This document shows, in pieces, positions 1 through 64,000 of a stretch of DNA of 64,000 nucleotides. The DNA is from Natrialba magadii ATCC 43099 (lineage in GTDB: Archaea; Halobacteriota; Halobacteria; Halobacteriales; Natrialbaceae): contig NC_013922.1 in the NCBI RefSeq assembly GCF_000025625.1, positions 2,294,001 to 2,358,000 of the forward strand, read 5' to 3'. A program made the position numbers and the translations under genes. How positions within the stretch are numbered: the first letter of the stretch is position 1; every line of letters starts with the position of its first letter. The notes below the pieces were generated by a model, which made no database searches, was not told where the DNA came from, and worked only from the letters and a program-made list of their open reading frames with translations.

Positions 1-223
1 TCCAGTTGTCGAGGCCGACGAAGTGCTCCATCGTGAAGGTGTCCCACGAATAGAAGCTTCCGATCGCAGAGTAGACGATCGGGCCGACGGAAAAAATCGC
101 AAAGAGCGTCAGCCCGGGAACCAGAAAGACCACGATTGCGATTGCCTTGTCGCGGTCGACGGCCAGTCCGTTCGCTTCGTCGGTGTCTGCGGTGACCGCG
201 TCGAAGTGGTCTCGGAGGCTCAT
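1..223 (-). CDS. Sugar-type ABC transporter permease, N-terminal part
   Basis: About 74 residues are visible before the window edge cuts the gene. After a charged cytoplasmic start (MSLRDHFDAV) comes one hydrophobic helix (roughly residues 27-50, ending PIVYSAIGSF), then the WDTFTMEHFVGLDNW stretch typical of the periplasm-facing loop of MalF/UgpA-type permeases. The start lies 21 nt downstream of the stop of the ABC ATPase gene on the same strand, so the two form one operon. The substrate cannot be read from this piece. Confidence 0.75.
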   Translation of the reverse strand, partial: MSLRDHFDAVTADTDEANGLAVDRDKAIAIVVFLVPGLTLFAIFSVGPIVYSAIGSFYSWDTFTMEHFVGLDNW

Positions 224-244
224 AGCTCTGGTTCCTGTGGTCCG

Positions 245-1399
245 TTAGCCAACCAGTTCGCCGTTCTCGTCGTACAGGTAGGCGTCCTCGTCGTCGAACG
301 TGAGGTAGACGCGCTCGTCGCGCGAGACGGTTCCGTCGGCCAGCTTCGCGTTTACGAGCTGGTCGTTGACGATGACGTTGACGAGGACGTACTCGCCGAG
401 CGGTTCGACGGTGTCGACCTGCCCTTCGATCACGTTCTTGGCTGGCGGGCGCGAGGTCGAGATGGTCAGGTCTTCCGGGCGAACACCCAGTTCGACCTCG
501 CCCTGTACGTCGCTTGCCACGACGCTGGTGGCGCCACTGCCGTCTTCAGCCCCTGACTTCTCGGTTCCGACCGTCTCGTCGCCTGTCTCGCCCACTCGAA
601 CCACGTTGTCCAACTCGACAGCCCCTGCCTCACCGAAGTCGATCGAACCGTTCCGACGCGTGCCCTCGAACAGGTTCATCGGTGGCGAGCCGATAAACCG
701 GGCCACCCACGCAGTCCGCGGGCGTTTGTACAGCTCCTGTGGGGGCGCGACCTGCTGGATCGTCCCCTGGTTCATCACCACGACCCGGTCGGCCATGCTC
801 ATCGCCTCCTCCTGGTTGTGGGTCACGTAGACGGTCGTGATGTCGAGCTCGTTCTGGAGTCGCTTTAGCTCGACACGCATCTCCTGGCGAAGCTTCGCGT
901 CGAGATTCGAGAGCGGTTCGTCGAGCAAAAACACCGATGGTTCCCTGATAATTGCTCGCGCGAGCGCCACGCGCTGGCGCTGCCCACCCGACAGCGCCGC
1001 CGGCTTCTTCTCGACTTGATCTTCGATGTGTAACAACGTGGTGACCTCCTCGACCTTCCGATCACGCTCGTCGGGTGGGACGCCCCGAACCCGCAGCGGA
1101 TAGCCGATGTTCTCCGCCACAGTCATATGCGGATACAGTGCGTAGTTCTGGAACACCATCGCCACGTTTCGACTGCTCGGCGACCACCCGTCCACTCGTT
1201 CGTCACCGAAGTAGATCTCTCCCTTTGAGGGCTGCTCTAGCCCCGCAATCAACCGCAGTGCCGTCGTCTTCCCACAGCCCGACGGGCCGAGAAACACCAG
1301 AAACTCGCCATCGGCCACCTCAAGCGTTAGCCGGTAGTTCGCGATGGTCTGCCCACCGTCGAAATACTTGCTAACGTCATCCATGACAATCGATGTCAT
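245..1399 (-). CDS. ABC importer ATP-binding protein (MalK/UgpC type)
   Basis: This 384-residue ATPase powers a carbohydrate-type ABC importer at the inner face of the membrane. Visible motifs are Walker A GPSGCGKTT (39-46), Q-loop VFQNYALYPH, signature LSGGQRQRVALARA (136-149), Walker B VFLLDEP (156-162) and the switch His in VTHNQEEAM (about 194). A C-terminal TOBE/OB region follows, interrupted by a Gly/Ser/Glu-rich linker around 285-320 that MalK proteins usually lack. The start at 1399 is preferred over a longer reading frame because a TATA-like ccattaatcc lies about 30 nt upstream. The permease gene follows immediately. Sugar import is inferred from family; polyols or glycerol-3-phosphate are alternatives. 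Confidence 0.9.
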   Translation of the reverse strand: MTSIVMDDVSKYFDGGQTIANYRLTLEVADGEFLVFLGPSGCGKTTALRLIAGLEQPSKGEIYFGDERVDGWSPSSRNVAMVFQNYALYPHMTVAENIGYPLRVRGVPPDERDRKVEEVTTLLHIEDQVEKKPAALSGGQRQRVALARAIIREPSVFLLDEPLSNLDAKLRQEMRVELKRLQNELDITTVYVTHNQEEAMSMADRVVVMNQGTIQQVAPPQELYKRPRTAWVARFIGSPPMNLFEGTRRNGSIDFGEAGAVELDNVVRVGETGDETVGTEKSGAEDGSGATSVVASDVQGEVELGVRPEDLTISTSRPPAKNVIEGQVDTVEPLGEYVLVNVIVNDQLVNAKLADGTVSRDERVYLTFDDEDAYLYDENGELVG

Positions 1400-1424
1400 T
1401 GGGGAGTGCGTACGTTCGAATCCT

Positions 1425-1434
1425 CCATTAATCC
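1425..1434 (-). promoter_or_regulatory. TATA-like element of the ABC importer operon
   Basis: Read on the minus strand this is GGATTAATGG, centred about 31 nt upstream of the chosen ATG at 1399. That is the distance expected for a leaderless or near-leaderless haloarchaeal transcript. Confidence 0.4.
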
Positions 1435-1639
1435 CGAACCTACCAGCACGGGCTCTGATACGTCCAGAATGACGGAGTGTCACTGTAGGAACGGTACACG
1501 TAGATACTCGTTGAAACTCCTTTGGCTCCGAAATTGCGGCGTCGTCTCGTCCCACTCTTGTCGTGACCTCCAGTCAAATCGATCCAATCGCTACTCGAGA
1601 CTCGCCGTTCCGCGATAGCACGTCAGAAGGCGAAATCGG

Positions 1640-3229
1640 TCACTCGGGTGGCTCGATAGTTTGTGGCTCGTTGTCGCCGCAGCCGTGGTCATAAATCGGC
1701 TGGACGTCCCGGTCGCGATCCATCGGTTCGTCGATTGTCTCGTGGGTCACGTCCTCGACGACGTAGTGCATGGAGATGTGTGTTAGTTCCTCACCGTGGT
1801 CTTCCTCCCAGGTCTCGCACAGGTGTTCGGCGAGTGTTTCGGCCACGATATCGTCAGGACCACCACGTCTGACGCTGCTCATGTAGAAGCGTTCCCGATA
1901 GGTATCGAACTGTTTCTGGAGTTCGTCGTATGGTCTTTCATGCGTCAACTGACGCTCATTATTTGCGTCTACCATCTCTCCGTTTTCGGTCTCGGCTGGG
2001 AAGACGTAGTATCGGTCAACGGTTCGTGGATGGGGTGCGAAGACGGTCCAGTCGGGCTGGCTGACGCGGATTGCATCGGCCCTGTCGTCGATGCGTTCTT
2101 TTGGACCGTCCTCCTCGTCGATGGACTGCGCGACAGGCAGATGCGACAGTGTCGGGACGACGAGGAGGGAAATGATTGCGACGACCAGTACGAGCGTGTA
2201 AACGGTGGTTCTGGCACGTCCGAGCGTCTCCGAGTCGACCTGCGCTTTGGGGAACCGAGAGCCAAGCCGTTCGAGCTCGGTTCGGGCGTGGATGAGTCGA
2301 GACCGGCCGTGGGTCACAGAGCGAACGAGAGCCTCTAGCCTGTCCCAGACCGGCGCCTGCAAGAACAGGAGCAGGCCAGCAATCGCGACGTACGCGAACG
2401 CACCGATCCGAACAGTAATCGCGAACGAGGCGTGCCCGGCGATGAACATGAGGACGAAGAACGTACGTGCGTTCCCCCGGAGGAGGATGAGAAGCCAGGC
2501 AAACAACAGCATATAGTACCACGTCAGCCCACCATACTGTAGGAGCGTCGGGAAGTTCCGCATGAAATCCCCGAGAAGGAAGGTCGTATTGTCGAGCCCC
2601 ATAATGAGCGGGGTGGCCTCCCCACTGGTCCAGAGCTCGGATTCTCGCTTGTGGTAGCCGTTGAGGACATACATGTAGACGACTTGCGCCAGGATGGCCG
2701 CGGACGCGAGGCTCGTGATCCCCAATCTGGGCGAGGAGTCAGCGTGGAGGGCGTCGACCGACCAGCGTTCCCCCAGTGGGAGGAACATCGCCCAGAGCAG
2801 GAGCATCCGGAAGAGCGTGTCCGCAAAGCTGAGTACCAGCGGGTTGTGGTGATCGAGCGAGACGACCAGGAGAAACGACAGGACGGTCGCAACCCTCGTT
2901 TTGTAGCCGATGATCAGTTGGATCGCGATCAGTATCGTGAGGATGAACAACGCCGCGATCACGGTCGAATCCGTCGTGAAGTAGTAGACCGAAATCGCGT
3001 TGTCCGCTGCCATCTCCGTGGCCAGTGACTGCGGAACGACGCCTGACTCTGTATAGAAGAACGTGAAGTTCCGGGCACGCAGTAGTACGTCCGCAATGAT
3101 GAGTAATCCGGCGGCGATACGAAACGCTGCGAGCGCCCGCGTATCGATTCGAACCGCGTCCGGATCGATGTACGTGGACTGACGAAGGAAGCCTCGAACA
3201 CGCGATGAGAGTGTACGGAGTGAGTGCAT
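1640..3229 (-). CDS. HTTM-domain membrane protein (gamma-carboxylase-like)
   Basis: A 529-residue membrane protein. The N-terminal half has the horizontally transferred transmembrane (HTTM) arrangement: IDTRALAAFRIAAGLLIIAD, then FYTESGVVP, LDHHNPLVLSFADTLFRMLL and LPLGERWSVDAL, all hallmark segments of bacterial and archaeal relatives of vitamin K-dependent gamma-carboxylase. About ten hydrophobic helices precede a soluble C-terminal domain (about 370-529) that has no recognised fold here. The start at 3229 is chosen because the in-frame upstream ATG sits inside the TATA box. It is probably monocistronic. The enzymatic activity of archaeal HTTM proteins is not established, so no reaction is assigned. 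Confidence 0.8.
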   Translation of the reverse strand: MHSLRTLSSRVRGFLRQSTYIDPDAVRIDTRALAAFRIAAGLLIIADVLLRARNFTFFYTESGVVPQSLATEMAADNAISVYYFTTDSTVIAALFILTILIAIQLIIGYKTRVATVLSFLLVVSLDHHNPLVLSFADTLFRMLLLWAMFLPLGERWSVDALHADSSPRLGITSLASAAILAQVVYMYVLNGYHKRESELWTSGEATPLIMGLDNTTFLLGDFMRNFPTLLQYGGLTWYYMLLFAWLLILLRGNARTFFVLMFIAGHASFAITVRIGAFAYVAIAGLLLFLQAPVWDRLEALVRSVTHGRSRLIHARTELERLGSRFPKAQVDSETLGRARTTVYTLVLVVAIISLLVVPTLSHLPVAQSIDEEDGPKERIDDRADAIRVSQPDWTVFAPHPRTVDRYYVFPAETENGEMVDANNERQLTHERPYDELQKQFDTYRERFYMSSVRRGGPDDIVAETLAEHLCETWEEDHGEELTHISMHYVVEDVTHETIDEPMDRDRDVQPIYDHGCGDNEPQTIEPPE

Positions 3230-3267
3230 ACCCGACGTGAAACAGTTCAACCCACAACCGACTGCCT

Positions 3268-3280
3268 CATATATATTCAC
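3268..3280 (-). promoter_or_regulatory. TATA box of the HTTM gene
   Basis: The minus strand reads GTGAATATATATG, centred about 45 nt upstream of the ATG at 3229. Transcription would start near 3247, giving a short leader and excluding the longer reading frame whose ATG lies inside the box. Confidence 0.45.
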
Positions 3281-3435
3281 TCACCACAGCTGTCCGATTC
3301 TCGCGTTTCGAGGATCACTGCCAGACCGCCCGTCGAGCATTCGATTCGCGGTTAACCACGAACGAGACGTACAGCGAATCCGGTTTATACGCTGATTAGG
3401 CTCTCTATAGTACCACTGTCCGTCACTGCTTTCCC

Positions 3436-3505
3436 GAACGACGGACGACGAACGACGGACGACGGACGACGAACGACGAACGACGGACGACGAACGACGA
3501 ACAAC
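3436..3505. repeat. Heptanucleotide tandem repeat (GRACGAC, about 10 copies)
   Basis: Ten consecutive heptamers of the form GAACGAC or GGACGAC lie in the intergenic region just beyond the distal end of the tRNA-Phe repeat array. The two versions alternate irregularly. No protein or RNA is evident; it looks like a slippage-generated microsatellite. Confidence 0.9.
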
Positions 3506-3538
3506 TCGCTACGCTTGTCGTCTTGCTCACGCGAAAAG

Positions 3539-3924
3539 TGCCGCCTCCCGGATTGTGAACAACGCCCAGAAATGCTCGCTTCGCTACGCCTTTCTGGCCT
3601 CGTTCAAATCCGGTCAGAATGCATATTTACGGCTCGCGGTGTTGCTCGCCGCAAAAGTATGCCGCCTCCCGGATTTGAACTACCGAAAGACTCGCTGGCG
3701 CTCGTCTTTCGACTTCCCGCTCGCTACACTCGCGGGAACGGGGACAGATCGATCTTCAGTCGAGTCCGACAGCTTCTCGAGTATAACTCGCGTGGAAAAG
3801 GGATGCCGCCTCCCGGATTTGAACCGAAATCAGACGTGCTCGCTTCGCTGCGCGCGGCTGATAGGGTTCACAATCCGGTCAGAATGCATATTTACGGCTC
3901 GCGGTGTTGCTCGCCGCAAAAGTA
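3539..3924 (-). repeat. Array of three tRNA-Phe 3'-end copies forming hairpins
   Basis: Copies of the acceptor-plus-T-arm end of the neighbouring tRNA-Phe begin at 3539, 3660 and 3804, with the intact gene at 3925 (spacings 121, 144 and 121 bp). The clearest copies are followed by an inverted copy of the same T-arm sequence (for example GTTCAAATCCGG after the 3539 copy), so they can fold into a long hairpin. Units 3539 and 3804 end in a second hairpin, TTTACGGC/GCCGCAAA, just before the next copy. The 3660 copy also retains an anticodon-arm remnant at 3740-3765. On the tRNA strand the array lies directly downstream of the 3' end. The origin (repeated integration, slippage or processing elements) is not shown by the sequence. 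Confidence 0.8.
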
Positions 3925-3998
3925 TGCCGCCTCCCGGATTTGAACCGGGGACAGCTCGATCTTCAGTCGAGTGCTCTCCCAGTCTGAGCTAAGGCGGC
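3925..3998 (-). tRNA. tRNA-Phe (anticodon GAA)
   Basis: A 74-nt cloverleaf can be drawn by hand: acceptor GCCGCCU/AGGCGGC, D arm with GCUC/GAGC, anticodon stem CUCGA/UCGAG with loop CUGAAGA (anticodon GAA), and T arm CCGGGUUCAAAUCCGGG-type, with discriminator A. The CCA end is not encoded. It is intact and has a TATA element about 28 nt upstream. Three partial copies of its 3' end lie downstream. Confidence 0.95.
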
Positions 3999-4020
3999 TC
4001 GCACTCGTAGTTCAGGCCAT

Positions 4021-4031
4021 GGTATAAAAAA
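4021..4031 (-). promoter_or_regulatory. TATA box of tRNA-Phe
   Basis: The minus strand reads TTTTTTATACC, centred about 28 nt before the first base of the tRNA. This matches archaeal TFB/TBP promoter spacing. Confidence 0.55.
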
Positions 4032-4222
4032 GGATTTCGAATTGCATCCGGCCGTTACGTGGTTTCTGTGACAGTGTTCCTCTCACATAACAACCAACTG
4101 TAGGGCCCATCACCATCCGTAATGGCAAGGCTACGCCGCAAGAAAGGTCGGTGTAACGGCTGTCTGTTGGATATACAGATATTCAAGACACGTTTTTCCG
4201 CACTCGGCGGTAATATCGTGTT

Positions 4223-4669
4223 ATGGGGGCGCTTACCTCGAGCCAATCAGACTACGAACTCTCGGCGGATACTATCCTCGAGTTACTGGCCAACCGTCGG
4301 CGTCGGTACCTCCTGTACGCCCTTCGGGGTCAGGACGGGCCGATTGAACTCTCGACACTCGCCGAGCAAGTCGCCGGCTGGGAACACGACGTTCCGCCCG
4401 AGGAGGTCGCAAAGAACGAATACAAAAGCGTCTACGTCTCGTCCGTCCAGTGCCACGTCCCGAAACTGGCGGACGCTGGCGTCGTCGACCACGACGAGGA
4501 CAACCACACCGTGGTCCTCGCGGACAACTTCGAGCAACTCGAGCCGTACCTTCGTATCGTCGTCAAGGACGAACCGGAGAACTCGACGCTGCATACAGCA
4601 CTCGAGCGGGAAGCCGGCGAGGGCTTCTTCAGCCAGATCAGAGAGAACGTCGCGCGGCTCAAGCAGTGA
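4223..4669 (+). CDS. DUF7344 winged-helix protein
   Basis: A 148-residue protein of the haloarchaeal DUF7344 family, predicted to be a DNA-binding winged helix. The pattern ADTILELLANRRRRYLLYAL, then STLAEQVAGWE, a conserved VYVSSVQCHVPKLADAGVVD and the acidic tail is characteristic. It contains no membrane segment and no ligand domain. It stands alone between the two tRNA genes, which are on the opposite strand. Its targets are unknown. A related protein with two such domains occurs at 34373. Confidence 0.8.
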   Translation: MGALTSSQSDYELSADTILELLANRRRRYLLYALRGQDGPIELSTLAEQVAGWEHDVPPEEVAKNEYKSVYVSSVQCHVPKLADAGVVDHDEDNHTVVLADNFEQLEPYLRIVVKDEPENSTLHTALEREAGEGFFSQIRENVARLKQ

Positions 4670-4824
4670 CCACTGCCAACTGATCACAGCCCCCGATTCG
4701 GCTCCGTGACGTGTCGCTTTCTCGCTGTTGATAGCGTGTACTCGAGTCGCTGCTGGCTGTAATTTCGTTTCACCCTGTTTTCTCAGCGTGCTGTGAGCTA
4801 TCGCTGGGTGGGTGGTGATGGAGT

Positions 4825-5181
4825 GGGGCTCGGGCGGGTTCGAACCTCGCCCAGACGGTTGGCCTCACTTCGTTCGGCCGCTGCGACTGGTCTGGTTCGA
4901 ATCCGCCACTCGCGTCACAGTGCTGGCGCTCACGAATTGTTCGCGACAGCAATAGTGGGCTCGGGCGGGTTCGAACCGAAATCAGACGTGCTCGCTTCGC
5001 TGCGCGCGACTGATAGGGTTCGATCCGCCCTCACGACAGATTTCTGCCGCTCACGAATTGTTCGCGGCAGAAATATGGGCTCGGGCGGGTTCGAACCACG
5101 GTCGCAGCAAAGCTGCTCCCTGATTAGAACCCGCCTCGCGCTACGATTCACTCCTCACGTTCGTTCGTCGTAGAATCGTAG
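4825..5181 (-). repeat. Array of three tRNA-Val 3'-end copies forming hairpins
   Basis: Partial copies of the tRNA-Val 3' end (GGGCTCGGGCGGGTTCGAACC on the plus strand, split here only by its own length) start at about 4825, 4956 and 5076, with the intact gene at 5182 (spacings about 131, 120 and 106 bp). Each copy is followed by a short segment and an inverted T-arm copy such as GGTTCGATCCGCCC. Second hairpins separate the units, for example TTTCTGCCGC/GCGGCAGAAA and ACGATTC/GAATCGT. The layout matches the tRNA-Phe array although the tRNA parts differ. One 49-bp internal module (4973-5021) matches 3821-3869 with one difference. Confidence 0.8.
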
Positions 5182-5255
5182 TGGGCTCGGGCGGGTTCGA
5201 ACCACCGACCTCGGCCTTGTAAAGGCCGCGTCATAACCAGCTAGACCACGAGCCC
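5182..5255 (-). tRNA. tRNA-Val (anticodon UAC)
   Basis: A 74-nt cloverleaf with acceptor GGGCUCG/CGAGCCC, anticodon stem CGGCC/GGCCG around loop UUUACAA (anticodon UAC, reading GUA/GUG), T arm GGUGG-UUCGAAC-CCGCC and discriminator A. CCA is not encoded and no intron is visible. Three partial copies of its 3' end lie downstream. Confidence 0.95.
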
Positions 5256-5280
5256 GTATCCGGAACAAGACCCCCCGTCC

Positions 5281-5298
5281 GAATAACCTTTACTTTCT
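5281..5298. promoter_or_regulatory. Shared divergent promoter region, tRNA-Val and DUF192 gene
   Basis: The AT-rich run gaataacctttactttct sits about 26-32 nt upstream of both the tRNA-Val 5' end (minus strand) and the ATG at 5316 (plus strand). Overlapping TATA elements in both directions can be drawn within it. Confidence 0.4.
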
Positions 5299-5315
5299 CG
5301 TGTCGCACCGAAGGT

Positions 5316-5807
5316 ATGGTTCTCGAGCGGGTCTGGAAAGGCCTCCTTGCCGTCGCCGTACTCCTGCTCATTGTCATATTGGCCCTCCAGACCGGTCTCA
5401 TCGCCGACCCATGGGCGGACGACACCCGAACGCTCCACGTGCTCGACGAGGACGACGACCCCAAAGCGATCATCGAAGTCGAACTCGCGGATACGCCGAT
5501 GGAGCGCTACACCGGGTTGAGCGACCACGACTCTCTGGCGGACGGCGAGGGAATGCTGTTCATCCATGCAAGCGAAGGCGAACGAACCTACGTCATGCGC
5601 GACATGGACTTCGACATCGACATCATCTTCATCGACGCCAATCGCGAGATCACGTCGATCGAACACGCCCGCGCGCCAGAGCCGGGCGAGGATGGCGAGG
5701 CACTCGAGTACACTGGCCATGGCGAGTGGGTGCTCGAGGTGCCACGGGGCTACGCGAATCAGACTGGGATGGAACCTGGTGACGAGGTTGAACTCGTCGC
5801 GGAGTAA
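5316..5807 (+). CDS. DUF192 protein, membrane-anchored
   Basis: A 163-residue DUF192 family protein. Residues 7-27 form one hydrophobic helix (a signal anchor), followed by the extracellular DUF192 beta-sandwich: ADTPMERYTGLSDHDSLADG, GMLFIH, YVMRDMDFDIDIIFID and the closing NQTGMEPGDEVEL. The family is found on the outer face of archaeal and bacterial membranes and its biochemical role is unresolved. The gene is leaderless by promoter spacing and is followed after about 66 nt by the ABC exporter gene, which has its own TATA-like sequence. Confidence 0.85.
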   Translation: MVLERVWKGLLAVAVLLLIVILALQTGLIADPWADDTRTLHVLDEDDDPKAIIEVELADTPMERYTGLSDHDSLADGEGMLFIHASEGERTYVMRDMDFDIDIIFIDANREITSIEHARAPEPGEDGEALEYTGHGEWVLEVPRGYANQTGMEPGDEVELVAE

Positions 5808-5873
5808 TCTTCGAACCGATGTGTTTCGATTCGTAGCAAACTCTTATTGCCAGTCGGCTCACAGGTGCGTATA

Positions 5874-7850
5874 ATGGCCGGCGTCGACTGGGATGAAGAC
5901 GATCCGTTCGAGGAGCAACGCGAGCAGGCAGAGAGTCCGATGCGACGGCTCATATTCGATTTCGGCCGTCCGTACTGGTTTTCGATGACTGTCGGACTCA
6001 TTTCGAGCGTGTTCGCGCGTGCGCTGGATCTGTTGCCGGCGCTGTTACTCGCGGTTGCGATCGACTCGATCTTTGGCGAACAGGCGTTTCACGAGCAGGT
6101 GCCACTGTCCGTGCTGCCGGAGGCGTGGCTGCCGACGACGCCGGAAGAGCAGTTCGCGTTCGTCGTCATCGCTATCGCTGGTTCGTTCGTCCTCGGCGCG
6201 GTGTTTCACTGGCTGCGAAACTGGGGGTTTAACTCCTTCTCACAGGATGTCCAGCACGACGTGCGAACGGCGACGTACGACAAGATGCAGCGCCTCGATA
6301 TGGAGTTTTTCTCGAACAAGCAGACCGGTGAGATGATGTCGGTGCTCTCGAACGACGTCAACCAACTCGAGCGCTTCCTCAACGAGGGGATGAACTCGGC
6401 GACCCGGCTAATCGTGATGGTGTTCGGGATTACCTTCCTGCTGTTCTGGCTCAACCCGCAACTGGCGCTGGTTTCGCTCGCGCCTGTTCCGTTAATTGCG
6501 ATCTTCACCTACATTTTCGTCCAGAAAATCCAGCCGAAGTACGCCGCCGTCCGCTCCTCGGTCGGGAAGGTCAACTCCCGACTCGAGAACAACCTCGGTG
6601 GCATCAACGTGATCAAGTCCTCGAACACCGAGGAGTACGAGTCCGACCGCGTCAACGATGTTTCGCGCAAGTACTACGATACTAACTGGGAAGCCATTTG
6701 GCTCCGAATCAAGTTCTTCCCGGGCCTGCAGGTGATTTCGGGGATCGGTTTCGTCCTGACGTTCCTGGTCGGCGGTTACTGGGTACTCATGGGCACTGCA
6801 CCGGGGCCGTTCACGGGGACACTCGAGACCGGTGTCTTCGTCGCGTTCATCATGTACACCCAGCAACTCGTCTGGCCGATGGCCCAGTTCGGACAGGTCA
6901 TCAATATGTACCAGCGCGCGGAGGCCTCGAGCGAACGGATCTTCGGCCTGATGGACGAACAGGGGCGCATCGAGCGCGACGAGGATGCCAACGATATCGA
7001 GATCCGAGACGGTCGAGTCGAGTACGACAACGTTAGTTTCAGTTACGAGGACGAACTGCACGATACCGACGAAGATGCAGACGGGACTCCGGCCGAGGAC
7101 CTGATCATCGACGACATCAGTTTCGACGTCGACGGTGGCGAGACAGTCGCACTCGTCGGCCCAACGGGTGCCGGCAAGTCGACCGTCCTCAAACTCCTCC
7201 TCCGGCTCTACGACGTCAACGAGGGGGCGATCCGCATCGACGGACAGGACGTCCGCGACGTCTCGCTTGCCAGTCTCCGCCAGTCGATGGGCTACGTCGG
7301 CCAGGACTCGTTCCTCTTCTACGGCACCGTCGAGGAGAACATCACCTACGGCACCTTCGGCGCGGACCGCGAGGATATCGTCGAGGCCGCCAAAGCCGCT
7401 GAGGCCCACGAGTTCATCCAGAACCTCCCCGAGGGGTACGACACGATGGTCGGCGAGCGCGGCGTCAAACTCTCGGGCGGTCAGCGCCAGCGCGTCGCCA
7501 TCGCCCGCGCGGTCCTCAAGGATCCTGACATCCTCATCCTGGACGAGGCGACCAGCGACGTCGACACGGAGACCGAGATGCTCATCCAGCGCTCGATCGA
7601 CGACCTGACTGAGAATCGAACCACCTTCGCCATCGCCCACCGTCTCTCGACGATCAAGGACGCCGATCAGATCCTCGTCCTCGAGGACGGCCGAATCGTC
7701 GAACGCGGTACCCACGCCGAACTACTGCAGAACGAAGGCCTCTACTCGCATCTCTGGGGCGTTCAGGCCGGCGAAATCGACGAACTCCCACAGGAGTTCA
7801 TCGAGCGCGCCCAGCGTCGCCACGCGCGCACAGAAATTAGTGACGACTAA
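5874..7850 (+). CDS. ABC exporter, fused membrane and ATPase domains
   Basis: A 658-residue half-transporter of the Sav1866/MsbA type. The N-terminal six-helix ABC membrane domain (about 25-360) includes an extracellular stretch after the second helix. The nucleotide-binding domain has Walker A GPTGAGKST (429-437), signature LSGGQRQRVAIARA (about 533) and Walker B ILILDEAT. It would work as a homodimer or with a partner not encoded here, exporting lipids, drugs or peptides; the substrate cannot be told. An acidic insertion (DELHDTDEDADGTPAEDL) precedes Walker A, a usual haloarchaeal feature. The start at 5874 follows a TATA-like cttatt at about -27. Confidence 0.92.
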   Translation: MAGVDWDEDDPFEEQREQAESPMRRLIFDFGRPYWFSMTVGLISSVFARALDLLPALLLAVAIDSIFGEQAFHEQVPLSVLPEAWLPTTPEEQFAFVVIAIAGSFVLGAVFHWLRNWGFNSFSQDVQHDVRTATYDKMQRLDMEFFSNKQTGEMMSVLSNDVNQLERFLNEGMNSATRLIVMVFGITFLLFWLNPQLALVSLAPVPLIAIFTYIFVQKIQPKYAAVRSSVGKVNSRLENNLGGINVIKSSNTEEYESDRVNDVSRKYYDTNWEAIWLRIKFFPGLQVISGIGFVLTFLVGGYWVLMGTAPGPFTGTLETGVFVAFIMYTQQLVWPMAQFGQVINMYQRAEASSERIFGLMDEQGRIERDEDANDIEIRDGRVEYDNVSFSYEDELHDTDEDADGTPAEDLIIDDISFDVDGGETVALVGPTGAGKSTVLKLLLRLYDVNEGAIRIDGQDVRDVSLASLRQSMGYVGQDSFLFYGTVEENITYGTFGADREDIVEAAKAAEAHEFIQNLPEGYDTMVGERGVKLSGGQRQRVAIARAVLKDPDILILDEATSDVDTETEMLIQRSIDDLTENRTTFAIAHRLSTIKDADQILVLEDGRIVERGTHAELLQNEGLYSHLWGVQAGEIDELPQEFIERAQRRHARTEISDD

Positions 7851-7914
7851 TTCGGCGATAACCACCTCCGCGATAACTACCTCAGCGACGACGCAGCGAC
7901 AACTTAGTTCGCCC

Positions 7915-8259
7915 TCAGAACGACTCCTGCTCGCGCTGGCCTTCCTGGTCCGGCGCACCCTCGTCCTGCCTCTCCTCACCCACCGCGGGCGGCGTTCGGT
8001 CGCTGTAGTTTTTCCGCCCGATCGCCTCGTCGCCGACCATGTTCATGATCGCCTGTTCGACTTCCCCGTAGTCCCGATACTCCTCCTCGTTCAGCGGCCC
8101 GATGATCTCCTCGAGTGTCGCCGTTTTCTCATTCATCTCGAGTTCCGTGTCGCCGTGTGTCTCGAGTAACTCGTCTTGGCTGATCGGATACTCCACCGAC
8201 TCGAGTTCGTCGCCGAGGTCGCCCAGTTCGACGCCGAGTTCGCGGCTGTCGTCGGTCAT
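7915..8259 (-). CDS. DUF5789 family protein
   Basis: A 114-residue acidic soluble protein. The order RELGVELGDLGDELE, YPISQDELLETHGD, TLEEIIGP and IMNMVGDEAIGRKNYSDR matches the haloarchaeal DUF5789 family as I recall it. It carries no catalytic motif or membrane segment and its function is unknown. The start at 8259 was chosen because codons upstream lose the acidic haloarchaeal character. It is convergent with the ABC exporter and divergent from the creatininase-family gene. Confidence 0.75.
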   Translation of the reverse strand: MTDDSRELGVELGDLGDELESVEYPISQDELLETHGDTELEMNEKTATLEEIIGPLNEEEYRDYGEVEQAIMNMVGDEAIGRKNYSDRTPPAVGEERQDEGAPDQEGQREQESF

Positions 8260-8397
8260 AGTGGCCTTTCGTCGATGGGGCGGAAACCGGTTGACCTTGC
8301 GTTCGCCACGGTGGCGTATGTGGTGTTTCCGGACCCTGAGGTGCCGTGTCACGTGTCACGAGTTACGAGTTACGAGTCACGAGTCACCGACGGTTTC

Positions 8398-9162
8398 ATG
8401 TCCGAACGCCGAGCCTATGCTGCTATGGACATCGCCAGCGCCACCTGGACCGACGTGGGGGAACTCGAGGCCGACCTCGCGGTCGTTCCCGTCGGCAGCA
8501 CGGAACAGCACGGCCCGCACGCACCGCTCGGAGCCGACGTACTCACCGCCGAGGCAGTCGCCGACGCCGGACTCGAGCGCACTGATCGTGACGTGCTCCG
8601 AGCGCCAGCGATTCCGATCGGCGTCGCGGAGGAACACCGCCAGTTTCCGGGCACGATGTGGGTCTCGCCGGACACCTTCCGCAGCTACGTCAGCGAAGCC
8701 GTCCAGAGTCTGGCCCACCACGGCGTCGAACGCGTCGTCCTCGTCAACGGCCACGGCGGCAACGTCGACGCGCTCCGAGAGGTCGGTGCGCGGCTCACGC
8801 GCGACGGCGACGCCTACACCGTCCCGTTCACCTGGTTCAACGCAGTCGGAGAGCACTCTGCTGATATGGGCCACGGTGGGCCACTCGAGACGGCCCTCCT
8901 TCGACACGTCGAACCCGAACTGGTCCGCGAAGACCGCATCGAAGAAGCGCGCGACGGCGCTGCCGATGGCTGGGGCGAGTGGACGAGTTACGTGAACCTG
9001 GCCTACGATTCCGCACAGTTTAGCGAAAACGGTGTCGTCGGGGATCCAGCCGAGGGCGACGCGGAGCGAGGCGAGAAGCTACTCGAGTTGGCGGCCGAGT
9101 CGCTGGTGCGGTTGCTGGATGCGGTTGCGGAGCGGGATGTGTCGGTGGCCGATAGCCGGTAG
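8398..9162 (+). CDS. Creatininase-family amidohydrolase
   Basis: A 254-residue metal-dependent hydrolase of the creatininase superfamily. Conserved elements are VPVGSTEQHGPHAPLGAD (the Glu, His and Asp metal ligands), GVAEEHRQFPGT, the metal and substrate loop VNGHGGN, and ADMGHGGPLETALLRH. Relatives include creatininase, the MftE mycofactocin peptidase and the FAPy deformylase ArfB, so the substrate is open; no mycofactocin genes are nearby. An in-frame ATG at 8425 (MDIASATW) is an equally plausible start. Short direct repeats of CACGAGTTACGAGT type lie just upstream (about 8356-8388). Confidence 0.85.
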   Translation: MSERRAYAAMDIASATWTDVGELEADLAVVPVGSTEQHGPHAPLGADVLTAEAVADAGLERTDRDVLRAPAIPIGVAEEHRQFPGTMWVSPDTFRSYVSEAVQSLAHHGVERVVLVNGHGGNVDALREVGARLTRDGDAYTVPFTWFNAVGEHSADMGHGGPLETALLRHVEPELVREDRIEEARDGAADGWGEWTSYVNLAYDSAQFSENGVVGDPAEGDAERGEKLLELAAESLVRLLDAVAERDVSVADSR

Positions 9163-9210
9163 TTGTCGTCTGTAGCGGGTAGCGCGCAGCTAGTAGCGGG
9201 TAGCAGGTGG

Positions 9211-9300
9211 CGGGTATCGCGGCTGGTGGCGGGTATCGCGGCTGGTGGCGGGTATCGCGGCTGGTGGCGGGTATCGCGGCTGGTGGCCGGTATCGCGGAC
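9211..9300. repeat. 19-bp tandem repeat, about five copies
   Basis: The unit CGGGTATCGCGGCTGGTGG recurs at 9211, 9230, 9249, 9268 and 9287 with almost no change, and degenerate copies extend upstream to about 9178. It fills the convergent gap between the creatininase-family gene and DUF5790. No reading frame is supported. Confidence 0.92.
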
Positions 9301-9315
9301 GGATCTGAAACGACG

Positions 9316-9783
9316 TTATTCTTCGTCGCCGTCGTCATCCTCTTCGTCGCCATCGTCAGCCGCCTCCTCCTCTTCGTCGGCGTCTGCATCAGGGCCGGCG
9401 TCCTCGAGTGCCCCGCGCAGCGCTGGAATCGTCGCGGTGAGGTCACCGACCTGCTCGCCGGCATCGCTGATATCTGCGATGGTCGCTTCGAGATTAGCAA
9501 TCTCTTCTTCGAGGTCCTCGGCATCGTCGAAGGCATCGGCGCGCTGGCCCATGGTGAACCACTTCTTCGCGTCGCGGAGGTGCTCTTCGGCGTCGCCGGC
9601 GTCGAGTGCTGAGTTGAGTGCGTTGAGCATGCCGAGGACGTTATCTGCGTCGGCCTCCCAGACGTCGTCCGAGTCGGGGAGGGCGTCCCAGGCGTCCGCG
9701 AGCGAGGATTCGACGTCCTCGCGCATTTCGTTGGCCGCTTCGCCGAAGAGTTCCTCGTCGTCGCCGAGTGTCGCTTGGCTCAT
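9316..9783 (-). CDS. DUF5790 family protein
   Basis: A 155-residue, strongly acidic protein recognised as haloarchaeal DUF5790 from the start SQATLGDDEELFGEAANEMR, the segment DDVWEADADNVLGMLNAL and AEEHLRDAKKWFTMGQRADAF. The middle is predicted helical or coiled coil (about 105-135). The last 25 residues are almost all Asp/Glu and are probably disordered. Its function is unknown. The start at 9783 gives the conserved N-terminus; the longer frame adds non-conserved basic sequence. Confidence 0.8.
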   Translation of the reverse strand: MSQATLGDDEELFGEAANEMREDVESSLADAWDALPDSDDVWEADADNVLGMLNALNSALDAGDAEEHLRDAKKWFTMGQRADAFDDAEDLEEEIANLEATIADISDAGEQVGDLTATIPALRGALEDAGPDADADEEEEAADDGDEEDDDGDEE

Positions 9784-9953
9784 GTCACCACGTTCACGGT
9801 CACCGAGGTTAAAAGGTCGCCCGAAAGTGAAAGTGAAAATTGGCGGGAGCGAATCGGTACCGTCCGAACGGCGAGCACGTTTCGAAAGGAAGGTCATCTG
9901 TTGTGTGGGTATCGCTTGATCACTCCGTTCGGGTCGCCCGTGTCGTGTCCCGT

Positions 9954-10391
9954 TCAGTCTCCCGCGTCGCGGCCACTCACGGAAACCACTTTCATCATCG
10001 GGTAGCCGTCTTCCATCGCCATCTGCGTCACGACCTCTCGGCCTTCGTACTCGATTACGATTTCGACCTCGAGAAACCGTCCCGTCAGTTCAGTGTAGTC
10101 GGCCGCCGACCCAGCGAGTTCGGACTCGAGTTCGTCCGTGCGAACGTCGACAGTCACGTCGACGCAGTGGGGTTGGTTCTCGATGGATGCTTCCATCGCG
10201 CGGGCGAGGCTTGGAGCGCTCTCGGGTGCGACGGGCGTGCCGGCGAACTGGTGATAGAGCGTGCCGAACTTGATGCCGGCCTCGAAGCAGGCGGTTTCGG
10301 CGGTTGTCGGGGCTGTTGGGGCTGTCGGGGCTGTCGATGCTGCTGCCGTTTCCGAGTCGGCTGGCTCGGATTCGTCGTCGCTCTCGCTCAT
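9954..10391 (-). CDS. mptD: Archaeal dihydroneopterin aldolase (MptD family)
   Basis: A 145-residue protein of the archaeal dihydroneopterin aldolase family (PF04038), which cleaves 7,8-dihydroneopterin to 6-hydroxymethyl-dihydropterin and glycolaldehyde in pterin/folate biosynthesis. The hallmark ACFEAGIKFGTLYHQFAGTPV contains the Glu (37) and His (47) at the ten-residue spacing of the catalytic pair in the Methanocaldococcus enzyme, and a later Tyr lies in DGYPMMKV. The first 32 residues are an Ala/Thr/Pro-rich extension (APTAPTAPTT) that looks slippage-derived. It is divergent from azf. Confidence 0.85.
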   Translation of the reverse strand: MSESDDESEPADSETAAASTAPTAPTAPTTAETACFEAGIKFGTLYHQFAGTPVAPESAPSLARAMEASIENQPHCVDVTVDVRTDELESELAGSAADYTELTGRFLEVEIVIEYEGREVVTQMAMEDGYPMMKVVSVSGRDAGD

Positions 10392-10527
10392 AGTCACGGG
10401 TTCGCGGGCGGGATGGAAGGCCGTTGCGCTCCGCCGTTCCACTTCATCTGGCCGCGGTGTGACACCGACGTACGTCCCGGTCCAGAACCGCATGGTTCTT
10501 ATCGACGCTTTCCCTCACACCGAACGA

Positions 10528-11271
10528 ATGGCACAGTCGGTCCTGCTTACCGGGGCTGCGGGGCGCGTCGGAACGGCGATCCTCGCCGACCTCGCGGACG
10601 AACACGAGTGGCGGCTGATGGATCGCGACCCGATGACGGAGGACCATCCTGGCGAATTCGTCGTCGCGGATATCACCGACGAGGAAACCGTCCGCGACGC
10701 GATGGAGGGCATCGACGTGGTCATCCACCTCGCGGGCGACCCGCGTCCGGAAGCGCCCTGGGATAGCGTCCTGACGAACAACATCGACGGCACGCAGACG
10801 ATTTTCGAGGCCGCAGTCGACGCCGACGTGGAGAAGGTTGTCTTCGCATCCTCGAATCACGCCGTTGGCGCGTACGAAACCGAAGAACGCACTCCCGAGA
10901 TGTACCGCGCGCACGACGACTACTTGCTCGACGGCACGGAACTCCCGCGACCGGGGAACCTCTACGGCGTCTCCAAGGCCGCCGGCGAGTCGCTCGGGCG
11001 GTACTACCACGACGAACACGGCCTCTCCGTCGCCTGCGTTCGGATCGGAAATCTCACGAAGGGCCATCCACCAATCGATTACGAGCGCGGGCAGGCGATG
11101 TGGCTCTCCTACCGCGACTGTGCACACCTGTTCGACCGCTGCATCCGCGCGGAGTACGAGTACGAAATCGTCTATGGCATCTCCGACAACGACCGCAAAT
11201 ACTACTCGATCGATCGCGCGAAAGCGGTGCTGGGCTACGAGCCACGGGACAACTCAGCCGAGCACAACTGA
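10528..11271 (+). CDS. azf: NAD-dependent glucose-6-phosphate dehydrogenase (Azf)
   Basis: A 247-residue extended-SDR enzyme closely resembling the characterised Haloferax Azf (archaeal zwischenferment). That enzyme oxidises glucose-6-phosphate with NAD+ to open the haloarchaeal oxidative pentose phosphate pathway. Visible are the nucleotide motif TGAAGRVG (8-15), HLAGDPRPEAPWDSVL, the active-site Ser in ASSNHAVGAYE (109) and the Tyr146/Lys150 pair in LYGVSKAAGE, followed by GNLTKGHPP and YGISDNDRKYYSID. The protein ends at DNSAEHN, about 15 residues earlier than the Haloferax enzyme as I remember it, so its C-terminus is short. It is leaderless by position. Confidence 0.9.
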   Translation: MAQSVLLTGAAGRVGTAILADLADEHEWRLMDRDPMTEDHPGEFVVADITDEETVRDAMEGIDVVIHLAGDPRPEAPWDSVLTNNIDGTQTIFEAAVDADVEKVVFASSNHAVGAYETEERTPEMYRAHDDYLLDGTELPRPGNLYGVSKAAGESLGRYYHDEHGLSVACVRIGNLTKGHPPIDYERGQAMWLSYRDCAHLFDRCIRAEYEYEIVYGISDNDRKYYSIDRAKAVLGYEPRDNSAEHN

Positions 11272-11354
11272 GGGCGGTTTTTCGGACGGAATCGAAATTG
11301 GATGGCGTTTGAGAGCTTTTGCTCCCGTAGTGATTTGCTCCCGACAAAGCCGTT

Positions 11355-11476
11355 GGATCACCTGTTGAAGGCCGTTGGATCGCCTGTTGAAAACAGATGG
11401 ATCGCCTGTTGAAAACAGATGGATCGCCTGTTGAAAACAGATGGATCGCCTGTTGAAAACAGATGGATCGCCTATT
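11355..11476. repeat. 22-bp tandem repeat, six copies
   Basis: The unit GGATCGCCTGTTGAAAACAGAT repeats with an exact 22-bp period (anchors at 11357, 11379, 11401, 11423, 11445 and 11467). The first two copies and the last diverge, and the middle ones are identical. Each full unit contains the small palindrome CTGTT-GAA-AACAG. It lies about 85 nt beyond the azf stop, in the convergent gap before the gene at 11539. There are no spacers, so it is not CRISPR. Confidence 0.95.
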
Positions 11477-11538
11477 GTGGCGTGAAACTGCAGTTCGCTC
11501 CTCCGTGAGTCTGCTTGTCGTCTTTGTTTCCCGCCGGA

Positions 11539-11967
11539 TCAGGGTTCGTCTCGACGTTCGGCGGTCGCGTTTGTCGCCTCGCGCACCGCCTGTTCGAACG
11601 CGTTGCTCGTGATACCGTATCGCGTATATCCGGCGGCTGTTCGTGTCCGCGAGACGGCGACGACAGGCTCACGGTCGACGTAGAGTCTCCAGTCGTCGCC
11701 GTTCTCGACGTCGACTCCTCTGAACTGGATCTCTACGCCGTGGCTCGACTCGAGTCGCTCGACGACTGGCGGAACGAGTACGTGATCCTGGAACTGTGGC
11801 GGCCGATACGGCGAGAGGTCATGCGCTCGAAACTCCTCGACAGCGTTGCGCCACCACGCGGGAAGCTCGGAGACATCGATGTCCGCGTACGGCTCGTCGC
11901 GGTCCAACCAGCCAGGGGCACGCTCGTCGCCGTCGCGTTCGATATTGCGGTCGTCCTCGGCGGTCAT
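11539..11967 (-). CDS. Conserved haloarchaeal hypothetical protein
   Basis: A 142-residue soluble protein with the segment DVSELPAWWRNAVEEFRAHDL, then YRPPQFQDHVLVPPVVERLE and a compact C-terminal domain DWRLYVDREPVVAVSRTRTAAGYTRYGI ending in an amphipathic helix. The arrangement feels conserved among haloarchaea but I assign no family. It is the last gene of a three-gene run: amidohydrolase, Rieske protein, then this gene 7 nt after the Rieske stop. It may therefore be co-transcribed with them. The start at 11967 gives the acidic TAEDDRN N-terminus. Confidence 0.65.
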   Translation of the reverse strand: MTAEDDRNIERDGDERAPGWLDRDEPYADIDVSELPAWWRNAVEEFRAHDLSPYRPPQFQDHVLVPPVVERLESSHGVEIQFRGVDVENGDDWRLYVDREPVVAVSRTRTAAGYTRYGITSNAFEQAVREATNATAERRDEP

Positions 11968-11974
11968 CGTGCCG

Positions 11975-12358
11975 TTACAGGCCCACGTAGAGTTCGCCGT
12001 CGATCTCTCGAACGTCGTAGGTCGGGAGGCGATACTTGTCACTGGCCGTGTGTCGCCCGTCCGTGACGTCGAACTCCCAGCCGTGCCACGGGCAGGCGAC
12101 GATCTCGTCCTCGCAGCTCCAGACGAGGTCTTCGTCCTCGTCGACCTCGAGCGTGCCGCTTAGCAGCCCTTCGCAGGCCGGACCGCCCTGGTGGGGACAG
12201 TAGTTCGAGAGTGCGTAGAGGTCGCCGTTCGAGTTGAAGACCGCGACCTCGCGCCCCTCGACGTCCGCGATGATCCGTTCGCCTTCCTCGAGTTCGTCCG
12301 CGGAAGCGACGTGATGGAGGCCGTCGGTTTCGGGGTTTTGTGTATCGTTCGTCGCCAT
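11975..12358 (-). CDS. Rieske-type [2Fe-2S] protein
   Basis: A 127-residue soluble Rieske ferredoxin-like protein. The two cluster-binding boxes are CPHQGGP (about 54-60) and CPWHGWEFD (about 89-97), giving the two-Cys, two-His ligand set. There is no signal or membrane segment, so it acts in the cytoplasm as an electron carrier or as the small subunit of an oxygenase-type system. Its start is one base beyond the stop of the amidohydrolase gene, which implies tight co-expression. Nitrite-reductase small subunits share the fold, but no reductase is adjacent. Confidence 0.9.
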   Translation of the reverse strand: MATNDTQNPETDGLHHVASADELEEGERIIADVEGREVAVFNSNGDLYALSNYCPHQGGPACEGLLSGTLEVDEDEDLVWSCEDEIVACPWHGWEFDVTDGRHTASDKYRLPTYDVREIDGELYVGL

Positions 12359-12359
12359 A

Positions 12360-13478
12360 TTAGTCGAAGTCGTACACCCGTTCTGCCGTTTTCCCGTAGA
12401 TATTCTGAATCTCCTCGCTCGAGAACTCCGAGCGAAGGATCTTCAGCAGTTCGTCAGTGTTGTCGAAGTCGAAGTGCGGATAGTCCGAGGAGAACATGAG
12501 ATTGTCCTCGCCCTCGAACAGCCGGGTGATCTGGTTGAGATACTGCGGGTCGTCGGCGCCTTCAACCGGCTGGCTCGTCAGGTAGAACTGATCCTTGAGG
12601 TACTCGCTCGGAAGCTTCTCGAGCATCGGTGCGTCCCACTTCGCGCCCATGTAGTCGTGATCCATCCGGCGCATGAAGTATGGGTACCAGCCGAGTCCGG
12701 CCTCCTGGATAACGAACTCGAGATCGGGGAACCGTTCGGGAACGCCCTGTGTGATCATGTCAGCCAGATTCGTCTGGTGCATCATGTTGTGCGAGGTAGC
12801 GTGAACTGGTAGTGCGCGGTTCATCGACTTCCAGGTCGAGGGGAACCGAGTCATCATCGTCCCGCCGGCGTTGTGCATCTTGATCGGCAGGCCGGCTCGC
12901 TCACAGGCCTCGTACAGCGGGTAGTAGCGCTCGTTCCCCAGGGTCGGATCGACCGAGCCGCTGGGAATCATGACGGCGACGATCCCGTCTTCGTCGGCCC
13001 GACGGTCGACCTCTTCGGCGGCCTCGACCGGCTTCTGCGGTGCAACGATCGCTGCGCCGTAGACGCCGTTGTCCGTGTCGATCACTTCGTCGAGCAGCCA
13101 GTTGTTGTACGCCGTCGCCAGCGCGGCGGCCAGATCGTCGTGGTGGACGGCCCCCAGATAGAGGTTCTGAGTCGGGGTCGCGATTGCCTTGTCCCATTCG
13201 ATCAGGTCTTTTCCCTTCTGGATGTCGTCGGCCGTTCGGACGGTTTCGGAGTCGGCTTTTCCCATCGTCACGGAGTACACCATCCCGTGAGCGGGATAGA
13301 CGCGCCCGAGATAGCCGTAGTCGTCGCCACCCTGGGTGTTCAACATCTCGTCGAACGGACTCTCGAGGTACGGAAAGATATCTTCCTGCCGTTCGGTCAG
13401 GTGGAAGTCCGTGTCCACGATGACCTCGAGGTCGTCGATAGACCGGATCCGATCCGCCTGTTGTGTCGTCGAACTCAT
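12360..13478 (-). CDS. Amidohydrolase, COG2159/ACMSD-like
   Basis: A 372-residue metal-dependent hydrolase or decarboxylase of the amidohydrolase-2 family (relatives of aminocarboxymuconate-semialdehyde decarboxylase). Conserved points are the early metal-binding DTDFHL (an HxH variant with a single His), LPIKMHNAG, VIQEAGLGWYPYFMRRMDHD and the C-terminal FSSDYPHFDFDN with the catalytic Asp. It heads the operon with the Rieske protein and faces an IclR regulator, the usual layout of an inducible aromatic or heterocycle catabolic unit. The substrate is unknown. The start at 13478 fits a TATA element 29 nt upstream. Confidence 0.82.
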   Translation of the reverse strand: MSSTTQQADRIRSIDDLEVIVDTDFHLTERQEDIFPYLESPFDEMLNTQGGDDYGYLGRVYPAHGMVYSVTMGKADSETVRTADDIQKGKDLIEWDKAIATPTQNLYLGAVHHDDLAAALATAYNNWLLDEVIDTDNGVYGAAIVAPQKPVEAAEEVDRRADEDGIVAVMIPSGSVDPTLGNERYYPLYEACERAGLPIKMHNAGGTMMTRFPSTWKSMNRALPVHATSHNMMHQTNLADMITQGVPERFPDLEFVIQEAGLGWYPYFMRRMDHDYMGAKWDAPMLEKLPSEYLKDQFYLTSQPVEGADDPQYLNQITRLFEGEDNLMFSSDYPHFDFDNTDELLKILRSEFSSEEIQNIYGKTAERVYDFD

Positions 13479-13501
13479 CGATTCTATCATGGTCGATAGT
13501 G

Positions 13502-13511
13502 CATAAATAAC
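13502..13511 (-). promoter_or_regulatory. TATA box of the amidohydrolase-Rieske operon
   Basis: The minus strand reads TTATTTATGC, centred about 29 nt upstream of the ATG at 13478. This supports a leaderless mRNA and that start. The region up to the IclR gene at 13745 is the natural place for an operator. Confidence 0.5.
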
Positions 13512-13744
13512 GAAGGGCGATTTCCGCGCGTGAAACGCTATACCGGTCGAATAGCCTCTTTTAGAGACAGTCGTTGATCTTCGTCGCACCGTAAACGCCC
13601 TCGAGACGACGGGTAGCCGCTTCGTCGACGGGACCGGCCCCCGGAGAGTAGTCGACCAGCATCTGTTCGCTGCTAGAGAACGATTAACTACTCTGTTTCC
13701 CAGTAGAAAACGACTTTGCGTTCGAGTTCGCAGGTAGCATATCG

Positions 13745-14536
13745 ATGACTGACTGGAAACCGGGCGGTCCGGAGCCTGGAGACGATGAATCGACTATCAA
13801 GAGCGTCGATACCTCGTTCGCTATTGTTACAGCCCTGAAAGAGCGTGACAGTGCTGGCGTGACCGAGTTAGCGGACGCGACCGGACTCTCGAAGAGTTCG
13901 GTCCACAAACACCTGCGGTCGCTGTTGAAACACGATTTCGTGGTCACAGACGGCGACGAGTACCGACTCGGACTTCGGTATCTCGATCTGGGTGCTCACG
14001 TGCGAGCGCAGATACCGGGGTCGTCAGAGATCAAACGCAAACTGCGCGAACTCGCAGAGCAGGCTGGTGAAAGCGCCCAGTTCGCCGTCGAGGAGCGCGG
14101 CAAGGCCGTGGTCCTCTACCGGGAGGTGAGCCACGGCGGCGTCTACTCCCGCGGGCGCGTCGGCCGACGGTTCTACATGCACCAGACCGCTGCCGGAAAA
14201 GCACTGCTCTCACAGTTTTCCGAGCAGTGGGTCCGTGAAATCGTTGCCCGACACGGGCTCCCGGCAACGACTCCTCATACCATCACTGACGAGGACGCGC
14301 TGTTCGAAGAACTCGAGGAGGTACGGGAACGCGGCGTCGCGTTCAACAGCGAGGGAAGCACCGAGGGCCTTCGATCCGTCGCTGTGCCGGTTTCGGGACC
14401 CGATGGCGACGTTCTCGGGGCGTTCGCCGTCGCCGGGCCAACACACCGACTCGAGGGGGAGCGGTTCGAGACGGAGATTCCGGACCTCCTCCGTAGCATC
14501 GTCAACGAACTCGAGTTGAACCTGGCGTATTCGTGA
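13745..14536 (+). CDS. IclR-family transcriptional regulator
   Basis: A 263-residue regulator with an N-terminal winged helix (about 18-75: FAIVTALKERDSAGVTELADATGLSKSSVHKHLRSL) and a C-terminal IclR effector domain (about 95-258) containing GRVGRRFYMHQTAAGKALLSQ, FNSEGSTEGLRSVAVPV and LGAFAVAGPTHR. IclR proteins bind small organic effectors and control nearby catabolic genes. It is divergent from the amidohydrolase-Rieske operon, which is its most likely target. The haloarchaeal codon use is typical, so there is no sign of recent transfer. Confidence 0.9.
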   Translation: MTDWKPGGPEPGDDESTIKSVDTSFAIVTALKERDSAGVTELADATGLSKSSVHKHLRSLLKHDFVVTDGDEYRLGLRYLDLGAHVRAQIPGSSEIKRKLRELAEQAGESAQFAVEERGKAVVLYREVSHGGVYSRGRVGRRFYMHQTAAGKALLSQFSEQWVREIVARHGLPATTPHTITDEDALFEELEEVRERGVAFNSEGSTEGLRSVAVPVSGPDGDVLGAFAVAGPTHRLEGERFETEIPDLLRSIVNELELNLAYS

Positions 14537-14775
14537 GGACGGCAGACTGCCTGGCGACGTCCGCTTCGATGGCTCGCTGGTCGCGTCTGCAGGCGTCGTT
14601 CGCTCTCCAGGACGACGAGAGCAGTTGGAGTGGCTGACACAGGGGCCGCAACTGGACGGCTGACCAGGCTGTTGCCCGCATGCGCTGGCGTGTGCTGACC
14701 CCGCCCAGCACGACTGCGACCCGTGGTCAGTCGTGCTGTCTCCCCTTTCTCTCCACAACCGCTCTCTGTGCACCC

Positions 14776-15390
14776 TCAGAACAGTCCTTCCACATCCGAC
14801 TCCTTCGCTTGTCGCCGATCGACGTGTCCCGCTAGCCGCTGGGCGACAATTCCGCGGTGAGCATCCTCGCGGACGAAATCGAACAGCAGCGAGATGAACG
14901 CGCTGTCGTCCTCGCCCGCCGCCAGATCGTGCTCGGCGTACTCGAGTCCCTGCTCGATCACTCCCGCCTCGTAGCCGAGTTCGCCGGCGAGGACGAGCGC
15001 GGCAATCGCCGTCGCGTCGAAGCCGAGGTCGTCGCGCGTCGGCACGTCGCCTTCGTGTTCGATGCGGACGGGCGGACGCCGTTCGACGAGTTCGGGGTCG
15101 GCGGCGAGTGCGGCGAGGAACGAGCGCAGGGGCGGGAGTCGAACGTTGCGATAGGTGTCCGGGAGATCGGCGAGGTACTCGAGTGCGCTTTCGGCCAGCC
15201 CAACTGCGCCCTCCCAGTTTTGCGTGTGCGCGTGGTGGACGGCGGCGGTGGCCTGGATGAGGCCGTGGAGTAGTTGTTCATCGTCGGTGCCACTGTCTAG
15301 GTCGAGCCAGTGGTCTTCCCAGGCGTCGTGGGCGGCGTGGTAGAAGCCGTCGTTGTAGATGGCGATGCCGGCCCGGAGGTGGTCGCGCAT
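14776..15390 (-). CDS. DUF309 family protein
   Basis: A 204-residue helical protein with the DUF309 core at the N-terminus: GIAIYNDGFYHAAHDAWEDHW, then LLHGLIQATAAVHHAHTQNW and SALEYLADLP. The first motif (YHAAHDAWE, a histidine/glutamate-rich helix) defines the family, which occurs in bacteria and haloarchaea with unknown activity. The C-terminal half is an additional helical region. It is transcribed alone and faces the IclR gene convergently. Confidence 0.82.
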   Translation of the reverse strand: MRDHLRAGIAIYNDGFYHAAHDAWEDHWLDLDSGTDDEQLLHGLIQATAAVHHAHTQNWEGAVGLAESALEYLADLPDTYRNVRLPPLRSFLAALAADPELVERRPPVRIEHEGDVPTRDDLGFDATAIAALVLAGELGYEAGVIEQGLEYAEHDLAAGEDDSAFISLLFDFVREDAHRGIVAQRLAGHVDRRQAKESDVEGLF

Positions 15391-15832
15391 AGGTGGCTGT
15401 CTGCTGGTCAGTAGTCGGGGGAGAGTGGAGAGGGTGTCGGTGGCTGGTTCTTCTGACGGCGGTATGGTGCTGTCTAGTCGAGCGGACTGGTGACAACTGC
15501 TGAATCAGGGTTTTGACTGGCGGCAGGAACTGAAAGTGCCGGATACGTACCGCCTCCGGCGGGGCGGGCAGACAACTGTCGAAACGGAGAGTGCGGCCAA
15601 ACCATGACGGAAACTGGACGCCGGGATGCACTCTCTGACCGGTTACTCACCGCCACCGGTGAGGCGGTACTCGATCCGAGCACGGAATCGCATATTATTA
15701 TGCGCGCAGTTCCGACTGTTTAGGCTCCCGTTGTGTCGGGCGAAATGGTTCTATGGCCACCCTAAGAGTTCTCTCGACGGATTCGACCGGCAGATTCTGT
15801 TCGACTGCGAACGTCGGTGTCGGTCACTCGCT
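15391..15832. other. Intergenic region without a clear gene
   Basis: This stretch separates the DUF309 and M29 peptidase genes. Apart from a doubtful 39-codon frame at 15604 I see no RNA gene, repeat or mobile-element end. The short palindrome CACCGCCACCGGTGAGGCGG near 15650 is part of that frame. Confidence 0.4.
15604..15723 (+). CDS. Possible small protein, 39 residues
   Basis: An ATG frame beginning MTETGRRDALSDRLL and ending RAVPTV before a TAG. Its start looks like a haloarchaeal protein N-terminus (acidic and Ala/Leu-rich) and the codon use is plausible, but it stops abruptly in AT-richer sequence. It may be a remnant of a longer gene or chance. I recognise no family. Confidence 0.2.
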   Translation: MTETGRRDALSDRLLTATGEAVLDPSTESHIIMRAVPTV

Positions 15833-16927
15833 CTACTCGTCGTCCCAGTTCCAGCGGAACTGGCCGTCTCGCTGAACGACCTCGCCGTCGATTTCGAGCT
15901 GCGACTCCTCGCTCACGTCGGTAATCATGTCGACGTGGACCGCCGAATCGTTGCCCGTCTCTCCCTCCGGCAGGCAGGCGTCGTAGGCCCGGCCGAGCGC
16001 CAGGTGGATCGTATCGCCCATCTTCTCGTCGAAGAGGATGTTGTCCGTATAGCGGTCGATGCCGCGGTTCATCCCAATTCCGAGTTCGCCCAGGCGGCGC
16101 GCACCCTCGTCTGCGTCGAGAATGTCGCCAATGACGGCTTCGCCCTGGTCGGCGTCGTAGTCGACGACCTCACCGTCCTCGAACTCGAGTCGGACGTTCC
16201 GGACGGCCTCCCCGCGGAGCGTCATCGGCACGTCGAAGGTGACCTCGCCTTCGGTGGCGGCGGGCGCGGTGAAGACCTCGCCGCTCGGGAGGTTGTGTGA
16301 GTCGTAGGCGACCGAGGCGGCGCTGTTGACTGCCGTTCGGCCCTCGATACTCATCGTGAGGTCGGTTCCCTCGGAGACGAGTCGGACCTCGGAGCCCTCG
16401 TCGAGGAGGTCCTTCATGTTCGCCATCTCGTCGGCCAGTGACTCCCAGTCGCGCAGGATGGCGTCGTAGGCGAACTCCTGGTACTCCTCGTAGGCCATGT
16501 TAGCCTGCTGGGCGAGCGAGCGGTTGGGGTGGACGGTCGACACCCAGCGTGTATCGTAGCGCGCCTCGCGGATCTCGTCGCGAGCCTGGCGGTGTGCAGT
16601 ACGGGTCTCGCCGGGGACGTCTGCCGTCGCGCTCGTGTTCCGTCCGCCGCGAATCGAGAGGTAGACGTCCGTTTCCTCCATGAGCGCGCGTTCGTGACTC
16701 GGGTTCTCGTCGAACTCGTCGTCGTGGGCTCGGAGGTACGCGCGTGTGACCTCGCCGGAACTGTAGGTCGCGAGGAGGTTCGCGCCGCGCTCGCCGAGCT
16801 TCTCGGCGACAGCGACGGCGAGTTCGTGAGCGTCGGGACCGACAGAGAGAACGACGTTGTCGCCGGCCTCGACGCGGGCGCTCCAGTCTACCAGTACCTC
16901 CGCGTGCTCGCGAATGCGTTCGTCCAT
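15833..16927 (-). CDS. M29-family aminopeptidase
   Basis: A 364-residue thermophilic-aminopeptidase (M29) protein, releasing N-terminal residues in the cytoplasm with two metal ions. Visible are the N-terminal RIREHAEVLVDWSARVEAGD, the nucleotide-like AVAVAEKLGERGANLL, SHNLPSGEVFTAP carrying a metal-ligand Glu, LGELGIGMN, the metal His in EKMGDTIHLALG and the final SAVHVDMI. The length is slightly under the 400-residue norm of the family. The start at 16927 (MDERIREH) is the conserved one; 16951 is possible. The gene upstream on the same strand is the YhhQ-type transporter. Confidence 0.88.
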   Translation of the reverse strand: MDERIREHAEVLVDWSARVEAGDNVVLSVGPDAHELAVAVAEKLGERGANLLATYSSGEVTRAYLRAHDDEFDENPSHERALMEETDVYLSIRGGRNTSATADVPGETRTAHRQARDEIREARYDTRWVSTVHPNRSLAQQANMAYEEYQEFAYDAILRDWESLADEMANMKDLLDEGSEVRLVSEGTDLTMSIEGRTAVNSAASVAYDSHNLPSGEVFTAPAATEGEVTFDVPMTLRGEAVRNVRLEFEDGEVVDYDADQGEAVIGDILDADEGARRLGELGIGMNRGIDRYTDNILFDEKMGDTIHLALGRAYDACLPEGETGNDSAVHVDMITDVSEESQLEIDGEVVQRDGQFRWNWDDE

Positions 16928-17007
16928 ACCGGCACGTGTGAGTGGTTCCATAAAGTCGTCACCGTTTGGCTCCACGCAGCCCGGTGAGTCGACGGTCATG
17001 GGTACAG

Positions 17008-17787
17008 TCAGGTCGATGCTTCGGCCGCTGCGGAGTCGTTTCGCGAGCGGACGAACGAGACGACCGCGTAGACGACAGGTGTGTCGAGAATCGCAATCGC
17101 GAGCTTCAGCAGGTACTGTCCGATAATCAGGCCGATGACACCCTCGAAGCCGGGGTAGAAGCCGACGCCGAGGGTCAGCGGCGCGATCGCGAACGCGATC
17201 GAGACGAAGATCACCGTGTCGATCGCTTGACTGCTCGCCGTCGAGGCGATGTTTCGCAGCCAGAGCTTCTCGCGGCCGGTCCGATCTCTGATCCAGTGAA
17301 AGATGAGCACGTCCCAGTTCTGGCTGACGACGTAGGCGAGCAGACTCCCGATGACGATGTTCGTCGAGGCACCGAGTACGTTTTCGAACTCGCTCGCGAC
17401 TGCCGGATCCTGTGCCGGCGCGGCGATCGTCGACCAGACGAGCACGAGCACCACGAAGTTCAGCGCGAAGCCGACGTTGACGACGACCTGTGCCGCTCGC
17501 CGTCCGTACAGCTCAGCATAGCAGTCACTCGCCAGAAAGGTCAGCGCGTACGCGAGCGCTGCACCCGGCAACACGAGTTCCGCACCCGTCACTGGGAGTG
17601 CAACCGGCAGGGAGAACTCGAGTACCTTCGCGGCCGTCACCTGTGCGGTGACGAGTGCGGCGACGAAGAGGCCGATCAGCGAAACCTGCGGTATGGTGGG
17701 TGTTGGTGCCGGTGGCGATGGTGTTGCTCCCGACCGCTGCTCGTGTGTCGGGGTCGCTGCATCGTCGTTTCCCTGCTGGTGTTCCAT
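17008..17787 (-). CDS. Queuosine/archaeosine precursor transporter (YhhQ/VUT family)
   Basis: A 259-residue membrane protein of the VUT/YhhQ family (DUF165, COG1738), a vitamin-uptake-type transporter of deazapurine precursors such as preQ0. After a disordered 30-residue Pro/Thr-rich N-terminus come about six helices. Conserved signatures are FLASDCYAELYGRRAAQ and the following NIVIGSLLAYVVSQNWDVLIFHWIRDRTG, then WLRNIASTASSQAIDTVIF. In haloarchaea the likely purpose is supplying preQ0 for archaeosine in tRNA (inference from family). It is upstream of the aminopeptidase on the same strand, with about 80 nt between them. Confidence 0.85.
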   Translation of the reverse strand: MEHQQGNDDAATPTHEQRSGATPSPPAPTPTIPQVSLIGLFVAALVTAQVTAAKVLEFSLPVALPVTGAELVLPGAALAYALTFLASDCYAELYGRRAAQVVVNVGFALNFVVLVLVWSTIAAPAQDPAVASEFENVLGASTNIVIGSLLAYVVSQNWDVLIFHWIRDRTGREKLWLRNIASTASSQAIDTVIFVSIAFAIAPLTLGVGFYPGFEGVIGLIIGQYLLKLAIAILDTPVVYAVVSFVRSRNDSAAAEAST

Positions 17788-18186
17788 ACCCGCGGGCTCT
17801 CTGGCGAGTGATCCTAAACGATGCTATTCGCACGGCCCGCGGCTGGCGGCGACGACGAAGCGCGATCTGCCGCGGTGCGGACAGCCGCTCGACGATGGTG
17901 GGACGGGTTGCGAGCGCCAGCCGACAGTTGGGGTGAACCTACGTACCCGCTAATGAAGACATTCGATACCGAAGTCGTTCGGTACTGCCGCTAAGAACAA
18001 CTGTCTGTCGCCATCTCGGCACACGGCCCGAACATCATCGGCCTCTGGTCTGTTCAAATCGTTTTCGTGTTGCAACTCGAGTAGTGTCCGAAAACGCGCG
18101 TTAGATTGCCTGAAACTCCGTTCTATTGCCTGATACGCCATAGATAACAAATAGCCGCTGTCGTGGTGTGAGCGTATGGGTGAAAC

Positions 18187-18462
18187 ATGGACGATCTGAC
18201 CGGGTTCCAACGGGACCTCCTGTACGTCATTGCAGGAGCGGACCAGCCGTCCGGCCAAGATGTAAAGGACGAGATCGAGACATACTACAGCGCCGAGATC
18301 AACCACGGGCGGCTGTATCCCAATCTCGACACGCTCGTGAATAAAGAGCTCGTCGAGAAAGGAGAACTCGATCGACGAACAAACTACTACGCGATCAGTG
18401 ACGAGGGTCGACAACGAATCGAAGACCGACGAGAGTGGGAACGCCAGTACGTCGATGTTTGA
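18187..18462 (+). CDS. PadR-family transcriptional regulator
   Basis: A 91-residue stand-alone winged-helix protein of the PadR family: LTGFQRDLLYVIAG, then the DNA-contacting GRLYPNLDTLVNKELVEKGE and the beta-wing RRTNYYAISDEGRQ. It lacks the C-terminal dimerisation extension of full-length PadR, as is usual for haloarchaeal members. It is closely similar, almost position by position, to the regulator at 54689. It has no obvious partner gene: about 1 kb without genes follows. Confidence 0.88.
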   Translation: MDDLTGFQRDLLYVIAGADQPSGQDVKDEIETYYSAEINHGRLYPNLDTLVNKELVEKGELDRRTNYYAISDEGRQRIEDRREWERQYVDV

Positions 18463-19456
18463 GGGTGCGGTGAGTTGAGGGCCTGCGGGCCTGCATGCTT
18501 GCGGACTCCACCCAGACCAGGAGACCGACGCGGACGACCGCGGTAAGCCAGTGTCAGTGCCCGCAACCGAGCGACGATTACACTGATATCCTGCGTCAGC
18601 AGCCGACTCAAGACCGTGGGCGTCGCGCTAGTCTCGACTCTACGGTTCGTTCGTCGGTACCGTCGCTCCGATTAGCGACACTGCTGGATTATAGCGACCG
18701 GGAATTTCCGCTGATCTGGGTAGTCTCTGCCCATATCATGGCAATCTGTTGCCGTCGTTTCCGGCTTTTTCAACAGTGGCCCGTACTCGAAGTACCGAGG
18801 TCTTGGGTAGTTGCGTCAGATCCACGTCTCCGGCCTTTCACCTTCTGTCCTCTTCTGCTTCCTGTCGGTGCGAGCGATACCGTTTCCCATGCAATGCCAC
18901 TGTCGGTACCGTACCGGGTATAAGATCTGGCGCTGGTGGTTCGACAGTGGGGTTATCTGGAGATGTCGGAGGTTACGGTGGCTGTGTGCGGTTGGCCAGA
19001 GCTGTGGCTGTGGCTGTAGTTGTAGTTGTGGCTGTGGGTGTCGCCGTAGCTTTTGAACTGACCTGTCGTGTGGAGATCGCGTAGTGTCCGGGCGGCCGGT
19101 AGGTGGTGGCGGTGGTAAACTGTTGCCGACCCGGACAGTTTCCTCTTCCGTGTGAGGGATTATTAAACCAACTGTCTTGTGTGCATCGTTGATACAGATA
19201 GAACAAGCCCACAGGCATCGTAGCCACTGATCGGCAGTGCGTATCCGACCGAGGGCACCGCGGTTCGAAGCGGACGTGATGAGCGCGGAACCCAGACAGT
19301 GTGTTCGGTGTGCAAACAGTTTCAGTTGCTACACGAACTCACGGAGAAAGCCCGCGACTTCAATCGTGAGCGGATGTCAAGATAGCTGGTTCGGTCTGCC
19401 ATGGGATGTGATACTGTGGGACAAACTTATTGACGGGTGCGGACGTATCTCTGGGC
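18463..19456. other. Long gene-poor interval
   Basis: Nearly 1 kb without a convincing gene. All reading frames here are short and rich in Arg, Ser or Pro, unlike haloarchaeal proteins. It holds a hexamer microsatellite of GTGGCT/GTAGTT type at about 19000-19041 and an 8-bp inverted repeat TGTCCGGG/CCCGGACA (19085-19092 with 19130-19137). The last 40 nt carry the trkA promoter. A decayed gene or an unrecognised RNA is possible. Confidence 0.5.
19424..19432 (+). promoter_or_regulatory. TATA-like element of trkA
   Basis: The AAACTTATT run is centred about 29 nt upstream of the ATG at 19457. It supports that start over an in-frame upstream codon at 19430. Confidence 0.4.
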
Positions 19457-20167
19457 ATGCGGTTCGTGATTATCAGCGCTGGCAGGGTCGGCCTTCGGAC
19501 GGCGCGCGTCCTGCGCGAAGAAGGCCACGATGTGACGATCATCGAACGTGACGAGGCGAAAGTCCGGCGCGCTCGGACCCAGTCGTTCACTGTCATTGAC
19601 GGCGACGGCTCTCGTGAAGCAGTTCTCGAGGAAGCAGGGGTTGCGGATGCCGATGCGGTCGGTGCGCTGACAGGCGATCTGAACGTCAACTTCACTGCCT
19701 GCATGATCGCCAAGCATCACGGCTGTCGGACGGTCATGCGTATCGACGAAGCCTACCGCGAGGGAATCTACCGCAAGTATGCAGAGGAAGTCGACGAGGT
19801 GATCTACCCCGAACGACTCGGTGCGATCGGTGCGAAGAACGCCCTCCTCGGCGGCACGATCCGCGCGATTGCGGATATCGCCCAGCACCTCCAGATCGTC
19901 GAACTGACGATCACCGACGAGGCACCCGTCAACGGCTACACCATCAGCGAGTTGCAACTGCCTGCTGACGCGACCGTCCTCGCGTTCGGGAAGGACGAAC
20001 AGCCACTCGAGATTCCCTCCGAGGACGAGTCGCTCGAGGTCGGCGACCGACTCGTCGTGCTCGCCGATTTCGACGTGTTGAGCGAGGTCAGGCAGCTGCT
20101 GGTCGGTGATGGATCGAACGAGACGACGACGATTGACGCGGATACTACGACCGGAGGACTCAACTAA
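19457..20167 (+). CDS. trkA: TrkA-type K+ uptake regulator (RCK domains)
   Basis: A 236-residue cytoplasmic regulatory subunit for Trk/Ktr potassium transporters, which are central to haloarchaeal salt-in osmoregulation. The RCK_N Rossmann fold begins FVIISAGRVGLRTARVLREEGHDV with the acidic end of strand 2 (ERDE) typical of NAD(H) binding, then DGDGS and GDLNVNFTACMIAKHHG. The RCK_C domain follows (about 140-225: LTITDEAPVNGYTISELQLP, LEVGDRLVVLAD). The stop codon overlaps the next gene's ATG by one base. The membrane TrkH partner is not in the window. Confidence 0.88.
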   Translation: MRFVIISAGRVGLRTARVLREEGHDVTIIERDEAKVRRARTQSFTVIDGDGSREAVLEEAGVADADAVGALTGDLNVNFTACMIAKHHGCRTVMRIDEAYREGIYRKYAEEVDEVIYPERLGAIGAKNALLGGTIRAIADIAQHLQIVELTITDEAPVNGYTISELQLPADATVLAFGKDEQPLEIPSEDESLEVGDRLVVLADFDVLSEVRQLLVGDGSNETTTIDADTTTGGLN

Positions 20168-20397
20168 TGGTTACTGCATTCGTTATGATCAAAGCGAACA
20201 CCGGTGAGGCGGATCGACTGCGAACAGACATCACGGAACTCGACGGCGTCGAGTCGGCACATATCGTCGCCGGCGATGTCGACCTCATCGCCAAAGCGAT
20301 GGTCGACACACCGGCCGCAGTCAAGGAAATCGCAGCGACACAGATTCAGGGAATCGAAGGCGTCGAGGACACGCAGACGTATATCGCGATGGACTGA
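20167..20397 (+). CDS. Stand-alone Lrp/AsnC ligand-binding (RAM) domain protein
   Basis: A 76-residue protein consisting only of the RAM effector domain of Lrp/AsnC regulators (AFVMIKANTGEADRLRTDITELDGV, then AHIVAGDVDLIAKAM and VEDTQTYIAMD). It has no DNA-binding helix. Such domains form rings that bind amino acids. It is translationally coupled to trkA (one-base stop/start overlap), suggesting that it modulates potassium transport rather than transcription; this is inference from linkage. Confidence 0.88.
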   Translation: MVTAFVMIKANTGEADRLRTDITELDGVESAHIVAGDVDLIAKAMVDTPAAVKEIAATQIQGIEGVEDTQTYIAMD

Positions 20398-20481
20398 TCC
20401 GCTTTCCCGAGCGCAACGGAGCGCGTTGTCCAACCGGTGTCCGCTCGTCTACGGCCCGCGATCTGACCGCTTATCGGCCCC

Positions 20482-21048
20482 TCACAGCGGAACGTTTCCG
20501 TTCCCCTGGCCGTCCTCGCGTCCCTGCTCCGTTCCGGACGCCCCATCGGCCGCCTGCTGTCCGCGACTCTGTGCACTCTCTAACAGCGTCGCCGCCGGCC
20601 CCTCGTACTCGTAGCCGGGAATAATCCCCTGGGCGTACGTCCCCTCGACGTACTCGATCAACGCCTTCGCATCCGCGACTCCGTTGGCCGCATCCCACGC
20701 GGTGAACTCGAGTACCACCGTCACCGTCTCGTCGTGTCGCTCGACCTGCGGCTCTTCGTGAGTGTCCGTCTGTGTGACGGTGAAGACATCTTCGAGTCGC
20801 CGTTCCAGTGTCTCGAACCAGCCGTCTTCGACGACGGGAGCGACGGTTTCGTCTGCGACGGCGGCGTCGAGGGTTGGGAGTGTGACCTCGACGGAGACGT
20901 ATCCGTCGCGCGGTTCCGGGGCGTCGGTTGCAGTGACGTGTGCGTCGAATTCAGTGGTGGTGAGTGCGTATTGTTCGCCGTTATCGGTCGGCTCGAAGGC
21001 GTCGTGTGCGCCGAGTTCGCGGTCGACGGCGTCGGGGAGCGATGTCAT
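20482..21048 (-). CDS. DUF5813 family protein
   Basis: A 188-residue acidic protein. The run VDRELGAHDAFEP, YALTTTEFDAHVTA, VSVEVTLPTLDAAV, VVEDGWFETLERRLEDVF and ALIEYVEGTYAQGIIPGYEYEGP matches haloarchaeal DUF5813 as I recall it. An alpha/beta fold is likely, with no catalytic residues known. The last 35 residues (Gln/Gly-rich) are likely disordered. It is convergent with the trkA operon. Confidence 0.8.
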   Translation of the reverse strand: MTSLPDAVDRELGAHDAFEPTDNGEQYALTTTEFDAHVTATDAPEPRDGYVSVEVTLPTLDAAVADETVAPVVEDGWFETLERRLEDVFTVTQTDTHEEPQVERHDETVTVVLEFTAWDAANGVADAKALIEYVEGTYAQGIIPGYEYEGPAATLLESAQSRGQQAADGASGTEQGREDGQGNGNVPL

Positions 21049-21355
21049 CGTGGTTCAAACGACGGTCGTTGACGAAAAGGGTGTTACGTTCGGTGTGCTG
21101 TGGGCGACTGCTGTGACGGCCCGCCCACAGTACCCCCTCAGCACAGACGACATACCGCGCGGGAATTCCCGATCCGTTTCCTCGACCGGTGCTGTCACGA
21201 ATGTGAACCAGCCGGTTGGCTCCGAGAGTCACCGATAGGGAACTGTTACAGACACCAATCGCAAGCAGGTGCGGGGCTGTTTCACGATGTCAGCCATCGA
21301 TTACCCGTGGAAACGACGTGCATTACTACAACCGATACCGACGTGTTTCGTTGGC
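21049..21355. other. Intergenic region, nothing recognised
   Basis: This lies between the DUF5813 start and a possible small acidic gene. No RNA gene, repeat or reading frame with haloarchaeal character stands out. Confidence 0.35.
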
Positions 21356-21607
21356 ATGGATCTCGATAGATACGCTGCTGAACGTCGCCGCTTTGCACGC
21401 CTCCTCGGAACTGATGGTGATCTCGGTTCTGGCCTCCCGATCGGTGCTGTCTCAGACCAGCGTCCGTCTCCTGCCCGCGACGACGACAGCGACGATTCGA
21501 CACCCCGTTCGCACGCGCCGGCTGCCGACGACGAAACAGACGACAGTTCGGACGAACGTACACGTGACGCGTCCGAGTCGCGTTCGTACTCGAGTACCGA
21601 GCAGTAG
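21356..21607 (+). CDS. Possible small acidic protein
   Basis: An 83-residue frame beginning MDLDRYAAERRRFARLLGTDGD and ending in a Ser/Asp/Glu-rich tail. The acidic composition and an N-terminal amphipathic helix look like a genuine haloarchaeal protein, but no family is recognised and an in-frame ATG lies upstream at 21287. The antisense frames are far less protein-like. Confidence 0.35.
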   Translation: MDLDRYAAERRRFARLLGTDGDLGSGLPIGAVSDQRPSPARDDDSDDSTPRSHAPAADDETDDSSDERTRDASESRSYSSTEQ

Positions 21608-21681
21608 CTACTGGAGCCGAGCGACGGCCGCTAGGTGAAGGATTTCTTTTTACCAGTTGTGGCGGACACGGGTAGCGTGGC

Positions 21682-22074
21682 CTACGCCGAGTCGTCGACG
21701 TCACTGAGAACCGTATCGAGTGCCGTCGCAACTTCTTCGAAATCTTTCAGGGTGAGGCCGTCGGTCGTGATGATGACGCCTTTTCGCTCGGTGGTGACCC
21801 GGAGTAGAAAGCCGTTGTCGAAGACGCGGATGGTGTAGTTGTACTCGCCGAGTTCGGACCGCTCGTAGGCGGTCTGGACGGTTTTGAAGCCGCGCCACTC
21901 GTGGCCGATGAACGTCGAGAGGTCGGCGTCGCGCTCGAGGTCCTCGCGGAGATAGAGCTGTTCGTAGTCGTCGCGGGTGAAGTAGGTGACCGACCGGAGA
22001 CTGTCGCCGATCGCGGTTCGACAGGTCGTGATAATCCGTTCTGCAGCCGCGGACGTGAGGAGCCCCGTGGTCAT
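21682..22074 (-). CDS. Haloarchaeal DUF7522-like protein
   Basis: A 130-residue protein with the order AAERIITTCRTAIGDSLRSVTYF, YEQLYLREDLERDADLSTF, ELGEYNYTIRVFDNGFLLRV and ITTDGLTLKDFEEVATAL. I recall this layout in a haloarchaeal family named DUF7522, often found in several copies per genome. It is probably a small alpha/beta fold of unknown function. The start at 22074 gives the conserved N-terminal helix; the longer frame reads through unrelated sequence. Confidence 0.65.
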   Translation of the reverse strand: MTTGLLTSAAAERIITTCRTAIGDSLRSVTYFTRDDYEQLYLREDLERDADLSTFIGHEWRGFKTVQTAYERSELGEYNYTIRVFDNGFLLRVTTERKGVIITTDGLTLKDFEEVATALDTVLSDVDDSA

Positions 22075-22207
22075 ACTACCCGGTACCTCAACCTCGGATA
22101 CCTTAACAGCGGTGGACACGGAAGCCGTGAGAACGGAGTCATCGGTAAGGCCAGGAGAACAGCGTACCATCCCAGGCGCTGTTCGTGACGAGGTTTCGAG
22201 CACCCAA

Positions 22208-23335
22208 TTAGTCGAGATGCGACCAGATACGTGTTTGCAACTCGGTGGAGGCGTACAGGTCCCAGTGGGGCGACAACCGGAGTGCTGCGGTTGCGTCTCT
22301 CGTTCGATTGTCGCCACGGTCGTCTCGCGTATCAGCTTCGAGCCACCTAGCGATGATCGCAAGGACAGTTGGAGCCAGGTCAGGATCGATCCCGCAATCG
22401 AACGATCCGACGGTTGGCCCTTCCTGGGCGGCAATGGCCCGTTCGACTGCCTCGTCGGACCTCGCCGATCCGTCGGCGGTAAGATACGGGTTCAAGACGT
22501 GACCGGCCAGCGCCTTGAGCGCGTTCCCACGCAACACGGTCGGTTCGGTCGAGTCCTCGATTGCCTCGAAGAGGAATTCCCGATCGGCCGCATCGAACGG
22601 CTCTTGAACGACGTTTTGGGCCACACCAGTCGAGGGGTTCTTGATCACGTTGTACGTGTGACGTTCCCAGCATTCTTTTGCCGCGCGCAGACGCACACCT
22701 TTGTCCCCTGCGCGGACGAGAAGAGCGACATCTGCTCGGCGAATGACTGTATCGATATTGGATCGAGTCCCGCCCCTGAACCCGTGCTCCCGGTAGATGT
22801 TGGCGACGACATCCGTCGCGTGGTGTTCCGGTGAGCCGTCGTACTCCTCACGGAGCGACAGCGTTCGGCCGTCTCGTTCGTACAACCGTCCGACTGTCCC
22901 GTCTTCGGGGTCGAACTCGAGAGTGAGCAGTCGGTCGATACCCTCTGGAGGCACATCGAGCACCGGCCTGGGATCGAACACCATCTGATCGGGTTCGGAA
23001 ATCATCTTCTGACCGGTTTTCACGACGAGGTTTCCACACGTTGACGAGATGGTTACCTGTCCGAGACATGCTCGGAGTTCGTTTCGGAGCGTAAACGTAT
23101 CACTATTCTCACCACCCGATTCGTCTGATTTCACGTCCTTGACACACCCCGAACCCGGTAATAGCTGTCCAACTTCCGTGGCCAGATCTCGGAGCCAACC
23201 CGGCTTCGAATCTGGTTCGCTGGAAGCTGCCAGACCGTACGATGTGGCATCTTCAAGCACCGAGTCAGTACCGTCTTCGCGCGGCAGTTCGACCGTTACC
23301 GTCGTCCACCGCTCCATCCTGTTTGTCGAACCCAT
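22208..23335 (-). CDS. Hypothetical protein, 375 residues
   Basis: Not recognised. It has an N-terminal region starting ERWTTVTVELPRED, a beta-rich middle (about 75-165: RACLGQVTISSTCGNLVVKTG) and a helical C-terminal half with repeated two-helix units (LFEAIEDSTEPTVLRGNALKALAGHV, DEAVERAIAAQ, APTVLAIIARWLEA), suggestive of HEAT-like repeats. There are no catalytic motifs and no membrane segment. It has slightly fewer acidic residues than its neighbours. A strong TATA box precedes it. GTG at 23344 or ATG at 23317 are alternative starts. Confidence 0.6.
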   Translation of the reverse strand: MGSTNRMERWTTVTVELPREDGTDSVLEDATSYGLAASSEPDSKPGWLRDLATEVGQLLPGSGCVKDVKSDESGGENSDTFTLRNELRACLGQVTISSTCGNLVVKTGQKMISEPDQMVFDPRPVLDVPPEGIDRLLTLEFDPEDGTVGRLYERDGRTLSLREEYDGSPEHHATDVVANIYREHGFRGGTRSNIDTVIRRADVALLVRAGDKGVRLRAAKECWERHTYNVIKNPSTGVAQNVVQEPFDAADREFLFEAIEDSTEPTVLRGNALKALAGHVLNPYLTADGSARSDEAVERAIAAQEGPTVGSFDCGIDPDLAPTVLAIIARWLEADTRDDRGDNRTRDATAALRLSPHWDLYASTELQTRIWSHLD

Positions 23336-23360
23336 TCTCTTCACACTTCGTTGTGTGCAT

Positions 23361-23378
23361 TATTATATGAATATAATG
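23361..23378 (-). promoter_or_regulatory. AT-rich TATA box of the 375-residue hypothetical gene
   Basis: The minus strand reads TTATATTCATATAATA, the most AT-rich promoter-like block in this part of the window. It is centred about 35 nt upstream of the ATG at 23335. Confidence 0.45.
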
Positions 23379-23410
23379 GTGTCCACCGCTGACGACATTC
23401 AACTCGGTAG

Positions 23411-24697
23411 CTAGATCGACTCGATCGCCTGCTCCAGATCCGCGATGATGTCGTCGACGTCCTCGATCCCGACCGAAATGCGCACGAGATCGTCAGTCGT
23501 CCCGCTCGCCAGTTTCTCCTCTTCGGTCAACTGCTGATGGGTCGTGCTCGCCGGATGGATGATCAGCGACTTCGCGTCGCCGACGTTCGCCAGCAGGCTG
23601 AACAGCTCGACCTCGTTGCAAACCGTCTCCGCGGCGTCGTAACCCCCTTCGAGACCGAAGGTGATCATGCCGCCGTAGCCGCCCTCGAGGTACTTCGTCG
23701 CGTTCTCGTGGGTCTCGTGGCTCTCGAGTCCAGGGTAGTTCACCCAGGAGACATCGGTGTGATCCTCGAGGTACTCCGCGACGGCCATGGCGTTCTCTGA
23801 GTGTTTTTCCATTCGCAGCGGAAGGGACTCGAGTTTCTGGAGCGTGACCCAGGCGTCGAACGGTGATTGCTGGTTGCCAAGGTCGCGAAGCCCGCGGGTG
23901 CGTGCGGCGATCGCGAAGGCCTGCGCGCCGAACGTCTCGGAGAAGTTGATGCCGTGATAGGCCGGATTCGGCTCGGCCAGTTCGGGGTAGTCGCCCTCGT
24001 CCCAGGGGAACGAGCCGCCGTCGACGAGGATGCCGCCGACCGTCGAGCCCGCACCGTGGATCCACTTCGTCGTCGAGTTCCAGACGAGGTCCGCGCCGTG
24101 CTCGAGTGGCCGGCACAGGTAGGGTGTCGCGAACGTGTTATCGACGAACAGCGGGACGTCGTGTTCGTGCGCGATATCGGCAATCCGCTCGATGTCCGGG
24201 GTAACAAGTGCGGGGTTGCCGATCGTTTCGAGGTGAACGAACGCGGTGTCGTCGTCGATCGCCTCGCCGTAGGCGTCGTAGTCGAGCGTGTCGACGAACT
24301 TTGTCTCGATACCGCGCTTTGCGACGGTGTGTGTGAGGTAGGTGTACGTTCCGCCGTACAGCGAGGCAGACGAGACGATGTTGTCGCCGACCTCCGCGAG
24401 GATGAACGTCGCCAGGTCGAACGCGGCCATCCCCGAGGAGGTGGCGAGCGCGCCGACGCCGCCCTCGAGTTCGGCGATACGCTCCTCTAGCATTGCGTTC
24501 GTCGGGTTCATGATCCGCGAGTAGATGTTGCCGAACTCCTCGAGTCCGAACAGCGCCGCAGCATGGTCCGTGTCCTCGAACTCGTAAGACGTCGTCTGGT
24601 ACAGTGGTGGCGCACGCGCGCCTGTCGTCGGATCTGACTCCTGGCCGGCGTGGATACTGCTCGTCGCGAACTGCCGTTCGTTGCTGTCGTCTCCCAT
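23411..24697 (-). CDS. metY: O-acetylhomoserine sulfhydrylase (MetY)
   Basis: A 428-residue PLP enzyme of the Cys/Met metabolism family that condenses O-acetylhomoserine with sulfide to homocysteine. Visible are SSIHAGQESDPTTGARAPPLYQTTSY, the substrate loop YSRIMNPTNAMLEERIAELEGG, the PLP phosphate site TSSGMAA, the cofactor Asp in VDNTFATPYL and the Schiff-base Lys in WNSTTKWIHGAG. The length and the RTRGLRDLG segment fit MetY rather than cystathionine gamma-synthase. The usual partner metX is not adjacent. A TATA-like CTTTAC lies upstream of the start. Confidence 0.92.
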   Translation of the reverse strand: MGDDSNERQFATSSIHAGQESDPTTGARAPPLYQTTSYEFEDTDHAAALFGLEEFGNIYSRIMNPTNAMLEERIAELEGGVGALATSSGMAAFDLATFILAEVGDNIVSSASLYGGTYTYLTHTVAKRGIETKFVDTLDYDAYGEAIDDDTAFVHLETIGNPALVTPDIERIADIAHEHDVPLFVDNTFATPYLCRPLEHGADLVWNSTTKWIHGAGSTVGGILVDGGSFPWDEGDYPELAEPNPAYHGINFSETFGAQAFAIAARTRGLRDLGNQQSPFDAWVTLQKLESLPLRMEKHSENAMAVAEYLEDHTDVSWVNYPGLESHETHENATKYLEGGYGGMITFGLEGGYDAAETVCNEVELFSLLANVGDAKSLIIHPASTTHQQLTEEEKLASGTTDDLVRISVGIEDVDDIIADLEQAIESI

Positions 24698-24888
24698 AGG
24701 AGAACCTCACAGCGAGCAGACGTAAAGCTGGGAGTAGCTGCAATATCGGTCGACATAGATGACAGTTGCCACCGACACTCGACATTCGACACCCGACTGA
24801 AACCCCACAATCAAAACTCGAGTACCCCACAGCGAGGTCACAAGCGTGGCGCACAGTTTCAAGTGCGCAGTCGCGAATGACTCGGCTG

Positions 24889-25560
24889 ATGACGGACGAC
24901 GGGCCGACCGACGGGGTCGTACAATCCGACGACGATGCTAGTGGCTCCGACTCACCGGTACCGCGATCTGCAATCAGTGACGAACTCGATGTCCCCGACT
25001 GTCCGCCGGATCCCGACGAGGCGGCTCACGTCCTCCCCGACGAGAAACTCTCCTATCCCGAGTTCGCGTTCGACGACGGCGAGATGGCTGCGAACGGGAG
25101 CTTTGAGCTCGGGCAGTCACTTGACCGCGACGAACTGGGTGACTGGCTCGCGGACCTCGCTGCCGGCCTCGAAAGCCACGATGTCGCTGTCTCGACGACC
25201 GATGAAATCGCTATCTTCGGCGTTGGGAGCGGTGACGCTGCGATTTCGTTCGAACCCGACGGCACCGAGACCGGTACTGGTACTGAAACTGGCACTGGTA
25301 CCGAGTCCGGCACTGGCACCAATGCCCACACGGGAACCCTCGAGGTAACGTTCTCGCTAAACGCGAAACTGATGACGTTCTCGGACGACCCCGACGAACG
25401 CCACGCGGGCGCTCGCGCTGGCGAGGGGTTCATCCCGCTCGAGATGCTCACGTCCGACGCAGCGCCGTCGTCGTTTCGGTGCTACAACTGGATCGACGAT
25501 CCACTCGGTGGCTCGACCGCGGATCCGACCACCAACTCGAGTTCCGACCCCGACCAGTAG
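24889..25560 (+). CDS. Acidic haloarchaeal hypothetical protein with Thr/Gly repeat
   Basis: A 223-residue protein of unknown role. The first 60 residues are acidic and disordered. A compact domain (about 68-200) has the order FELGQSLDRDELGDWLADLAAGLESHDVAVSTTD, ISFEPDG, LEVTFSLNAKLMTFSD and GFIPLEMLTS. This resembles small amphi-Trp-type domains but I am not sure. A slippage-like TGTGTESGTGT repeat (about 126-145) interrupts the domain between two strands. The start at 24889 (MTDDGP) is favoured; 24877 is possible. Confidence 0.6.
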   Translation: MTDDGPTDGVVQSDDDASGSDSPVPRSAISDELDVPDCPPDPDEAAHVLPDEKLSYPEFAFDDGEMAANGSFELGQSLDRDELGDWLADLAAGLESHDVAVSTTDEIAIFGVGSGDAAISFEPDGTETGTGTETGTGTESGTGTNAHTGTLEVTFSLNAKLMTFSDDPDERHAGARAGEGFIPLEMLTSDAAPSSFRCYNWIDDPLGGSTADPTTNSSSDPDQ

Positions 25561-25640
25561 CCCGACTGCCGGCCAGACCACCGACTCGGATGACGACACC
25601 TGATGCGCTCGACCCGGCCGCAGAAGACTCGTCTCAGCAG

Positions 25641-27164
25641 CTACTCGAGTAGCGACTCCCCAGTCATCTCCGGCGGCTGGTCGATCCCAATCAACTCGAG
25701 CATCGTCGGCGCGATATCGGCCAGGGTACCGCCCTCGCGGACGGCTCGACCGCCGTCCGTCCCGTCGCTCGCGACGTAGACCAGCGGCACCTCGTTGTAG
25801 GTGTGTGCTGTGTGTGGCTCGTCTTCGGTTCCCATATCGTCGGCGTTGCCATGGTCCGCCGTGATGAGCACGTCAGCACCGGCGGACTCGAGTGCGTCCG
25901 TGAGCCGACCCAGTTGTTCGTCGACGGCTTCGACGGCTGCGATGGCGGCTTCGTAGTCGCCCGTGTGGCCGACCATGTCGGGGTTGGCGTAGTTGAGCAC
26001 GAGCACGTCCGGATCGTCGCTCTCCACGATCGAGATTGCGGTGTCCGTCACCTCGGGCGCGCTCATCTCCGGCTGCAGGTCGTACGTCGGCACGTCCGGA
26101 CTCTCGACGATTTCGCGGATCTCGCCGTCGAACTCGACCTCGCGGCCGCCGTTCAGGAAGTAGGTGACGTGTGCGTACTTCTCGGATTCGGCGATCCGAA
26201 GCTGCGTGTTGCCCGCGTCTGCGAGCACCTCGCCGAGCACGTTTTCGGGCTGGTTCGGCGGGTACGCGATCGGGAGGTCGAACGTCTTGTCGTACTGAGT
26301 CAGCATGACGACCTCGGTGTCTGGCGGGCTGGTTTCGAACTCGTCCGCCCAGTCTTCGGGGCGGATGTCCGCGAGCATGCGGGTGAGCTGGCGTGCGCGG
26401 TCCGAACGGAAGTTGAACCAGACGACCGAATCGCCGTCCTGCAGTGCTGGCTGGTCAGTCACGAGGGTTGGCTCGACGAACTCGTCTGTCTCACCGCGGT
26501 CGTAGGACTCCTCGACTGCCGCTACTGCGGAGTCGGCTTCATACTCTGCCCGCCGGTCGACGATTGCATCGTACGCCCGCTTCGTTCGCTCCCAGTTCTG
26601 GTCGCGGTCCATCGCGTAGTACCGCCCCGAGACCGTCGCGACGTGACCCGTGCCGTGTTCAGCGACGACGGACTCGAGTTCCCGGAGATACTCGCGGCCG
26701 CCGGTCGGTGAGGTGTCCCGACCGTCGGTGATCGCGTGCGTGACAGCCTCGACCTCGCGGTCCGCGGCGAGTTCGATGAGGGCGTGGAGGTGCTCCTGGT
26801 CTGCGTGGACGCCGCCGTCGCTGACGAGGCCGACGAAGTGGATGCGGCCATCATTGTCGCGCGCGTTCTCGAAGGCGGTGTTGATCGCGTCGTTCTCCCG
26901 GAATGAGCCGTCCGCGATGGAGTCCGAAATCCGGGTGTACTCCTGGTAGACGACGCGGCCGGCCCCGATGTTCAGGTGGCCGACTTCGCTGTTTCCCATC
27001 TGTCCATCCGGCAGGCCGACGCGGCGGCCGGCGACCTCGAGTTTGCCGGTCGCGCCGGCCGCTGCGAGCCGGTCGAAAGTCGGCGTCTCGGCGGCGGCGA
27101 CGGCGTCCCGCCCGTTGTCGGTGCCGAGTCCCCAGCCGTCGAGTACGATCAACGCGGCGTCCAT
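25641..27164 (-). CDS. gpmI: 2,3-bisphosphoglycerate-independent phosphoglycerate mutase
   Basis: A 507-residue alkaline-phosphatase-superfamily enzyme interconverting 3- and 2-phosphoglycerate with Mn2+. The N-terminal metal Asp is in VLDGWG (Asp9) and the phosphoryl-carrying Ser is in DGQMGNSEVGH (Ser59). Other motifs are HFVGLVSDGGVH, ITDGRDTSP, FNFRSDRARQLTRM, NYANPDMVGHTGD and the final metal-binding ITADHGNAD with HTAHT. Length and motif order match bacterial-type GpmI rather than the archaeal ApgM form, as in other haloarchaea. It is monocistronic. Confidence 0.95.
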   Translation of the reverse strand: MDAALIVLDGWGLGTDNGRDAVAAAETPTFDRLAAAGATGKLEVAGRRVGLPDGQMGNSEVGHLNIGAGRVVYQEYTRISDSIADGSFRENDAINTAFENARDNDGRIHFVGLVSDGGVHADQEHLHALIELAADREVEAVTHAITDGRDTSPTGGREYLRELESVVAEHGTGHVATVSGRYYAMDRDQNWERTKRAYDAIVDRRAEYEADSAVAAVEESYDRGETDEFVEPTLVTDQPALQDGDSVVWFNFRSDRARQLTRMLADIRPEDWADEFETSPPDTEVVMLTQYDKTFDLPIAYPPNQPENVLGEVLADAGNTQLRIAESEKYAHVTYFLNGGREVEFDGEIREIVESPDVPTYDLQPEMSAPEVTDTAISIVESDDPDVLVLNYANPDMVGHTGDYEAAIAAVEAVDEQLGRLTDALESAGADVLITADHGNADDMGTEDEPHTAHTYNEVPLVYVASDGTDGGRAVREGGTLADIAPTMLELIGIDQPPEMTGESLLE

Positions 27165-27282
27165 GTGTATGTGTGGGCGATACCCGGCCGGGAGTAACTA
27201 GCTGTCGCTGTTGGCGAGTGCTACCGTTCTGAACGGAGACAGCTGATCGGTAGCCAGCTGTCGAAGAATAAACAGGGAATCC

Positions 27283-27546
27283 TCAGCATTCCGAGTCGTG
27301 GTCGAACGTCGCCCCACAGTCGCCACAGATGGTGCTCTTTCCGGGTTTGCACCGCTGGGCGAACACCGCACCGCAGTCGTCACAAATCATGTAGAGTCGA
27401 TGCGCCGGGTCGACGCCGGCCTCGAACTCGAGTTGGATCCAGGCGTCCGGATTCTCGTCTTCGTAGAGTGTCACGCCGCCGTTCGTCTGTCGCCAGTTGA
27501 CTGCGTGTTCCTCGCGCTCGCCTGTCTCCATACCTCGGTGTGACAT
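27283..27546 (-). CDS. Small zinc-ribbon protein
   Basis: An 87-residue protein. The N-terminal half (VNWRQTNGGVTLYEDENPDAWIQLEFEAG) is followed by a zinc ribbon with two Cys pairs, CDDC and CGDC, 18 residues apart. It is probably DNA- or protein-binding; a number of haloarchaeal small zinc-finger proteins share the shape. The TATA element at 27575-27586 would put transcription start near 27554, so the ATG at 27546 is preferred over the one at 27564. Confidence 0.75.
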   Translation of the reverse strand: MSHRGMETGEREEHAVNWRQTNGGVTLYEDENPDAWIQLEFEAGVDPAHRLYMICDDCGAVFAQRCKPGKSTICGDCGATFDHDSEC

Positions 27547-27574
27547 CGGGACAGTGAGTTCCATGCGACTATCT

Positions 27575-27586
27575 CATATAATTTTT
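27575..27586 (-). promoter_or_regulatory. TATA box of the zinc-ribbon gene
   Basis: The minus strand reads AAAAATTATATG, centred 35 nt upstream of the ATG at 27546 and only 17 nt from the one at 27564. It therefore decides the start. Confidence 0.5.
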
Positions 27587-27721
27587 CTGATGATATTTTA
27601 CCCGCCCTCGAGTTAACAGGCTGCGTATATCTCGGTACAATCGGTGGTCAAGGAGTGCCCGCGCTTACGACCGCCGACCACGACCACTGGCTTTTTGCGC
27701 TCACGGCGGGAGCCAACGGGC

Positions 27722-28999
27722 ATGACACTCGATCCGGTCCACTTCGACGGCATCGCGCAACTCGCCAGACGGATCGACCACGGCGCTGACGAACGCGACC
27801 GCCGCGAGTTCGCCAAAACCGTCTGGGAGTCGTTCCTCGACCCCCTCCGTCACGACGGACGGACGGTACTCGAGCCGGTCGACGAACAGGCCCGCCGGCT
27901 GGTCGACTGCGAGGACGTCGCCCTGCAGGACCGCCAGTTCCCGACCGTCCACGGCCTCGACGCGGGGACGATCAACCCGACGACGTTCAAGAACGGGCTC
28001 GTCATCGACATCGCGCAGGCCGCGATGAGCACGACGCCGAGCGACCTCGACCTCCATCGCTCCCGGACGACGGTGATGACGGTCCACTCGAACGACGAGA
28101 CGATGACCGTCGACGAGGAGTGGGGCAAGTTCGACGAGGGCTACAGCCGCAGTCGCGCCGTGAAGATTCCACCGCTGCCCCGGTTCGCCGAGGGCGTCGT
28201 CCACGCGCTCGCGCTCTACCTCGCCGAGAGCAAGCACGCGCTCGCCTACGCCGAGGACGTGTCGGACCTGCTCGTCTTAGACGGCCCGCTCTATCCGCGC
28301 GGCCTGCTCCGCTGGGCCGACCAGCACCCCGACCTCGCCGACTTCCTGCTCGAGGACCCGCGACCGACGACGGTACTCGAGAACTACGTCCGACTCGTGG
28401 AGTCGTTCGTCGACCGCGGCGTCCCCCTGATCGGCTTCGTCAAGAACCCCGCGACGCGGGTTATCACGCGGACGCTGAAGCGCAATCGGGACGTCAACGT
28501 CAGCGTTCCCTGGGCCGACGACAGCGCGCTGTTCACCCGCCTCCTCGAGCGCGGCGAGTTCGTCGACGACATCGAGGGCACCCGCTGGGAGCGAGACACA
28601 GATGCGCTCACGTACACGAACTGGTTCCGCTCGCGCGGCGGCGTCGACCGCCCGCTATCGATCGAGGGCGACGCACTTGGTGTCGAGCGCCGCCTCGACC
28701 GCGAGCAGTACGAGGTCACCTTCTTCGTCGTCTACGACCCGCGCGAGGACCTCATGTTCCGCGTCGAGGCTCCCTACGCGTTCACCCGCGATCCGGAGAC
28801 GCGCGAGCGCCTCACGATGCAGGTTTTGCAAGACGTGGCGGTTTCCCACGGCCCGCCGACCATCGTCGAGAAGGCCGACGAACTCGCCCGGATCAGCGCC
28901 ACGGAGAAGCGCTCGCTCAGGGAGACACTCGAGTCCCAGTTCGAGACGTCACAGCGCCGGACGTACGACGATCACCGGTGGGAAGAAGAATACACATGA
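27722..28999 (+). CDS. nurA: DNA double-strand break repair nuclease NurA
   Basis: A 425-residue NurA-domain protein: a 5'-3' nuclease that works with the HerA translocase to resect DNA ends after Mre11-Rad50 action. It has the early active-site segment PTVHGLDAGTINPTTFKNGLVIDIAQAAM, the central SDLLVLDGPLYPRGLLRW (a metal-binding Asp), IGFVKNP and the late YDPREDLMFRVEAPYAF followed by VSHGPPTIVEKADELARI. Its stop is embedded in ACATGAGTTACTGA, so an ATG overlaps the stop as in a coupled gene pair, but that frame closes after three codons at the edge of an AT-rich island. herA lies 7.3 kb downstream on the same strand. Confidence 0.88.
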   Translation: MTLDPVHFDGIAQLARRIDHGADERDRREFAKTVWESFLDPLRHDGRTVLEPVDEQARRLVDCEDVALQDRQFPTVHGLDAGTINPTTFKNGLVIDIAQAAMSTTPSDLDLHRSRTTVMTVHSNDETMTVDEEWGKFDEGYSRSRAVKIPPLPRFAEGVVHALALYLAESKHALAYAEDVSDLLVLDGPLYPRGLLRWADQHPDLADFLLEDPRPTTVLENYVRLVESFVDRGVPLIGFVKNPATRVITRTLKRNRDVNVSVPWADDSALFTRLLERGEFVDDIEGTRWERDTDALTYTNWFRSRGGVDRPLSIEGDALGVERRLDREQYEVTFFVVYDPREDLMFRVEAPYAFTRDPETRERLTMQVLQDVAVSHGPPTIVEKADELARISATEKRSLRETLESQFETSQRRTYDDHRWEEEYT

Positions 29000-29113
29000 G
29001 TTACTGAAAACAATCAATACTTATGTCCTACATATTCTACAAATTCCTCTACTGGAATATAACGATAATATTTATCCCACTCATAATGGAAAAACAATTG
29101 ATAAAATCCATGT

Positions 29114-29641
29114 ATGGGTAATGTATCTTGTGATTTCACAGAGGTCTATGCAGATTTCTCATTTGAACATAGTAACTTAGAAGATAGTAACACCTATGGT
29201 GCGAAGCCAAAAGATGTTATCGGAATTCACTTTGACTCTCAGTATTACTCAAGGATAAATAACACTTCCTACCGGGGTAGTTATGTCTGCACTCCACGCT
29301 TTGACTCTTCGTGTGGGGATTATAGTCCAACAGGTATTGGTTTCGAATATGATGATGATGCACACGATGATGCATCTACAACAACAGATAGTATGAGTAG
29401 TTACTGCGGTGTAAAACTTTACAAAGAAGACACGTCTTCCCCGCCTGAAACTCGCCACGTGTCTTTTGCTTATTCACATAATTATGGATCTGTGAGCTTT
29501 AATGGGTTTAGTGTTGGATTCCCTAAGGGGGTCTCAATAGATTGGGTAGAGGAAGAGAGGTTTTGGGATGAATCATATTCAATTGATTATTCAGAAGTTG
29601 ACTATGATTGTGACGATTGGGAACCCACTGAAGATAATTAG
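29114..29641 (+). CDS. Hypothetical protein in AT-rich island
   Basis: A 175-residue frame without stop, rich in Ser, Tyr and Asp and with few basic residues. It has alternating beta-strand patterns (VIGIHFDSQYYSRINN, RHVSFAYSHNYGSVSFNGFSVGF) and four Cys. There is no signal peptide at the chosen ATG; an exported or particle-surface beta protein missing its start is possible. Codon use differs sharply from nurA. A TATA-like gataatattta lies about 45 nt upstream. No family is recognised. Confidence 0.5.
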   Translation: MGNVSCDFTEVYADFSFEHSNLEDSNTYGAKPKDVIGIHFDSQYYSRINNTSYRGSYVCTPRFDSSCGDYSPTGIGFEYDDDAHDDASTTTDSMSSYCGVKLYKEDTSSPPETRHVSFAYSHNYGSVSFNGFSVGFPKGVSIDWVEEERFWDESYSIDYSEVDYDCDDWEPTEDN

Positions 29642-29685
29642 GACATAGCCTAAGTAAGTAGAAGTGTAGGACACACTCCGTTCCA

Positions 29686-29696
29686 TAAATTATTTA
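29686..29696 (+). promoter_or_regulatory. TATA box of the island lipoprotein gene
   Basis: The ATAAATTATTT run is centred 29 nt upstream of the ATG at 29720, ideal spacing for a leaderless transcript. Confidence 0.5.
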
Positions 29697-29719
29697 CGCC
29701 CATATACAGTCATAACTGT

Positions 29720-30250
29720 ATGATTCCAAGACGTAAATTTCTCCAATGTGGTGTAGTTTCGTTTTCTGGAAGTATAATTGCCGGATGTTCTGAAAGTACT
29801 GAGACCAGCAACCCTGAAGGCCAGTCTGTGACTGAACCGCATGAATATCCTGTTTTAGAAGCATCATTAATTGATGAACGTCGTCCTATTGACGTTTACG
29901 TATTCCTGAATGATGAACTGGATGATACTATTTTTCGATGGGATGAACTCAGTGATTCAACTGTGGCGAGATTACGCAGTCTCATTGAAAGAGGTGAGGA
30001 TCTCCTTGTCTTCCAGTCACGTATATCATTCAATTCTGATGCAACAACTGGATTCCCACTAAGGATAGAGTTCACAGAAGATCACACAATTGTCAGTCCA
30101 CGGTATAGTGATAGTAACATTTCGAAATGGCAGGGTCCGTCAAGTTGGAACTCCGAAACGGGAACTGTTCTTATTCGCGGTTACGATTCGATTCCACGTA
30201 GTGCAGCGGACCGCGTCAAACTAAAATTCGAAATTGATAATCAGGAATGA
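29720..30250 (+). CDS. Tat-exported lipoprotein in AT-rich island
   Basis: A 176-residue protein with a twin-arginine start (IPRRKFLQCG), a short hydrophobic stretch and the lipobox IIAGC, so the lipid-anchored Cys would be residue 23. The mature part begins with a Ser/Thr/Glu spacer and then a domain of unknown fold (VLEASLIDERRPIDVYVFLNDELD, LLVFQSRISFNSDATTGFPLRIEF). Codons are AT-rich compared with the chromosome. No family is recognised. The position suggests cargo of the acquired island. Confidence 0.7.
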   Translation: MIPRRKFLQCGVVSFSGSIIAGCSESTETSNPEGQSVTEPHEYPVLEASLIDERRPIDVYVFLNDELDDTIFRWDELSDSTVARLRSLIERGEDLLVFQSRISFNSDATTGFPLRIEFTEDHTIVSPRYSDSNISKWQGPSSWNSETGTVLIRGYDSIPRSAADRVKLKFEIDNQE

Positions 30251-30340
30251 AATAGATTGCATGCGTGATTTCACCAACTACCTCTGACAACGTTCTCTTG
30301 TCCTTTACTAACACACATCGTGTAAATTGTAAACGTATTT

Positions 30341-32437
30341 GTGTCTGTTATCACCGTTACGCTCGTCCACGACACCCACTTCCACGGGCGCTTCTTTGAC
30401 GCCCAGGAAGACGACCTGAACCTTGCACGCTACTATACAGTGGTCCAGGATGTCCTCCACGACCACGATCACTCGCTGTTCGTCGGCAACGGCGACGACC
30501 TCGCGCCGTCCATGCTCGGACTCGAGTACGAGGGCGAGCACATGATCGAGGCGATGAACGAGATGGACGTCGACGTCGTCGGCGTCGGCAACCACGAGTA
30601 CGACTTCGGGGCCGAGGTCGCGACCGAGCGCTTCGAGGAGAGCGAGTTCCCGTGGGTCGTCGCGAACCTGCTCGACGAGAACGGCGACGCCGTCCCCGGC
30701 ACCGAGCGCTGGAAGACGTTCGAGGCGGGTGACCTGACGGTGGGCATCTTCGGCCTCGTTTCGCGGAACTTCCACTCGCTGACGGACTACCCACAGGAGT
30801 GGCAGGTGCTCGACTACGTCGAAGGCTCACAGGAGGCAGTCGACGCACTCCGCGAGGAGGGTGCCGACGTGGTCGTGCTCGCCTCGCACGTTTCGACTGG
30901 GATCCACTACACGCTCGCCGAAGCCGTCGAGGGCCTGGACGCTATCGTCGGCTCGCACTCCGGTGTCGTCTTCGACGAACCCGACATCGTCGGCGACACG
31001 GTCATCAGCGAGTTCGGCGACGAGTTCGACCACGTCGGCGCGATCACGCTCGATGCCGACGGCGAACTGGTCGACTGGGAACGGACCGACCTCCTGTTGC
31101 CCGAGTGGGACCCCGAACCGGCCGTTGACGAGTACGACGAAATCTCCGTCCGCTACACCGACGACATCGAGGAAGACGAGACGCTTGCCGACATCGCCGA
31201 CTCGTGGTCGGCCGAACTCGAGGCCGAACTTGGACAGACGGCCTTCGAGAGCGAGGTCGAACTCGACGCGACGTTCGACAACTACGCGGTTGAGACCAAC
31301 TGGGGGAACCTGATGACCGATACGATGCGCTCGGTCGGCGAAATCGGCGATATCGAGGTCGACATCGCCGCCCAGAACGCGGGCGGCATTCGTGGTGACT
31401 CGACCCACGGTCCCGGCGAGATTCCCGGCACCGCCGTGATGGATATCCTTCCGTTCCCGAACGAAATCGAGGTCGTCGAAGTCACCGGCGAGCAGGTCCG
31501 TGACTACCTCGAATCTGAAGTCCGTTCGCACCCGGCCGACCAGTTCGGTGCCCAGCCCGCGATCCAGGTTTCCGGCGTCTCCTACGAGTGGTCCGGTCAC
31601 GCTGACGACGTCTGGGTCGACAACGTCTTCGTCGGCGGCGAACCGATTGACGAGGAGGCGACCTACTACCTCGCACACAACGACTACTCGATCGGCAACT
31701 CGGACATCCTCTCCGAAGGCGAGCTCGTACTCGAGTCCGGTCAGTTCCAGGGGCCGTATCTTCTGGACCAACTCGAGGAGAAAGACACTGTTGCCCCCGA
31801 GCGTGAGAACCGGATGATTCGGGTGGACGAGGAAGTTGCTGCGGCGACCGTCGCCAATGATGCGGAGACGATTACGCTGACGATCGACGTACCGCCGGGT
31901 GCCGCCGAGATCGCCGAGGACTCGTTCCGTGCGGTTATCCGGACGGGTGACGATCTCGAAGCGACGGGTGCGAGTTCCGACGGGGAGACGGTCGATGTGA
32001 CGTTTAACGCGGACGAGCTGGTCGCCCTCGCAGACCAGGTCGACGAGCCGGTGCTTCGCCTGTTCGGCGAGTACGAACCGGACCAGGACGCCTGGGACTA
32101 CGAGTTCGAGGTGCCGTCCTCGGACGGCTACGACCGGTTCAAGCTCAAGGCGGACGTGAGCACGAGCGCGGTGCTCGGCGAGGAGTCGGACGGTGACGAG
32201 TCAGCGGATGAGGGAGCGGATGACGACGGAGACGCGGCTGCAGACGATGGTGGTGATGCCGATACCGGGGGTGCGGACGCGGATGACGATGAAACCGACG
32301 CAGACGACGGACTCCCCGGCTTTGGTCCGCTCACCGCACTCGGTGGCGGTGCCGCGGGAACGTACCTCTACGCGCGCCAGCGATCTGGTGACGACGCGGC
32401 GTCAGAGCAGGTGGGCAACGACGGTCCGGACGCGTAA
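30341..32437 (+). CDS. Metallophosphatase/5'-nucleotidase with PGF-CTERM tail
   Basis: A 698-residue bifunctional 5'-nucleotidase/2',3'-cyclic phosphodiesterase-type protein. The metallophosphoesterase domain (1-250) shows VHDTHFHGRF, VGNGDD, GVGNHEYDFG, ASHVS and IVGSHSG metal motifs. The 5'-nucleotidase C domain (about 290-500) has NWGNLMTDTMR, AQNAGGIRG and FPNEIEVVEVTG. An acidic Asp/Gly linker (about 610-660) leads to DDGLPGFGPLTALGG plus a hydrophobic helix and Arg, the PGF-CTERM archaeosortase signal. The GTG start gives no signal peptide, although surface anchoring requires one; an in-frame stop lies 15-18 nt upstream. The gene abuts the AT-rich island. Confidence 0.88.
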   Translation: MSVITVTLVHDTHFHGRFFDAQEDDLNLARYYTVVQDVLHDHDHSLFVGNGDDLAPSMLGLEYEGEHMIEAMNEMDVDVVGVGNHEYDFGAEVATERFEESEFPWVVANLLDENGDAVPGTERWKTFEAGDLTVGIFGLVSRNFHSLTDYPQEWQVLDYVEGSQEAVDALREEGADVVVLASHVSTGIHYTLAEAVEGLDAIVGSHSGVVFDEPDIVGDTVISEFGDEFDHVGAITLDADGELVDWERTDLLLPEWDPEPAVDEYDEISVRYTDDIEEDETLADIADSWSAELEAELGQTAFESEVELDATFDNYAVETNWGNLMTDTMRSVGEIGDIEVDIAAQNAGGIRGDSTHGPGEIPGTAVMDILPFPNEIEVVEVTGEQVRDYLESEVRSHPADQFGAQPAIQVSGVSYEWSGHADDVWVDNVFVGGEPIDEEATYYLAHNDYSIGNSDILSEGELVLESGQFQGPYLLDQLEEKDTVAPERENRMIRVDEEVAAATVANDAETITLTIDVPPGAAEIAEDSFRAVIRTGDDLEATGASSDGETVDVTFNADELVALADQVDEPVLRLFGEYEPDQDAWDYEFEVPSSDGYDRFKLKADVSTSAVLGEESDGDESADEGADDDGDAAADDGGDADTGGADADDDETDADDGLPGFGPLTALGGGAAGTYLYARQRSGDDAASEQVGNDGPDA

Positions 32438-32540
32438 TCGACCGGCGTAATTCACCGCTGCTGACCGTTTACGAACGGTTCAACCGGTCTACTGCGCTTC
32501 TCGCAGTAACTCAATCAACACTTACCCAACCGATCTGCCT

Positions 32541-33479
32541 ATGACACGCACTGGATCCGGCCCCACGAAGACCGACGGGACCACAGCCGCCCGCAGTACA
32601 TCGCTCGCCGTCGCCAGCGTCGGCGTACTCGCCGCGCTCCTCGTACTCGCCGCGATCGGAACGCCCATCGCGGGAACAGCCCTCGTCGGCCCCGCCGCGG
32701 CCGGCGATCAGTACGCGACCCTCACGCCGACGCCGTACACCGTCGACGCCGAACCCGGCGAGGAGTTCACTGCCGAGGTCCTCCTCTACACCGAGGGCGG
32801 CCACGACGGCGAAGGCGTCAGCGAGGTCTCACTTATCGCACAGTATCATCCCGACATCCTCGAAATCACCGAGATCGAACGCGGACCGTGGCTCGAGCAA
32901 GGTGAGGAGGCAACGGCTGCGATCGAGACCGAACAGGTGCTCGCACACGACGATGGGACCGCCATTTTCGAGCAGTGGCGCGAACCGGCCGGTGACGGAG
33001 CGACGGGCCACGGCGAACTCGTCACGGTGACTGGCGAGATCGCAGCGGACGCGCCCGACGTGGAGACGGCAATTTCGTTCGACGAGACGAGGATCGAACT
33101 GATCCGCGACTGGCCACTTCCAATCGACGCACAGGGTATCGAGGTGACGATCGGCGACGGTGATGACGGTGACGGTGCTGGCGACGAGCAGGACGCCATC
33201 GAGCCGTTCGATCACCCGGACCCTGCGGATATCGACCGCGAGTCACTGGATACTGGGACCAGTGATGACAACGGCGCTGGTGGCAGCACCGACGCCGACG
33301 ACGCTGACGACGGCAGCAATACTGCCACCGGGAGCGACGAGCAGCCGGCTACTGACGACGATGGAACTGATTCCGTTCCTGGATTCACCGCGTTCCTGAC
33401 CGGCACGCTCCTCGCGGGGGGTTCGCTCGTTCTGGCCCGACACACCCATCGCTCGAATCGGGGTCGCGGTCAGCAGTAG
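32541..33479 (+). CDS. Cohesin-like surface protein with PGF-type C-terminal anchor (copy 1)
   Basis: A 312-residue exported protein with a Sec-type signal (helix about 21-50, AATAL/PAAAG cleavage area). A cohesin-fold beta domain follows (about 62-210): YTVDAEPGEEFTAEVLLYTEGG, VSLIAQYHPDILEITEIERGPWLEQG, IFEQWREP, VTVTGEIAADAP and ISFDETRIEL. Then comes an Asp/Gly/Ser-rich stalk (210-285) and SVPGFTAFLTGTLLAGG plus a hydrophobic helix with terminal Arg, a PGF-CTERM-like sorting tail. Cohesin-type domains mediate protein-protein contacts on cell surfaces. A clear paralogue lies at 35275. Confidence 0.8.
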   Translation: MTRTGSGPTKTDGTTAARSTSLAVASVGVLAALLVLAAIGTPIAGTALVGPAAAGDQYATLTPTPYTVDAEPGEEFTAEVLLYTEGGHDGEGVSEVSLIAQYHPDILEITEIERGPWLEQGEEATAAIETEQVLAHDDGTAIFEQWREPAGDGATGHGELVTVTGEIAADAPDVETAISFDETRIELIRDWPLPIDAQGIEVTIGDGDDGDGAGDEQDAIEPFDHPDPADIDRESLDTGTSDDNGAGGSTDADDADDGSNTATGSDEQPATDDDGTDSVPGFTAFLTGTLLAGGSLVLARHTHRSNRGRGQQ

Positions 33480-33532
33480 GAAAGCCAAGCGGCCGCCGTT
33501 CGGCCACTTGTGAGTGTTGTTTTGTTCCTTCG

Positions 33533-33600
33533 CTCCAGCCCCGCTCCAGTCTCGCTCCAGCCCCGTTCCAGTCCCGCTCCAGCCCCGCTCCAGATCCGCT
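33533..33600. repeat. CGCTCCAGCC-type short tandem repeat
   Basis: Seven to eight imperfect copies of a 9-12 bp unit built on CGCTCCAG(C/T)CC lie in the convergent gap between the first cohesin-like gene and DUF7113. Confidence 0.85.
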
Positions 33601-33943
33601 ACAGACCTGTCTCTACTTCCGCTTTCTCAACCTCGAACTCGACGCTTGCCGGATCGACGCCGATCCGTGCGAACTGGGTCCGAACGTGCTCCTTGGCGGC
33701 CTCGAGTGCCTGATCGCGCGTATCGAATCCCCGCGGCATCGGTGACTCGAACGCGAGGTTGACCTCGCGGCCGTTGACCAACTGACTCGACCCACCGCTG
33801 ACGACCTCGTAGAACTCGTCACAGACCCAGACGTACGCGGCGTCCTCGTTCGGCGCACCCTTGAACGTCGGCGCCTGCTCGCCCCGTTCGTACAGCGTTC
33901 CCGTTAGCTCGGTCCCACCTGCACGACCGCGTACCATGAGCAT
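33599..33943 (-). CDS. DUF7113 family protein
   Basis: A 114-residue soluble protein matching haloarchaeal DUF7113 as I recall it: MLMVRGRAGGTELTGTLYERG, APNEDAAYVWVCDEFYEVVSGG, VNLAFESPMPRGFDTRDQALEAAKEH and ARIGVDPASVEFEVEKAE. It is a small alpha/beta fold without known function. The start at 33943 is preferred because the family begins there and a TTTTGCAT element lies about 28 nt upstream; a longer frame starts at 34012. Confidence 0.75.
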   Translation of the reverse strand: MLMVRGRAGGTELTGTLYERGEQAPTFKGAPNEDAAYVWVCDEFYEVVSGGSSQLVNGREVNLAFESPMPRGFDTRDQALEAAKEHVRTQFARIGVDPASVEFEVEKAEVETGL

Positions 33944-34372
33944 ACGTTCACTACGGGCCGGGGATGCAAAAGCTTCCTGCACGGTTTCGCTATCAGAGGC
34001 AACGTCTGTCATGGTGACTGGCGATCAATTGCCTGTTCATCCCACCATATCCATATCTCTCCGGTCCGGCCGACCAGCTGTTCCCTTCGGGTCTCCACCA
34101 CCTTCGTCCACGCTGGTTGTCGCGAACGGGTCGGGTAATCTCTGACTACAGAGAGCATCGAACTGTTTAGCAAGCCCGTCCGGGCGTTGTAACCGATACG
34201 GTGACCGGACAATCAGTTGGTGAAGACACTCTCTCGTGCCCATACGTCCGCTCTATGGCCCGAATTTCGGCACCTGTCCCGGTAATGGACGCATTCGGCT
34301 AGTAATATCATATGTGGTCCCCAAATCGTTTTGGAAATGTGCTTATCCCCCTTGCAGCGGTTGTTTCGGGTG
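33944..34372. other. Intergenic region, nothing recognised
   Basis: This gap separates the divergent DUF7113 and tandem-wHTH genes. I see no RNA gene, repeat or plausible frame in it. A promoter for the gene at 34373 presumably lies in its last 40 nt. Confidence 0.35.
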
Positions 34373-35092
34373 ATGAGTTCCGACGTTCACTTCGGCGATA
34401 CTGGGGAGCCGGATTCGTTAGCTACTGTTCCACCCGAGCACTACGACGTGCTCCGACACCCACGCAGTGTCCGCGTCCTCTCGCTACTCTCTGCTGCGGA
34501 CGACTGCACGTGCACGCTGTCGGAACTAACGACGGCGCTCGTCGAGCAAGCCAGTGCGGACGCCTCGACCGGCCGTCTCCGTCACGAGATTCGTATCGAC
34601 CTCGTTCACCACCATCTGCCACGTCTCGACGCGCACGGGCTCGTCGACTGGTCGCCGGCCAATGCGGACGCAGACACGGATGCAGACGCGGACGCAGACG
34701 CAGACGCAGACGCAAACGCAAACGCAAACGCAAACGTGGACAGCGACGACGGCACCGCCACCCTCATCGAGGAGCCACCAATCTCGCCGGACATCCTCTC
34801 ACTGCTCTTCGAAACCGGATCGGGTGCCGAAGAAACACTTCTCGACCGACTCGTCCACCCTGTCCGTCTGGAGCTACTCGAGTACGTCGAGAACGCCGAC
34901 GAAACGATGTCGGTGGACGAACTGGCGACGGCACTCGCGACGACGCTGTCGGTCGGCCCGACCGACGCCTACGAGGCGACGATCGAGCTCCACCACAACC
35001 ACCTGCCGGCGCTCGCCGAGATCGGTGCGATCGAGTACGACCGCGAGGCACAGCAGGTAGCGCCGTCGACTTCGTCGACGCCTGTGCGCTAA
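34373..35092 (+). CDS. Two-domain DUF7344-like winged-helix protein
   Basis: A 239-residue protein made of two copies of a winged-helix unit. Copy one (about 22-95) has EHYDVLRHPRSVRVLSLLSAA, then LRHEIRIDLVHHHLPRLDAHGLVD. Copy two (about 135-225) has LLDRLVHPVRLELLEYVENAD, then YEATIELHHNHLPALAEIGAIEYD. Each ends in the HHxHLPxL helix of the haloarchaeal DUF7344 class. The linker is a hexanucleotide-encoded run of Ala-Asp then Ala-Asn pairs. It is probably a DNA-binding regulator. It lies upstream of the second cohesin-like gene. Confidence 0.75.
   Translation: MSSDVHFGDTGEPDSLATVPPEHYDVLRHPRSVRVLSLLSAADDCTCTLSELTTALVEQASADASTGRLRHEIRIDLVHHHLPRLDAHGLVDWSPANADADTDADADADADADANANANANVDSDDGTATLIEEPPISPDILSLLFETGSGAEETLLDRLVHPVRLELLEYVENADETMSVDELATALATTLSVGPTDAYEATIELHHNHLPALAEIGAIEYDREAQQVAPSTSSTPVR
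34661..34736. repeat. In-frame hexanucleotide microsatellite (GCAGAC/GCAAAC)
   Basis: About 12 tandem hexamers, first GC(A/G)GAC then GCAAAC, encode the alternating Ala-Asp and Ala-Asn linker of the winged-helix protein. The block change from GAC to AAC suggests a point change that then spread by slippage. Confidence 0.9.
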
Positions 35093-35274
35093 GTAGATAG
35101 GTCGCGTGCAGCGTTTGGTAGTGGATAGATCGTGGTACCCGACTGGGTAACTGCACGACTCCACAGGAACCCGAGCGACTGTGCGCGCTGCACAGACGAC
35201 CCGGCTGTCAGTCACTCGCTGACTGACTCTTCCCGTCGGGACGCATATGATGGCAGAGCACGAACGATTGCCAC

Positions 35275-36255
35275 ATGTCTGGTCCCGACATGGCGGTCCC
35301 CCACCGCTTGCGGCTGTTTTCATCGTTCTCTGGAGTGATCGCTCGTCGTCGGTCCGTGCGTACAGTCTGTCTCGCCGTTGTGCTCGTGGTTGGGGGCTCA
35401 CTTCTCGTTGGAGGCATGGCGATCAGCCCTGCGGCTGGTGCTGATCAGGTTGCGATTCTGTCGACGGAGGATGGGGACGAAGACGAAGACGAAGACGAAC
35501 ACGAAGACAGGGACAGCGACAGGAACGGCGCATACCACGTCGAACCCGGCGAGGAATTCACGATCGATCTCACCCTCTATGCGGAGGGCGGCCACGGCGA
35601 CGACGGCGTCGTTGCCCTCGCGGTCGTCGCGCAGTATCACCCCGACTATCTCGAGGTGACCGATATCGAGCGCGGGCCATGGCTCGAACAGGGCGACGCG
35701 GCCGACGTCGCCACCGAACAGACGTTCGCTCACGACGAGGGAACTGCCACCCTCGAACAGTGGCGCGAGCCCGCTGCCGGCGGTGCAACCGGCATGGCCA
35801 CCGTCGCCACGGTGACCGTCGCCGTCGCATCGGACGCTCCGGACGGCGAGACGACACTCGAGTTCGGTGAGACAGATATCGAACTGGAGAGCGACTGGCC
35901 GGTTCCTGTCGTTGGTGGCTCGACGCCGATCGTGATCGGTGACGGTGGCGAGGAACTCGAGTCGTTCGAGCACGACGAGTCAGCGGCTGATTCCGATCTC
36001 GGTGACGGTTCGTCGGGCGACGAGTCCCAGAGTGGGGATGAGAGTGATACCGGTACCGATACCGACACGACCACCGGCGAAGACGGAGATGAAGACGAAG
36101 ACGGAGATGAAGACGGAGATGAAGCCGGATTCGTGACCGGACTCGCCTCGAACGGGCTGGCGCTGGCGCTCGTGCCCGCAGTTGCTGTCGGTGCCGGCCT
36201 CACACTGCTGTGTGCACTCGTGGCGGTTCGCCTCCGTGATCACCCGTCGCGCTGA
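35275..36255 (+). CDS. Cohesin-like surface protein (copy 2)
   Basis: A 326-residue exported protein paralogous to the one at 32541. After an N-terminal signal helix (about 30-55), an Asp/Glu repeat (DEDEDEDEHEDRD) precedes the cohesin-like domain (about 85-225): YHVEPGEEFTIDLTLYAEGGHG, VVAQYHPDYLEVTDIERGPWLEQG, LEQWREPA and LEFGETDIELESDWPVPV. A Ser/Asp/Thr stalk and a hydrophobic helix with terminal Arg follow. Unlike copy 1 it has no PGF motif before the last helix, so anchoring may be by the helix itself. An in-frame ATG at 35290 is also possible. Confidence 0.78.
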   Translation: MSGPDMAVPHRLRLFSSFSGVIARRRSVRTVCLAVVLVVGGSLLVGGMAISPAAGADQVAILSTEDGDEDEDEDEHEDRDSDRNGAYHVEPGEEFTIDLTLYAEGGHGDDGVVALAVVAQYHPDYLEVTDIERGPWLEQGDAADVATEQTFAHDEGTATLEQWREPAAGGATGMATVATVTVAVASDAPDGETTLEFGETDIELESDWPVPVVGGSTPIVIGDGGEELESFEHDESAADSDLGDGSSGDESQSGDESDTGTDTDTTTGEDGDEDEDGDEDGDEAGFVTGLASNGLALALVPAVAVGAGLTLLCALVAVRLRDHPSR

Positions 36256-36308
36256 ACACGCAGCCTGGGAGGGAAACGCGTTTTAGGAACCGGTCAGATG
36301 AAGTGAGT

Positions 36309-38270
36309 ATGACCGATCTGGGTGACTTTGGCGATTTCGACGCCGGCACCGATGCCGACGGCGATGAGGCTGACGCCGGCAGCGCTGCCGACGCTGATGC
36401 GTCCGCGGACGGAGCGACCGGGCGCGGTTCATCGACTGCGCACTCGAGTTCGACCGGGTCCGGGTCCGGGTCCGACTCTACCGTTGACTCCCCCTCGAGC
36501 GACGACACTGACGCGTTCGAAACGACGGCCGTCGAACCGAGCGGCGACGACGTCGGCATCGGCGCACTCTGTGTCTCCCAGGGGCTGCGGATCGCCGAAG
36601 ACAGCGACGACACCGAGTTGCGGGCCTACGTCACCCGCGGCAACCGCTCGTCGGTCCGCATCGGCAGCTACCTGCTCGCACCGTATCCGGACGGGGCCGG
36701 CGAAACCCTGTTCTGTCGTATCACCGGACTCGAGTACACCCAGCAGTATCACGCAGACGACGCGACGGAGATTCACGCGCGCCGTGCGATGCGCTCGGAC
36801 GGTATCGAGGAGGCCGATTACAAGTTCGTCGCGAATCTCGAACCGGTCGCTATCCTCTACGACGATAGCGCGGAGCAGGGCTCCGCGGACAGCCGGACGC
36901 AGTCCGGCGACGACGGCGAACTCAAGCGCCGGATGACCGACCGGGTCCCGAAACCCCAGACGGTGATCCGTGAGGCCGACGACACCGAGGCGATCAAGAC
37001 CGGGCTGAAGATGCCTGACGACGGCGTCTTCCTCGGGCATCTCTCGGTCGGCGGCGAGAAGGTCCGGACGGCTGCCTCGCCGCCCACCATCGACTACCGG
37101 CTGAAGGACGACTACGAGGCCGGCGATCCGCTCGTCTTCCGGCACACGCTGATCGCCGGCGGCACGGGATCGGGGAAGACCCACGGGGCGAAGAACGTCC
37201 TCCGGCAGTATCTCGCCGAGGAGCGCCGGTACCCCATGGAAGACGGCCGCGAGGTTGGCCCCGCCGTCGTCCAGTTCGACCCTCAGGACGAGTACGCCCA
37301 GATGCACGACGACAACCCTGACCTGGACGACGAGTTCGCCCGCCGACTCGAGCGCGAGGGCGTCGCCCACGGCGGAATCGACGACACGACCGCGTTTGTC
37401 CCCAAGGTGGGGTCGTCGTCCTACGCTGCGGGCCACCACCGTGCGGAGCAAGTTCAATTTACGATCCCGTTCTCGATGGTCCACGAGAATCCGTGGCTGG
37501 TCGCGAGCAGCGGGCTGAACGACAACCAGTACGGCGCGCTCGTTAGCGTGCTCCTGCCGCGCTTCCGCGAGCAGTACGGCAACGACGCGACCTACGACGA
37601 GTTCACGCGATTCCTCGACGACCCCGCGCTGCGCGAGGAGCTAGACGAGTCGGGCCGGGTTCATGAGGCCACCTTCGACGCCGTCCGCCGGCGTGTGCTC
37701 GGCTTCGGGCACGTCTTCGACCAGGACGCGCGGCCGATTACCGATCTGGTCCACGAGTTCGTCCGCCCCGGCGGGCTGACCGTGGTGCCGACCTACCACA
37801 TCAACGACACGCGGGCGACGGAGACGATCGTGCTCGCGCTCTCCTCGCTGTTGATCGACCAGAAGCTCTCGAACGACCCGACCTACGACCGGATCAAGGA
37901 AACGCCGCTCGTCCTCGGCATGGACGAGGCGCACAACTTCCTCACCGACGCGGACTCGGTGCAGGCCGGGAAGGTCATCACAAAGTTCACCGAGGCCGCG
38001 AAACAGGGCCGCAAGGAGCGACTCGGACTCTTCCTCATCACGCAGGACCCGCAGGACATCCACGACGCCGTGTTCAAGCAGATCAACACCACTATCGTCC
38101 TCAACCTGGGCGACGAGGATGCGATCAAGAGCGTGAACATCCCGAGCAACCTCGAGTCGAAGGTCCCCTACATGGAGAAGGGGCAGATGGTCGTCTACTC
38201 CCCGGACAACTCCGAACCCGTCGAGTTGATCGGGCTCTCGAAGTGTTTGACGCGACACGGTCGGGACTGA
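36309..38270 (+). CDS. herA: HerA-type DNA translocase/helicase
   Basis: A 653-residue hexameric ATPase that partners NurA in DNA end resection. The first 80 residues are a low-complexity acidic Ala/Ser/Gly-rich extension. A HAS-barrel-like domain follows (about 82-190: LRAYVTRGNRSSVRIGSYLLAPY), then the RecA-like core with Walker A GGTGSGKTHGAKN (284 on), FDPQDEYAQM, Walker B LVLGMDEAHNF, AAKQGRKERLGLFLITQDPQDI and the C-terminal FKQINTTIVLNLGDEDA. GTG at 36303 is an alternative start. nurA is on the same strand but 7.3 kb upstream, an unusual separation. Confidence 0.88.
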   Translation: MTDLGDFGDFDAGTDADGDEADAGSAADADASADGATGRGSSTAHSSSTGSGSGSDSTVDSPSSDDTDAFETTAVEPSGDDVGIGALCVSQGLRIAEDSDDTELRAYVTRGNRSSVRIGSYLLAPYPDGAGETLFCRITGLEYTQQYHADDATEIHARRAMRSDGIEEADYKFVANLEPVAILYDDSAEQGSADSRTQSGDDGELKRRMTDRVPKPQTVIREADDTEAIKTGLKMPDDGVFLGHLSVGGEKVRTAASPPTIDYRLKDDYEAGDPLVFRHTLIAGGTGSGKTHGAKNVLRQYLAEERRYPMEDGREVGPAVVQFDPQDEYAQMHDDNPDLDDEFARRLEREGVAHGGIDDTTAFVPKVGSSSYAAGHHRAEQVQFTIPFSMVHENPWLVASSGLNDNQYGALVSVLLPRFREQYGNDATYDEFTRFLDDPALREELDESGRVHEATFDAVRRRVLGFGHVFDQDARPITDLVHEFVRPGGLTVVPTYHINDTRATETIVLALSSLLIDQKLSNDPTYDRIKETPLVLGMDEAHNFLTDADSVQAGKVITKFTEAAKQGRKERLGLFLITQDPQDIHDAVFKQINTTIVLNLGDEDAIKSVNIPSNLESKVPYMEKGQMVVYSPDNSEPVELIGLSKCLTRHGRD

Positions 38271-38271
38271 C

Positions 38272-38973
38272 TCACTCCGTGCGAAGCGCCGACTCGAGAA
38301 ACGGCCCCACAGTCTCGGCGACAGTCTCCGTCTGGCCGACAAAGAAGTGATCCGCAGGGAGAGTAACGATCTCGATTCCGTCTCCGTCTCTGTCTTCGCC
38401 TTCACCTTCGTCTTCGTTTTCATCACCAGCCTCATCCTCACCAGCTAGCTCCTGTGCCCGCTCGACCACTGGCTCCCACTCGGCCGTCGTATCCCGCTCA
38501 CCGACAACAATTCTGACTGGGCAGGTAATGGACTCGAGTGCCGCCGTGGCATCCAGGTCGTCCGCGAGTGTCGCGGTCGGTGCGAGTGCGGCGATAGCCA
38601 CAACTCGTGGATCGTCCGCGCCGTTGAGGCTGGCCGGTGCGAGCAGGCTGAGACTCGCGCCGAAACTGAAGCCGAAGACACCGACGCGCTCGTAGCGGTC
38701 GGCGGCCCAGCGGATGGCGTTTCGCACGTCCTCGCGCTCGCCGTAGCCCTCGTCCCACGCGCCGTAGTCGAACCGGAGGCAGGCGATTCCGTTCTCCTGC
38801 AGGCGCTCTGCGACGGCGACGAGTCGACTATCGCTTCGCGAGCCGCCGTGTTGGGGATGGGGTGGACAGGCGACGACGATCGAGTTCGGACTCCCGTTCG
38901 CCCCGTCCGCTGGCTCCGTGAGCGTCCCGCGTACATCTCGGCCGCCGGGCACGAGCACGTCACTGTCAGTCAT
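38272..38973 (-). CDS. Alpha/beta hydrolase
   Basis: A 233-residue serine hydrolase-fold protein. It has an oxyanion region VVACPPHPQHGGSRSD, a strand-turn CLRFDYGAWDEGYGE and the nucleophile elbow GFSFGASLSL (GxSxG with Ser). The acid Asp is probably in VVGERDTTAEW, and the base His in LPADHFFVGQ. It resembles the KANL3/Tex30-like and dienelactone-hydrolase-like group. An acidic insertion of alternating Glu/Asp/Gly (about 185-205) is encoded by a hexamer-like repeat. It is convergent with herA, one base apart. The substrate is unknown. Confidence 0.8.
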   Translation of the reverse strand: MTDSDVLVPGGRDVRGTLTEPADGANGSPNSIVVACPPHPQHGGSRSDSRLVAVAERLQENGIACLRFDYGAWDEGYGEREDVRNAIRWAADRYERVGVFGFSFGASLSLLAPASLNGADDPRVVAIAALAPTATLADDLDATAALESITCPVRIVVGERDTTAEWEPVVERAQELAGEDEAGDENEDEGEGEDRDGDGIEIVTLPADHFFVGQTETVAETVGPFLESALRTE

Positions 38974-39061
38974 GGCCGGTCGTTCGCACCGCCGGCTAAT
39001 CAAATCGGCGAGAGACGACATACCGGCCGCAATTTCGTCTCAGTCTGTCGTTGATGTGATG

Positions 39062-39070
39062 TTTTTAAGG
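39062..39070 (+). promoter_or_regulatory. TATA-like element of the pspA gene
   Basis: TTTTTAAGG is centred about 27 nt upstream of the ATG at 39093, typical of a leaderless haloarchaeal gene. Confidence 0.45.
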
Positions 39071-39092
39071 GTGACGAGCGTTACGTAGGAGT

Positions 39093-39980
39093 ATGGGCAT
39101 CCTCTCTCGGACCTCCTACGTCATCCGGTCGAAGATCAACTCCCTGCTCAACCGGGCTGAGGACCCGACGCAGACGCTTGATTACTCATACGAGCAGATG
39201 CGCGACCAGCTTCAGGAGGTCAAACGCGGCATTGCCGATCTCACCACCCAGAAGAAACGTCTCGAGATGCAAAAGCGGCGTCTCGAGGAGAACGTCGAGA
39301 AACACAACGAACAGGCACGAACCGCGGTACAGCAGGACCGCGAGGATCTGGCTCGACGTGCACTCGAGAAGAAGAAAACGAAGATGAACCAGATCGAGGA
39401 TCTGGAGCGCCAGATTTCGGAGCTCCAGAACCAGCAAGATCAGCTCATCGACCAGAAGGACGAACTCCAGAACCGCATCGAGGAGTTCCGCACGAAGAAG
39501 GAGACGATGAAGGCCCGCTACGAGGCTGCAGAGGCCAGTTCGACCGTCTCCGAGGCGATGACTGCGACCGGCGAGGAGTTCGAAGACGTCGGTCGCGCCA
39601 TCGAGCGCGCCGAAGAGCAGACCGAGGACATGGAGGCCCGCGCGGCCGCCCTCGACGAACTCCACGAGACCGGCGCGTTCGACGACGTCATGTCCGACAA
39701 GGACAAGATCGACCGCGAACTCGAGGACCTCTCGACGGGCAGCGGCGTCGAAGCCGAACTCGAGACGCTGAAGTCAGATATGGGGAAGGGTGAGGCCGCC
39801 GCGGATACTGAGCCAGCCGAGACCGACGTCGAAACGGACGCCGAAACCGAAACCGACGCCGAGGCAGCCGCCGAACCCACCGGTGACGTCGACCTCGACG
39901 AGTCAGACATCGACACCGATGTCGACGATTCCGAGATCGAATCCGAACTCGCGGAACTGCAGGACGAGGAGAACACGTAA
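39093..39980 (+). CDS. pspA: PspA/IM30-family membrane-stress protein
   Basis: A 295-residue member of the PspA/Vipp1 family, ESCRT-III-like proteins that coat and remodel stressed membranes. The N-terminal amphipathic helix (GILSRTSYVIRSKINSLLNRAED) is followed by LDYSYEQMRDQLQEVKRGIADL and a long coiled coil (about 40-205) of Lys/Glu/Gln heptads. Residues 220-295 are an acidic, low-complexity tail with Glu-Thr-Asp repeats, common in halophiles. No psp regulators are adjacent. Confidence 0.9.
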   Translation: MGILSRTSYVIRSKINSLLNRAEDPTQTLDYSYEQMRDQLQEVKRGIADLTTQKKRLEMQKRRLEENVEKHNEQARTAVQQDREDLARRALEKKKTKMNQIEDLERQISELQNQQDQLIDQKDELQNRIEEFRTKKETMKARYEAAEASSTVSEAMTATGEEFEDVGRAIERAEEQTEDMEARAAALDELHETGAFDDVMSDKDKIDRELEDLSTGSGVEAELETLKSDMGKGEAAADTEPAETDVETDAETETDAEAAAEPTGDVDLDESDIDTDVDDSEIESELAELQDEENT

Positions 39981-40036
39981 CGACACTCGCTGTCACTGCC
40001 ACTGTCACCACCACAGCCACCTGCTCCGTTCTAGTC

Positions 40037-40582
40037 CTACGTCGGCGTCCCGATAACCGCAATCTCGTAGGATGCAATATCGTCTGGTGACTCGAGTAGG
40101 AGCACTTCGAACGCCCACTCGCCGCCCTGGTCGAGGTCGCCGGTAGTGTCGAGGTAGCGTCCGAGTTGCTCGCCGGCGTCGTTGTAGACCCGAACGCGAA
40201 TCTCGGCGATTTCGACCCGATCGTCGGTGTTTTCGACGGTTCCCTGTACAGTTGAGCCGCGGAATCCCTCCTCGAAGACGTACTCGTGATCGACGATCGA
40301 GAGGCGATCGAGTGGCGTTACGCCCTCTTGGCTCTCCAGTTCGGCGAGCGCTTCAGCGGTTGCCATCTCCTCGACGGAGCGCTCCTCGGCGTCGTCGGGG
40401 ACGTCGACCGTGCCGTCCTCGTACGTTGGGCCGGTTTCGACGCCGACGCCGATGCCGAGACCGCCGTTGGTACAGCCGGCAAGAGAGGCCGTCAGTCCGA
40501 GTCCGAGCCCGAGCGCCCCGAGAACGCGGCGCCGAGAGGAACCGCGTCGCGGTTGCCGGGCGGATGAGTCTGTCCGAGTCAT
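40037..40582 (-). CDS. FxLYD-domain Tat lipoprotein
   Basis: A 181-residue lipoprotein. Twin arginines (SSRRRVLGALGLGLGL) and lipobox LAGC indicate Tat export and lipid anchoring. The mature protein has an acidic spacer (about 50-80) and then a FxLYD-type immunoglobulin-like beta domain (about 95-178): VQGTVENTDDRVEIAEIRVRVYNDAGEQLG, then the Asp-Leu-Asp turn and WAFEVLLLESP. FxLYD domains occur in many archaeal surface lipoproteins with no known ligand. It is convergent with pspA. Confidence 0.85.
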   Translation of the reverse strand: MTRTDSSARQPRRGSSRRRVLGALGLGLGLTASLAGCTNGGLGIGVGVETGPTYEDGTVDVPDDAEERSVEEMATAEALAELESQEGVTPLDRLSIVDHEYVFEEGFRGSTVQGTVENTDDRVEIAEIRVRVYNDAGEQLGRYLDTTGDLDQGGEWAFEVLLLESPDDIASYEIAVIGTPT

Positions 40583-40821
40583 CGCTGTCCTCGCGTCCCT
40601 GTCTGGCGTACCAGCAGTCGTTCGCCGTGACCCGACATGGGCCTATGGACACCCTCGATGCCTTTCAGTGTAGACCCTGAACCGCCAACTCTTCACCCAG
40701 TCCGACGTTTGTCATCGGTCCGCTCTGCATTGTGGGCGCTGTTCGACGAGCGGACCCAAATAACCGGGATCGAAGATATGCAACGTGGGTCCTTATTGTC
40801 ACGTCTGCCGAACGCGTTCCT

Positions 40822-41877
40822 ATGGCGGCTCCGGAGGCGGATGAGACGCTCGAGTCGTATGGGTCTGATATCGGTCGTCGAACGAACTCGTGGACGCGAC
40901 TGCAGGAGTGGGTGCTAGTCGACGGCGATCGGTTGGTCGTTGCAGCGCTCATCTCGCTCGGGGTGTTCGTCGGCTCCGTGTTGTTGAACGAGGTCGGCAT
41001 CATCTCGTTCGTCAACGACGATTCGCTCACCCGGACGGCCAGTGGGTTGATCGCGGGTACGTTCTCGCTCGTCACACTCGTCGTTTCGATCAACCAGCTG
41101 ATCCTGTCACAGGAATTCGCCCCCGCCGGCGATGCGCGCAGTCAGATCGAAAACGTCCTCTCGTTTCGCGCCGACGTCGCCGAGGCGGCGGACGTACCGG
41201 CGTCACCGGCCTCCCCAGCGCGGCTGATCGAATTGCTTGCCGAGTCGATTCAGACGAACGCACGAGAGCTCACAGACGCCGCCGAAATGCCCGATGACGA
41301 AGAGCAAGCGGAGCTACTCGACCAGTTCGCCCAGAGTCTCTCCGAGAGCAGCGACCGGCTCGACGAGACACTCGAGCAATCGAAGCTCGATGCCTTCACC
41401 GCGCTTTCGGCGGCGATCAGGTACGACGCTCCCTGGCACCTGTACGTTGCACGCCAGCTCCGTGGTCGACACAGCGATTCGCTGTCGGACGAGGCAGTCG
41501 AGGAACTCGATAGTCTGATCGAGGACCTGACGCTGTTTGCGACTGCTCGCGAACACTACAAGACGACGTACTTACAGCGTGAACTCACGCGATTTTCGCA
41601 GTTGACGATATACACGGGCGTCCCAGCGATTCTGTCGTCGATCCTCATCGGACTCATCTACGCGGATTTTGCCGGTCCGAGCCTCACTGTCGCCTACTTG
41701 CCGTACGTCGTTAGTGCGCTCATCGCGGTCATCGTGACGCCGCTCGCGCTGCTCACGTCGTACATCCTCCGAACCGCCACAGTCACTCGTCGAACGGTGT
41801 CGACCGGGCCGATGATCCCACAGAAGGATCCCGATGCTGGCCCGTTCTCGACTACTGTCGACGACAAGTCAGAGTGA
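40822..41877 (+). CDS. Four-helix membrane protein with cytoplasmic coiled region (copy 1)
   Basis: A 351-residue membrane protein of unknown function. Two helices lie near the N-terminus (about 34-58 and 75-97, the latter with TLVVSINQLILSQEF). A long soluble helical segment (about 105-265) contains IRYDAPWHLYVARQLRGRH and LFATAREHYKTTYLQREL. Two more helices (about 270-330) end in TSYILRTATVTRRTVSTGPMIP. The paralogue at 42623 keeps the same landmarks. Between them lies a broken HPP gene. The topology suggests a membrane sensor or channel-like protein, but no function is assigned. Confidence 0.75.
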   Translation: MAAPEADETLESYGSDIGRRTNSWTRLQEWVLVDGDRLVVAALISLGVFVGSVLLNEVGIISFVNDDSLTRTASGLIAGTFSLVTLVVSINQLILSQEFAPAGDARSQIENVLSFRADVAEAADVPASPASPARLIELLAESIQTNARELTDAAEMPDDEEQAELLDQFAQSLSESSDRLDETLEQSKLDAFTALSAAIRYDAPWHLYVARQLRGRHSDSLSDEAVEELDSLIEDLTLFATAREHYKTTYLQRELTRFSQLTIYTGVPAILSSILIGLIYADFAGPSLTVAYLPYVVSALIAVIVTPLALLTSYILRTATVTRRTVSTGPMIPQKDPDAGPFSTTVDDKSE

Positions 41878-41955
41878 CGGTTGCATGACCGACCCGAGCC
41901 CTGACGCTGTTGCCAACCTGCTATTTATACCGACCGTCGTACTCACCCACAGGTG

Positions 41956-42522
41956 ATGGGCTTCTGGGATACGGTGCGTGCCAGCACCGACGAGACGATC
42001 AACGTCAGAGACGACTTGAGCGCTGGCACGAACGTGACACTCCACTTTCTGTTCCTCGGCGGCCTTGCGTGAATTTCCGGACAGCCATTTCTCTTCCCCA
42101 GCCTCGGCCCCTCCGCGTATCTTCTCGCAACCGGCGAGACAGAACGGGCGGAAGGGGCGTATCACGTCATCGGCGGTCACGCCGTTGCAGCAGTCTGCGG
42201 GCTCATCGCGTACGTCCTCTTCGCCGACGGTATCATCGTCGTCGACGCCTTCGAACACGGCGAGCCCTTCTCGAGTGAGGTCGGTCGACTCGTTATCAGC
42301 GGCATCGTCGCGATGTTGCTCACAACAGTTGGCATGCTCTGGTCGAATACGAACCATCCCGCAGCCTGTGCGACGACGCTTATCGTCGCGCTGGGGCTCA
42401 TGTCGACGCTTCTCGAGGTGACGATCATCGTCATTTCCGTCGCGCTCCTCGTCATCTTCCACAACACTATCGTCGACCACGTACAGGAGCTCTACGGTGT
42501 TAAACCCGAAGATCCTCGATAG
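41956..42522 (+). pseudogene. HPP-family membrane protein with in-frame TGA
   Basis: One reading frame runs from the ATG at 41956 to the TAG at 42520 and is interrupted once, by TGA at 42070-42072. Before it the frame reads FWDTVRAST and VTLHFLFLGGLA; after it, ISGQPFLFPSLGPSAYLLAT, the HPP-domain hallmark, then three further helices (VIGGHAVAAVCGLIAYVLF, LIVALGLMSTLLEVTI, VALLVIFHNTIVDHV). A Trp (TGG) would fit the stop position, so a single G-to-A change at 42072 explains it. HPP proteins include nitrite transporters. The rest of the gene is intact, indicating a recent mutation or a sequencing error. Confidence 0.85.
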
Positions 42523-42622
42523 CCTCTCGAAGGCGACCGATATCGCCGTTTTCGACGTCGAACAGCCCGTCGACTTCTGGCCAACCGTTTTACCGGTCGA
42601 CGTGGTGGATCCGCTACAGTCG

Positions 42623-43678
42623 ATGAGCAACTCGAATGCGGGCGACACTGACGGTGGGTCGGCGAGCGGGCCGGGTGATACGGAAAGCACCGAGCGCCTC
42701 GGTGGGGTGAAACTGTGGCTCTTGCTTCGGGTTAACCGACTCGTGCTCACTGGTGTGACCCTCGCAATCGTCTTCGTGGTTCTGGTCGTCGTTAGTCAAA
42801 CCGGCCTGACGCCACTTCGGGAAATCGTTGCCAATCAGGACGGGCTGGGGTTCTTCTTCACCTCGTTCATCGGTGCGATTATCACCGGCACTTCCATCGT
42901 CGTCACGATCAACCAACTCGTGCTCTCACAGGAACTCGGAGCAGTGGGAAGTCAACGCAGCCGGATGCAGGAGTCGATCGAGTTTCGACAGGATACCGAG
43001 GCCACAGTCAGTGAAGACATCAGCCCGCCCGAACCGGCCGGCTTCCTCTTCGAACTCGTCGACGGTGTGCAGGAGCGAGCGAACGAACTCGAGTCCGCCG
43101 TCGAGGACGAGCGCGACGAGGAGCTACGGGAGGCAATCCACGACTACACCGGTGACGTCCGCGAGAACGCGATACACGTCAAGGAGGACCTCGAAGAGGC
43201 GCAGTTCGGCACGTTCGCGGTGATCTGGGGCGCGCTCAGGTACAACTATTCACGGAAGATTTACGACGCGCGCAAAATCCGTGTCGACCACCAGGACTCG
43301 CTTACCGAGGAGGCAAACGAACGACTCGAAGAGATGATCGAGACGCTCAAACTGTTCGGACCGGCTCGCGAGCACTTCAAGACGCTGTACTTCCAGTGGG
43401 AGCTGATCAACCTCTCGCGGTGGCTGCTCTACGTCTCCGTTCCCGCGCTGGCGGTGATGGCGATCCTGATCATGTACGTCGACGCGAGCACGTTACCTGG
43501 AACCACACTCGGCGTCGACAACCTCGTCTGGATTACGAGCGCGGGCTTCGTGGTCGGCATCTCCCCGTTCGTGTTGTTCATCGCGTACATTCTTCGAATC
43601 GCGACGATCGCAAAGCGGACGCTCGCGATGGGGCCGTTCATCCTCCGGGAGTCCGAACGGGAGGAGGATCTGGGCTGA
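42623..43678 (+). CDS. Four-helix membrane protein with cytoplasmic coiled region (copy 2)
   Basis: A 351-residue paralogue of the protein at 40822. It shares the second-helix motif (IVVTINQLVLSQEL), LRYNYSRKIYDARKIRVDHQDSLTEEA, LFGPAREHFKTLYFQWEL and the closing AYILRIATIAKRTLAMGPFIL. Its N-terminus is a Ser/Gly/Asp-rich 30 residues. The same number of helices and the same length indicate tandem duplication around the HPP gene. The start at 42623 is chosen because upstream in-frame sequence overlaps the end of the HPP frame. Confidence 0.75.
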   Translation: MSNSNAGDTDGGSASGPGDTESTERLGGVKLWLLLRVNRLVLTGVTLAIVFVVLVVVSQTGLTPLREIVANQDGLGFFFTSFIGAIITGTSIVVTINQLVLSQELGAVGSQRSRMQESIEFRQDTEATVSEDISPPEPAGFLFELVDGVQERANELESAVEDERDEELREAIHDYTGDVRENAIHVKEDLEEAQFGTFAVIWGALRYNYSRKIYDARKIRVDHQDSLTEEANERLEEMIETLKLFGPAREHFKTLYFQWELINLSRWLLYVSVPALAVMAILIMYVDASTLPGTTLGVDNLVWITSAGFVVGISPFVLFIAYILRIATIAKRTLAMGPFILRESEREEDLG

Positions 43679-43799
43679 ATTGCCTCGCTGGGTTCTGCTT
43701 CGATTCCCGTGACAACACGTTTGCCAGAACAGTTGCCGGTCAGCCACTGACGGCTGGTCACAAGGCACATGTACATCTACCGTCTTGTGAGCAGTAGCT

Positions 43800-44579
43800 A
43801 TGGACATTCACGGCGAGACAGCGTTCGTTACCGGCGGGAGCGTCGGTATCGGTCGACGGATTAGTCTCGAACTCGCGAGCCACGGCATTACGGTCGTCGT
43901 CGCGGATCTCGAGGAATCGGCGCGCCAGGAGACGGTCGCCGAAATCGAGGCTGCAGGTGGGTCAGCGACCGAAACCCACCTCGATCTCACCGATCCCGAG
44001 AGCGTTTCCGCGGCGATCGAGACGGCCAGAGACCAGGTTGGCCAGCTCGACATCCTCGTCAACAACGCCGGTATCGCGGGACCGACAGCACCGATCGAGG
44101 ATGTCTCTCTCGAGGAATGGGACGAGACGCTGTCGGTCAACCTCCGCGGTCCGTTCCTCTGTACGAAGGCAGTGCTCGAAGAGATGAAGAATCGAGAGTA
44201 CGGCCGCATCATCAACATTTCCTCGGCGTCGGGCAAGCGGGTGGTGCCCGAACGGAGCCCGTACACGAGTTCGAAAGCGGGGATTCTCGGTCTCACGCGG
44301 ACGGCGGCAGCAGAGGGTGGACCACACGGCGTCACGGCGAACGCAATCTGTCCGGGGTCGGTCGAAGGGCCACGGATCGAGGCCGTTATCGACAAGGAAG
44401 CGGTCACCTCCGAAAAATCACGCGAGCAAATCGTCGCCGAGAAGGAAGGGAAGACACTCACCCACTCGTTCGTCACGCCGAAAGATGTCGCACAGACTGT
44501 CTCGTACCTCTGTTCAGATGCGGCGGACCGAATTACGGGTCAGGCACTCAACGTCTCCGGCGGGAAAGTGACGTATTGA
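43800..44579 (+). CDS. SDR-family oxidoreductase
   Basis: A 259-residue classical short-chain dehydrogenase/reductase. It has the cofactor motif TGGSVGIG (11-18), an acidic end of strand two (VVADLEE) favouring NAD(H), NNAGIAGP, the catalytic Ser in NISSASGKR and the YTSSK pair (Tyr/Lys), then ICPGSVEGPRI. It most resembles 3-oxoacyl-ACP-reductase-like and sugar-alcohol dehydrogenases; the substrate cannot be fixed. It is monocistronic. Confidence 0.88.
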   Translation: MDIHGETAFVTGGSVGIGRRISLELASHGITVVVADLEESARQETVAEIEAAGGSATETHLDLTDPESVSAAIETARDQVGQLDILVNNAGIAGPTAPIEDVSLEEWDETLSVNLRGPFLCTKAVLEEMKNREYGRIINISSASGKRVVPERSPYTSSKAGILGLTRTAAAEGGPHGVTANAICPGSVEGPRIEAVIDKEAVTSEKSREQIVAEKEGKTLTHSFVTPKDVAQTVSYLCSDAADRITGQALNVSGGKVTY

Positions 44580-44627
44580 GTGCTGGAGTGTGAATCTATA
44601 CGCCAACTGCCACAATGTCGTCAATTG

Positions 44628-46088
44628 TCACTGACGAGATCCTGCCCACAGAGCGGTGAGCAGCACGACGGCGATGACGGTAACGGTCACGCCGGCTCCA
44701 AATCCGGGGAGCGGGGACGACTCATCGCCGCTTCCGTCGGTTTCCGACCCCGTTGCGTTGTTCTCGCCATTTGCCGTATCCGTACTCGTCGCGTTATTCC
44801 CGACATCATCGGTTCCCGTATCCGATGGTCCGGTCCCGTTCTCGTCGTTCGGTGTGGCGTTCGGATCGTCGTCCGACTCCGCGACGGTGACCGCCTGCAG
44901 CGTGTCGATCTCTGCAGTGAACTGATACGCCGTCGCCGTTTCGTCGCTCACTCTTGTTTCTGATTGCTCCCACTCACCGTCCGCGACCTCGAAAAGCGCG
45001 ATCGACTCAGGTTCGAGGCCCTGTGCCTCCAGGTACGCTCGGTCGACGCTGAACGTAACGGTCGCCTGCGCCCCCTGGACCGGGTCGTCGCGTAGCGTCA
45101 GCTGTGACAGCGGGTCGGCATCGACGGGCGACGATGGGTCCATGTCGGGGGGTGCGTTTGCAAAGGTAAGTGAAACATCTCCGTCGATATCAGATACTGT
45201 GATCTGATCGAACCGAATCGCGTCGGCCGTGCCCGTCGTCGGGTGCAACGTGACGGTGTCGGCTGGGTCGGCGTCCGTAACGTCGGCCGCAATCCCGGTT
45301 GCGGTTCGGTCGTACGTTATCGAGGCGTCCGCGCACGTTCCAGTTCGGATCGTGACCGGCTCTTCGAGCGATGGCAGCGCCGTTCGCTCCGGATTATCGG
45401 CGTCGCTCGACAGAACGTCCCACGCGTCGACCGTTCCTGGCGTATAGAAGTCCGGATCCGGGTGGTCGTGGTTCTCGTGGTTCACTGTCGCCTCGTGGTT
45501 GAACGCTGGGTGCACCGTGACGGCGAATTCGTCGTCGAGTCCGCCCTGGATCGCACCGCCGCCGGTTCGGTCGCCGCGCTGTAGCCACGTGGCGCTCGCC
45601 CAGCCGTCGCCGCGGTGGAACTCGTCGAGATTCGTCACGTCGTCGTACGCGTCGTTCCTGACGACCCACTCGGAGTCGTCGGGCAGACCGGCGAGGTCGA
45701 ACGTCGCGTAAGTTGGATCGCCGTTTCCGTCGAGCTGTCCGTGGATCATGACGAGGCTCACTCCGTTCGGCCCCTCGTGGAGGAAGAGAACGCTCGTATC
45801 GTCTTCCTGGAGGTGGGTCGTTCCGTACGAACTGTAGAGGTTGTCGTCCGTCTCCGGGTGCGTTTCGTGATCTCGGTAGTCGTAGAACGCTTCGATCGTC
45901 TCACCGGACTCGAGTGGTTCGATCGGCTGGCAGAACTCACCCTGCTCGACGACGTACGTCTCGGCGTCCGGCGGCGAGACCGACGATGAGTGGTGCGACG
46001 AGTCAACAGGTAGTTGGCCCGCCCCTGCAACGCCGGCAACGGCTACCAGTCCGACGGCTACGAGGAGGATAGCTGCGAGACATCTCAT
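44628..46088 (-). CDS. Secreted PGF-CTERM surface protein
   Basis: A 486-residue exported protein. A Sec signal (RCLAAILLVAVGLVAVAGVAGAG) opens a large beta-rich region of unknown fold (about 40-290; YVVEQGEFCQPIEPLESGETIEAFYDYRD, SVLFLHEGPNGVSLVMIHG). Then comes a PGF-pre-PGF-like domain (about 345-425: VTFSVDRAYLEAQGLEPESIALF, TAEIDTLQAVTVAE), an Asn/Thr/Asp-rich stalk with N-glycosylation sequons, and SPLPGFGAGVT plus hydrophobic helix and Arg, the archaeosortase signal. It is therefore a lipid-anchored S-layer-associated protein. The ligand is unknown. Confidence 0.85.
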   Translation of the reverse strand: MRCLAAILLVAVGLVAVAGVAGAGQLPVDSSHHSSSVSPPDAETYVVEQGEFCQPIEPLESGETIEAFYDYRDHETHPETDDNLYSSYGTTHLQEDDTSVLFLHEGPNGVSLVMIHGQLDGNGDPTYATFDLAGLPDDSEWVVRNDAYDDVTNLDEFHRGDGWASATWLQRGDRTGGGAIQGGLDDEFAVTVHPAFNHEATVNHENHDHPDPDFYTPGTVDAWDVLSSDADNPERTALPSLEEPVTIRTGTCADASITYDRTATGIAADVTDADPADTVTLHPTTGTADAIRFDQITVSDIDGDVSLTFANAPPDMDPSSPVDADPLSQLTLRDDPVQGAQATVTFSVDRAYLEAQGLEPESIALFEVADGEWEQSETRVSDETATAYQFTAEIDTLQAVTVAESDDDPNATPNDENGTGPSDTGTDDVGNNATSTDTANGENNATGSETDGSGDESSPLPGFGAGVTVTVIAVVLLTALWAGSRQ

Positions 46089-46467
46089 GGCTCGGTACGA
46101 TGGCCACTGCTCGAGATGCTGCCGTATCGTTCTGACGGGTGTCGCACCGGGACCCAGGATGTGACACGTCGTCCAGCCGTTTGACGTCCGAAGAGTCCGT
46201 CTACTTCCATCACGCTCCGTCTCGGGGTGGTGTCCTATAGTTAGCTGCCCGTTACTTCGAGCTATGTGATACATTCCGGACGCCGGTGCCGGATCGTGTC
46301 CAGCGTGACTGAACGGTTGCGTGGCTGTCTCCACCGGCGACACCGGACTCACGACCGACTTCGCACTGACCGCTGTCTGTCAGTGTAACTGATGACCTAG
46401 TCTACAAATGTCAGATGAGGTCACTGAAACGTCGATAATCGATAGTTGGCAGTCCCCTGTCTGTGTC
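46089..46467. other. Intergenic region, nothing recognised
   Basis: This lies between the PGF-CTERM gene (5' side) and the cupin gene (3' side), both on the minus strand. No RNA gene or repeat is seen. An open extension of the PGF-CTERM frame crosses it but lacks haloarchaeal codon character. Confidence 0.35.
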
Positions 46468-46812
46468 CTACAGCGGGGCCCCAACCAACACCAGTTTCGC
46501 ACGCTCGTCACCGCGGTTGTGCAACTGACGGCTTTCCTCCGGATCGAGCCGGATCGCCTCGTCCGTCGAGAGCGTCACCGTCTCGTCGTGGTCAGTGAGA
46601 TCCACGTCGATTTCTCCCTCGACGACGTAGTACACCTCCTCCTGGTCGGTGTGTGTCTCGTCGTGCTCCTTGCCCTTGCCGTCGGGCTCTAGTTCGAGAA
46701 TCGAGAGGCCGAGTTCGCTTGTTCCCAGTTCGTCCTTGAGGAACCACATGCCGCCGAACTCGTCGGGAACGACTGACTCTGGATCAGTTTTCGCTGCGGT
46801 GTCGTAGCCCAT
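46468..46812 (-). CDS. Cupin-domain protein
   Basis: A 114-residue single-domain cupin. Motif 1 is HDETHTDQEEVYYVVEGE (two His and a Glu as metal ligands) and motif 2 is RLDPEESRQLHNRGDE with the final His. Such small cupins are sugar-binding or dioxygenase-like proteins; no specific reaction can be assigned. A preceding WFLKDELGTSELGLSILEL forms the first strands. It is divergent from the repeat region before the kinase gene. Confidence 0.85.
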   Translation of the reverse strand: MGYDTAAKTDPESVVPDEFGGMWFLKDELGTSELGLSILELEPDGKGKEHDETHTDQEEVYYVVEGEIDVDLTDHDETVTLSTDEAIRLDPEESRQLHNRGDERAKLVLVGAPL

Positions 46813-46916
46813 ACTCGATGCTCCATTTCCGGTCCCTAAATTGGTGTGGGTACCCGGTGTGGGTCGCCTGTTTTGGCCCGTGTCGCCTGTTTTGGCCCGT
46901 TTTCGTGGCTCATACC

Positions 46917-47130
46917 GACCCCGACACCAACTTCGCCACCGACGCCACCACTGACACTAACCCCACTACCGACGCCACCACTGACACCAACACTGCCACC
47001 AACGCCACCACTGACACCAACACTGCCACCAACGCCACCACTGACACCGACACTAACACTAACACCAACACCAACGGCACCACTGACACCAACACCAACA
47101 CCAACGGCACCACTGACACCAACACCAACC
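46917..47130. repeat. Tandem repeat of ACNACCAACGCCACC-type units
   Basis: About 200 bp of nested repeats: 12-, 15- and 30-bp units built from GACACCAAC, GCCACCAACGCC and CACCACT. In one plus frame it would encode a Thr/Asp/Asn-only peptide (TDTNTATNATTDTNT) continuous with the kinase downstream. On the minus strand it reads Val/Ser-rich. It lies directly upstream of the kinase promoter. Confidence 0.9.
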
Positions 47131-47162
47131 TATACCACCATCCCCTACACCCACCAACAGCC

Positions 47163-47624
47163 GTGATCGTCGTCATCTGCGGGCCCCCAGGTGCCGGAAA
47201 AACAAGTATCGCCACCCGTCTTCGCCAGGCACTGGTACTCGAGTACCCTACCCACACAATCTCGCTCTTTCACTCGGATGACTACTCACGACGTACGTAC
47301 GAGCGGCTTTATGAGGAGGTGCGTGAGACAGGGTGCGATGAGATTGCGATCGTCGACGGGACGTTTTATCGGCGACGATGGCAGACGCGATTTCGGTCGC
47401 TATCGGACGTGCGGGTTCGGTTCGTGTACGTGACGGCGAGTCTCGAGACGTGTCTGGCGCGAAATCGCGCCCGTGCTGAAGCGGACCGGATCGACGAGCA
47501 GGGGGTGCACGTGGTGTATCGCGAGTTCAGCGAGCCGGCTGCGGACGTGCGAATCGATACGGACGAGTGTTCGGTGTCGGAGGCGGTCGAGCGAGTGGTG
47601 GCTGCAGTCCGGACGTGGATGTAG
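47163..47624 (+). CDS. P-loop kinase-like protein
   Basis: A 153-residue small P-loop NTPase. Walker A GPPGAGKTS (7-15) is followed by FHSDDYSRRTYERLYEE, IVDGTFYRRRWQTRF and an Arg-rich lid TCLARNRARAEADRI. The layout resembles the KTI12/PSTK/adenylylsulfate-kinase group, which act on RNA-linked or small-molecule hydroxyls. The GTG start fits a TATA (ctatacc) about 30 nt upstream. Without it the frame would extend 115 residues through the Thr/Asp/Asn repeat. The closest relation to L-seryl-tRNA(Sec) kinase is only a guess. Confidence 0.7.
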   Translation: MIVVICGPPGAGKTSIATRLRQALVLEYPTHTISLFHSDDYSRRTYERLYEEVRETGCDEIAIVDGTFYRRRWQTRFRSLSDVRVRFVYVTASLETCLARNRARAEADRIDEQGVHVVYREFSEPAADVRIDTDECSVSEAVERVVAAVRTWM

Positions 47625-47724
47625 GGTTCGGACGTGGATGTAGGGTTCGGACGTGGCTGTGAGGTTCGGTCGCGGGTGAAGTCCAGCCGTGCAATCCGGA
47701 TGGGGACCAATCTGATTCGTGGGC

Positions 47725-48915
47725 TCAGGGAAGGAGACGGTCTAGCAACGGAATTTCGTGTGGTAGTTGTCCTGGTGTCTCGTTCGCTGGAAGGGCGTCC
47801 CAGCCGAGGGTATCGGTACTGGGGTCGGCGTCGGTTTCGAAGCCGGCCTCGGAGACGGGTGGTTGCTCACGGTACTCGGCTGGCGGGGCGTCGTGTGCGT
47901 AGACGCCCTCGGGGTGGTCTATCGTCCAGACGTGTAGCATGCAGGGTGTGCGACACGGCAGCCTGACCTCGCCATCGGCAAAGCGTTGTTCGTAGACGTG
48001 CTGGTAGTACCACCACGCGAATCGGCCGGGGAGGCCGGCGTGGTAGTGCCAGGGAGAACAGCGGTCTTCGTGGTCGTCTGGTGGGGTGCCGTGGCCATGG
48101 CCATGGCCATGGTCGTTGTCGTCGTCGTGATCGTGACCAGGGCCATACCCATCCTCTTGCGTCTCGTTGTGGTGTGGTGCGTCATCGTGGTGCGGTCCGT
48201 CATGTCCGTGACCGTCGTCGTTTCCATGACCGTCGTCGTATCCATGACCGTCGTCGTGTCCATGACCGTTGTCATGTCCATGTTCCCACTCCCCATCGAA
48301 CTCGTCTGCGACGTCCGGACCGTGGTGTTCCCAGGATGGGTGCTCGGCGATTTCGTCCCTGTCGTCTCCGTTCTCCGCTCGTTCGTCATACACTGCCGGC
48401 GGTGGCTCGACCGGTTCGCCGTCGATCGTCGCAATAAACATGACGCCGATCGAGCGCCAGGAGTCGTTGTCTACCAGCACCGATTCCGGTCGCTCCGGAT
48501 CCAGCATCGCCTCGTCACCGATATACTCCGGATGCAGCCAGTGTGACCAGCCATCCTCGTCGGCCACGTCGAGCGTATCGAAGTATGGTTTGAATCCCGC
48601 CTCGAGTAACGCGCCGGCGTCAGGATACTCGCTCTCGAGTGTCTGCTCGACAGCCTCCCGTAGCTCGATCGTCACCGGATGGTCATCAGCACACCCGTCC
48701 GTGCTCGCGCCCGCACAGTAGCCCATACTCGGTCTGATCGTCGCGTCGGGACACCGATCGAGTGCGTCCCGAAGCCCCGCTTCCCCGGTGGTTTCAGTTG
48801 CACCTGTGCCACTCACTCTCCCCGCTCCGAGCACCGGGACCGCTGCCGCGCTCCCCGATGCTTTCAGTACTGTTCGCCGAGAGACGTGCTCTTGTTTCTG
48901 GTCGTCCTCACTCAT
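47725..48915 (-). CDS. Tat-exported His/Asp-rich protein
   Basis: A 396-residue protein with a twin-arginine signal (HVSRRTVLKASGSAAAVPVLG), so exported folded. Residues 45-175 form a domain with paired Cys (CPDATIRPSMGYCAGASTDGC) and many Trp (WSHWLHPEYIG). Residues 211-282 are a repeat of Gly-His-Asp units (HGHDDGHGYDDGHG) holding more than 20 His. A conserved-looking C-terminal part has CSPWHYHAGLPGRFAWWYYQHV and CRTPCMLHVWTI. The repeat would bind Cu, Ni or Zn. The function is unknown; metal buffering at the cell surface is inference. The domain itself is not recognised. Confidence 0.75.
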   Translation of the reverse strand: MSEDDQKQEHVSRRTVLKASGSAAAVPVLGAGRVSGTGATETTGEAGLRDALDRCPDATIRPSMGYCAGASTDGCADDHPVTIELREAVEQTLESEYPDAGALLEAGFKPYFDTLDVADEDGWSHWLHPEYIGDEAMLDPERPESVLVDNDSWRSIGVMFIATIDGEPVEPPPAVYDERAENGDDRDEIAEHPSWEHHGPDVADEFDGEWEHGHDNGHGHDDGHGYDDGHGNDDGHGHDGPHHDDAPHHNETQEDGYGPGHDHDDDNDHGHGHGHGTPPDDHEDRCSPWHYHAGLPGRFAWWYYQHVYEQRFADGEVRLPCRTPCMLHVWTIDHPEGVYAHDAPPAEYREQPPVSEAGFETDADPSTDTLGWDALPANETPGQLPHEIPLLDRLLP

Positions 48916-49037
48916 GCCAGCATCACCACAGCAACTGGCGTTGTAAACTATGTTGGCGGTCCAAGAGACCGTCTTTTCTATCGAAAGCGCGTGTCAGCAG
49001 AAATGGCTACACGACGTCCGTCGACGTAGTGAGTCGA

Positions 49038-50078
49038 CTACTCGAGTCGGGCGCCGGTTCCCGGCACGTCGAGTGCGGCGAGATCGATCGTGCCGTTCGG
49101 CATCGGGACGCCGTCGTAGGGGTCTTCTGCGAGCAGCAGCGAGCCGTCGAGGTCGGCGTAGTCGAGCATCGGGGCGAGGTGGCAGGCTGCCGCGATGGAG
49201 GCGTTCGACTCGTTCATACAGCCACACATCACCTGCATGCCGTGGGCGCGGGCGGTGTGAATGATGCGCTTTGCTTCCTGCAGGCCGCCACACTTCATCA
49301 GTTTCAGGTTCGCGATGTCGTACCGACCTGCGATCTGGGGCACGTCGTCGACCGTGATACAGGACTCGTCGGCTGCAATCGGCAGCGCCGCGTTCTCGTA
49401 GACGAAACGCTGGCCCTCGACGTTCTCCGCGGGGATCGGCTGCTCGACGAACTCCAGGTCGAACTCGGCGAGACGCTCGATCTTCGAGACGGCTTCGCGA
49501 GGCGTCCAGGCTTCGTTGGCATCGACGTAGAGGCGCGCGTCCGGCGCGACTTCCCGGAGCGTTCGGATAATCTCGATGTCACGGTCGGTACCGAGTTTGA
49601 CCTTCAGGGTGCCGTAGCCGCGCTCGACGGCGGTTTCGGTCTTCTCGCGCATCGTCTCCGTGTCGTCGATTCCGATGGTGTAGGAGCTCTGGATCGTCTC
49701 CTCGGCATCGAGTCCCCAGTACCGGTACAGCGGCTCGTCGTGGCGCTTCGCGACGAGGTCGTGCAGCGCGATGCTGACTGCACAGCGGGCCGACGGATTG
49801 CGTTCGACGGTTTCGCGCATCCGGCGCTCGATGCGGGCGAGTTGCTGGGGATCGTCCTCGTCCTCGACGACGGCAAGCAGATCCGGCAAGAGCGCTTCGA
49901 CCGTATCGAGCGTCTCACCGTAGTGTTCGGACGGCCCTGCGCCGCCGATGCCCACGTTGCCCTCGTCGTCCTCGATGTGAACCGTGACGGTCTCCGTTTC
50001 CGTCTTCGTTCCGCGGGAAATGGTGAAGGGGTACTCGAGTGGCAGCGTGCGCCGCTGGAAGCTCGTCTCGAGGCTCAT
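49038..50078 (-). CDS. dgcA: N-acetyl-D-glutamate racemase / dipeptide epimerase family (DgcA)
   Basis: A 346-residue enolase-superfamily enzyme of the dipeptide-epimerase group. The general bases KVK lie at 159-161, metal ligands at VDANEAW (Asp186), EQPIPAEN (Glu212) and ADESC (Asp237), and the second-side Lys in NLKLMKCGG. Its start overlaps the dgcN stop by four bases. In marine bacteria and haloarchaea this pair converts D-Glu to L-Glu: DgcN acetylates it and DgcA racemises N-acetyl-D-Glu (published pathway, recalled). Without that context it would be called L-Ala-D/L-Glu epimerase. Confidence 0.85.
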   Translation of the reverse strand: MSLETSFQRRTLPLEYPFTISRGTKTETETVTVHIEDDEGNVGIGGAGPSEHYGETLDTVEALLPDLLAVVEDEDDPQQLARIERRMRETVERNPSARCAVSIALHDLVAKRHDEPLYRYWGLDAEETIQSSYTIGIDDTETMREKTETAVERGYGTLKVKLGTDRDIEIIRTLREVAPDARLYVDANEAWTPREAVSKIERLAEFDLEFVEQPIPAENVEGQRFVYENAALPIAADESCITVDDVPQIAGRYDIANLKLMKCGGLQEAKRIIHTARAHGMQVMCGCMNESNASIAAACHLAPMLDYADLDGSLLLAEDPYDGVPMPNGTIDLAALDVPGTGARLE

Positions 50079-51100
50079 AGCAGCACCTCCAGGACCTCGT
50101 CGGTGTCCTGACGGATGACGTCGACGGCGGGTGCGCCGAGCTCGTCGGCGTAGGCGTCGACGGCCTCGCGGGCTGCCTCGTCGTCGTCGAGTTCGGCCGT
50201 GTTGAGTGCGCCGGCGACGATTTCGGTCTCTGTCTCGGAGACGGGTGCAGCGAGGTCCTCGTAGAGGTCGACGTAGGTCTGGATCGGTGGGAGCGAGACC
50301 GATTCGTAGCCGTGGATGGCCTCGCGGCCGGCCTCGTCACAGAGGACGAGTTTGTCTGCCATTGCGCCGTGGAGAATGCCACAGGTGACCGCCGAGTAGG
50401 CCGGGTGGACGATGCTGCCCTGGCCCTCGACGAAGAGGTAGTCGTGTTCGTCGCCCTTCTCGAGGATCATCTCTTCGACTGCGCCGGCGGTGAAGTCCGA
50501 GACGACGCGGTCGACCGGGTTCCCCCAGCCTTCGATCATGATGCCGGTCTGGCCCGTCGGGATGATGGCCGCGTCGTAGCCGGCGTCTCGAGCGTCGCGA
50601 GCGAGTTCCATCGAGACGGTCATCTTGCCGACCGCACAGTCCGTGCCGACGGTGAGGATGACTTCCGCGTCGACCTCGTCTGCGATGCCCTGACTCACGG
50701 TCAGGTCTTCGGGCGGTTTGCGCACGTCCTGTAGCTCACAGCCGTGTTCGTCCGCGAGCGCGCTGAATTCCTCGTCCTCCGAAAGGAAGTGGTGCAGTCC
50801 CGAGATGACGTCGCAACCGGACTCGAGTGCGGTCCGAATATCGTCGCGCCAGCTCTCCTCGAGGCCGCCGCCGATAGGAGCGATACCGATGATGAGTGCG
50901 TCGAGGTCGTCGTCCGCGAGGGCGTCCATGCTTTCGACGATTGGGGCGTCCTGGACATCAGGGACGTAGTCGGTTACCTGGTCGCCGGCCGTGTCACGGT
51001 CGAGGACCGCGGCCACGTCGTAGTCGGCGTACCGGAGGATACCGATCGCCGTCTTGGCCCGCCCGGGGAACTGTTCGTGTGCGAGAATTGCGACGCGCAT
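50075..51100 (-). CDS. dgcN: D-glutamate N-acetyltransferase, DUF1611 family (DgcN)
   Basis: A 341-residue DUF1611 protein. The N-terminal Rossmann-like domain (VAILAHEQFPGRAKTAIGILRY) leads to a P-loop-like domain VGTDCAVGKMTVSMELARDARDAG, then IPTGQTGIMIEGWGNPVDRVVSDF, YLFVEGQGSIVHPAYSAVT and KLVLCDEAGRE. Members linked to a dipeptide epimerase gene were shown to N-acetylate D-glutamate. It is the first gene of the dgcN-dgcA operon and has a TATA element 27 nt upstream of the ATG. Specificity is inferred from gene pairing. Confidence 0.85.
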   Translation of the reverse strand: MRVAILAHEQFPGRAKTAIGILRYADYDVAAVLDRDTAGDQVTDYVPDVQDAPIVESMDALADDDLDALIIGIAPIGGGLEESWRDDIRTALESGCDVISGLHHFLSEDEEFSALADEHGCELQDVRKPPEDLTVSQGIADEVDAEVILTVGTDCAVGKMTVSMELARDARDAGYDAAIIPTGQTGIMIEGWGNPVDRVVSDFTAGAVEEMILEKGDEHDYLFVEGQGSIVHPAYSAVTCGILHGAMADKLVLCDEAGREAIHGYESVSLPPIQTYVDLYEDLAAPVSETETEIVAGALNTAELDDDEAAREAVDAYADELGAPAVDVIRQDTDEVLEVLL

Positions 51101-51120
51101 ACCGACGAATGCACTGGGGG

Positions 51121-51130
51121 GTACTTAATC
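51121..51130 (-). promoter_or_regulatory. TATA-like element of the dgcN-dgcA operon
   Basis: The minus strand reads AGATTAAGTA, centred about 26 nt upstream of the dgcN ATG. A leaderless transcript is expected. Confidence 0.45.
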
Positions 51131-51240
51131 TTGGAGTTCGCAGCAGGCGATGACTGTTTCCTCCCGTCGTGTCTCCCGTGAGCTGTCGTTTCCGTAACTC
51201 GACTGGACTCCGACCACCACAGTCGACTGGCTGCTCGCCA

Positions 51241-52332
51241 CTACAGCACTGACAGTTCAGTCGTCCAGAACGAGCCGTAGGCGTCCTCGAGTGCATCCTT
51301 CGGATCGCCGGTCGCGTCGACGGCTGCGGTCGCGTCCGGCTCGAGTTCCGACTCGTCGGCGAGCGTCTCGATGACGCCGCGCTGGCCCGTCAGAAAGAGT
51401 CGCGCGTCGGGTTCGTCTGCGAGGACGTCCGCGAGTGCGTCACGGCAGTCGTCGAGGTGGTCGTCGATCTGTCCGTCACGAATCCGCTCGAAGCGGGCCT
51501 GCGAGAAGCCGCCCTTGGAGTGACTGCCCTTCACGTCGCTCTCGAAGCCGCGGTAGGCGACGCGCTCGTCGCCGTCGTAGACTCCGACTGCGAACAGGTC
51601 GGTTCTGACGAGCGCGAGCACCGAGCGGCCGGTCGGCAGGAACCACTCGCGCTCGAGTGTGAAGCGGTCTCGCCAGCCAGATTCGAAGTTATTGGCGCGG
51701 GTGGCACTTGCGCTTGCGCTGGCGCTGGCGTTGGCATTGGCGTTGGCGCTGGCGTTGGCGTTGCGATTGCTGTTTCTAGTGTCACTGCGACCACCAGCAC
51801 TCGAACCTAACTCGCCCGGCAACACCGGCGGCTCGAGTACCACCGAAACCAGCCCAGCGTCGTCGACACAGAGCAGACACGGCGCGGCCTCGTCGACGAG
51901 TACAGTTCGTTCGCCGAGCACAGCCGCGAGATCGCTGTCGAACTGCGGCCCGTGTCGCTCGCGTTGGCCCGCCGACCCAAGGTCGTCCTCAGCCGACACC
52001 ACCGCCGTCAACGCACCTTCCGGCTCCGTCCGCACCGACTCGAGCCGATCGAGCACTTCCTCGAGTCGTCCACCGCGAAGCGTCTCCTGACGGGTGTACT
52101 CGAGTCCCGTCGTCGCCGCGTCGTCGTCTTCCAGGCGCTCGAGTTCGCCCTCGAGTTGCGCGATGCGGTCTTCGAGCCGGTTGACCGCCGCTTCGGCCTC
52201 CTGTTTGGCCGTTGCGGCGTCGGCTCGGCGCTCGGATTCGGCCTCGTAGCGCGCTTTTAGACTGTCCCGTTCCTCCTCGAGTTCGTCGATGCGCTCCTTT
52301 AGCGACGCGCGGCCGAGCAACTCATCGAGCAT
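51241..52332 (-). CDS. Vms1/Ankzf1-type peptidyl-tRNA hydrolase
   Basis: A 363-residue protein with an N-terminal coiled coil (1-70) and a VLRF1 (Vms1-like release factor) domain. The signature KGSHSKGGFSQARFERIRD (268-286) holds the catalytic-region Gln278. The family cleaves nascent chains from tRNA on obstructed 50S subunits, as eRF1-related factors do. Residues 186-212 are an Asn/Ala/Ser alternating insert (ANASANANANASASASA) encoded by hexanucleotide repeats (about 51697-51777), placed before the VLRF1 core strand. It is transcribed apart from dgcN. Confidence 0.82.
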   Translation of the reverse strand: MLDELLGRASLKERIDELEEERDSLKARYEAESERRADAATAKQEAEAAVNRLEDRIAQLEGELERLEDDDAATTGLEYTRQETLRGGRLEEVLDRLESVRTEPEGALTAVVSAEDDLGSAGQRERHGPQFDSDLAAVLGERTVLVDEAAPCLLCVDDAGLVSVVLEPPVLPGELGSSAGGRSDTRNSNRNANASANANANASASASASATRANNFESGWRDRFTLEREWFLPTGRSVLALVRTDLFAVGVYDGDERVAYRGFESDVKGSHSKGGFSQARFERIRDGQIDDHLDDCRDALADVLADEPDARLFLTGQRGVIETLADESELEPDATAAVDATGDPKDALEDAYGSFWTTELSVL

Positions 52333-52367
52333 CTGACCGAACAGGCGACCCGAGAGTACTTCTAAAC

Positions 52368-52793
52368 CTAGGTTCCGGCACCCGGGAAGTCGTCCTCGAG
52401 ACTCGAGTCGGCCCCGTCACGGTGCTGGTTCCTGCCCATCTGACCTCCCTGTCCCAGCCCCGGGAAGAACGACAGCAACTGCGTGGCACACTCACGGCGT
52501 GCGAGTAGTACCTCCCGCAGGGAGGGTGGATTTCTGATTTCGGTGTCTGAGAGCACTGATTCGGGAAGGGCGAGCGTGTCCGTCGGGACGGCAGCGTCGC
52601 CGTGGACAGGGAAGTGCTGGGTTTCGAGTTTCATCACGAGCGGTGTATCGAGCGGTTCGACGCCGTCACCGGTTGCGTACACCGCTTCGTTGATCCGCTC
52701 GTGCTGATCGCTGTGCATGAGTGCGTGGTCCCCGTCGGTCGGAGTCACGTAGAGTCGCCCGAGGTAGTAGTTCCGCGAGAAGGCCTCGAACAT
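52368..52793 (-). CDS. DUF5802 family protein
   Basis: A 141-residue protein. FEAFSRNYYLGRLYVTPTDGDHALMH, VYATGDGVEPLDTPLVMKLETQHFPVHGD, LPESVLSDTEIRNPPSLREVLLARRE match haloarchaeal DUF5802 as I recall it. It is a small beta-rich domain of unknown function. Residues after about 110 (Gly/Gln/Arg-rich) are an unstructured tail longer than usual. The start at 52793 fits a TATA-like gataatag about 36 nt upstream. Confidence 0.8.
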   Translation of the reverse strand: MFEAFSRNYYLGRLYVTPTDGDHALMHSDQHERINEAVYATGDGVEPLDTPLVMKLETQHFPVHGDAAVPTDTLALPESVLSDTEIRNPPSLREVLLARRECATQLLSFFPGLGQGGQMGRNQHRDGADSSLEDDFPGAGT

Positions 52794-53087
52794 GACACTA
52801 GTACCCATGGTCTGGAGTGGCATAACTATTATCGGACAAGCTTATCCCGGTCCGCTATCAGCGTCTTTTCAGGTTCCCCAGCACGTGTCGCCCGCTCCTG
52901 TTTCACGGTTCATACTGTTTTCAGCCGCTGATTTCAGTTCTGCACGGCCGAATCTGGGGAGTTCGTTTCGCGTTTGCACAACCGTTTAACCGTTCAGAAC
53001 GCGCGGTATCGATCACCGTTGGTGATTGAACGGTTCGAACGAAGGTTCGACTTTTTAGGGTGTTAGGACAGAGATGAGGTGAATACG

Positions 53088-54071
53088 ATGAGTACTACTC
53101 GGGTCGTTGGTTTCGTCTTCCTCGCCGTCCTCGGACTAACGGTTGCACCCATTGCGGGTGCAGCCATCGTTCCTGCAACACCCGACGAAATGGGCGACGT
53201 AGACACACAGTCCCAGACAGTCACGAATTTGGCCGCCGAGACTGCAACGAGTGATGCGGACGCCTCGGTGACAGACTCGGACTCAGACTCAGACCCGGAC
53301 TCAGACCCTGACCCAGGCCCAGGCACAAGCGCAGATTCGGACTCGGACTCGAGTACGAACCCGAACACAACAGTCGGTGACTTCGTCCAGTCGACAGCCG
53401 CAGACGCCGAGCACACAGTCAATGATGGACTGTTCGACGTGACGTACGACGCGGCCGACAACGAGTCGAAAGCACAACTCGTCGAGGAGCGCACGGCATC
53501 GTTCGACGACCGACTCGCCGAACTCGAGGCCGAGCGTGCAGAACTGCGCGACCGGAAGGAGGACCTCTCCCCGGCTGCGTATCAGGCACGGTTGACGCGG
53601 TTGACTGTCGAAATTGCCTCGTTGAACGACTCGATCGAGCGAACGAAGCCGAAAGGCGTCGCGGCTGGTCACGATCCGACACGGTTCGAAACGCTCCAGG
53701 AGAACGCGTCGGCGCTTGCCGGTCCGGAAGTTGCGACGACCGCGCAGGGACTGCCCGGCTTCACGGATCATCCCGGTGTGGGTGGCGGTCCGCCGGCGCA
53801 CGCGGGTTCAGACAGCCACACCCAAAAACCGGTTCAGGCGGAGTCGAATAGTTCCACGCCGTCACACGAAAACGCTGCTGGAGATGATGCTCGCGGGCAA
53901 GGGAACGGACAAGGTGAGCAGCATTCCGGGCAGGGAGTCGGTGACAGCGATGCACAGCGCGACGTTTCCCCTGGTCAGTCGGGAAATCACACTGATTCTG
54001 GCGCATCCGACGAATCTGGCGATGCGTCCGATTCTGGTGCTAATTCTAGTTCTGGTTCTGGCTCTACCTGA
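53088..54071 (+). CDS. Secreted coiled-coil protein with Ser/Asp repeats
   Basis: A 327-residue exported protein: Sec signal (TTRVVGFVFLAVLGLTVAPIAGAA), an Asp/Ser/Pro microsatellite (SDSDSDPDSDPDPGPG), a helical domain (about 105-200) with the coiled coil FDDRLAELEAERAELRDRKEDLSPAAYQARLTRL, then a Gly/Ser/Gln/His-rich disordered tail. The coil resembles the haloarchaeal DUF7096-type surface proteins, not firmly. There is no C-terminal anchor, so it is likely released or cell-wall associated. Confidence 0.7.
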   Translation: MSTTRVVGFVFLAVLGLTVAPIAGAAIVPATPDEMGDVDTQSQTVTNLAAETATSDADASVTDSDSDSDPDSDPDPGPGTSADSDSDSSTNPNTTVGDFVQSTAADAEHTVNDGLFDVTYDAADNESKAQLVEERTASFDDRLAELEAERAELRDRKEDLSPAAYQARLTRLTVEIASLNDSIERTKPKGVAAGHDPTRFETLQENASALAGPEVATTAQGLPGFTDHPGVGGGPPAHAGSDSHTQKPVQAESNSSTPSHENAAGDDARGQGNGQGEQHSGQGVGDSDAQRDVSPGQSGNHTDSGASDESGDASDSGANSSSGSGST

Positions 54072-54145
54072 ACCTGATTTGTCGAACAGGCGTACCGATG
54101 GCTGAGCCACACAGCTGTTACTCCTATCCTGTGACGGACTCGGAG

Positions 54146-54571
54146 TTACTGTCGGAGTAGATACACCACCGTCGCGACCCAGAATGTCCCTGCAAAGGCG
54201 TAGATCGCGTCACCGGCCGGGTTCACGGAACCGAACTGAACCGATGCCAGCAGGTACGACAGAGCGGCGACTACCAGGGGACCGCCAACGTACGGAATCC
54301 AGTTCGCCACCGGGCTGGCACCTGAGTCGGTGTTCGCGCGTACATCGCGAACGAGGACTGCCGGCTTGACCTCCTCCTCCGCGTTCACGCGGAGGAGGAG
54401 GTCAATTGCCTGTCCGGCCTCGCCACGACTGAACAGGAAGGGAACGAACGGGAGGAACAAAAAGAGAAGAAGCGTATCCAGAACGACCCAGGCGGCAATG
54501 CTCACGGCGATACCGAACAGCAAGCCGGCGAGCGCAGTGGATGTTCGAGCTGAGAGTGACACTGAAACCAC
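54146..54571 (-). CDS. Small membrane protein with three to four helices
   Basis: A 141-residue membrane protein: two helices near the N-terminus (LAGLLFGIAVSIAAWVVLDTLLLFLFLPF), a polar loop (EEEVKPAVLVRDVRANTD) and two C-terminal helices (GGPLVVAALSYLLASVQF, YAFAGTFWVATVVYLL). No family is recognised. The loop coding region contains a perfect 18-bp palindrome (54366-54405) that encodes LLLRVNAEEEV-type sequence, so the DNA fold is under or despite coding constraint. Confidence 0.65.
   Translation of the reverse strand: MVSVSLSARTSTALAGLLFGIAVSIAAWVVLDTLLLFLFLPFVPFLFSRGEAGQAIDLLLRVNAEEEVKPAVLVRDVRANTDSGASPVANWIPYVGGPLVVAALSYLLASVQFGSVNPAGDAIYAFAGTFWVATVVYLLRQ
54366..54405. repeat. Perfect 18-bp inverted repeat inside a gene
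   Basis: Arms TTGACCTCCTCCTCCGCG (54366-54383) and its exact complement (54388-54405) flank the loop TTCA. The stem is unusually long and uninterrupted for coding DNA. It could form a cruciform in DNA or a strong hairpin in mRNA of the membrane-protein gene. Confidence 0.95.
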
Positions 54572-54688
54572 GGGCGTGGCAGATGGCGGCTACTGCGAGG
54601 ATGCGAGACAACGGATAGGATGTGACCGCACACTGTAACATTGCATTGGTCTACCGCAAGCGGTGTGCAGTGCGAGTGGAGACCCTCT

Positions 54689-54964
54689 CTAGAGGTCGAC
54701 GTACTGCCCTTCCCAGTCCCGGCGCGCCTCGAGTTCCCGACGGCCACGACGGGTGAGCGTGTAGAAGTTCGTCCGCCGGTCGCGGTGTCCCTTCTCGACG
54801 AGTCCCTTGTCGACGAGCGTATCCAGGTTCGGGTAGAGACGGCCGTGATGGATTTCTTTCTCGTAGTAGTTCTCGAGTTCCTCCTTGATTGCCAGTCCGT
54901 GGGGTTCCTCCTCGCCAGCGATGACGTATAGCAGGTCACGCTGGAATCCTGTCAGGTCGTACAT
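54689..54964 (-). CDS. PadR-family transcriptional regulator (paralogue)
   Basis: A 91-residue single-domain PadR winged helix: LTGFQRDLLYVIAGEEEPHGLAIKEELE, the recognition segment HHGRLYPNLDTLVDKGLVEKG and the wing RRTNFYTLTRRGRRELEAR. It differs from the 18187 protein mainly on the surface. Full conservation of the recognition part implies overlapping DNA sites. A 485-bp gap lies upstream of it. Confidence 0.88.
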   Translation of the reverse strand: MYDLTGFQRDLLYVIAGEEEPHGLAIKEELENYYEKEIHHGRLYPNLDTLVDKGLVEKGHRDRRTNFYTLTRRGRRELEARRDWEGQYVDL

Positions 54965-55449
54965 TGGGAAAGTACCACCTGCACTTACTGTCGAATTTTA
55001 ATAAGGGTGTCGGGTTGTTTCGAACGAAACTGGGGTATTACCAGCGAATATAGTCGTTTCATTGAGTTTCGATTGATAACACCCATGACTGATTCGACGT
55101 GAAAACACACATAATGAGCCGTTCATGTTTACGGTTCGTCGTTTCCAGAACCGAATATTTGATCGCGGTCTGACGACACACTCACACGTACAGTAAGCAC
55201 TCCACGTTCAAATCGACTCGGCCTGTCCGCGACAGACGAACCAGCAGCTCAGCAATGTAGTAAACAGGAAAGCAAATCGCGTGACGGGAAAAACGTCACG
55301 CGATTGCTTGCCGCCCTGAATTGGTCCCCGCTGACGCTTCGGCCCTCCAAGCGAAGCGTCACCAGAAAGATTCTGCTGGGACCACTTAAATGTGACGACA
55401 CACTCCCGTTTCGTGATGTGTTCCACCCGCCTCCAGCAGACCGCGGGGG
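54965..55449. other. Upstream gap of the PadR gene, containing a hairpin cluster
   Basis: The first 300 bp (to about 55265) show no gene or repeat that I recognise. The remainder is occupied by the inverted-repeat cluster described separately. An 81-codon minus frame across the cluster is not haloarchaeal in composition. Confidence 0.4.
55270..55384 (-). ncRNA. Candidate structured RNA (three hairpins and closing stem)
   Basis: Within 115 bp there are a 15-bp stem AAGCAA(A)TCGCGTGAC/GTCACGCGATTGCTT (55270-55285 with 55295-55309, one bulge, loop gggaaaaac), a 10-bp stem TGACGCTTCG/CGAAGCGTCA (55332-55341 with 55352-55361) and a 5-bp stem CAGAA/TTCTG (55363-55375). The last two are enclosed by TGGTCCC/GGGACCA (55322-55328 with 55378-55384), which gives a three-way junction. 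On the minus strand the 15-bp stem comes last and would act like a terminator. No known family is recognised; a mobile-element end is the main alternative. Confidence 0.4.
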
Positions 55450-55596
55450 TCACATGTGTTCTTCCTCGAGTACCCAGCCAAGCGCACGCTTGTAGTAGGT
55501 AAACATCTGCTCGACGCCGTCGTGATTCATCTCGTCGCTCTCGAGGTGCTCCGTCAGGAACTCGTACTGCTCGCGAATCTCTTCTTCATCACGCAT
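55450..55596 (-). CDS. Small acidic protein, 48 residues
   Basis: A short frame MRDEEEIREQYEFLTEHLESD followed by GVEQMFTYYKRALGWVLEEEH: two amphipathic helices, strongly acidic, like several small haloarchaeal proteins. Its composition and codon use are much better than those of surrounding frames. The stop codon overlaps the right arm of an ATGTGAC/GTCACAT inverted repeat. The longer in-frame reading to 55692 has un-haloarchaeal sequence. Confidence 0.6.
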   Translation of the reverse strand: MRDEEEIREQYEFLTEHLESDEMNHDGVEQMFTYYKRALGWVLEEEHM

Positions 55597-56160
55597 ACGA
55601 TAGCATACACCCGACAGACAAAAAAGGTCGCCGGGATAGCAGGGCGACCAGTGATACAGCCCGTTGTAGTTTGGTACGGGTGATCGCTCCACCTGTCAGA
55701 GCGATCACCGACAAAGCGCTACAACGACCCGTATAAGCCGAGACGAGTTTCCAAGCAACCCGATCACACTCCGCACCGAAATCGATGCTGATTGCCCGTT
55801 CGTCCGCATCGACGTCGACCGTACTCGAGTTCGGTCGACTGGCTCCTGGGCACAGGATGGAGTGGCGATCGGGTCAGTCTGTGGTTGGCGGGTGAATGGG
55901 TGTGAGAGCGTCGGAACCCGCAACCGCTCGTCCCGGTAACGCAGTAACGATTTGTTAGCGTTTCCGTGGCTCTCCGTTCTCGTCCGCTGTCGTCGTTTCA
56001 GCTAGTAGTCATTCGTTTGTTTTCACAACAGTCAGCAACCGCGACGGATGAACGGGGACGTGATCAGCCACGTTGTGGCTGCTCGCTACTCGTCGCCGCC
56101 AGTTGCATCTGTGAGGAGACTATTCGCAACTTAATTGTAGGCTCAGTGCAATGTTCGTGT
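55597..56160. other. Intergenic region with two hairpins
   Basis: It contains GGTCGCC/GGCGACC (55626-55632 with 55643-55649) and an 11-bp stem GGTGATCGCTC/GAGCGATCACC (55679-55689 with 55699-55709). The remaining 450 bp show no gene. A TATA-like cttaatt at about 56130 serves the flippase-like gene. Confidence 0.55.
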
Positions 56161-57195
56161 GTGAACCGTCGGATTGCCCTTGGTTTCGTTCTCGCCCTCC
56201 TCCTCCTGGGCGTCCTGATTCGCGTTGTCGGCGGCCAGGCCGTCGCCGGAGAGTTCTCGAGTGCCGACTATCGGTTTCTCGGACTCGCGGTCGGATCGGG
56301 GCTGCTTGCACTGGCCTTTCGTGCGCTCGTCTGGGACCAGTTCCTCTCGGTCGTCGACGACACGCTGCCGCGGATACGAATCGTCGCGCTCTTTCTAAGT
56401 GCGATGTTCATCAAATACGTCACACCCTACGGCCAACTCGCGACCGAGCCGTTCGTGGCCTATCTCGTGTCACAGCGCGGCGAGATGGCCTTCGAGGACG
56501 GGCTAGCCAGCGTGTTGTCTGCGGATCTGCTAAACTACGTCCCCTACTACACCTACGGGTTCGTCGCACTCGGTGTGATCCTCGTCACTGGCGCGCTCGG
56601 GACGGATCTCTCCTTCCAACTGCTCGCGTTCACCGGCCTGTTCTCGGTCGTTGTCGGCGTCGTCTTCGTCACGATTCGTCGCCCATCGGTCGTCTATGCG
56701 CTAGTCCTGTGGCTGACCGCCGGGATCCGGAGACTCCTCTCTCGGTTCTCGACTCGGTTCGAAGACCGATTTGCGAAACAGACCGTCCGTTCGCGACTTG
56801 ACGGCTTCTACGGAACGATCGACACGATATCAGCAGACCGGATGGCCCTCATCGCCGCTATCGTCTTCGCTCACCTCGGCATGCTCTTTCTCATGTTGCC
56901 GGTCTACCTCGGCGGACTCGCACTTGGCTACCGGCTCGCACTACCGGTCGTCGCACTCGCCGTCGCGTTCGGAAAACTCGGCACAGTCATCCCCGCCCCC
57001 GGCGGTACCGGCGGCGTCGAAACGATGGTGACCGGCGTCCTCGCGACACTCGGCGGCCTCGAACTCGCCACCGCGCTCACGGTCGCACTCATCTACCGGC
57101 TCAGCACCTACTGGCTCACCGTCGGTGTTGGCGGGCTCTCCGCAGCCGCAGTGTTCCTCCGTGGCCCGCAACCGGAAGCGAACCCCGATTCGTAG
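56161..57195 (+). CDS. Flippase-like/lysylphosphatidylglycerol synthase TM-family protein
   Basis: A 344-residue membrane protein of the YbhN/LPG-synthase TM family (PF03706), about eight helices. Landmarks are RIALGFVLALLLLGVLIRVVGG, LFLSAMFIKYVTPYGQLATEPFVAYL (the conserved P-x-x-GG/PYGQ-type segment), LPVVALAVAFGKLGTVIPAPGGTGGVE and TALTVALIYRLSTYWLTVG. Relatives flip or transfer lipid-linked groups. The GTG start is chosen because a TATA-like ttaatt lies about 29 nt upstream and the preceding in-frame sequence is Cys/Arg-rich and not membrane-like. Confidence 0.85.
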   Translation: MNRRIALGFVLALLLLGVLIRVVGGQAVAGEFSSADYRFLGLAVGSGLLALAFRALVWDQFLSVVDDTLPRIRIVALFLSAMFIKYVTPYGQLATEPFVAYLVSQRGEMAFEDGLASVLSADLLNYVPYYTYGFVALGVILVTGALGTDLSFQLLAFTGLFSVVVGVVFVTIRRPSVVYALVLWLTAGIRRLLSRFSTRFEDRFAKQTVRSRLDGFYGTIDTISADRMALIAAIVFAHLGMLFLMLPVYLGGLALGYRLALPVVALAVAFGKLGTVIPAPGGTGGVETMVTGVLATLGGLELATALTVALIYRLSTYWLTVGVGGLSAAAVFLRGPQPEANPDS

Positions 57196-57290
57196 TTCGC
57201 CCACAGACGGTACGGGAAACGACACTCTGCAACACCGGTGTTGACCACGACTCCGTGAGGACTTTTTGTACCCCCACCGTAGATGCCCGC

Positions 57291-58043
57291 ATGAAGATTC
57301 GGGGCGAACGCAAGTGCAGGGACTGTGGTACTCGCTGGTCCTACTACGAAACCGGCAGCATCGACTGCCCAGGTTGTGGCAGCCTCCGCAGTGTTGGGAC
57401 CGACGACCGAACCGAGCACACCGATCTACAGGTCCCGTTCGACCTCACACCCATCCGCTCCGACATCGACGACACGTCGACCGGCGACCTCGCCGACCGC
57501 GCCCGCGATCGCTGTCGCGAGTACGTCCGCCAGCGCGGCTTCGTCAACGCCGGCGACCTCCGCGACCTCGACGACACCTACCTCGCCGCCATCGAACTCA
57601 GACACGTCGCCGACGTCGTCACTCGAGAACTCGAGTACGGTGCCTCGCTCGACGACCGGGACGAACTGTACTTCCTCTCGTTGCTCCGGGACGCCGACAC
57701 CGGCGAGCGCCCGCCGGTCGACGACGTGCCACCCGGGCTGCAGGCGGCACGCGGTCTCGCTATGGCAAACGCCGTCCAGGAGTATCGCCGCGACGTTCGC
57801 ACGTGGCTCGAGGAGGGAGAGACGGGACGAACACAGGAGGAGTTGGCGAAATCGGAACGGCAGGTACTCGAGTCCCTCGGCGAGCACGTCAAGCGGATCC
57901 GACTCCTGGATGGTGACATCGAGCCGGAAACTGCGGATCGGCTGGTCGAAGCGACCCGCGACCTGGCAGACGGGCTTCGCGGTGACGAGGTGGTACTGGG
58001 GCGGGCGCAGGATCGGTTGGAGCGACTCGAGGCAGAAATCTGA
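57291..58043 (+). CDS. DUF7117 family protein with zinc ribbon
   Basis: A 250-residue protein: N-terminal zinc ribbon KIRGERKCRDCGTRWSYYETGSIDCPGCGS (two Cys pairs), then a fully helical, acidic region to the end (RCREYVRQRGFVNAGDLRDLDDTYLAAIELRHVADVV, VPPGLQAARGLAMANAVQEYRRDV, LGEHVKRIRLLDGDIEPETADRL). This is the haloarchaeal DUF7117 layout as I recall it. A role in nucleic-acid-linked processes is possible from the ribbon alone. The preceding gene ends about 95 nt upstream. Confidence 0.78.
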   Translation: MKIRGERKCRDCGTRWSYYETGSIDCPGCGSLRSVGTDDRTEHTDLQVPFDLTPIRSDIDDTSTGDLADRARDRCREYVRQRGFVNAGDLRDLDDTYLAAIELRHVADVVTRELEYGASLDDRDELYFLSLLRDADTGERPPVDDVPPGLQAARGLAMANAVQEYRRDVRTWLEEGETGRTQEELAKSERQVLESLGEHVKRIRLLDGDIEPETADRLVEATRDLADGLRGDEVVLGRAQDRLERLEAEI

Positions 58044-58061
58044 CGCTGACTTTCCCCGTGC

Positions 58062-58955
58062 TCAAGGCAGCGAAACGTCGATTCCTTCCTGCAGACTCGC
58101 GGCTTTGACGGTGTTGTACAGCAACATCGCGCGCGTCATCGGACCGACACCGCCTGGCACCGGCGTGATCGCGCTCGCCTGTTCTTTCGCGCTCTCGAAC
58201 TCGACGTCGCCGACGAGTTCGTACCCCTTCTCGGTATCTGCATCGACACGATTAACGCCGACGTCGATGACGACCGCGTCGTCGCCGATCATCGAGCCGT
58301 CGATCAGTTCCGGTACGCCGACCGCTGCGACGACGATATCCGCACTGCGAGTCTTTTCGGCCAGGTCGTCCGTTCGGGAGTGACAGACCGTCACCGTCGC
58401 GTTGCCGTCGTCGGCCTTCTGGATCAACAGATTCGCGAGCGGCTTGCCAACGATATCCGAACGGCCGACGATCGTCACGTCTTTGCCCTCGATCTCGACG
58501 CCAGCGGACTCGAGTAGCTTCTGGACGCCGTGGGGGGTGCAGGGACGGAAGCGGGCGTCGCCGGCGACGAGGCGACCGACGTTCTCGGGGTGGAAGCCGT
58601 CGACGTCCTTGGCAGGGTCGACGCGACGGATGACCTCGCGGTAGTCGACGTGGTTCGGGACGGGGGCCTGGACGATGTAGCCGTGGACGTCGTCGTTCTC
58701 GTTGAGCGCGGCGATTTCGTCGTACAGCGTCTCCGGGGAGGCGTCGCCGTCGACGTCGACGTGGTAGCTCTCGATGCCGACCTCCTCGCAGTCGCGCTGT
58801 TTCATGTTCACGTAGGTTTCGCTGGCGGGGTCGTCGCCCATCAGCACCGTCGCTAGCCCGGGACGCGCGCCCGCATCAGCGAGCGTCTCGATAGCGTCGG
58901 TCAGGTCCTCGCGAATCTCGCTCGCGACGGCGTTGCCGTCGATGATCTCGGTCAT
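58062..58955 (-). CDS. folD: Methylenetetrahydrofolate dehydrogenase/cyclohydrolase (FolD)
   Basis: A 297-residue bifunctional enzyme that interconverts 5,10-methylene-, methenyl- and 10-formyl-tetrahydrofolate using NADP+. Conserved parts are VLMGDDPASETYVNMKQRDCEEVG (the catalytic Lys is in this helix), VQAPVPNH (the usual QLPLP box altered to QAPVP), DVDGFHPENVGRL, the dinucleotide loop GRSDIVGKPLANLL and TPVPGGVGPMTRAML. The length is standard. A TATA-like cattaat lies about 30 nt before the start. It faces the aldo-keto reductase gene divergently. Confidence 0.95.
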   Translation of the reverse strand: MTEIIDGNAVASEIREDLTDAIETLADAGARPGLATVLMGDDPASETYVNMKQRDCEEVGIESYHVDVDGDASPETLYDEIAALNENDDVHGYIVQAPVPNHVDYREVIRRVDPAKDVDGFHPENVGRLVAGDARFRPCTPHGVQKLLESAGVEIEGKDVTIVGRSDIVGKPLANLLIQKADDGNATVTVCHSRTDDLAEKTRSADIVVAAVGVPELIDGSMIGDDAVVIDVGVNRVDADTEKGYELVGDVEFESAKEQASAITPVPGGVGPMTRAMLLYNTVKAASLQEGIDVSLP

Positions 58956-59152
58956 TACTCGAGTTGCCGGCTGGGATGCTCATTAATGCTCGGGTTTGTG
59001 CCCAACACTACACCCGTTCCGGCCAAATATATACAAGTATGTGGTCATATTCTGTGGTGGGGGCCCCAATACGGACACCAGTACACGGAGCCGGCAACCG
59101 GCCCACGACGCCCCATCTGTTTTGGCACCCGGGAAAATACGTGCAAGCGAGT

Positions 59153-60151
59153 ATGGAGTACACGACGCTCGGAAACACCGGAACGACCGTCTCGAAGCTC
59201 TGTTTTGGCACCTGGCGCTTCGGCAAGAAGCACGGCGACACCGTCGAAACTGACCGCGAGGAGGCCCACGAACTGCTCGATGCAGCCTGGGAGAACGGCA
59301 TCAACTTCATCGACACGGCGAACGTCTACGGCGACCCCGACGGCACCAGCGAGGAGTGGATCGGTGAGTGGCTCACAGACCACGACCGCGAGGACTTCGT
59401 CATCGCCTCGAAGGTCTACTTCTCGTTCGACGGCTGGGGCGAATCCGGCCCGAACGACTCCGGACTCGGGCGCAAGCACATCCGCGCCCAGATCGAGGGC
59501 ACCCTGGAGCGACTCGGGACCGACTACCTCGACCTCTACTACATCCACCGCTGGGACGAGGACACCCCGATTCGGGAGACCATGTCCGTCCTCACCGAAC
59601 TCGTCCGCGAGGGGAAAGTCCACTATCTCGGTGCCTCGACGATGGCCGCCTGGCAACTGACCAAGGCGCTCTGGACCAGCGACGTGGAGGGACTCGAGCG
59701 TTTCGACGTCACCCAGCCGATGGTCAACGCCGCCCATTACGACGCTGTCGGCGACTACCTCGACGTCTGTGCCGACCAGGAGCTGGCAGTCTGTCCGTAC
59801 TCGCCGCTTGCCGGCGGCTTCCTCACCGGCAAGTACGAGCGTACCGAGGACGGCGGCGTCGAGGCTCCCGACGGCTCGCGGGGGAATCTCGACGACCTGT
59901 TCGAAGATCGCTACGCGACCGACCGCGCGTGGGACGTCCTCGATGCCGTCGAATCCGTCGCGAGCGAGGTCGAGGCCACGCCGGCACAGGTCTCGCTGCG
60001 CTGGCTCATCGAGCAGGAGCGGTTCACGTGCGTCCCTATCGTGGGCGCGCGCTCGCCGGACCAACTCGAGGAGAACGCCGGCGCGGTGGAACTCGAGTTG
60101 ACCGACGAGCAGTTCGAGCGGATCGACGAGGCTCGTGGTGGGATTCAGTAG
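59153..60151 (+). CDS. Aldo/keto reductase
   Basis: A 332-residue NAD(P)H-dependent (beta/alpha)8 barrel enzyme. The catalytic tetrad is visible in DTANVYGDPDGTSE (Asp and Tyr), VIASKVYF (Lys) and LYYIHRWDEDTP (His). The substrate loop and cofactor region follow (YSPLAGGFLTGKYERTEDGG; VPIVGARSPDQLEENAGAVE, a 2'-phosphate pocket suggestive of NADPH). It resembles the YajO/Gre3-type AKRs that reduce small aldehydes or sugars. The start at 59153 (MEYTTLGNTG) is the conserved one. The 190 nt upstream hold no other gene. Confidence 0.92.
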   Translation: MEYTTLGNTGTTVSKLCFGTWRFGKKHGDTVETDREEAHELLDAAWENGINFIDTANVYGDPDGTSEEWIGEWLTDHDREDFVIASKVYFSFDGWGESGPNDSGLGRKHIRAQIEGTLERLGTDYLDLYYIHRWDEDTPIRETMSVLTELVREGKVHYLGASTMAAWQLTKALWTSDVEGLERFDVTQPMVNAAHYDAVGDYLDVCADQELAVCPYSPLAGGFLTGKYERTEDGGVEAPDGSRGNLDDLFEDRYATDRAWDVLDAVESVASEVEATPAQVSLRWLIEQERFTCVPIVGARSPDQLEENAGAVELELTDEQFERIDEARGGIQ

Positions 60152-60178
60152 CCGGCTCGAGGGCCAAAACGTGGAGAG

Positions 60179-61690
60179 TTAGAACAGCGGTGTCGTCACC
60201 ACGAGCGCGTCAACGAGAATCGCGACGAGCACAGCACCGAGGAAAGCGTTGGAGGCGTGGAACGCGCGGAACGCCGCGGCCTCGGTCTGTTCGAAGTGGA
60301 GGACGATGGCGGCCCAGAGGAAGACGCCACCGAAGATGACGACCGTGCCGGCGTAGAGCGCGCCGAGGTCGGTGATCCAGGCGAGTGCGACCGTGCTAGC
60401 GAGCGTCGCGGCGAGATAGTAGATGATGTGTTTTCGCGTCTCTGTCTCGCCGCGGACGACGGGCATCATCGGGAAGCCACCGCGGGCGTAGTCGTCCTTG
60501 TACGCGAGCGCGAGGTTGTAGAAGTGCGCCGGCGTCCAGAGGAAGATGACGCCTGCGAGGGCGAGTGCGGGCATGCCGATTTCGTTCGTCACGGCGGCCC
60601 AGCCGATCAGTGCCGGCAGCGCGCCAGCGAGCCCGCCAATGACCGTGTTCTGGACCGTGTTCGGTTTGAGCAACAGCGTGTAGACAACGCTGTAGAACAA
60701 GATTGCGGCGAGTCCGAGGGCGGCCGCGAGCATGTTAATCGTCAGGAAGACCGACAGCGACGCTGTCGTCAGGAAGAGCCCGAACAGCATCGCGTTGCGG
60801 ACCGGAATCAACTCCGTGGCGAGCGGTCGGTCCGAGGTTCGGGACATTCGCTTGTCCACGTCGCGCTCGAGGACGTGATTGAACGTTCCCGACGCGCCGA
60901 TTGCGAGCACACCGCCGCCGAGCGTGGCGAGGATGACGTCGAGCGTAAGCGCGGGGCCGGCCGCGAGCGCCATCCCTGCCGCCGCGACGAGACATAGCAA
61001 CCACATCAGCCGCGGCTTCATCATCTTGAAGTACGCAAAGGCGGTGAGTCGAGCGCGAGCGAGACGGCTCTCGGGCAGAGAGCGTCCAGTCGTCGTGTCA
61101 TCGGCGGCTGGTGTTGGTTCCGGTTCCGGACTCGATGGCTCATCCGTTGGCACTTCCGTCGGCGCACCGAACTCGAGTCCATCGTCGGTCTCGGAACCGG
61201 TCGCGAGTTCGAGGTCCCAGGCGAGCGCGAGAACGATTGTCGTGAAGATTGCGAGGCCGAGCCCAAGGTGGAGCCCTGGAACGACCGCAGCGGGGCCGAG
61301 AACCGCCGTTGCAGCGCCGACACCGATCTGGACGGCGTACAGCAACGCACCAGCGAAGATAGCGACCCGAACGCGACGCGTAACGTCGCCGAACAGGGTT
61401 GCGATAGTCGTCGCAGCGACGAGGAGGCCGACGAGAACGGCCGCCAGCCGGTGACCCCAGGCGACGACGAGCTGGGTCTGATTCAGCGGATCGGCCGGCG
61501 CGTGACAGGTCGGCCACGTCGAACAGGCCGCGGCAGCGTCCGTCAGCGAGGTCGTCGCGCCGACGATCAACAGGAGGTAAACGCCGAGCGCAGTCGCTGC
61601 GAGCAGTCCTGAAAAGCGGCGGCGTGTCCGGATCGGACGGGGAAATGACTCAGATTCGGTTGCCACGGCTACTCGTCTATACCCTTCCAC
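60179..61690 (-). CDS. ctaB: CtaA-CtaB fusion: heme A synthase-like plus heme O synthase
   Basis: A 503-residue protein. The first 165 residues hold four helices with the COX15/CtaA-like ACSTWPTCHAPADPLNQTQL and HRLAAVLVGLLVA. A disordered linker (about 166-205) leads to a UbiA-type prenyltransferase of eight or nine helices with NHVLERDVDKRMSRTSDRPL (the farnesyl-PP/Mg2+ Asp motif) and YKDDYARGGFPMMP. The C-terminal half makes heme O from heme B for terminal oxidases. The N-terminal half is only half the size of a full CtaA (normally eight helices), so it may be degenerate or a scaffold. The fusion is known from haloarchaea. Confidence 0.88.
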   Translation of the reverse strand: MEGYRRVAVATESESFPRPIRTRRRFSGLLAATALGVYLLLIVGATTSLTDAAAACSTWPTCHAPADPLNQTQLVVAWGHRLAAVLVGLLVAATTIATLFGDVTRRVRVAIFAGALLYAVQIGVGAATAVLGPAAVVPGLHLGLGLAIFTTIVLALAWDLELATGSETDDGLEFGAPTEVPTDEPSSPEPEPTPAADDTTTGRSLPESRLARARLTAFAYFKMMKPRLMWLLCLVAAAGMALAAGPALTLDVILATLGGGVLAIGASGTFNHVLERDVDKRMSRTSDRPLATELIPVRNAMLFGLFLTTASLSVFLTINMLAAALGLAAILFYSVVYTLLLKPNTVQNTVIGGLAGALPALIGWAAVTNEIGMPALALAGVIFLWTPAHFYNLALAYKDDYARGGFPMMPVVRGETETRKHIIYYLAATLASTVALAWITDLGALYAGTVVIFGGVFLWAAIVLHFEQTEAAAFRAFHASNAFLGAVLVAILVDALVVTTPLF

Positions 61691-61789
61691 TCCGTATATT
61701 TATGGCTCCCGTTTTTGCCGGCTGTGCTATCGGTTTCCCACGCCGTCGTAGGCGAACGTGTTCGAGATGGGGACCGTAGTTACGTGTAG

Positions 61790-62146
61790 TTACATGCCCA
61801 TATCGTCGGCCGCCTCAGGAATCGGCAGGTCGTGCTGTGAGACGCCGAGCAATTCCGCCACGTGATCGAGCGCCATATCGAAGCCGTAGTAGCGCTCGAG
61901 TTCGTCGCCATCTGCGGTCGGTCGCACCTTGAGCATGGCGTAGCCCTCGATATTCTGAGCGATGGCCGCGGTTCCAGCCGCACGCGGCGTTGCAGTCACG
62001 ACCGCATCGTCGTCATCGACGCCGGCGACGAACTCGAGTCGGCGCTCGGTTTCGGTTTCGTCGTAGGTGGCACGGATGCCGTTGGCGGTGGCGGTTGTCG
62101 TATTCGTGCTGGCGGAAGCGGTGTCCGTGTCAGCGTCCTCGGTCAT
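61790..62146 (-). CDS. DUF7111 family protein
   Basis: A 118-residue soluble protein. A Thr/Ser/Ala linker start (STNTTTATANG, slippage-like) precedes a conserved domain IRATYDETETERRLEFVAG, then AAIAQNIEGYAMLKVRPTADGDELERYYGFDMALDHVAELLGVSQHDLPIPEAADDMGM. I recall the C-terminal block as nearly invariant in haloarchaeal DUF7111. It is convergent with the ctaB fusion gene, no partners. Function unknown. Confidence 0.8.
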   Translation of the reverse strand: MTEDADTDTASASTNTTTATANGIRATYDETETERRLEFVAGVDDDDAVVTATPRAAGTAAIAQNIEGYAMLKVRPTADGDELERYYGFDMALDHVAELLGVSQHDLPIPEAADDMGM

Positions 62147-62326
62147 ACCCCTACTCGTGGGCCAGTCACCGGGAAAGTATCGGTTCGTCTGCGATGGAGT
62201 CACAGGCTGGTGACACGAAAGCGGGGGAGAACTGTACGACGTCGTGACATCGTGACATCGTGGCGAACAGCGAACGTGCGACCACGAACCGATATTCCTT
62301 TTTTCCCACCGGCTGACGGTTCTCGC

Positions 62327-63262
62327 GTGACAGGAGCCGAGTCACGGTCGTCCGCCTCGCCCTCCGGTCCTATCGCCGAGTTTCGACTAACTCGAGTCAT
62401 GGCGCTCCAGTGGCTCGTCGTCTCAGTCGTCGGCTTCTTCGCGCTCGGCTACTGTCTCGCTCACCTGCATGCGCTCTTCCGGGGCGAACGGCTCGAACAG
62501 GTCATCGTTCCCGCTCTTCCACCAGGGACGTTTCTGTTCTGGCTCGGGCTCGCAGCACTCGTCCTCGGATTCGTCGTTGTCCTCCACGAGGGCTGTCACG
62601 GCCTCTTTATGGCCCGTTACGGCAGCGACCCGTCCTACGGGATCGGCTTCTCCTACGCGCTCTTTCCGTACGCCTACGCAGCCGTCGGCGACGAGTGCTT
62701 CACGCGGAATCAACTGTTCGCCATCCTCGTCGCGCCGTTCGTCGTGATTACGGTGGGCGGTCTCGCGATCATGGCCGCCGCGCCGGAACACGTGCTCTCC
62801 CTGCTACTCATCCTCGCACTCGCAGCGAACGGTGCTGGTTCGGTTGGCGACCTCTGGATGGCCGCCGTCTTGCTCCAGTACCCGAGTCGCGTCCGGGTCG
62901 ACGCCCTGCCGGACAACGACGTGCAGGGGTTCGCGATTTACGATCCTGAATCAGGGCCGACTCAGGGCTCCGAAACGCGACACCTCCCCGGAATGACACA
63001 CCTTTCGCGCATCGCTACAGGAGCAGTCGCGACGCTCGCACTCCTCGGGACGACTGCCATCGCCCTCGTCCTCGTCTCGCTCGCTGCCGGTTCCGGTACC
63101 GTCGAAATAGTCACCGACCGCCTGCTTCTCTTCCGACACGAAGTCGACTCGAGTGGCGTCGCGCGATTCGAACTCGGCGAGGCGCTATTCGCGGGTGTCA
63201 GTCTCGCTGGCGGGCTCTGCTGGGCCGGCCTCGGCGCGGTTCGTGACCACGTCGTGCGGTGA
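62327..63262 (+). CDS. DUF3267 metalloprotease-like membrane protein
   Basis: A 311-residue membrane protein: PIAEFRLTRVMALQW, then hydrophobic helices with VVLHEGCHGLFMARYGSDPSYGIGFSYALFPYAYA in the second to third, an HExxH zinc motif (HEGCH) inside the membrane. This is the DUF3267 family, a relative of site-2-type proteases. AALAANGAGSVGDLWMA would supply the third ligand (Asp). The GTG start at 62327 is preferred to the ATG at 62399: the family segment FRLTRPxALQW begins upstream, and a TATA-like gatattcctttttt lies at about -33. Confidence 0.85.
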   Translation: MTGAESRSSASPSGPIAEFRLTRVMALQWLVVSVVGFFALGYCLAHLHALFRGERLEQVIVPALPPGTFLFWLGLAALVLGFVVVLHEGCHGLFMARYGSDPSYGIGFSYALFPYAYAAVGDECFTRNQLFAILVAPFVVITVGGLAIMAAAPEHVLSLLLILALAANGAGSVGDLWMAAVLLQYPSRVRVDALPDNDVQGFAIYDPESGPTQGSETRHLPGMTHLSRIATGAVATLALLGTTAIALVLVSLAAGSGTVEIVTDRLLLFRHEVDSSGVARFELGEALFAGVSLAGGLCWAGLGAVRDHVVR

Positions 63263-63315
63263 CCGGCCGCTTGTGAACCGTAACGCTCGTGCACCAATCC
63301 CGTCGAGAAGAGCAT

Positions 63316-63660
63316 ATGAGCAAGTGGCTCCAGAGCGGACGTCGGCGTGATATCTGTGTCCTTCTCGCAGCAGCGGCTCCCAGTAGCGAACCGGACGATA
63401 ACGAGGTCGACGACACTGACGGGACAGACACCCGAGGCGAACTGCGCGGCCAACAGCTCAAGTCCCAACTCGAGTCCCACTACGACGACCGAATCGAACC
63501 GAAGTCGTTCTACGGCACGCTGTCGGCACTCGTGGACGCGGGATTCGTCGAGAAGCGAACTGAAGGCCTACACGACGTGTACGCGCTCACGGAGGCGGGC
63601 GAGCGGCGGTTGTACGACCATTACGAGTGGATGGGGGCGTGTCTCGACGCCGACGACTGA
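63316..63660 (+). CDS. PadR-like winged-helix regulator
   Basis: A 114-residue PadR-type protein: SKWLQSGRRRDICVLLAAAAP, a 25-residue Asp/Thr-rich insertion (EPDDNEVDDTDGTDTRG), ELRGQQLKSQLESHYDDRIEPKSFYGTLSALVDAGFVEKRTEG and the wing HDVYALTEAGERRLYDHYEWM. The insertion between helix 1 and helix 2 is unusual for the family. It has the same transcription direction as the DUF3267 gene, 53 nt downstream, so possible co-transcription. Confidence 0.8.
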   Translation: MSKWLQSGRRRDICVLLAAAAPSSEPDDNEVDDTDGTDTRGELRGQQLKSQLESHYDDRIEPKSFYGTLSALVDAGFVEKRTEGLHDVYALTEAGERRLYDHYEWMGACLDADD

Positions 63661-63678
63661 TCGGGAGAGAAGCGGCGG

Positions 63679-64000
63679 TTATGTGGATCGGTCCTGACCG
63701 ATCAGGAAGCCAAGCACCCCGCCCGGCAGCGTGAACGGCCACGTGACGGCCAGCAACGCGAGGACCGAGAGGAGTTCCCCCGTCCCGCCGACGCCGGATC
63801 GCCACCGCTCGCGCCGGAAGCCAACGCCGAGAACGAACCCAACGGCCGGCAGGACCCAGACGGCTGTTCCGAGAAGGTCACCAGTGACTGTGGAGAGTTC
63901 GATGCCGACGAGTGGAATTTCGTGGACGGTCGTGAGTGAAACACCCGCGAAACTCCCGTCGTAGGCGGCCGTTGCCAGGAGAACGCCCGACCAGACGCCG
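63679..64000 (-). CDS. Membrane protein, C-terminal part
   Basis: The last 106 codons of a gene that starts beyond the window. The frame ends in TAA at 63679. It has three hydrophobic stretches (SGVLLATAAYDGSFAGVSL, TVTGDLLGTAVWVLPAVGFVLGVGF, LLSVLALLAVTWPFTLPGGVLGFLIG) with an Arg-rich turn FRRERWRS between the last two. No family is recognisable from this portion. It is convergent with the PadR-like gene. Confidence 0.6.
   Translation of the reverse strand, partial: GVWSGVLLATAAYDGSFAGVSLTTVHEIPLVGIELSTVTGDLLGTAVWVLPAVGFVLGVGFRRERWRSGVGGTGELLSVLALLAVTWPFTLPGGVLGFLIGQDRST

Follow-up and report, generated by a model that had tools for sequence, protein, structure and literature searches.

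A near-universal small RNA family of haloarchaea, uncatalogued in Rfam, at a hairpin-rich locus of Natrialba magadii

The window analysed here is a stretch of 64,000 nucleotides from Natrialba magadii ATCC 43099 (contig NC_013922.1). An earlier note, made from the sequence alone, had described positions 55270–55709 as a hairpin-dense stretch and a candidate RNA element, and its inverted repeats are all present. Comparison with other genomes gives good support for a predicted minus-strand small RNA gene in this region, autonomous and class-wide in haloarchaea. The RNA, of about 95–101 nt, runs from about 55362 to 55262, both ends being placed by comparison, and is delimited by alignments and covariance-model matches. 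A putative promoter lies upstream of it on the same strand (55384–55402), consisting of a BRE-like GTCGTCACA and a TATA-like TTTAAGT (55390–55384), the latter placed 28 nt ahead of the RNA's first conserved base. In 88 of 91 distinct copies, a T-rich TATA element occurs at one fixed distance (two adjacent offsets), while the background of TATA-like motifs is 3.1% of random 25-nt windows. The RNA is thus well supported as having a predicted TATA promoter of its own, and the transcript should start directly at the invariant 5′ hairpin.

The predicted RNA consists of two hairpins, a linker and a tail. Helix 1 (55332–55361) pairs TGACGCTTCG with CGAAGCGTCA (55361–55352 with 55341–55332) around the loop CTTGGAGGGC (55351–55342), and its stem sequence is invariant. 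In RNA form it reads (g)UGACGCUUCG CUUGGAGGGC CGAAGCGUCA (55361–55332), the 10-nt loop bearing GGAGGG. The following 22-nt linker, GCGGGGACCAATTCAGGGCGGC (55310–55331; GCGGGGACCAAUUCAGGGCGGC as RNA), begins with the nine nucleotides GCGGGGACC. Helix 2 (55270–55309) is a terminator-like hairpin, in which 55309–55294 pairs with 55286–55270 over 15–16 bp, with a bulged base at 55274 and the loop TTTTTCC (55293–55287); its RNA form is AAGC.. UUUUUCC ..GCUU (55309–55270). The pyrimidine- and T-rich tail TCCTGTTT (55262–55269), T-rich in nearly all family members, paralogs included, is probably a termination tract. The 211-nt stretch 55250–55460 has a folding energy far below that of its shuffles on both strands (z-scores of −4.26 and −3.89), and none of 200 shuffles was equally good.

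The 10-bp and 15-bp stems of the earlier note correspond to helices 1 and 2, and both lie in the conserved RNA. The repeats do not form a single structure: they fall into three groups and only these two stems belong to the RNA. The proposed three-way junction was refuted by comparison with relatives: only 2 of 101 distinct copies preserve the upstream arm of its 7-bp closing stem (TGGTCCC/GGGACCA), and this stem uses the stretch between the TATA box and the transcript start. Likewise, the ATGTGAC/GTCACAT pair is intact in none of 79 relatives. Both pairings look like chance occurrences in Natrialba magadii.

The covariance model matched 290 of 292 Halobacteria genomes (completeness of at least 90%), representing 74 of 76 genera. 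In 48 representative copies drawn from many families, the first 53 nt vary only at the first base and at two loop positions, which leaves 50 that never change. A 21-nt stretch of this core was matched by plain text search at 96 places among the first 110 loci. There is usually one copy per genome; the genomes of family f5 mostly have two, as do all 15 Haloferax genomes. Outside the class, scans of 393 genomes of the phylum with Infernal's stricter filters, which very divergent relatives could escape, gave no convincing match; one weak match (G567, E 0.0066) was rejected as a family member, since it is without the invariant module on inspection. No Rfam 15 family matched the RNA: the best sub-threshold matches reached 14–17 bits against cut-offs of 49–114, and only tRNAs passed the gathering threshold in the 64-kb window. 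The family is real, near-universal in haloarchaea and uncatalogued in Rfam, a new family with unusually strong conservation, and the locus almost certainly holds an independent conserved non-coding RNA gene. With covariation and a promoter at fixed spacing, the structured new RNA that the earlier note had proposed is borne out. Only G034 and G032 in the class set were without a model match, by either loss or an assembly gap.

The two helices differ in the evidence for their pairing. In a structure-aware alignment of 69 distinct sequences, 15 of the 16 pairs of helix 2 show two-sided changes, with 185 double-change cells as compared to 50 in shuffles. Its covariation score was 0.287, as against 0.101 when shuffled and at most 0.054 with the partner slid, in an alignment that was fitted to the tested structure and is thus biased towards helix 2. 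A gapless alignment of 16 sequences pointed in the same direction (9 double-change cells versus 2.7 shuffled). RNAalifold on a plain MAFFT alignment failed to recover helix 2, and a model with the stated structure was therefore built. The covariation analysis suggested for this stretch thus came out in favour of helix 2. On the other hand, nine of the ten pairs of helix 1 never vary among the 69 sequences and none shows a compensatory change, so that its predicted pairing is based on perfect complementarity, its invariance giving no covariation proof. In the loop of helix 2, a run of at least four T is found in 89 of 101 copies, as compared to 0.75% of random 9-nt windows.

Divergent paralogs, found in a Haloferacaceae-like family and on plasmids, mostly keep helix 1 and GCGGGGACC. 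The remainder of the linker has been exchanged together with the whole of hairpin 2, and different stable hairpins with T-rich tracts behind them take their place. Given this exchange, the smallest conserved module comes to about 41 nt, and the 3′ hairpin shows the behaviour of a terminator. For the 3′ hairpin with its T-rich tract, selection on structure rather than sequence and the form of an intrinsic-type terminator are both well supported by the comparison. The search for viral, phage and plasmid spread returned two plasmid copies and no RNA match in the viral and phage collections. Loci L134 and L135 (on a plasmid of Halorubrum lacusprofundi) and L126 (on a plasmid of Haloarcula sp. GH36) are divergent extra copies carrying the 5′ module, with the ends of helix 1 changed and different 3′ hairpins; they are possibly mobile or decaying paralogs.

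Upstream of the RNA, on the same strand, lies a gene for a 48-aa protein (55450–55596), a conserved neighbour but a separate gene with no family name. The protein is acidic (MRDEEEIREQYEFLTE...), and its homologues in 99 of 116 Halobacteria genomes are 69–100% identical. Searches against Pfam and NCBIfam gave nothing above cut-off and only a weak match to DUF2172. Of 80 loci with this gene, 76 have the RNA at most 1.4 kb downstream and on the gene's own strand. However, the gene is missing from 17 of the 116 genomes, of which 16 retain the RNA, and the two are at separate places in G012, G015, G020 and G072, far apart in G020 (169794 and 287197) and G072 (375134 and 1356027). Moreover, the second Haloferax copy (L118) adjoins a chemotaxis-transducer gene that is convergent to it. 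The RNA is thus independent of its neighbours. A joint function of the RNA and the 48-aa gene was rejected on account of the 16 genomes (of 116) that carry only the RNA, and the suggestion that the element includes the small protein gene reduces to a frequent neighbourhood.

The RNA was compared with known classes. It has the features of haloarchaeal intergenic sRNAs of the hts10 type, being non-coding and intergenic with its own promoter. A decayed IS200/IS605-type end or omega RNA, the other origin raised in the earlier note, was discarded, as no transposase-like gene was recognised among the flanking ORFs, there is normally one copy per genome, phage and viral collections gave no match, and conservation is class-wide. 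Neither box C (RUGAUGA) nor box D (CUGA) is present on the RNA strand, which excludes a C/D box sRNA. An H/ACA sRNA was rejected as well: that class has a guide pocket inside its hairpin and an ACA/ANA box at the 3′ end, whereas the 10 bp of helix 1 run without interruption up to a 10-nt loop and the conserved end is GCUUUCC, with no ACA box. A cis-regulatory leader or riboswitch, for which every copy should have a conserved same-strand gene downstream, was rejected, since the L118 copy faces the convergent transducer gene and a terminator-like hairpin closes the RNA. Nor is it H225.2R, a conserved sRNA of 96 nt, which sits by HVO_1727, between the TBP/Orc1 genes and 16S rRNA.

One family member appears to have been studied already. 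According to PMC3956466, the Haloferax volcanii sRNA hts10 (HVO_2213s, chromosome 2078656–2078816, forward strand) was predicted, detected by sequencing and deleted, with conservation reported for 18 other haloarchaeal genomes. The deletion lengthened the lag on acetate and altered growth slightly, all mild phenotypes. The gene order at L118 is transducer, RNA, gene, 78-aa protein (counted from its ATG) and TrkA-like gene, and HVO_2212 has 78 residues (PMC12850539). Because gene order, strand and the length of HVO_2212 match, hts10 appears to be the second Haloferax copy of the family, an assignment made from synteny and not from the H. volcanii sequence. A discrete transcript of the family is indicated only indirectly, through this synteny. 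It is listed at 161 nt, as compared to about 95–101 nt for the RNA here, and the Natrialba magadii copy in the window is the other paralog, the one beside the 48-aa gene. Our literature search found no description of that copy or of a class-wide family, and a literature text search with the RNA motif found nothing. Haloferax sRNA132 (PMC6560208) likewise has a gene that stands alone, with BRE/TATA, and its RNA comprises two stems and a linker that is single-stranded, but it is confined to Haloferax and its linker is pyrimidine-rich, whereas the RNA here is class-wide with a purine-rich linker. By analogy only, bacterial seed-plus-terminator and protein-sequestering RNAs of the CsrB and 6S kinds share a 5′ functional module, a 3′ intrinsic-type U-rich hairpin and a GGA loop, although there is no sequence relationship to them and no known haloarchaeal partner.

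The best overall explanation, which we hold to be reasonably probable, is that the autonomous RNA acts as a ribonucleoprotein (RNP) through its invariant 5′ module. The working part would be helix 1 together with the GGAGGG loop and the GCGGGGACC linker, and a partner, most likely a protein, would recognise it directly; the RNA would then act in trans, either as a regulator or by serving an RNA-binding protein as decoy or scaffold. Direct recognition is favoured because helix 1 shows no compensatory change, because pairing with a target would not hold both arms of a stem constant, and because neither a complementary target nor any enrichment was found. The complementarity of loop, linker and tail to rRNA was no better than shuffled in the scanned loci (rRNA plus flanks). 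Short patterns of the linker complement were not enriched in one genome (9 sites, itself included, versus 8 for the control), and a genome-wide search for near-perfect linker targets with at most three mismatches returned only the linker itself and one chance-level site. Recognition by a protein, as against action by base pairing, is given slightly less than an even chance. Since the loop of helix 2 is U-rich, and binding to U-rich RNA and to sRNAs is described for archaeal Lsm proteins (PMC10779274), the 3′ hairpin would be a plausible docking or stability site for haloarchaeal Lsm, which the sequence suggests as a candidate partner.

A core that hardly varies in 290 of 292 genomes stands in full contrast to most H. 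volcanii sRNAs, as 22 of the 27 in the deletion study are reported to be confined to one species (PMC3956466), and may point to a central role. It is conceivable, though we lean against it, that the RNA is a housekeeping RNA of Halobacteria, as ubiquitous as expected of SRP or RNase P RNA, that forms an RNP via the ~41-nt module with a function new to archaea. Against the RNP explanation counts the mild phenotype upon deletion of hts10, the presumed second copy, although the remaining copy could be compensating.

The strongest rival to the RNP explanation is a trans-acting antisense sRNA, in which the GGAGGG loop and the GCGGGGACC linker would be seeds for C-rich mRNA stretches and the 3′ hairpin a terminator and Lsm site. 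Its architecture would be like that of the bacterial seed-plus-terminator sRNAs, the two invariant segments in loop and linker are G-rich, and earlier work treated hts10, a probable paralog, as a regulatory sRNA. However, invariance extends to the stem bearing the loop, although pairing alone would not require it, and the searches for linker targets described above speak against it; we regard this reading as possible but the less likely of the two. Archaeal 16S rRNA carries CCUCC at its 3′ end, complementary to GGAGG. An RNA directed to the ribosome could use the Shine-Dalgarno-like GGAGG, present in the loop of essentially every copy, to pair with this anti-SD and tune translation, but only 5 bp would form, the loop–16S energy is no better than shuffled and the invariant stem is left unexplained, which makes such a role improbable. 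An element acting at the DNA level, such as an operator or an origin-like palindrome, would account for helix 1 as a perfect 10-bp DNA palindrome of invariant sequence; it is very unlikely, as it gives no reason for a second hairpin that covaries while its sequence is free, for a U-rich loop and a T-rich tail, or for the exact promoter register. Least credible of all is that the conserved stretch is a leaderless small protein gene (GTG ACG CTT ...) or the 3′ UTR or leader of a neighbour: a 50-aa frame is open in Natrialba magadii and the 48-aa gene is often directly upstream, but a 1-nt loop indel (CTTGG/CTTTGG) shifts the frame between identical flanks, any of the four bases may precede TGACG, the 3′ half is of variable length, and the RNA has its own promoter, occurs without the 48-aa gene and, at L118, faces a convergent gene.

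The RNA offers a covariance model, a defined gene whose promoter is fixed and, in Haloferax, a model organism with two paralogs, and merits an Rfam family.

Two further repeats lie in the window. The 11-bp stem at 55679–55710, which had been taken as part of the RNA element, belongs to an unrelated palindromic repeat at 55645–55735, separate from the RNA. This is an imperfect palindrome of about 85 bp, CCGTTGTAGTT..GGTGATCGC..GCGATCACC..CTACAACG; it is found again at two more places in the Natrialba magadii genome and at 15 in a relative (G018). Its fuller copies, GATACGG.CCGTTGTAG...CTACAACGATCCGTATC, start with GATACGG, end with CCGTATC and are MITE-like. The other, at 54366–54405, is a perfect inverted repeat (TTGACCTCCTCCTCCGCG/CGCGGAGGAGGAGGTCAA) within a minus-strand gene for a membrane-protein-like product of 141 aa.
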